From a virus: a stretch of 20,270 bases of DNA. A program made the position numbers and the translations under genes. Every line of letters begins with the position of its first letter. The stretch's first letter is position 1. Under the pieces are notes generated by a model, which saw nothing but the letters and a program-made list of their open reading frames with translations, did no database searches and had not been told where the DNA came from. Where the stretch lies: IMG/VR virus record IMGVR_UViG_3300027816_000498, positions 1-20,270 of that record. The stretch is one strand, 5' to 3'. Below, one piece after another: positions 1 to 20,270 of the stretch.

Positions 1-184
1 CGTTGAAATATGCCTTGATGATATTATCATTTCTGAACAGCATCACCCGATGTTTGAATTTCATAATCGGCTCATACTTTCTTAGCTCCATCAAAGGCAT
101 AACTACTTTTACGACCTCGCTGTTTCTACTCTCGTAGATAGGGAGAAACTCTCTGAGTATCAATGCTCTCTTGTACTTTTTCAT
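1..184 (-). CDS. Hypothetical protein, C-terminus cut by window edge
   Basis: An open frame starts with ATG at 184 on the minus strand and runs off the left edge, giving 61 visible residues (MKKYKRALILREFLPIYES...). It overlaps the stop codon of the gene before it in an ATGA arrangement (184-181), typical of translational coupling. The visible part is basic and has no motif I recognise. Its end and full length lie outside the window. Confidence 0.7.
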   Translation of the reverse strand, partial: MKKYKRALILREFLPIYESRNSEVVKVVMPLMELRKYEPIMKFKHRVMLFRNDNIIKAYFN

Positions 185-471
185 AGCCTTCTTTTTTGTT
201 CGTCATAGTAATACTCAAGTATCTTGATTTGCTCCTCAGTGTACTCTATTGGCTCTTGTCCAATCGTATCATCTCTCATCTCCAAGATCTCGTCAAAGGT
301 AAGATTTCTATCCTCAATACTGACCACCCAGCGAAGTGCAGTCTTGCTGTCTTTCTCGTACTGCCATTTGGCTCTCTTAATCTCATAGTCTTGAAGCCAT
401 CTGTCACTCTCGAATTGTGCTATCTCATTTGTACCCTCAAATAAGTGGTACACATAAACTTTCTTAGTCAT
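181..471 (-). CDS. Hypothetical protein, 96 aa
   Basis: Starts MTKKVYVYHLFEG and ends with a highly charged helix-like tail (EEQIKILEYYYDEQKRRL). It is rich in Lys, Glu, Arg and aromatic residues, with no signal peptide or membrane segment. The frame overlaps the next leftward gene by ATGA and the preceding one by about 8 bases, so it belongs to a tightly packed leftward operon. I do not recognise the family. Coding status is supported by packing and uninterrupted frame; function is unknown. Confidence 0.75.
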   Translation of the reverse strand: MTKKVYVYHLFEGTNEIAQFESDRWLQDYEIKRAKWQYEKDSKTALRWVVSIEDRNLTFDEILEMRDDTIGQEPIEYTEEQIKILEYYYDEQKRRL

Positions 472-640
472 AACTTTCTAGATTTGGATTGTTGAAGTAA
501 TAAAATTCATTCGTTTGAATAGCGCACTCAATCTCTTCTTTAGTTGCGTACTCAAAGACTTTGTCCTCGACAAAGTAGGCATACAGCCCCGGGTCTTGGG
601 GCTTTACTATGCCAATCAATAATAAGAAGTAGAACATCAT
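464..640 (-). CDS. Hypothetical protein, about 58 aa
   Basis: Two starts are possible: ATG at 658 (64 aa) or ATG at 640 (58 aa). I prefer 640, because it forms an ATGA overlap (640-637) with the stop of the Api92-like gene, the same coupling used by its neighbours, and avoids a 22-base overlap. The protein would then begin MMFYFLLLIGIV, a short hydrophobic stretch, followed by an acidic, Tyr/Phe-rich remainder. It could be weakly membrane-associated. No family is recognised. Confidence 0.6.
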   Translation of the reverse strand: MMFYFLLLIGIVKPQDPGLYAYFVEDKVFEYATKEEIECAIQTNEFYYFNNPNLESYD

Positions 641-1122
641 AGGTTTTTTTCTTTCCAAGTTGAATAATGGTCTTCAATTATCTCGTGCATTATCTCGTAG
701 CCAACGCCATCGTAGATGTACAGATTTGTTTCTTCGTCATAGTCGATGAGATTATAGAACTCTTGCTCCACATACTCATCTGTGTATGTCCCATCTGAGT
801 ATACTTTTGCCGTCCCATACACTTGACATCCATCTTCGTTGAACTCTGTGTCGGCATCGACTCCGAACTCTTTACAGAGTAGTGCTAAATCATCAAGGTT
901 TGGACACCATCTTGTCTCGTAAAACATTGTCAATTCTTCGTGCTCAATACCATTGTTGTATAGGTCGAAGAAGTAACCGTCTTTTACCTCTGAGCTGTGT
1001 ATTGCCTGACCTTGTTTGTCGGCTGTCTCACGCTCAATTGCTTTGTTTATTGCATTGTTCAAAGCTTCAATGTTCTCTTTACTACCTTTGAAAGTAGTGT
1101 AATTGCTGCACCAATTTGGCAT
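637..1122 (-). CDS. Api92/DUF1281-like phage protein
   Basis: The 161-residue product opens with MPNWCSNYTTFKG, which matches the MPNWCxN signature that starts proteins of the Api92/DUF1281 type (predicted ferredoxin-like fold). These are common in phages and plasmids, and their function is not established. The rest is acidic with many Asp, Glu and Tyr, including a WCPNLDDL segment near residue 72. It lies inside the leftward cluster of small accessory genes, preceded by an AT-rich leader (CACTTTAAAAC) shared in part with the genes on either side. Family assignment is from the N-terminal motif only, so the fold is inference. Confidence 0.7.
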   Translation of the reverse strand: MPNWCSNYTTFKGSKENIEALNNAINKAIERETADKQGQAIHSSEVKDGYFFDLYNNGIEHEELTMFYETRWCPNLDDLALLCKEFGVDADTEFNEDGCQVYGTAKVYSDGTYTDEYVEQEFYNLIDYDEETNLYIYDGVGYEIMHEIIEDHYSTWKEKNL

Positions 1123-1147
1123 AGTGTTAATAGTTTTAAAGTGTTAT

Positions 1148-1345
1148 TTAATCTTTTATACAGGTTATTTTAAAACTTTGTGCATCGAATACATCGCCCT
1201 CTTCGCACTCTTTTAGGTAGGTCTCAAGGCTTACATCGTCCCAAGATGTCTCGTCCAAGTCCCAGTATTTGTATATTACATCAGCGCCCAGTGTTACTGA
1301 CTTTGGCATTCTACCACTTTTGTCCTTTGCAAGAAATTTTTTCAT
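1148..1345 (-). CDS. Hypothetical protein, 65 aa
   Basis: A small acidic protein (MKKFLAKDKSGRMPKSVTLG...), with a WDDVSLETYLKECEEGDVFDA stretch in its second half. No motif is recognised. It is preceded by the leader CACTTTAAAACATTAACA, close to that of the next gene downstream (CACTTTAAAACTATTAACA), which supports it being a real translated gene of the same operon. It has no membrane segment or signal peptide. Confidence 0.65.
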   Translation of the reverse strand: MKKFLAKDKSGRMPKSVTLGADVIYKYWDLDETSWDDVSLETYLKECEEGDVFDAQSFKITCIKD

Positions 1346-1358
1346 AGCTGTTAATGTT

Positions 1359-1580
1359 TTAAAGTGAATGATATTTTAAAAATGCTTTGGCTGCAATCAC
1401 ATAGTATTCAGCATATAAATCTGAGTTCTTAAGACTGTCTTTTAGCTGTCTAATGTAGCTTTGTTTTGTGTTGTCGCTGCCTAATTGATATAGTTCAACG
1501 CTTCTATTTAATAGTTGTATTGCCTTCTCTGTCTCTATCGGGCAGTTTGAATTTTTCTTTATCCAAGTTGTCGCTCTCAT
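1359..1580 (-). CDS. Hypothetical protein, 73 aa
   Basis: A mostly helical-looking basic protein (MRATTWIKKNSNCPIE..., ending YYVIAAKAFLKYHSL). Its start overlaps the stop of the upstream gene by ATGA (1580-1577), so the two are probably translationally coupled. No family is recognised and no membrane segment is evident. Confidence 0.65.
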   Translation of the reverse strand: MRATTWIKKNSNCPIETEKAIQLLNRSVELYQLGSDNTKQSYIRQLKDSLKNSDLYAEYYVIAAKAFLKYHSL

Positions 1581-1891
1581 AAATAGTTTTTAAGTTGCTC
1601 AATTACATCGTTGAGGTTGGTGAAAAAATAGTTTGCTTCTAATTTGTCATTCTGAAAGTCGCTGTAGGTATTGTATACCATTAGGCAATACTCTGATAAT
1701 TCGCCTTTGTAATTTGATGGTATGTACAATTGCATTGTATATGTCTCAAATTTGAGTAGTAAGGATGGACACTCATCATTATACCAAGTGTTGTCTGTTG
1801 TCTCAAATTCGCCTTCAAATTCATATCTCAGTACCTCAATTACAAATTGTTTGTGTGCGTTCCAAAAGAACGTATTGATTTTAGAGTTCAT
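1577..1891 (-). CDS. Hypothetical protein, 104 aa
   Basis: Begins MNSKINTFFWNAHKQF and is acidic, with alternating hydrophobic and polar residues that suggest a small beta-rich fold (LLLKFETYTMQLYIPS). I do not recognise it. Its start lies 21 bases downstream of a 37-bp element that recurs at almost the same distance before the next gene upstream, so the two genes may share a control signal. Coupled to the following gene by ATGA. Confidence 0.7.
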   Translation of the reverse strand: MNSKINTFFWNAHKQFVIEVLRYEFEGEFETTDNTWYNDECPSLLLKFETYTMQLYIPSNYKGELSEYCLMVYNTYSDFQNDKLEANYFFTNLNDVIEQLKNYL

Positions 1892-1911
1892 TTTTAGATT
1901 AATTTATAGTG

Positions 1912-1948
1912 TTTATAATATGGCTTGTCTCATCAGTTTAAAGATAAC
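1912..1948 (-). repeat. 37-bp leader element, copy 1
   Basis: On the minus strand the element reads GTTATCTTTAAACTGATGAG, then ACAAGCCATATTATAAA. It differs from copy 2 (2187-2223) at only two positions. It lies 21 bases before the start codon at 1891 and overlaps the last codons and stop of the upstream gene. Confidence 0.8.
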
Positions 1949-2165
1949 TATATTTTTTAGGTAGTTTGTTATAGAATTTTATTGTGTGACCCGATGACCA
2001 ACTATTCAAATATACCTCTTTAATTATCGCATATTTGTAGCCATTGGCTGATAAAATTATAGTGCCAAAACCCAAAACGCCCTCTTCTATTTCCTCAATG
2101 TGACCGCCTTTGTCTATGTATTGGTCAATTAAATTTTGTACTGCTGTTGCTGTGAAAGTTTGCAT
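1938..2165 (-). CDS. Hypothetical protein, 75 aa
   Basis: Begins MQTFTATAVQNLIDQYIDKG, then an acidic turn (HIEEIEEG) and a hydrophobic strand-rich half ending KLPKKYSYL. No family is recognised. The gene is bracketed by the two copies of a 37-bp direct repeat: one starts 22 bases before its ATG, the other covers its last codons. The protein shows no resemblance to its downstream neighbour, so the repeat is a property of the leader, not of a gene duplication. Confidence 0.7.
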   Translation of the reverse strand: MQTFTATAVQNLIDQYIDKGGHIEEIEEGVLGFGTIILSANGYKYAIIKEVYLNSWSSGHTIKFYNKLPKKYSYL

Positions 2166-2186
2166 AATTAGATAAGTTTTAATAGT

Positions 2187-2223
2187 TTTATAATATGGTT
2201 TGTCTCGTCAGTTTAAAGATAAC
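2187..2223 (-). repeat. 37-bp leader element, copy 2
   Basis: Minus-strand sequence GTTATCTTTAAACTGACGAG, then ACAAACCATATTATAAA. It is 35/37 identical to copy 1 and sits 22 bases before the start at 2165. It contains TATCTTTA, one base from the TAnnTTTG box, without a clear TTTG at the right distance upstream. Confidence 0.8.
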
Positions 2224-2235
2224 CAATCTTTAAAG

Positions 2236-2255
2236 ATGCCTATATTTATAGGCAT
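2236..2255 (-). terminator. Hairpin after the GP88 gene, possible terminator
   Basis: A perfect inverted repeat, ATGCCTATA-TT-TATAGGCAT on the plus strand, lies 7 bases beyond the stop of the leftward gene at 2263. On the minus strand it is followed by CTTTAAAG rather than a clean U-tract, so it may be a weak terminator or an mRNA-processing hairpin. A 12-bp palindrome (ATCTTTAAAGAT, 2226-2237) abuts it. Confidence 0.45.
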
Positions 2256-2262
2256 TTCGACA

Positions 2263-2967
2263 TTATTGAATTACAAAACCCGATGTATCTTTTTTAGCTT
2301 TGTGACCTTTCGCTCTCAGTCCGATTATTGTGCCGCCTTCAATGTCGAGCATTAAATCATCTCTTTCGTCACCGTCGACTACTTTAAACCCTTTGTAGGT
2401 AGTCGGCAATTCATTTGCGAATACAAAACTAGATATCCCGCCGTTTTTTAATATGTCCAAAGCTGTTTGCTCATTATCCTCAGCTCTAGAAAAGCATACA
2501 ACATAACGATGTCCCGATTTTAGTATTTTGTCTCCCGCCTTAGTAGGTATCTTTGTGTAGTCATAAAAAACCACATTAGACGCAATATGATGTAAACTAG
2601 TCACCATTTCGACAAGTTTATAGTCCGATGTTCCGTTCAAGCGAATAGCTAATTCGCCCTTTGTTCTTTTCGCTTTGTTGTTTATTTCCTTTGCGATTTG
2701 CTCTATAAATACAAATCTGTTGCCGAGCAAAAAATTTGTCTTTCTTATTCTTGCACTTTGTGTAGTATTGAATGCGCCACGTCCCGCAAGATATAAACAA
2801 GACATTAAACAGCCTTTAGATGCTTTTGGGCACAAATTTACTCCGTAGTCGTTTTGGTTTGCGGGCGAAAGATATAATATCAGCGTTTCACGGATGTTCT
2901 TTTTTGTCTTAGCGTTTGAGTCGCCTTTGCTCAATAAATTTTTGATTTGATTTGCTGTAGTGTTCAT
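2263..2967 (-). CDS. GP88-family phage protein
   Basis: The 234-residue product carries the block LCPKASKGCLMSCLYLAGRG at residues 45-64, with Cys46, Cys53 and Cys57. This is the hallmark of the phage gene-product-88 family (named for a mycobacteriophage protein), whose biochemical role is not established. Downstream come strand-like segments LAIRLNGTSDY, NVVFYDYTKIP and YVVCFSRAEDN, then IGLRAKGHKAKKDTSGFVI. Their spacing is compatible with a barrel-type fold and a metal or cluster held by the three cysteines, but that is inference. It is the largest leftward gene, upstream of the duplicated leader elements and followed by a hairpin. Start at 2967 is supported by an AT-rich leader (AACACTAAAAACAATACTAATT). 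Confidence 0.8.
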   Translation of the reverse strand: MNTTANQIKNLLSKGDSNAKTKKNIRETLILYLSPANQNDYGVNLCPKASKGCLMSCLYLAGRGAFNTTQSARIRKTNFLLGNRFVFIEQIAKEINNKAKRTKGELAIRLNGTSDYKLVEMVTSLHHIASNVVFYDYTKIPTKAGDKILKSGHRYVVCFSRAEDNEQTALDILKNGGISSFVFANELPTTYKGFKVVDGDERDDLMLDIEGGTIIGLRAKGHKAKKDTSGFVIQ

Positions 2968-2991
2968 AATTAGTATTGTTTTTAGTGTTAA

Positions 2992-3084
2992 TTAAAAATT
3001 ATGATTGGTAACGTCACCGAAATAAGGCGAAAATAAAAGCATAATAAAAAATGCAATTACAAAAAATACAAATAGTGTTTCCAT
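2992..3084 (-). CDS. Small membrane peptide, 30 aa
   Basis: A short frame encodes a 30-residue peptide beginning METLFVFFVIAFFIMLLF. Residues 4-20 form one hydrophobic segment, followed by a short polar tail (SPYFGDVTNHNF). Its start is preceded by TTTTAAAACACTACTAAA, similar to the leaders of the longer leftward genes. It is the first frame downstream of the two leftward promoters. Likely a single-pass membrane peptide; role unknown. Its brevity keeps confidence moderate. Confidence 0.5.
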   Translation of the reverse strand: METLFVFFVIAFFIMLLFSPYFGDVTNHNF

Positions 3085-3321
3085 TTTAGTAGTGTTTTAA
3101 AAAGTTAGTGCCTATTTTGGTACTCGAAACCAAATAAGATATATATCTTAAAACCTATATAGGCTATTTTTACACGTCTACATTTTTATGACATTTTAAC
3201 CACGTTCCCAAATGTCATACTATTAAAGATTCAGTTTTAATAGTCACTATAATAAAACGGTCTATTATAGCGTATAAGCTTTTCGCATCGAGATGCTGAA
3301 TGCATTATAAAGAATAATACT
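3085..3321 (-). ncRNA. Hairpin-rich untranslated leader or candidate structured RNA
   Basis: No convincing gene lies here, but inverted repeats follow one another closely: 3285-3296 (GCATC-GA-GATGC), 3247-3270 (8-bp arms, 8-base loop), 3220-3243 (8-bp arms, 8-base loop), 3189-3217 (TGACATTT / AAATGTCA), 3154-3163 (CCTATATAGG), 3136-3149 (AAGATATATATCTT) and 3116-3134 (TTTGGT / ACCAAA). Two promoter-like sites just upstream would transcribe it leftward, into the membrane peptide and GP88 genes. It could be a regulatory leader, a separate small RNA, or DNA structure for replication. I know no matching RNA family. Confidence 0.45.
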
Positions 3322-3354
3322 CAAAGGTATTTTTTAGACGTCCACAATGTCAAA
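3322..3354 (-). promoter_or_regulatory. Leftward promoter 2 (Bacteroidota type)
   Basis: On the minus strand TTTG (3354-3351) is followed after 21 bases by TACCTTTG (3329-3322), fitting the Bacteroidota -33/-7 pattern TTTG...TAnnTTTG. It points at the hairpin-rich leader and the leftward genes. Confidence 0.5.
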
Positions 3355-3418
3355 GAACTATATCTTTATGTATCTTAATAATGTCGCTTTATGTATTCGC
3401 TATGTATTAAGGATGTCA

Positions 3419-3449
3419 CAAAGATAGTTACTCTTTTGATATTTCCAAA
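3419..3449 (-). promoter_or_regulatory. Leftward promoter 1 (Bacteroidota type)
   Basis: On the minus strand TTTG (3449-3446) is followed after exactly 19 bases by TATCTTTG (3426-3419). Both boxes and the spacing match the Bacteroidota primary sigma-factor pattern, and the same TATCTTTG box appears before the 4130 gene and groEL. Expected transcription start is about 3412. Confidence 0.65.
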
Positions 3450-3599
3450 CATTTTTTTTAAATATTTTCATTTTTTTTTAAAATTTCCAAGGCTTTAAAA
3501 CTATCGAAATGCTGAAAGGCCGATAAAACCTAGATTCTTAGTTTTTGAGGTAGTGAAAAAAAAATTTCGGATTGGGGATTTTTTTGCAGATGCTAACCC

Positions 3600-3620
3600 T
3601 TATTGTAAAAAGTACAATAA
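3600..3620. promoter_or_regulatory. 8-5-8 palindrome, copy 1 (operator-like)
   Basis: TTATTGTA-AAAAG-TACAATAA: perfect 8-bp arms around a 5-base spacer. It is the first of three copies and lies about 16 bases upstream of a TATATTTG box (3636-3643). Its symmetry suggests binding by a dimeric protein. Confidence 0.7.
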
Positions 3621-3721
3621 GTAATCCTAGTAAAATATATTTGCAAAATTGGGAACAAAAAGGAAGCGAAAAGGGAACAAAAAACTATTGGCTTATAAAC
3701 TATGTTTGTGCGAATAGTTAC

Positions 3722-3742
3722 TTATTGTAAAATGTACAATAA
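3722..3742. promoter_or_regulatory. 8-5-8 palindrome, copy 2 (operator-like)
   Basis: TTATTGTA-AAATG-TACAATAA, with the same arms as copy 1. It begins 14 bases after a TATGTTTG box (3701-3708), a position where a bound repressor would cover the transcription start. Confidence 0.7.
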
Positions 3743-3753
3743 CATAAGATCAG

Positions 3754-3774
3754 TTATTGTAAAAAGTACAATAA
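3754..3774. promoter_or_regulatory. 8-5-8 palindrome, copy 3 (operator-like)
   Basis: TTATTGTA-AAAAG-TACAATAA, identical to copy 1. It starts 32 bp after copy 2, close to three helical turns, so two dimers could sit on the same DNA face. Confidence 0.7.
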
Positions 3775-3798
3775 GGTTAGTGTATGTTTAACACTAAG

Positions 3799-3819
3799 TT
3801 AGTTTACATTCTAAACTAA
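3799..3819. promoter_or_regulatory. 8-5-8 palindrome with variant half-site
   Basis: TTAGTTTA-CATTC-TAAACTAA has the same geometry as the three TTATTGTA sites but a different half-site (shared pattern TTAnTnTA). It may be a weaker site for the same protein or a site for another one. Confidence 0.55.
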
Positions 3820-3829
3820 GTTTCACTCT

Positions 3830-3950
3830 CGCGTGTGTGCGTGCGCGAGCGCGTGCGCCTATGTGTGCGCGTGCGCCTGTGCGCGTGTGCGCTAGACGTG
3901 CGTGTGTGTGCGTGTGTATGTGTGCGCGTGTGTATGCGTGTGCATATGCC
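3830..3950. repeat. Alternating purine-pyrimidine (GT/GC) tract
   Basis: About 120 bp of nearly unbroken pyrimidine-purine alternation (CGCGTGTGTGCGTGCGCG and so on), interrupted by a few steps such as CCT and TAGA. It lies within strongly AT-rich DNA. There is no fixed repeat unit, so it is not a simple microsatellite. Such sequence favours left-handed (Z) DNA under negative supercoiling. All frames through it give low-complexity Arg/Val/Cys or Thr/His/Arg strings, so it is non-coding. Confidence 0.8.
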
Positions 3951-4089
3951 TACAAAAACGCCAAAAAATCGGGCAAGGGCAGCCCAAACAGCACCCCCAC
4001 CCCTCGAAAAAAAAGTCACTTCCGGATCGCGGCCCGCTCCGCAAAACCGCTATAGTACCCAAACACTATAATTATTTAAAAACATTTTC

Positions 4090-4097
4090 TATCTTTG
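4090..4097 (+). promoter_or_regulatory. Rightward -7 box before the 4130 gene
   Basis: TATCTTTG, identical to the box in the best leftward promoter and before groEL, lies 32 bases upstream of the start at 4130. No TTTG is seen at the usual distance; instead there is a 6-8-6 inverted repeat (4051-4070), so the promoter may depend on an activator. Confidence 0.45.
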
Positions 4098-4129
4098 TCC
4101 CGTTACGTTAACAATTTAAACTTATAGCT

Positions 4130-4378
4130 ATGAGAGTAAATGGAATCAAGAACAGTATTTACGGCAGTTATGCCGGAGGAGATGGGTTGACTATGAAGAA
4201 TGGTCGCCTGATTAACAATAGACCATGTGGAGAGACTGGTATCGCTGAGATGGCTAGGGCTAGGAAGATGGCGAAGTATGAGGAGAAGGTGAATATGATA
4301 GCGGAGGGATATGCACGTGGGGAGATGATGAGTGAGGCATCGGAGATGATGATGATGCCAATAAAGGGTAGGCGTTAG
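4130..4378 (+). CDS. Hypothetical protein, 82 aa
   Basis: Begins MRVNGIKNSIYGSYAGGDG and ends in a Met-rich, charged helix (GEMMSEASEMMMMPIKGRR). No family is recognised. It has its own promoter-like box upstream and a strong hairpin terminator downstream, so it is probably a single-gene unit, the first on the rightward side of the control region. The gene uses more G than the flanking intergenic DNA and has a clean frame, which supports coding. Confidence 0.7.
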   Translation: MRVNGIKNSIYGSYAGGDGLTMKNGRLINNRPCGETGIAEMARARKMAKYEEKVNMIAEGYARGEMMSEASEMMMMPIKGRR

Positions 4379-4407
4379 TTAGTTGTTCATAATCAGTTTA
4401 GTTTTGT

Positions 4408-4432
4408 GGCATCCTTCGGGGTGCCTTTTTTT
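4408..4432 (+). terminator. Intrinsic terminator with UUCG tetraloop
   Basis: GGCATCC-TTCG-GGGTGCC (7-bp stem with one G-T pair, TTCG loop) followed directly by seven T. It closes the unit of the 82-aa gene. Confidence 0.9.
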
Positions 4433-4705
4433 GATACATATTTAATACAGGTTTTCAAGAATAATACATAAAACGTAGTGGATGTCGTGTACCATTTCTA
4501 TATATTTCTTATTATTATTTATTATTATGTCGATTATTGACATAAAAAATGTCAATATAATGTCAATTATATTGATATAAATAATTGATTATTAAGAGAA
4601 ATGTCGAAAATGTCGAAAATAAAACCAAAATGAAATTAAAAAATAAATTCGCGTTAAATAATAAAATATATATAGAATATAGAAATTCAAAATATGAAAA
4701 TCGGT
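4433..4705. other. AT-rich gap before groEL
   Basis: No gene is supported. The stretch holds TTA/ATT-rich runs (4501-4530), a cluster of TTGACAT half-sites in inverted orientation (4535-4578), a near-tandem AATGTCGAA pair around 4600-4620, and then the groEL promoter. Confidence 0.6.
4535..4578. promoter_or_regulatory. ATTGACAT inverted-repeat cluster, operator-like
   Basis: TATTGACAT-AAAAA-ATGTCAATA (4535-4557) is a perfect 9-5-9 palindrome. It is followed at 4560-4578 by ATGTCAAT and ATTGATAT, an inverted pair with one mismatch. The cluster lies about 150 bases upstream of the groEL promoter boxes and differs in sequence from the TTATTGTA sites, so a different regulator is likely. Confidence 0.6.
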
Positions 4706-4736
4706 TTTGGATATTTAAAAAGTAGTTTTATCTTTG
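4706..4736 (+). promoter_or_regulatory. groEL promoter (Bacteroidota type)
   Basis: TTTG (4706-4709), 19 bases, TATCTTTG (4729-4736): a full match to the Bacteroidota -33/-7 pattern. It is followed by an A/T-rich leader with three TCAAA repeats before the start at 4777. Confidence 0.7.
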
Positions 4737-4776
4737 TGGCATAGAAATCATTTTATCAAATCAAATCAAATTTATT

Positions 4777-6420
4777 ATGTTTGACAGTTCAGGTTATTCA
4801 CCCAAGGACTTGGTCTTTGGAGAGAAGGGTCGCAACAAGTTGATTGATGGCATCACTAAGATTGCTGATGCAGTAAAGAGTACCCTTGGCCCAGGGGGCA
4901 ATACGGTGTTGATAGAGTCACCGCATCACACACATGGTATCACGGTTACAAAGGATGGGGTTACAGTTGCCAAGGCTGTTGACTTGTTTGATCCGGTAGA
5001 GAACCTTGCGGTTAGGATGATGAAGGAGGCAGCTGAGCGTACCGCTACCAGTGCAGGGGATGGTACGACCACCTCGATTATCTTAACGGAGGCTATGGTC
5101 CTTGAGGGGACTAAGAGGCTAACGCCTGAGGTGAACCGCACTGCGGTGCTAAGACATTTGCATACTATGTGCAATGAGGTGGTCAGTCAGTTGTCTTCAA
5201 AGGCTAAGAAGGTGACGAATAAGATGCTCATTGACGTGGCTACAATATCAGCGAACAATGACAAGGAGATCGGGCGAATTATCGCTGAGGTGTATAAGGA
5301 CATCGGGAGAGATGGCATTGTCACTGTGGAGAAGAGCCAGACCCATGAGACATATGCTGAGACCACTAAGGGTCTAAAGATTGACAGGGGCTATTTGTCA
5401 AATATGTTCATCAACGACCAGAAAAAGGACGAGTGTGTATTTGAGGATGTGATGGTATTGGTTTGTGACATTGAGATAAGTAACATCTTGCAGATTGAGA
5501 ACATACTAAAGCCAATCATTACTGAGGGTAAAAAGCTACTCATCATATCGCCATGCAGTGTGAACGTGGTCAATACCCTTGCGGCAAATGTTGTAAAGGG
5601 TAATGTCAAGGTCTGTGCTATTGCTCCGCCTAACTTTGGTTATAAGCAGCACGAGCTGATGCAGGACATCGCAATAAGTGTTGGGGCTAACTACTTCAGT
5701 GAGAAAACTGGTGACGACTTGTCGCTCATCAACTATGGCGACTTAGGCCATGCAGCAAAGGTCATTGTCTCATCTGACAAGACCATCTTGCTCAAGTCAA
5801 ATGCGAGAGCTAAGGCTGAGCAGGTGGACGAGAGGGTCAAGCAGCTATGGGCTGCTCATGCGTTAGCAAAGCGCAAGGCTGACAAGGACTTCATCTTAGA
5901 GCGCATCGCTTCCTTGACCGGTGGTATCGGTGTGATATATGTCGGTGGCAATACTGACCTGGAGCAAAAGGAGCTGTATGACCGTGTTGACGATGCAGTA
6001 TGCGCAGTGAGGTCTGCATTGGAGGAGGGTATCCTTCCAGGTGCCGGCAAAGCACTCTTCGAGATTGACCATAGTAAGCTGTTGGGTGAATTTGACGACC
6101 ATGAGCAAAATGTGGCGTGGCATATCATGGACGCAGCACTTGAGGCTCCAATCAAACAGATACTTAAAAATGTTGGGCTTAACTTTGAGACGGTGTATGA
6201 GTTCTTTACTCCTGAGGAATATGACAAGGTACCTGACGGCTATGGGTATAATGTCAAGACCGGTGAGTTCGGGGATCTCATCAAGATGGGTATCGTTGAC
6301 CCACTCAAGGTCACAAGGAGTGCGCTGCAAAATGCAGTAAGTGTGGCATCAACAATTCTTAGCACCAATGCCATCATCACAATGGGTAGGAGCTTTGAGA
6401 TTTCTAACGCTAAACAATAA
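4777..6420 (+). CDS. groEL: Phage-encoded chaperonin GroEL (Cpn60)
   Basis: The 547-residue product is a full-length group I chaperonin, the same size as the bacterial protein. It should form an ATP-driven folding ring in the cytoplasm. Visible landmarks are the nucleotide-binding TLGPGG near residue 36, TVTKDGVTV, the AGDGTTTS loop near residue 93, the apical-domain start DRGYLSNMFIN, and RVDDAVCAVRSALEEGI, which carries the Asp equivalent to the ATP-hydrolysis residue of E. coli GroEL. The C-terminus (NAKQ) lacks the GGM repeat tail of many bacterial GroELs. It is first in a unit with a MazG-like enzyme and an aminoacyl-tRNA-synthetase-like gene; the matching groES lies 1.9 kb downstream. 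Probably used to fold capsid or tail proteins, as phage chaperonins are elsewhere; that role is inferred. Confidence 0.95.
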   Translation: MFDSSGYSPKDLVFGEKGRNKLIDGITKIADAVKSTLGPGGNTVLIESPHHTHGITVTKDGVTVAKAVDLFDPVENLAVRMMKEAAERTATSAGDGTTTSIILTEAMVLEGTKRLTPEVNRTAVLRHLHTMCNEVVSQLSSKAKKVTNKMLIDVATISANNDKEIGRIIAEVYKDIGRDGIVTVEKSQTHETYAETTKGLKIDRGYLSNMFINDQKKDECVFEDVMVLVCDIEISNILQIENILKPIITEGKKLLIISPCSVNVVNTLAANVVKGNVKVCAIAPPNFGYKQHELMQDIAISVGANYFSEKTGDDLSLINYGDLGHAAKVIVSSDKTILLKSNARAKAEQVDERVKQLWAAHALAKRKADKDFILERIASLTGGIGVIYVGGNTDLEQKELYDRVDDAVCAVRSALEEGILPGAGKALFEIDHSKLLGEFDDHEQNVAWHIMDAALEAPIKQILKNVGLNFETVYEFFTPEEYDKVPDGYGYNVKTGEFGDLIKMGIVDPLKVTRSALQNAVSVASTILSTNAIITMGRSFEISNAKQ

Positions 6421-6425
6421 GACCA

Positions 6426-6785
6426 ATGCTTAATACACTAGCTAAAAATATCTACGAGGGGAATAAAGCCAGAGGATTCTGGGATGAGGAGCGCAATATT
6501 GGCGAGACGCTTATGCTTGTCGTCACAGAGCTGTCTGAGGCACTTGAAGCGCACCGGTCAGGGAAACTATGCTCTTACAGTGATAAAGTTGCTTACGCTG
6601 AATCTGATGACGCTGTACAGGCATTTAAGCATCACATCAAGGACAGCTTTGAGGACGAGATAGCTGACGCTGTCATCCGGCTGCTTGATATGTGTGGTGG
6701 TCTTCGCATTGACATAGACTTCCATGTTACATCAAAACTGATGTACAATGCATCAAGGCCATACAAGCATGGTAAGAAATATTAG
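6426..6785 (+). CDS. MazG-like nucleotide pyrophosphohydrolase
   Basis: The 119-residue helical protein carries the all-alpha NTP pyrophosphatase motif: TELSEALEAHR (Glu35, Glu38) and FEDEIADAVIRLLD (Glu78, Asp81). These acidic residues hold magnesium in the MazG/dUTPase-2 superfamily, which converts NTP or dNTP to the monophosphate and pyrophosphate. Its length fits a single-domain phage MazG-like enzyme. It begins five bases after groEL, so the two are probably co-transcribed. Phage MazG proteins are proposed to adjust nucleotide pools or alarmone levels; the substrate cannot be read from the sequence. Confidence 0.85.
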   Translation: MLNTLAKNIYEGNKARGFWDEERNIGETLMLVVTELSEALEAHRSGKLCSYSDKVAYAESDDAVQAFKHHIKDSFEDEIADAVIRLLDMCGGLRIDIDFHVTSKLMYNASRPYKHGKKY

Positions 6786-6812
6786 TTCATTTTTTAAAAC
6801 CAATTTCACAAC

Positions 6813-7661
6813 ATGAAGCATTCTTTGCATTCCTCGTTTTATCCGCACATTGACGCACATAAATTTACTGCTGTAGTAAGAAAGCTAAGACAGTTTTTTG
6901 ACAATAAAGGCCTACTTGAGGTGCATACGCAAAATAGGCTAAGCATATTGGCGGCCTGCGAGGACCCATTTAATATTCGAACCTTTGCATACAATGGCAA
7001 CGTGTATCCGCTACCGCAGACTGGGCAGATGTGGTTAGAGCATGAGCTGCTGACACAGCCACAGGAGAAAGGTTTCTACTGCGTATCGACTAGCTATCGC
7101 AATGAGAAGAACCCAATTGAGGGGAGACACTGTTTGATATTCCCTATGTTTGAGTTTGAGTTCCATGGTACAATGAGCGACCTCGTTAAAATGGAGCATG
7201 AGCTGCTACAGTTCTTAGGCTTCGAGGGAGTAAAGGAGATGAACTACGAGGACGTGTGTAATGAGTATGGTGTTGGTATCATTGACAACGAGACAGAGGG
7301 TGCCTTGTATAAAGACCATTCTGATGCGGTGTTGTTGATGAACTTCCCAGAGCGTACCAATCCATTCTGGAATATGGCTAGAAGCGAGGAGACAGGTCTT
7401 GCTAAAAAGATTGACGTGATCCTCTGTGGTCAGGAGACCATTGGCTCTGCCGAGAGAGGTTGTGACATCGAGAAGATGAGAACAAAGTTCTACTCGATTG
7501 AGGGAGGCAAGTATGCCGAGAAGCTGTTCGACCTATTCAGCCATAGCAGAGTGATGAGCGAACTTGAGGAGTTCTTCACTAATAACTTCATCCCTAGAGT
7601 AGGGGGTGGTATTGGTATCACTAGACTTATCAGAGCTATGGAGATAAATAAATTGATTTGA
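6813..7661 (+). CDS. Stand-alone class II aminoacyl-tRNA-synthetase-like catalytic core
   Basis: The 282 residues contain the three class II motifs in the Asp/Asn/Lys (class IIb) style. Motif 1 is at residues 29-40 (FFDNKGLLEVHT). Motif 2 is at about 92-117, with Arg96 and Glu98 in YRNE, then RH and PMFEFEF. Motif 3 is at 264-271 (GGGIGITR). A GQETIGSAERGCD segment (206-218) resembles the amino-acid site region of AspRS and AsnRS. There is no N-terminal OB-fold anticodon-binding domain, so it is unlikely to be a normal tRNA synthetase. Relatives of this shape include ammonia-dependent asparagine synthetase (AsnA) and the EF-P modifier EpmA. The amino acid and acceptor are unknown. It follows the MazG-like gene and ends at a strong terminator. 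Confidence 0.8.
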   Translation: MKHSLHSSFYPHIDAHKFTAVVRKLRQFFDNKGLLEVHTQNRLSILAACEDPFNIRTFAYNGNVYPLPQTGQMWLEHELLTQPQEKGFYCVSTSYRNEKNPIEGRHCLIFPMFEFEFHGTMSDLVKMEHELLQFLGFEGVKEMNYEDVCNEYGVGIIDNETEGALYKDHSDAVLLMNFPERTNPFWNMARSEETGLAKKIDVILCGQETIGSAERGCDIEKMRTKFYSIEGGKYAEKLFDLFSHSRVMSELEEFFTNNFIPRVGGGIGITRLIRAMEINKLI

Positions 7662-7679
7662 TTTTGTTTTCTAAGCGTT

Positions 7680-7707
7680 AGGGGTTGAGGCGACTCAGCC
7701 CCTTTTT
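7680..7707 (+). terminator. Intrinsic terminator after the synthetase-like gene
   Basis: GGGGTTGAG-GCGA-CTCAGCCCC (9-bp stem with one G-T pair, tetraloop) followed by TTTTT; the A at 7680 can pair with the first T. It ends the groEL unit, so the SleB-like and groES genes downstream would need read-through or their own promoter, which I do not see clearly. Confidence 0.9.
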
Positions 7708-7729
7708 ATCTAATTAAATTTAATTCAAT

Positions 7730-8266
7730 ATGAAGTATGCAATATTTTTTCTCTTGTTTATTACGGCACTCTCCCTTTCCGGTCCAATGCAGGAAAAGAA
7801 AGAGATACAAGATAGGCAGGAGCCGGTACAAGAGATTGTTGAGGAAGTGGTATTAGATTACTCTATCAATAAAAAACCAAAGGCTGAGTGGACTGAGGTG
7901 GACTGGATGGCGAAGATGCTAATGTCAGAGACACCTGACTCAACTGACGTAGAGGGTCTAAGATACATGGCCATCTCCGCAGTCGTCAGGGCAGAGATGA
8001 TGAAAACCGATGTCATCAAAGCGATAACATACCCAAGAGCCTACAGCGGTGTGAACTTAGAGAGTTATATCTGGTGGAGAGCAGAGCCAACAAGTATACA
8101 CAAAGCAATTGCGAGAGACTTAGTTGAGAATGGTCTCAGAGAAAGCGACCCGAAAATATTTGCATTCTGCAATATGAGCATCATCTCCGAGAAGAATAGG
8201 AGATGGTTTAGAACGCTAAAGTACTATAAGAAGGTCGGACAAGTAACATTTTTTCTATTAAAATAA
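7730..8266 (+). CDS. Exported SleB-like cell-wall hydrolase
   Basis: The 178-residue product starts with a short hydrophobic segment (residues 3-17) that could be a signal peptide or anchor, then a Glu-rich linker (21-41). The domain from residue 57 reads WMAKMLMSETPDSTDVEGLRYMAISAVV, matching the start of the SleB/hydrolase-2 family; Glu67 would be the catalytic acid. Next comes ITYPRAYSGVN and a C-terminal VGQVTFF in place of the family's usual GxHxFY. Such enzymes cut peptidoglycan glycan strands. The gene is apart from the lysis cassette around 12.5-14.1 kb, so it may act in the envelope at another stage or be a virion-associated hydrolase. Leader: AATTTAATTCAAT before ATG. Confidence 0.65.
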   Translation: MKYAIFFLLFITALSLSGPMQEKKEIQDRQEPVQEIVEEVVLDYSINKKPKAEWTEVDWMAKMLMSETPDSTDVEGLRYMAISAVVRAEMMKTDVIKAITYPRAYSGVNLESYIWWRAEPTSIHKAIARDLVENGLRESDPKIFAFCNMSIISEKNRRWFRTLKYYKKVGQVTFFLLK

Positions 8267-8277
8267 AATTCAATCAA

Positions 8278-8535
8278 ATGCAACCAATAGGAAAATATAT
8301 AGTCGTATCGTCAATTGACGAGGAAATCAAAACAGATTCAGGCATCATCCTTTCAGGAGACGATGCCAGTCAGTTCAGATATAAAAAGGGCAAGGTAGTA
8401 AAACCTGGCACTGACGTATCTGTGATAAAAGAGGGTGACATTGTCTATTACGACAAGGGCTTCTCATTCACAATGATCATCAACAATGAGCAACATACAA
8501 TCATTCGGGAGAACGATGTCGTTGTTGTTTGTTAA
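8278..8535 (+). CDS. groES: Phage-encoded co-chaperonin GroES (Cpn10)
   Basis: The 85 residues fit the Cpn10 fold: MQPIGKYIVVSS for the first strands, a mobile-loop region with SGIILSG at 21-27 (the IIL tripeptide takes the place of the IVL that contacts GroEL), then KKGKVVKPG, KEGDIVYYDKG and a final IIRENDVVVV. It would cap the GroEL ring coded at 4777. It is slightly shorter than the bacterial protein (about 95). Its gene lies 1.9 kb after groEL instead of directly before it, as is usual in bacteria. It follows the SleB-like gene by 11 bases. The last 35 bases overlap the end of a convergent regulator gene. Confidence 0.9.
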   Translation: MQPIGKYIVVSSIDEEIKTDSGIILSGDDASQFRYKKGKVVKPGTDVSVIKEGDIVYYDKGFSFTMIINNEQHTIIRENDVVVVC

Positions 8536-8947
8536 AGTTGTTCATTTCAATAATCATATCTTTGTAAACCTTCTCGCTGTACCTAGCTTTCCTTTTTAGG
8601 AAGATAGGGTTATTGCATTTCTGCACAGGGATATCTTGTCCGTTTAGCTTTCTGTATAAGTCAGCAATGAGAAGCTTCCCCTTGTCACTCATTTGGTAGA
8701 TGGTAGCTCTCTGGCCTACCTTCTTTCGAAAGACTTCGAACCATCCGTCTCTGAGCATTTGGTCAAATCTTCGCTTGTTCCAGGGTAAAAGCCTCTCAAA
8801 GTCAGAGAATCGCTCTCTATTGAAGTAGCCTTCGGAATACATAAAGATTAAAACATCCAGTTCTGCCTGCGATATTTTGTGTTTTGCCTTGAAGTACTGA
8901 CGTATTACTTTGTAATATTTCAGATAATCTCTGGGTGGTGTAGCCAT
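8501..8947 (-). CDS. MarR-like winged-helix transcriptional regulator
   Basis: The 148-residue protein has the layout of a MarR-type regulator. An N-terminal helix is followed by KISQAELDVLIFMYSEGYF, then a helix-turn-helix (FERLLPWNKRRFDQMLRDGWFEVF, about 50-73) and a wing with KKVGQRATIYQMSDKGKLLIADLYRKL (75-101). It is the only leftward gene among the rightward ones. It diverges from the late operon at 9028 and its 3' end overlaps groES. Back-to-back TATATTTG boxes fill the 80-bp gap, so it could control itself and the late genes. The C-terminal 40 residues are basic and have no recognised motif. DNA target and ligand are unknown. Confidence 0.75.
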   Translation of the reverse strand: MATPPRDYLKYYKVIRQYFKAKHKISQAELDVLIFMYSEGYFNRERFSDFERLLPWNKRRFDQMLRDGWFEVFRKKVGQRATIYQMSDKGKLLIADLYRKLNGQDIPVQKCNNPIFLKRKARYSEKVYKDMIIEMNNFNKQQRHRSPE

Positions 8948-8974
8948 TTTTATTAAATTTTATTAAATTTTATA

Positions 8975-8982
8975 CAAATATA
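8975..8982 (-). promoter_or_regulatory. -7 box of the MarR-like gene
   Basis: TATATTTG on the minus strand, 28 bases before the start at 8947. It fits TAnnTTTG but has no clear TTTG at the -33 position. The leader downstream contains a repeated AAATTTAATAA. Confidence 0.45.
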
Positions 8983-8997
8983 ATCAAGAAAACTTAT

Positions 8998-9005
8998 TAT
9001 ATTTG
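8998..9005 (+). promoter_or_regulatory. -7 box of the late operon
   Basis: TATATTTG on the plus strand, 22 bases before the start at 9028 and only 15 bases from the opposing box. No clear -33 TTTG is visible, which suits a promoter that needs an activator. It could serve all genes from 9028 to beyond the window's right edge. Confidence 0.45.
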
Positions 9006-9027
9006 ACCGAAATAAAAAAATATTCAT

Positions 9028-9252
9028 ATGCCGGACGATAAAAAAACCAAGCAAGAACCTGTTTCTGGTAGCATAGACCTAGCTAAAAAGCTGAATGATA
9101 TTACATTTAGCAATAAGCAGGTTAAAATGATTGCTGAGATGCAGGCCGAGAAAAGTAGAGTCAAGGAAATGATGGGGAGAAAGAAAGGGGGGCAAGCAGG
9201 TATGCCAAAAATAGCAGGACTAGCAACATTAGGCAATCAGATTATTAAATAG
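9028..9252 (+). CDS. Hypothetical basic protein, 74 aa
   Basis: A Lys-rich small protein (MPDDKKTKQEPVSGSIDLAKKL...) with a central helix-like stretch containing VKMIAEMQAEKSRVKEMMG, then a flexible GRKKGGQAGMPK and a hydrophobic end. No family is recognised. It is the first gene after the divergent promoter boxes and the first of a run of seven very small proteins before the structural genes. It may bind nucleic acid or be a minor virion component; neither is shown. Confidence 0.65.
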   Translation: MPDDKKTKQEPVSGSIDLAKKLNDITFSNKQVKMIAEMQAEKSRVKEMMGRKKGGQAGMPKIAGLATLGNQIIK

Positions 9253-9266
9253 TAAACTAGTTTATC

Positions 9267-9437
9267 ATGAAAAAGACATCATCAACTCCGAATTTACCAA
9301 TGTCTTCTCGTATGCAGATGGCTGCTGGTGGCGACAAAATGGCTCCAATGGCTAAAAAAGCTGGGAAAGCCGGTGCTACTACCAAGATGACAAAAGGAGC
9401 TTCAAAAAAAGCAATGCCTGCGAAGAAAGGCTACTAG
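9267..9437 (+). CDS. Small basic Ala/Lys/Met-rich protein, 56 aa
   Basis: A frame from ATG 9267 to TAG 9437 encodes MKKTSSTPNLPMSSRMQMAAGG followed by Lys-Ala-Gly repeats (MAKKAGKAGATTKMTKGASKK) and ends AKKGY. It is strongly basic and low in complexity, like small DNA-condensing or scaffold-type proteins, but I cannot assign a function. The next gene begins two bases after its stop, so it fits tightly into the operon. Confidence 0.6.
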   Translation: MKKTSSTPNLPMSSRMQMAAGGDKMAPMAKKAGKAGATTKMTKGASKKAMPAKKGY

Positions 9438-9438
9438 T

Positions 9439-9708
9439 ATGAAGCTAGAAACGCAAAGGTTTATGGGGAAGGACCAGCTTGTGAGCAGGCTTGCAGCACA
9501 GGTTGGTTCCATAAACCAAGCAAAAACAATTTTAATCAAGCGTGGTGATATGAATCCTGACGGCAAGACACTCACAGCGAAAGGAATGAAGCGAAATGCG
9601 ATGACCGCAAGCGAAAGAGCGGTAGACAGAGCGGCAAAAGCGTCAGGAAAACCAAAATCAAACTACAAATATAACCCATTAACAAATAGAGCAACCTTAA
9701 AAAAGTAA
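9439..9708 (+). CDS. Hypothetical basic protein, 89 aa
   Basis: Starts MKLETQRFMGKDQLVSRLAA, then a section resembling a small helical DNA- or RNA-binding protein (SINQAKTILIKRGDMNPDGKTLTAKG) and a Lys/Arg-rich tail ending NRATLKK. No named family is recognised. It starts two bases after the 56-aa gene. Net charge is strongly positive. Confidence 0.65.
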   Translation: MKLETQRFMGKDQLVSRLAAQVGSINQAKTILIKRGDMNPDGKTLTAKGMKRNAMTASERAVDRAAKASGKPKSNYKYNPLTNRATLKK

Positions 9709-9712
9709 AATT

Positions 9713-9880
9713 ATGGCTAAGTCAAAGAAACAAGAGGTCGTAGAGGATGAAGTAATCGAGCAACCTGTAGTATCTGAAGAGGTGCAAGAGGAAAAGGTAG
9801 AGGAGACCAAGCAAGAAGAGGTGCATCCTCACAAAGTAGGACTACAATCAAGAGACTATAGAAGCAAATATGGCAAATAA
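9713..9880 (+). CDS. Small acidic protein, 55 aa
   Basis: ATG 9713 to TAA 9880 encodes a very Glu/Val-rich protein (MAKSKKQEVVEDEVIEQ, then SEEVQEEKVEETKQEE), with a basic C-terminus (RDYRSKYGK). It is the only acidic member of this run of small basic proteins. It overlaps the next gene by 11 bases. It is probably disordered. It could partner with one of its basic neighbours, which is speculation. Confidence 0.6.
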   Translation: MAKSKKQEVVEDEVIEQPVVSEEVQEEKVEETKQEEVHPHKVGLQSRDYRSKYGK

Positions 9881-10160
9881 AGCGACAATGAAATGCAATA
9901 GCCCTCGATCATCAGACCGACCAGGTAAAAAGATGATGGTTAAGGCTTGCTCCGGTGGGCAAGAGAAGCTTTTGCACTTCGGTGCCAAGGGTTATGGTAA
10001 TAATTACTCTGATGCAGCTAGAAAAAGCTTTAAGGCAAGACATAAATGCGACTCAGCAGACGATAAACTAACACCAAGATACTGGGCTTGCAAGCATTTG
10101 TGGGGAGGTCCAGGTAAACATACAACAAGTAACCCTAAAGGTAGACAAGGTAAGTACTAA
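9870..10160 (+). CDS. Aquatic-phage family protein with KSFxARHxCD motif, 96 aa
   Basis: A basic Cys-rich protein. The segment RKSFKARHKCDSADDKLTPR followed by YWACKHLW resembles a small protein family I recall from marine and freshwater phages (KSFxARHxCD...RYWxCKxW), of unknown function. The preceding LLHFGAKGYGNNYSDAARK agrees with that family. Cys residues at about 9, 27, 60 and 74 could bind metal. Its stop overlaps the next start (TAATG). The family link rests on motif memory, not a search. Confidence 0.65.
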   Translation: MANKATMKCNSPRSSDRPGKKMMVKACSGGQEKLLHFGAKGYGNNYSDAARKSFKARHKCDSADDKLTPRYWACKHLWGGPGKHTTSNPKGRQGKY

Positions 10161-10495
10161 TGAAGGATAGTTGCTATAAAAAAGTAAAAGCACAATACGA
10201 TGTGTTCCCATCGGCAAGAGCGTCACAGGCTATAGCTAAGTGCCGCAAGCAATCGGGTAATGTCGTTAAGTCCGAGAAGGGTACAAGCCTAAAGAGATGG
10301 GAGAAAGAGAATTGGGTTGACACAAAAACAAATAAGCCTTGTGGGGCAGGAGGTAAAAACGAGTATTGCAGACCGACAAAGAGAGTATCTGCACAGACTC
10401 CGAAGACAAAGAGCGAGATTAGTCCTGCAAAACTAGAGAGTAAAAAAAGAGAGAAGTCAATGGTGGGTATGGGTAACAGAGTAAAAAAAGTATAG
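10160..10495 (+). CDS. Small Cys-containing phage/virus protein with CYxKVKAxY motif, 111 aa
   Basis: Two modules are visible. Residues 3-33 (DSCYKKVKAQYDVFPSARAS followed by QAIAKCRKQ) match a short motif (CYxKVKAxYxVxPSAxAS...KCRK) seen in phage and large-virus proteins. Residues 44-80 (LKRWEKENWVDTKTNKPCG, then NEYCRPTKRVSAQTPKT) resemble a second conserved module (DUF5872-type) that ends at a Thr/Pro/Lys stretch. Function is unknown. It is coupled to the gene before it by TAATG, and the pair probably work together. Confidence 0.65.
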   Translation: MKDSCYKKVKAQYDVFPSARASQAIAKCRKQSGNVVKSEKGTSLKRWEKENWVDTKTNKPCGAGGKNEYCRPTKRVSAQTPKTKSEISPAKLESKKREKSMVGMGNRVKKV

Positions 10496-10497
10496 CT

Positions 10498-10671
10498 ATG
10501 AGCATAATGACAAAAAGCAGAGGTATAGGTGATACCATTGAGAAAATCACCAAAGCTACCGGCATAAAGAAAATTGTCGAAGTAGTATCAAAAGCTACAG
10601 GAGAAGACTGTGGCTGTGAAGAAAGAAGAGACTCATTGAATAGATTATTCCCATATAATAATAACAAATAA
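10498..10671 (+). CDS. Small CGC-motif protein, 57 aa
   Basis: ATG 10498 to TAA 10671 encodes a 57-residue protein with GIGDTIEKITKATGIKKIVE at residues 9-28 and GEDCGCEERRDSLNRLFPY further on. I recall this pattern (GIGDTIEKIT...DCGCxxRxxxLNxLFPY) from phage genomes as a conserved small protein without known function. The Cys-Gly-Cys pair might bind metal. Its stop overlaps the structural gene's start by one base (TAATG). Confidence 0.65.
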   Translation: MSIMTKSRGIGDTIEKITKATGIKKIVEVVSKATGEDCGCEERRDSLNRLFPYNNNK

Positions 10672-11189
10672 TGGCAAACGTAAGAATACAACCAAGTAGA
10701 GCATTGGCAGTTATAAATTCAAATAATGCTGACATACCATATCCGGCAGTGACAGCAACTGGTAGTTCAGGTGGTCCTGTTGCTAACTTCCTTGTTGATG
10801 CAACTAAAAACTTCCTGACATTGCAGGTAGCTCCAGGTGATATTGTTTACAATTTAACTACAGGATTGGCTGCTACAGTTACAGCAGGTGCCACTTCAGC
10901 AGCAACTGATAGAGTAGGATTGAATGCCAATATCTTTTTAGCAGCCGGCAACTCATATGTTATCTATCAATCAAGCCCATTTAATGGTGGTCAGAACACA
11001 GGCTGTGTTCTTTTTGTTGGATCTACAGGAGACGTTGTAGTGACTACAGCAGGTAATGACATTGTTACATTTGTCAATGTACAAGATGGAGCATTCCTAC
11101 CAGTACAAGTTTTAAAGGTTTGGGCTTCATACACTTTCCCTTCAGGGGCAGTAACAACATCAGCATCAGATATCTTAGCTCTTTGGTAA
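10671..11189 (+). CDS. Probable virion structural protein, 172 aa
   Basis: The composition (Ala, Val, Thr, Gly, Asn) and alternating hydrophobic pattern indicate an all-beta protein with no Cys-rich or catalytic motif. The C-terminal half (GCVLFVGSTGDVVVTTAGND, then VTFVNVQDGAFLPVQVLKVW and SDILALW) follows a pattern common in phage virion proteins next to tail genes (TGCVLYVG...FLPVQVxxV...SxIxALW). A decoration or tail-associated role is likely, but the exact position in the particle cannot be told. Confidence 0.65.
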   Translation: MANVRIQPSRALAVINSNNADIPYPAVTATGSSGGPVANFLVDATKNFLTLQVAPGDIVYNLTTGLAATVTAGATSAATDRVGLNANIFLAAGNSYVIYQSSPFNGGQNTGCVLFVGSTGDVVVTTAGNDIVTFVNVQDGAFLPVQVLKVWASYTFPSGAVTTSASDILALW

Positions 11190-11190
11190 A

Positions 11191-12288
11191 ATGACAACAG
11201 TAACCCTATCAGTAACAACTACATCAAGACCTGTATTAGGTAATGGTGGTGGCGGTGGAGGAGCAATCCCTCCATCTAACACTGTAGCTCCTGTACTGTC
11301 AGGTACTCCTACTGTTGGACAGACATTGTCTTGCTCAACAGGTACTTGGTTAGGGACATTACCAATAACATATACTTATCAATGGAAAAGAGGAGTTTCA
11401 AATATCTCAGGAGCCACCTCATCAACCTATACACTAGTCCAAGCAGATGCACTACAGACAATAACCTGTGATGTAACAGCCACAAATGTTGTAGGCTCAG
11501 CAAGCGCTACCAGTAATTCAATTATAGCTCAAGATGCTGACGCATACGCTTTCCTTACAGCAGCAAGTATAACAAATACTACGCAGGTTGATGCTATAAA
11601 TAACTTAGTAATAAACCTTAAAGCTGCAGGTATTTGGACTAAGATGAAAGCTATTTACCCTTTTGTTGGTGGTACGGCTACAACGCATAAGTGGAATTTG
11701 AAAAATCCTTTAGATAGTGATGCAGCGTTTAGACTTGTTTTTTTTGGTGGTATGACTCATAGTTCTAATGGTATTTTATTTGGAGGTGTTAATGGTTACG
11801 CTGACACTAAATTAAATATGTCAAGCAATTATTCTGTTAATGACAGCACACATATTTCTTTTTATTCAAGAACATCAGCTGCTGGTTTTCAAGATTTTGA
11901 AATGGGTGTTTTTAATGGTACATCAATTATAGGAGTAACTTTAAGAAGAAGTGATTTTAGTTTTAGTACTTATTATGCTGTTAATTCAGGTGCTTATATT
12001 TCATTTACTGATAGCAATGCAGCTGCTTTTTATATTTCAAATAGATTAGGTACTACAGAAAATGGTTGGAGAAATTCAACAAAAACAGCAACAACAACAA
12101 ATACTGCACTTGCAAGACCAAGTTTAAATATGTGGATTGGCGGTCAAAATTTTAATAATTCTTTAAATCAACCAACAATTAGAGAATGCGCTTTTGCTTC
12201 TATCGGTGATGGTTTGCTTGATTCAGAAGCAGCTAATTTTTATACTGCAGTACAAAATTTCAACACAAGCCTTTCCAGACAGGTTTAA
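11191..12288 (+). CDS. Tail-fibre-like protein with Ig-like and lectin-like domains
   Basis: The 365-residue protein has a short N-terminal strand, a Gly-rich hinge (about 17-25), then an Ig-like domain around 27-115 (VLSGTPTVGQTLSCSTGTW ... ITYTYQWKRG ... SSTYTLVQADALQTITCDV). From about 118 to the end is a LamG/concanavalin-like region with FLTAASITNTTQVDAINNLV, IYPFVGG and a closing NFYTAVQNFNTSLSRQV, a layout common in Bacteroidota phage fibres. It probably sits on the virion surface and may bind host glycans. Base composition becomes more T-rich after about 11,690, suggesting the receptor-binding half has a different history. The start is two bases beyond the previous stop. Confidence 0.75.
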   Translation: MTTVTLSVTTTSRPVLGNGGGGGGAIPPSNTVAPVLSGTPTVGQTLSCSTGTWLGTLPITYTYQWKRGVSNISGATSSTYTLVQADALQTITCDVTATNVVGSASATSNSIIAQDADAYAFLTAASITNTTQVDAINNLVINLKAAGIWTKMKAIYPFVGGTATTHKWNLKNPLDSDAAFRLVFFGGMTHSSNGILFGGVNGYADTKLNMSSNYSVNDSTHISFYSRTSAAGFQDFEMGVFNGTSIIGVTLRRSDFSFSTYYAVNSGAYISFTDSNAAAFYISNRLGTTENGWRNSTKTATTTNTALARPSLNMWIGGQNFNNSLNQPTIRECAFASIGDGLLDSEAANFYTAVQNFNTSLSRQV

Positions 12289-12299
12289 ACACTTAAACT

Positions 12300-12524
12300 A
12301 TGACATACGTAGGACTATTAACAGAATCACAAAAAGATAGCTTGGTCGGTCAGCTTTATGATGAGGACAGCTATTTCAACCCAATCCAAGACCTGGAGGA
12401 AAACTGGATAATTTCAGTTGAGGAAATGGAATTTTGCGTTAATCCTGAATTTATGTGGGTAAAAGATTTGCCTTTGATAGAATATAAACCTAAACCATCG
12501 CCACCATTCCCTCCAGTAGAATAA
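12300..12524 (+). CDS. Hypothetical protein, paralogue of the 13152 gene
   Basis: The 74-residue product (MTYVGLLTESQKDSLVGQLY...) aligns along its length with the 63-residue product at 13152: shared GLL near the start, an F-x-P in the middle, NWI, and WVKxLPxIEYK near the end. The C-terminus adds a Pro-rich tail (KPSPPFPPVE). No named family is recognised. The two paralogues sit on either side of the lysin gene. The stop overlaps the lysin start by one base (TAATG). Confidence 0.7.
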   Translation: MTYVGLLTESQKDSLVGQLYDEDSYFNPIQDLEENWIISVEEMEFCVNPEFMWVKDLPLIEYKPKPSPPFPPVE

Positions 12525-13150
12525 TGAAACAATTTCAACAGATACTCAAAGACAAAGGTTACTATTCAGGTAACATCGATGGCATAATCGGGCCTCTTAG
12601 CCTTGCAGGAACAAAGCAATTTGTCGATGCAGAGATGGATAAGCGTGGATGGGTAAAACCTGTCAATGACTTTGTGTGGATTCGCACAGACCAAAGCTTC
12701 GATAATAAGTTCTCAGACTATGTTGTTCGATTTTCGAACAGAAATGCCGATATGATTTTACCGTGCTCTACTACTCCTGGAGACTTTTATATCTTCAATC
12801 CGCTCACAGTTGGTGGAATTACAGGAGCAGCAGTAGCCTGTGAACAGCAAGTCATCGCATCTCACAGATTTATGACTTCCCCGAATTGGAAATCACTTTG
12901 GTTAGGTGCCCCATACTTCTTCCAAGCAGGTGCTATTGAGATATACAGAGACGGTAATAAGGATAGAAAGCTAGATACTGCAATTAAAACTAAAGGACAT
13001 TTTGGAATAAACTTCCATCGTGCAGGTGCAGGCTCATTTGTCGATAACTGGTCGGCAGGCTGTATGGTCGTGCCTGACAATAGATGGTTTGAAGCTATCA
13101 AAATATTTTACCCTAATCAGCTAATAAACTTTACGTTAATCGAATTATGA
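12524..13150 (+). CDS. Endolysin-like: peptidoglycan-binding domain plus YkuD-type catalytic domain
   Basis: Residues 3-35 (FQQILKDKGYYSGNIDGIIG followed by PLSLAGTKQFV) are a peptidoglycan-binding repeat. The C-terminal half has GINFHRAGAG (His165) followed by NWSAGCMVV with Ser177, Gly179 and Cys180. This matches the L,D-transpeptidase/YkuD signature (H...S-x-G-C), with Cys180 as probable nucleophile. It could cut or rewire peptidoglycan cross-links as a lysin, or act on the wall from the virion. No signal peptide is seen, so release through the holin coded at 13662 is the simplest model. Family members are usually host enzymes, so a phage lysin of this type is less usual. Its exact bond specificity is not visible. 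Confidence 0.75.
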   Translation: MKQFQQILKDKGYYSGNIDGIIGPLSLAGTKQFVDAEMDKRGWVKPVNDFVWIRTDQSFDNKFSDYVVRFSNRNADMILPCSTTPGDFYIFNPLTVGGITGAAVACEQQVIASHRFMTSPNWKSLWLGAPYFFQAGAIEIYRDGNKDRKLDTAIKTKGHFGINFHRAGAGSFVDNWSAGCMVVPDNRWFEAIKIFYPNQLINFTLIEL

Positions 13151-13151
13151 G

Positions 13152-13343
13152 ATGCTCGGTGGATTACTTGATGAAGATGAGAGAAAGTATTTATTAAATA
13201 AATATTATGTCGAAGGTCATATTTTTACTCCATTAAGAATAACAAATGGAAATTGGATATTACCTTTGTATCAGATTCATTACAATGAAAACATTGATTG
13301 CTGGTGGGTAAAATATCTCCCTATTATTGAATACAAATTATAA
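13152..13343 (+). CDS. Hypothetical protein, paralogue of the 12300 gene
   Basis: A 63-residue protein (MLGGLLDEDERKYLLNKYY...) with many aromatic residues (WWVKYLPIIEYKL at the end). It shares the GLL...NWI...WVKxLPxIEYK skeleton with the product at 12300, so the two arose by duplication and then diverged. It starts one base after the lysin stop. Function is unknown; by position it may be linked to lysis or to the fibre genes. Confidence 0.7.
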   Translation: MLGGLLDEDERKYLLNKYYVEGHIFTPLRITNGNWILPLYQIHYNENIDCWWVKYLPIIEYKL

Positions 13344-13348
13344 GAACC

Positions 13349-13660
13349 ATGAACGTACTCTTTCTTCAAGCAGAACCACTCCCCTCGTATCTGACATCAC
13401 TCGCAAATTATGGAGTCCTTGGCATTTTTGCCATCCTAATGATTGCCTTAATTTACTTCATGGGTAAGCAGTTCTTTGTATGGCACAAGAAAAATGAGAA
13501 TAGAATACAAGAGCTTGAGAAAAAACTTGAAGAATATTTATCAGAGGACAGATCAAAACTTCTAGAGACAGTAGCATCAAACAACCATGTGATTGAGAAC
13601 AATACGTCAATGATGAAAAAGCTCCTGAATCTCGTTGAAAGAATGGAAAAATCATACTAA
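13349..13660 (+). CDS. Single-pass membrane protein with coiled coil, holin- or spanin-like
   Basis: Of 103 residues, about 18-42 form one hydrophobic segment (NYGVLGIFAILMIALIYFMG). A charged helix follows (WHKKNENRIQELEKKLEEYL), likely a coiled coil, and then a polar C-terminus. One membrane helix with a cytoplasmic or periplasmic coiled coil is the shape of small holins (BhlA-type) and of i-spanins. It lies between the lysin and the second holin-like gene, so a lysis role is likely, but which one cannot be settled here. Confidence 0.65.
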   Translation: MNVLFLQAEPLPSYLTSLANYGVLGIFAILMIALIYFMGKQFFVWHKKNENRIQELEKKLEEYLSEDRSKLLETVASNNHVIENNTSMMKKLLNLVERMEKSY

Positions 13661-13661
13661 T

Positions 13662-14120
13662 ATGAAGGAAAGAAAAAAGTTTAAAGATACAAAAGTAGGT
13701 AAGTTTCTTTCGGAGAAAGCTCCAAAGATTCTTCAAACTATAGGCGACATTCTTCCAAGTAATGGGAGTCTAGGTATCGTAAAGAATATCATAAATCTCT
13801 CTGATGAATTAACTGACGAGGATAAGGAGATTGTAACAAAGGAGTTAATTGAAATGGAGCAGATAATGCTCAAGGATAGAGAATCAGCAAGAAATAGAGA
13901 AATAGAGATAGCAAAAATTCATAAATTTGATTTTTTATTCTATCTTACAGGGCTAGTAGGTCTAGCAGCATTTTGTTTTATGATTTATGCAATCGTTTAC
14001 CTTACAATACCAGTAGATAACAAAGAGGTGTGGATTCACCTTATCGGTATTACTGAGGGTATTGTAATCTCAATATTCGGTTATTATTTTGGTAGTTCAA
14101 TTAAAAGAAATTCAAATTAA
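13662..14120 (+). CDS. Holin-like protein with two C-terminal membrane helices
   Basis: I choose ATG 13662 (152 aa, MKERKKFKDTKVGKFLSEKA) over an in-frame ATG at 13635, because the latter would overlap the preceding gene by 26 bases. The N-terminal 90 residues are charged (DELTDEDKEIVTKELIEMEQ, then RESARNREIEIAK). Two membrane helices follow at about 91-115 and 124-145, with a short basic tail. This matches the layout of the gene-transfer-agent/3TM holin family (long charged N-terminus with RES..R motif, membrane hairpin at the C-terminus). It would make the membrane lesion that lets the lysin reach the wall. Confidence 0.75.
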   Translation: MKERKKFKDTKVGKFLSEKAPKILQTIGDILPSNGSLGIVKNIINLSDELTDEDKEIVTKELIEMEQIMLKDRESARNREIEIAKIHKFDFLFYLTGLVGLAAFCFMIYAIVYLTIPVDNKEVWIHLIGITEGIVISIFGYYFGSSIKRNSN

Positions 14121-14125
14121 ATCAA

Positions 14126-14359
14126 ATGGAAAAGAATTACGTTTTGCAAGAAGAGCTTGACAAGATTCAAGCAATGAATAATGAGTTTGCTAAAGCAAAG
14201 ATGGCATTAGGAGAACTAGAGCTAAACAAGCAAGGTATCCTAGGTCAGATTAACGCTATGCGTCAGGAGTTCTCTGAATATGAAAGAATACTAATTTCAA
14301 AATATGGCCAAGACTCTGTGATAAATTTACAAACAGGGGAGGTCACCAAAAAAACATAA
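14126..14359 (+). CDS. Small coiled-coil protein, 77 aa
   Basis: Residues 5-58 are predicted by eye to be one long helix with heptad-like Leu/Ile spacing (LQEELDKIQAMNNEFAKAKM, then LGELELNKQGILGQINAMRQ). The end, QDSVINLQTGEVTKKT, is a short conserved-looking tail. Similar small coiled-coil proteins occur between lysis and fibre genes in Bacteroidota phages; no function is established to my knowledge. Its leader AAATTAAATCAA before ATG is of the recurrent type seen here. Confidence 0.65.
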   Translation: MEKNYVLQEELDKIQAMNNEFAKAKMALGELELNKQGILGQINAMRQEFSEYERILISKYGQDSVINLQTGEVTKKT

Positions 14360-14362
14360 ATA

Positions 14363-15325
14363 ATGGCAAAGATAAGTACATACGCTACTACAGCACCGGC
14401 TCTTGGTGATATGCTTATTGGTACAGATGTTAATGACATGAACAGTACTAAGAATTTTACTATAGGAAGTTTGTTGTCGATCCCTGGATCAACAACATAC
14501 GTTCCATATACAGGAGCGAATGCAAATGTAGATTTAGGCGCATGGCAGTTAAAGGCAAATAGTATATACTCTGTTCTAGCCGAAATCGAGTTCATTAATT
14601 CAATTACAGATGACTTTGAAATAAAGGACCAAGGCAGTAACTTCCCTGGATTAAAATTAGACTTTAATAATGGCATTTATTATCTAGGAGATAGTGCAGG
14701 ATTTGGTAATAGCACATATATATCTGTTGATGATGTAAATCAAGAGATAGAGTTAAGTCAGGCTTTAAAGGTCAATGGGACAGTTGGGACATCAGGAAAT
14801 CTTCTTATAAGCCAAGGAGCAGGGCTCCCACCAACTTGGACGGCTCCAGGATATCTGACTCCTGTTTATGGTTCATTCTATGATACCACAGTTCAGGGGA
14901 CAGCTGGTACAACACAAGAACTAATGCAGTTCAACTCAACCGACCTGTCTTATGGCGTGTCAATTGTAAATGATGCTTTTGGAGATCCTAACGAAATAAC
15001 ATTTGCTCAGGCAGGGATTTATAATATTCAGTTCTCTGCACAGCTTAAAAAGATAGGTGGAGCAGGAGCTACTATTTTCTACATATATCTAATAAAAGAT
15101 GGAATTGCTGTTCCGAACTCAGCTACAGCAGTAACGCTTGAAAATAATGGAGACTTATTGGTTGCTGCATGGAACTGGTACATTGACATTCCAAGCACTC
15201 CATCTTACTGCCAAATAGGTTGGTATACAAATAATGCTAATGGAGAATTGCATTATGACGCATCACCTGTGGTTGGTATTCCAGCTATCCCATCAATAAT
15301 ATTGACAGTTAATAAAATAGCATAA
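14363..15325 (+). CDS. Tail-fibre-like protein with C-terminal C1q/TNF-like domain
   Basis: The 320-residue protein begins MAKISTYATTAPALGDMLIG and has TYVPYTGANANVDLGAWQL at 45-63, a repeat-type motif typical of Bacteroidota phage fibres (VPYTGAxxxVDLGxxxL). From about residue 168 the sequence (VYGSFYDTTVQGTAG ... ITFAQAGIYNIQFSAQLKKI ... CQIGWYTNN ... PAIPSIILTVNKI) fits a trimeric C1q/TNF jelly-roll tip. It is probably an adsorption fibre, the second in this operon after the one at 11191. The stop overlaps the next start by one base (TAATG). Confidence 0.8.
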   Translation: MAKISTYATTAPALGDMLIGTDVNDMNSTKNFTIGSLLSIPGSTTYVPYTGANANVDLGAWQLKANSIYSVLAEIEFINSITDDFEIKDQGSNFPGLKLDFNNGIYYLGDSAGFGNSTYISVDDVNQEIELSQALKVNGTVGTSGNLLISQGAGLPPTWTAPGYLTPVYGSFYDTTVQGTAGTTQELMQFNSTDLSYGVSIVNDAFGDPNEITFAQAGIYNIQFSAQLKKIGGAGATIFYIYLIKDGIAVPNSATAVTLENNGDLLVAAWNWYIDIPSTPSYCQIGWYTNNANGELHYDASPVVGIPAIPSIILTVNKIA

Positions 15326-15546
15326 TGGATGTAAGAAAGATATCGATAGGTGCTGATTATAAGAACGCAATGCATTATGTTGTCGGGCAGAAAGTCTTAG
15401 GCGACACTAATGAGATACATCTTATAAGAAGAGACCAATCGGGATCTATCCGAATCTACATAGTAAATAAGAAGCAGGAAATAGTCCTGTGGAAAGAGTT
15501 TAATGATACAATTCCAATTTCAATCGAATTTAATATAGATTTTTAA
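15325..15546 (+). CDS. Hypothetical protein, 73 aa
   Basis: Begins MDVRKISIGADYKNAMHYVV and ends with alternating hydrophobic strands (SIRIYIVNKKQEIVLWKEF, then IPISIEFNIDF). I recall similar small proteins next to the terminase and fibre genes of Bacteroidota phages, with no known function. It is linked to both neighbours by one-base TAATG overlaps, so its translation is probably tied to them. Confidence 0.7.
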   Translation: MDVRKISIGADYKNAMHYVVGQKVLGDTNEIHLIRRDQSGSIRIYIVNKKQEIVLWKEFNDTIPISIEFNIDF

Positions 15547-16118
15547 TGAAATCACCGACTCAGTTTATAGTAAAGCCTGTAAATGGGAGTCGATATAACA
15601 ACACAAAAATCATAGCCGGTGTTGAGTTCATTGTAAACACCTCTGAGGAGGAGTCAAAGTTCTCAAATCGTTATGCTGAGGTTATAGAGACACCTATAGA
15701 TTACAGCGGTCCAATAAGACCAGGTGACACCTTAATCGTCCACCATAATGTCTTTAAGTTCTACAATGACATTAAGGGTAGACGCAAAAGCGGTAAGAGC
15801 TTTTTCAAGGAGGACCTGTTCTTTATTGATGAAGAGCAGTTTTTTTTATATAAAAGTGATGGCAAGTGGCAAGCATATGATAGGTATTGTTTCGTAAAAC
15901 CTATCCCTGCTGAGAAGAGTTATATAGTAAAGCCGTTCACACTTGAGCCTTTAATGGGTACAATGAAGTACCCTAATGAATATTTAAAAAGTAAAGGTGT
16001 CAACGAAGGAGATACCGTGTGCTTTGCCCCTAACGGTGAGTACGAATTTGAAATTGATGGTGAAAAGCTATATAGGATGTATGACCATTTTGTGACAATG
16101 AAACTTAATCCGGTATGA
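15546..16118 (+). CDS. Tandem GroES-like (Cpn10-fold) protein, 190 aa
   Basis: Two halves each show the GroES pattern. In the first, TQFIVKPVNGSRY, then AEVIETPIDYSGPIRPGDTL, then a hydrophobic IVHHN. In the second, SYIVKPFTLEPL, then KGVNEGDTVCFAPNGEYEFE followed by IDGEKLYRMYDHFVTMKLN, which follows the end of GroES (VKVGDIVIFN...KIDNEEVLIMSESDILAIV). The mobile-loop hydrophobic tripeptide is not obvious in either half, so the protein may not contact GroEL in the usual way. It lies just before the terminase genes, away from the groEL and groES genes. A variant co-chaperonin or a structural protein that reused the fold are both possible. Start overlaps the previous stop (TAATG). Confidence 0.6.
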   Translation: MKSPTQFIVKPVNGSRYNNTKIIAGVEFIVNTSEEESKFSNRYAEVIETPIDYSGPIRPGDTLIVHHNVFKFYNDIKGRRKSGKSFFKEDLFFIDEEQFFLYKSDGKWQAYDRYCFVKPIPAEKSYIVKPFTLEPLMGTMKYPNEYLKSKGVNEGDTVCFAPNGEYEFEIDGEKLYRMYDHFVTMKLNPV

Positions 16119-16393
16119 GCAACAGAGAGCTAAAGCTTAAAATAATAAACTCTGGATACAAGGCCATAGAGGAATTGATAAAGGTTGCAGAGGAAAGTAT
16201 CATCACTCAGGAAGAGGGCGATATATCAGCAGATAAGTTAAAGAATGCAGCAGCATCCAAAAAGTTGGCAATATTTGATGCATTCGAAATACTCAGCAGA
16301 ATAGAATCCGAGAAAGAATCTCTTGATTACATAGAAAGAGGTATTAGTAAAGTAGACTCAAAACAAGGCTTTGCAGAAAGACGATCAAAATAG
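16115..16393 (+). CDS. Helical protein upstream of terL, candidate small terminase subunit
   Basis: The 92-residue protein is almost entirely helical by composition (MSNRELKLKIINSGYKAIEE, then SADKLKNAAASKKLAIFDAF and EILSRIESEKESLDYIERGI). Position directly before the large terminase and small size suggest a terminase small subunit, which recognises phage DNA. A standard helix-turn-helix is not evident, so this is a position-based inference. It overlaps the previous gene by ATGA and the terminase reading frame by 23 bases. Confidence 0.65.
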   Translation: MSNRELKLKIINSGYKAIEELIKVAEESIITQEEGDISADKLKNAAASKKLAIFDAFEILSRIESEKESLDYIERGISKVDSKQGFAERRSK

Positions 16394-19300
16394 ACTTTAT
16401 TATGTCGTGAAGGATTTAATTCCTTTAAATGCGATTACTAATAAAAATAGAGTTCGCTCTTGGCTGTACGGTTACAATGAGCAGTATGACGTTGTCGTCA
16501 TCTCAAAGAACGGTCAGATAGGCGAGGTTATAAATATCTCAGGGGTAAACATAGCCCTTCCTCCTGCACCAGAGAACTGCCGCAAAAGGAGTGACTCAAA
16601 AGCAGAACAATATTGGGAGCGTGTTCCTGTACCTAAAGAACTTGAGAAGATAAACTCAATCTTCCAATGGAATGAAAAGCCAAACGAGTTCAAAAATAAA
16701 TGGGTTGACTATATAGAGAATGAGTTCGATTATCGGGAACAAGGGTATTGGTTTATGAATAATGGGACTCCTTGCTATATCACAGGGTCTCATTATATGT
16801 ACCTGCAATGGTCAAGCATTGACGTAGGATATCCAGATTTCCGAGAAGCGAATAGAATCTTCTTCTTATTTTGGGAGGCTTGCAAAGCGGACCCAAGATG
16901 CTTCGGGATGATATACCTCAAGATAAGACGCTCAGGTTTCTCGTTTATGTCATCCTCCGAGTGCGTAAATCTCGCAACACTAGCAAAGGACGCTCGCTTA
17001 GGTATCTTGTCAAAGACAGGTGCCGATGCCAAGAAGATGTTTACCGACAAGGTGGTCCCAATCAACAACAAGCTGCCGTTCTTCTTCAAGCCAATAATGG
17101 ATGGTATGGACAAGCCAAAGGTAGAGTTGGCGTTCCGCGTTCCGGCATCGAAGATTACCAAGAAGAATATGCACGAGGTCAATAACAATGACATAGTCGG
17201 ATTGGATACTACTATTGACTGGAAGAATACTGAGGAGAACTCTTATGACGGTGAGAAGCTATTATTCCTAGCTCATGACGAATGTTATGCTCCAGAAACA
17301 AAAATACTAATGGAAGATTTTTCTTTCAGACAAATAAAGGATATAAACATAGGAGATAAAGTTATAGTTGATGGAGGTAAAATAAAAACTGTCGTAAAGA
17401 AAACTAGTGGTAAAACGGATAGGTATATTGTAAAACAACCTTATGGAGAAGATTATATTGTTACTAAAAATCACAGATTAGTATTTAATGAATACAAAAA
17501 AGGTGAGGTAATAATGAATCCAGAAGAGTATATAAATAGCTCAAAGTTTAGGAAGCAGCATCTAACAAGAGTAGTATCAAGGGGCATACAATCAGAAGAT
17601 TGCTTCAATGGAATACCCCCATATTTATTAGGTCTATGGCTAGGAGATGGAAGACAAAGTTCTTTTACGATATTGGTAAACAAAGAAGAAGAACCAGAAA
17701 TATTAACTTATTTAGGAAGACTTGCACAAATTAAAAATATTGAGTTTGATTTAAGAAAATCAACTTGTAAAAAAATAGTTGAATTTGCATTCAAGGGAAT
17801 AAATAAATCTTTAAGAGATATAGGAGTTTATAATAATAAACACATTCCAGAAGAATATATTAAATCTTCAATAGAATGCAGGCTTCAATTATTAGCAGGT
17901 ATTATTGAAACGGATGGATATTCTGATAAGAAAAAAGGAATTATATCTATAGGAATGAGCAGAGAAAAACTTATTGAACAAATAAGATTTATAGCTTTAT
18001 CTTGTGGTCTTAGTTGTAGTAAGATTAAATGCAAAAATACAAATTTTGGTGCGAAATCTTACAATATAAGTATATCTGGAGATTTATCAATTATACCTCT
18101 TATAACTAAAAAGAAATCATTCGAAGAATATTTTCCAAAAACAAGAGGAAGAAGAAATAAAGTATCTGTAGAATATCTTGATCAGGGTGAATATATAGGT
18201 ATTCAAGTAGATGCCGAAAACGATAACGAAAGAAGATTGATACTTGGAGATTTTACAGTTAGTATGAATAGTGGAAAATGGGTCAAGCCAAATAACATTC
18301 TTAACAACTGGCGTGTAACAAAAACGTGTTTGCGTTTGGGTAGCAAGATTATAGGCAAGTGTATGATGGGGTCTACCTCAAATGCCTTGAACAAGGGTGG
18401 TGACAACTTTAAGTCCTTGTACTATGACTCAAATGTAGAGAACAGGAATGCTAATGGTCAGACAAAGAGTGGGCTATACGCCTTGTTTATCCCGATGGAA
18501 TGGAATATGGAGGGCTTTATTGACAAGTATGGTATGCCTGTATTCAGGAAGCCTGAGAAACCAATAGAGGGAGTAGATGGTGGCAAGATATCAAATGGAG
18601 CGATTGACTACTGGGAGAATGAGGCAGCGTCACTAAAGAATGATGCCGATGCGCTGAACGAGTTCTATCGTCAGTTTCCAAGGTCAGAGTCCCATGCATT
18701 TAGAGATGAGAGTAAGCAGGCGATATTTAACCTGACTAAGATATATCAGCAAATTGATTACAATGACTCGTTAATTAAGGAGCAGTATTTGACAAGAGGG
18801 TCATTCTCATGGAAAGACGGAATTAAAGACACAAAGGTTGTATGGACTCCAAATAAACATGGAAGATTTTTAATTAGCTGGTTCCCTCCTGCGCATTATG
18901 CGAACAATGTGCATACAAGGAATGGAATGAAGTATCCAGGGAATGAGCATTTAGGGTCTTTTGGATGTGACCCATATGACATCTCAGCAGTTGTTGGAGG
19001 AAGAGGGTCAAGTGGATCGCTGCATGGGATGACAAAGTTCCACATGGATGACGCTCCAGTTAATGAGTTCTTTTTGGAATATATAGCAAGACCACAAACA
19101 GCAGAGATATTTTTTGAAGAGATACTTATGGCTTGCGTTTACTACGGAATGCCAATACTTATAGAGAATAATAAACCAAGGTTATTGTACCATTTTAAGA
19201 ATAGAGGATACAGAGGATTTTGTATGAACAGACCAGACAAGCAGTTGAACAAGTTGACAAAGACAGAGCGAGAGCTAGGTGGTATACCTAACTCATCTGA

Positions 19301-19604
19301 GGATGTCAAGCAGTCTCATGCCTCTGCAATCGAGTCATACATCGAGAAGTTTATAGGATTTGATTATACCGGTGCATATAGAGAACCTGACGTAATTGGC
19401 AATATGCCATTTACAAGAACACTTGAAGATTGGGCAAAGTTTGATATAAATGACAGGACTAAATTTGACGCTGCAATCAGCTCAGGATTAGCAATTATGG
19501 CAAATCAGAAACACCTTTATATGCCAGAAAAGAAAGAATCAAAAATAATTATTAACTTTGCCAGATATACAAACGATGGGTTAACAAGTCAAATAATGAA
19601 ATGA
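16371..19604 (+). CDS. terL: Terminase large subunit precursor interrupted by an intein
   Basis: A 1077-residue precursor. Removing the intein (residues 305-633) leaves 748 residues, a plausible terminase size. The ATPase part has a Walker A-like KIRRSGFS at 184-191 and a Walker B KLLFLAHDE ending at Glu304. The nuclease part has FGCDPYDIS (Asp867) and ILIENNKP (Glu932), fitting an RNase H-type nuclease. The enzyme cuts concatemeric DNA and pumps it into proheads at the portal. The only upstream start candidates in frame are TTG 16371 and GTG 16407; no ATG is available near. TTG 16371 would overlap the preceding gene by 23 bases. The portal gene follows with an ATGA overlap. Identification as TerL is strong; the exact start is not. 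Confidence 0.9.
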   Translation: MQKDDQNRLYYVVKDLIPLNAITNKNRVRSWLYGYNEQYDVVVISKNGQIGEVINISGVNIALPPAPENCRKRSDSKAEQYWERVPVPKELEKINSIFQWNEKPNEFKNKWVDYIENEFDYREQGYWFMNNGTPCYITGSHYMYLQWSSIDVGYPDFREANRIFFLFWEACKADPRCFGMIYLKIRRSGFSFMSSSECVNLATLAKDARLGILSKTGADAKKMFTDKVVPINNKLPFFFKPIMDGMDKPKVELAFRVPASKITKKNMHEVNNNDIVGLDTTIDWKNTEENSYDGEKLLFLAHDECYAPETKILMEDFSFRQIKDINIGDKVIVDGGKIKTVVKKTSGKTDRYIVKQPYGEDYIVTKNHRLVFNEYKKGEVIMNPEEYINSSKFRKQHLTRVVSRGIQSEDCFNGIPPYLLGLWLGDGRQSSFTILVNKEEEPEILTYLGRLAQIKNIEFDLRKSTCKKIVEFAFKGINKSLRDIGVYNNKHIPEEYIKSSIECRLQLLAGIIETDGYSDKKKGIISIGMSREKLIEQIRFIALSCGLSCSKIKCKNTNFGAKSYNISISGDLSIIPLITKKKSFEEYFPKTRGRRNKVSVEYLDQGEYIGIQVDAENDNERRLILGDFTVSMNSGKWVKPNNILNNWRVTKTCLRLGSKIIGKCMMGSTSNALNKGGDNFKSLYYDSNVENRNANGQTKSGLYALFIPMEWNMEGFIDKYGMPVFRKPEKPIEGVDGGKISNGAIDYWENEAASLKNDADALNEFYRQFPRSESHAFRDESKQAIFNLTKIYQQIDYNDSLIKEQYLTRGSFSWKDGIKDTKVVWTPNKHGRFLISWFPPAHYANNVHTRNGMKYPGNEHLGSFGCDPYDISAVVGGRGSSGSLHGMTKFHMDDAPVNEFFLEYIARPQTAEIFFEEILMACVYYGMPILIENNKPRLLYHFKNRGYRGFCMNRPDKQLNKLTKTERELGGIPNSSEDVKQSHASAIESYIEKFIGFDYTGAYREPDVIGNMPFTRTLEDWAKFDINDRTKFDAAISSGLAIMANQKHLYMPEKKESKIIINFARYTNDGLTSQIMK
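17283..18269 (+). mobile_element. Intein with LAGLIDADG homing endonuclease inside terL
   Basis: The 329-residue insert begins at Cys305 (CYAPETKILMEDF, splicing block A). It contains VTKNHRLVF (block B, T-x-x-H) and ends IQVDAENDNERRL...GDFTVSMN before Ser634. It carries two LAGLIDADG-type motifs: LLGLWLGDG (419-427) and LLAGIIETDG (507-516), so it is a full-size homing intein. Splicing would join ...AHDE to SGKW..., restoring the ATPase site. The residue before the final Asn is Met, not the usual His. The DNA is more A/T-rich than the flanking terL, which fits separate ancestry. Confidence 0.9.
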
Positions 19605-20270
19605 AAGATATAATCATAGACATACAGTACTCGGACTTCCCTAGCCAATGGGCAACTGACGCAGAGAAAGCATCAGAAAGCTATGGGCTTCAAGTAGGAC
19701 AAGCTATTCAATATGAGTGGTTTAGAAAGGATGGGACATCTTGCAGATACTACAGCAGATGGAGAGAGTTCCACAAGCTTAGGCTCTATGCAAGGGGTGA
19801 ACAGTCGGTAGCAAAGTATAAGAACGAGCTAGCGATTGATGGAGATTTGTCTTATTTGAATATCGACTGGACTCCTGTTCCTGTTATACCAAAGTTTGTT
19901 GACATCGTAGTGAACGGAATGGCTGACAGGTTATTCAAGCCAAAGGCGTATGCTCAAGATGCTATGTCATTGGCAAAGCGCAATAAGTACCAGGACATGA
20001 TAGAGACCCAGATGATTGGCAAGCCAATATTTGAGACGATTCAAAAGTTCACAGGTGCCAATCCATTTGTTACGGACCCGAACACGCTACCTGAGAATGA
20101 CGAGGAGCTGTCATTGTATATGCAAATAAATTACAAGCCTGCAATTGAGATAGCAGAGGAGGTAGCAATAAACACAATATTTGACGAGAACCACTACTAC
20201 GACACAAGAAAGCGCTTAGACTATGACATGACTGTACTTGGTATAGCAGTAGCAAAGCATGAGTTCTTGC
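19601..20270 (+). CDS. Portal protein, N-terminal part (cut by window edge)
   Basis: ATG 19601 overlaps the terL stop (ATGA), and the frame stays open to the right edge, giving 223 residues. The sequence YYSRWREFHKLRLYARGEQS, then SYLNIDWTPVPVIPKFVDIV and NGMADRLFKP resemble what I recall of the portal proteins of crAss-like and related Bacteroidota podoviruses. Position right after the large terminase agrees. The portal forms the ring through which DNA enters the head. The C-terminal part is outside the window. Confidence 0.75.
   Translation, partial: MKDIIIDIQYSDFPSQWATDAEKASESYGLQVGQAIQYEWFRKDGTSCRYYSRWREFHKLRLYARGEQSVAKYKNELAIDGDLSYLNIDWTPVPVIPKFVDIVVNGMADRLFKPKAYAQDAMSLAKRNKYQDMIETQMIGKPIFETIQKFTGANPFVTDPNTLPENDEELSLYMQINYKPAIEIAEEVAINTIFDENHYYDTRKRLDYDMTVLGIAVAKHEFL

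Follow-up and report, generated by a model that had tools for sequence, protein, structure and literature searches.

What recognizes the array of palindromes that separates two divergent gene blocks of a phage genome, and what does the phage gain from it? We addressed these questions in a complete IMG/VR record of 20,270 bases (hereafter, the window), for which a preliminary description had read the array as operators for a dimeric regulator or as iterons for an initiator protein. Our analysis confirmed that the palindromic array is real and supported the first of these readings, a set of several operators for a dimeric regulator. In sequence and geometry, the sites match NrtR-family operators.

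The left gene block of the window runs leftward and encodes GP88 and DUF1281_C proteins, and the right block runs rightward and encodes GroEL, a MazG-like protein, a class II synthetase-like protein, GroES, and the terminase. The nearest known genomes were an uncultured podovirus (MW202828) and the Flavobacterium elemo phages (~60 kb). Based on these relatives and on the TAnnTTTG promoter boxes, the host presumably belongs to Bacteroidota. The terminase ORF (positions 16371–19604; 1077 aa) exceeded its counterparts in relatives by ~330 aa (G016, 748 aa) and seems to be disrupted by an intein that includes a LAGLIDADG-like region.

Structure and distribution of the array

The coordinates of the array and of the surrounding elements are given in Table 1. 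Three perfect TTATTGTA-N5-TACAATAA dyads, two of them starting 32 bp apart, and a further palindrome of equal geometry with TTAGTTTA arms had been described previously, and all were found as stated. We additionally identified a fifth dyad that had been overlooked, TTAGTGT-N7-ACACTAA, so that the last three dyads (starts at 3754, 3777, and 3799) follow one another in steps of 23 and 22 bp. With up to three mismatches allowed, the window gave four matches, whereas 0.41 would be expected from shuffled sequences, none of which yielded that many. As the preliminary description had already noted, such sites were absent from positions 8948–9027.

Table 1. Elements of the divergent spacer of the window and its surroundings (a dot marks elements without strand; scores refer to the matrix of cellular NrtR operators)
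Feature	Position	Strand	Score	Remarks
A-type dyad TTATTGTA-AAAAG-TACAATAA	3600..3620	.	22.3	
A-type dyad TTATTGTA-AAATG-TACAATAA	3722..3742	.	21.6	
A-type dyad TTATTGTA-AAAAG-TACAATAA	3754..3774	.	22.3	
B-type dyad TTAGTGT-ATGTTTA-ACACTAA	3777..3797	.	24.5	exact TTAGTGT-N7-ACACTAA; best score in the window
C-type dyad TTAGTTTA-CATTC-TAAACTAA	3799..3819	.	11.6	21-bp geometry as the others; rank 5 in the window
D-type inverted repeat around AAACTAT...ATAGTT	3685..3720	.		internal TATGTTTG box; also in L080, L083, L087, L088, L091
Leftward (early) promoter, -7 box TATCTTTG	3419..3426	-		-33 TTG at 19 bp; like boxes in L080, L082, L085, L086, G016
Rightward (late) promoter, -7 box TATCTTTG	4090..4097	+		~270 bp from the array
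G+C-rich tract	3828..3950	.		65% GC; 90% purine-pyrimidine alternation; adjoins the array on its right
First ORF of the late block	4130..4378	+		82 aa; conserved in relatives

Records of relatives identified through GroEL had as many as ten sites each, nearly all of them in one spacer. These sites were of type A (TTATTGT arms, one half frequently being weaker), type B (TTAGTGT arms), or type C, and their number, type, and orientation varied among relatives: L082 had C sites only, and L085 a single B site. In the two related genomes with end repeats, G014 (66.9 kb) and G016 (60.7 kb), the genes formed two opposed blocks with a single divergent spacer that held the array, and the GC skew changed direction nearby. 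Because longer related records had their sites in this intergenic region alone, except for sporadic matches with one mismatch, the many genome-wide copies that would have refuted the reading of the preliminary description did not appear within the phage. The array was patchily distributed in the family, since G014 was about as far from G016 in primase identity as relatives without an array, and no gene exclusive to the array phages was found. In the array-less L104, L103, and L117, G+C-rich tandem repeats (CATGATCCCGG and CAGGCAGG) occupied the same spacer.

Similar arrays recurred in unrelated phages. Besides the terminase type of the window, four others occurred among phages with B-site or mixed-site arrays, namely phrog_5989 (G038 and G041, putatively crAss-like as judged from terminase and gene order), phrog_6681 (G034), phrog_2 (G040), and phrog_38 (L346 and G042). 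In G042, six sites followed one another with gaps of 2 bp, and one more lay close by. No match to the array was found among cultured phage records.

Correspondence with cellular NrtR operators

Members of the NrtR family combine a Nudix effector domain with a winged-helix DNA-binding domain. NrtR itself is responsive to ADP-ribose and regulates NAD genes; pentose genes are controlled by AraR and XylR, the family members of Bacteroidota. We scanned 84,980 bacterial and archaeal genomes for TTAGTGT-N7-ACACTAA followed within 32 bp by TTAKTGT-N7-ACAMTAA and obtained 16 loci. Pfam analysis of their neighborhoods identified NrtR itself (NUDIX and NrtR_WHD; L459, L446, and L450), NadA (L448 and L454), isochorismatase/nicotinamidase (pncA; L447, L456, and L460), and NAPRTase (L457), and the double TTAGTGT-N7-ACACTAA site adjoining these genes was therefore regarded as an NrtR operator.

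A matrix built from 29 cellular sites ranked the five dyads of the window as its top five. Four of them (21.6–24.5) exceeded every maximum obtained in shuffles (median 6.1, highest 15.7), whereas the C-type dyad lay within the range of these maxima and is perhaps a site for a paralogous regulator. The agreement with the matrix is partly circular because the cellular sites had been found with a similar pattern; the gene neighbors and the AraR gel-shift sites are free of this circularity. XylR has also been assigned to the NrtR family (PMC3878776). AraR of Bacteroides thetaiotaomicron (BT0354) has a 21-bp motif, with tandem sites 3 bp apart in most genomes, and the oligonucleotides used in BtAraR gel shifts contain AGTGTATTTGATACACC, AGTGTTACTTTTACACC, and AGTGTAAAAAAGACACT (PMC4666351). 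The phage sites share with the Bacteroides AraR sites the 21-bp semipalindrome, the AGTGT-N7-ACAC core, and the 3-bp tandem gap (also seen in L469), whereas the AraR sites lack the flanking TTA...TAA and stand before arabinose operons, next to araR. The AGTGT-N7-ACACT core of the 21-bp dyad was exact in the B-type dyad of the window, and each A-type dyad departed from it by one base per half.

The phage sites share with cellular NrtR operators a 21-bp palindrome, TTAGTGT-N7-ACACTAA, that occurs in pairs in cellular genomes, but many phage copies have TTATTGT arms. The A/A form (TTATTGT...ACAATAA) was absent among the cellular double sites, although the pattern allowed the A form in the second site, and A-containing double sites were mixed A/B only. 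A strict A-type tandem pattern likewise had no match in bacterial genomes, whereas the B-type pattern matched. Our searches yielded no genome of Bacteroidota in which the sites have exactly this form; when five plasmid loci of Bacteroidota that encode NrtR homologues were inspected, sites were present at one, the ara operon of Bacteroides finegoldii, in the AraR form. The absence of cellular A/A sites and of an exact Bacteroidota counterpart is the weakest part of the case. Taken together, these comparisons make it quite probable that the B-type sites are NrtR-family operators; for the A-type sites the same assignment is probable, with somewhat less confidence.

Two further properties set the phage sites apart from cellular NrtR operators. 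The phages hold 3–10 copies far from start codons: the distance to the next start codon was mostly 250–750 bp for phage arrays and mostly 3–50 bp for cellular operators. In the window, the gene starts on either side are 311 and 633 bp away from the array, and no site close to a regulated NAD or pentose gene, as in an NrtR regulon, was found there; the array of L476 has a possible small ORF at a distance of 13 bp. Moreover, the phages carry the sites without a regulator gene and without NAPRTase, the one NAD gene family searched. NUDIX and NrtR_WHD gave no match in 27 phage records, some of them fragments, which included the genomes with end repeats (G014 and G016) and the long records G006, G015, and G038, so that an NrtR-type regulator in the same genome was found in none of the 27; control genomes, Bacteroides ihuae among them, were matched by the same searches. 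NAPRTase was absent from the 16 phage records searched. NrtR-type sites without a phage repressor suggest that a host repressor is probably bound or soaked up.

Promoters of the divergent spacer

All ten spacers in the comparison (10/10) had a rightward TAnnTTTG box ahead of the late block, and most members of the window group had a leftward one with a -33 TTG at ~19 bp. The conserved promoters of the window family were free of overlap with A or B sites; in the window, the array is ~150 and ~270 bp away from them. The TAnnTTTG boxes at 3636 and 3701, to which the preliminary description had drawn attention, both exist, but they lack a -33 TTG at the usual distance, and the box at 3701 sits within a separate inverted repeat (Table 1).

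Candidate binding factors encoded by the phage

The palindromes might instead be recognized by a protein of the phage, as operators or as origin iterons, for which we considered a winged-helix-like protein, a stand-alone DnaA domain IV protein, and the primase-helicase. The winged-helix-like protein (8501–8947), previously put forward as a MarR-like regulator of the array, is encoded opposite to the late block, overlaps the 3' end of the groES ORF, and has 78 distinct homologues in the family. It was, however, universal in the family, in relatives with and without an array, no recognition residues shared by the array phages were noticed, and we rejected it. The DnaA domain IV protein (PF08299; ~100 aa; L179:9216–9521 and relatives L187–L216) is encoded in the early block of longer genomes, often with a second copy. 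It appeared promising by virtue of a signature helix that differs in the array clade from that of most relatives and of a TTAT-N half site, but it too occurs in array-less relatives, and two array groups with identical sites have different signature helices, so that this candidate was also rejected. In the fetched parts of the other array phages, the winged-helix protein was not found and the DnaA-like protein was present in only one. Conservation of both proteins in the family and the change in sign of the GC skew near the array speak for a phage-encoded binder, although transcription alone could produce the latter. Against iterons, the gaps between dyads were irregular (2–28 bp), without the regular spacing and single orientation of iterons, the A sites were reversed between two groups of relatives, and the B form is that of the cellular NrtR operator; a DnaA-box cluster was found in the corresponding spacer of none of 14 array-less relatives. 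A phage-encoded binder would also leave the match to cellular NrtR operators unexplained, and we consider it unlikely.

Two further explanations do not involve such a protein. The dyads could form RNA folds, as hairpins or terminators in a leader transcript, but the 60 distinct phage sites depart from pairing by 60 mismatches against a single G-U, which indicates that RNA pairing is not what is kept; the stems are A+T-rich and a terminator scan found none at the sites, making this reading very improbable. CIRCE elements for HrcA came into consideration through the downstream groEL gene and the TTAG with which the B and C arms, like CIRCE, begin. The CIRCE pattern TTAGCACTC-N9-GAGTGCTAA was nevertheless absent from the window even at three mismatches, and this possibility is close to negligible.

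A possible decoy or metabolite-sensing switch

A host NrtR-family repressor most likely binds the phage palindromes. It would recognize the array as operators, and every replicating phage genome would add several sites, titrating the repressor and relieving the repression of host NAD-salvage or pentose genes. Titration of repressors by multicopy operators is used in synthetic biology, and the same principle would apply to the phage array, with the difference that the putative decoy is natural, lies in phage genomes, and would be directed at a host regulator. We found no report in the open-access literature of a natural decoy for a host regulator in a phage genome. Both binding by a host protein and titration are deduced, and the decoy is preferred but unproven; as a whole, the statement that the palindromes are operators for a host NrtR-family repressor and that the array acts as a decoy is tentative, its probability falling somewhat short of even. 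The preference over a promoter operator comes mainly from the distance of the arrays from start codons, with which action at a distance would still be compatible. With copies this few (3–10), the strength of a decoy would hinge on the numbers of repressor molecules and of phage genomes.

The main rival is that the host repressor, once bound to the array, couples the divergent early and late phage promoters to the NAD/ADP-ribose or pentose status of the host. The array of the window family lies in the early/late divergent spacer, and those of G038, G041, G034, and G040 likewise lie between divergent gene blocks, a location that fits a regulatory role equally well and that we counted against the decoy, together with the short distance between the L476 array and its possible ORF. 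In several members of the window group, moreover, a TATRTTTG box stands just before A2, which would then directly follow its start point. This box, however, lacks a -33 element and is missing in the G011–G014/G017 group, and the conserved promoters are ~120–450 bp from the sites. Near relatives also differ in the number and position of sites; such turnover, together with the change in orientation, would be expected if number outweighs position. We regard a metabolite-sensing switch as possible but doubtful. If a host NrtR-family repressor does bind, these phages would tap the NAD or pentose regulation of the host through non-coding DNA alone, without an enzyme or regulator gene. With NAD a resource contested in phage defense, an operator decoy of natural origin, or else a phage switch that senses NAD, would then amount to a novel mode of takeover. 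A broader form of the decoy reading, in which several unrelated phage lineages acquired arrays of host NrtR-family operators that raise the supply of NAD or pentose and possibly counter NAD-depleting defenses, is conceivable, albeit somewhat doubtful.

Additional elements of the spacer

The G+C-rich tract beside the array contains strictly alternating purine-pyrimidine runs, the longest of 54 bp, within an otherwise A+T-rich spacer and is predicted to be Z-DNA-prone; similar tracts adjoin the array in L082, L083, L091, and the G011–G014 group. D-type inverted repeats of the form GTAAACTAT-N9/10-ATAGTTTAC were found in the same spacer of the window (Table 1), L080, L088, and L091, and ATGCAACA...TGTTGCA dyads in that of L080, L082, L086, and L090; both might serve additional regulators as operators. 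A block with ACCCCCACCCC and A-runs (positions 3955–4060), which lies between the late promoter of the window and the G+C-rich tract, was conserved in distant relatives.
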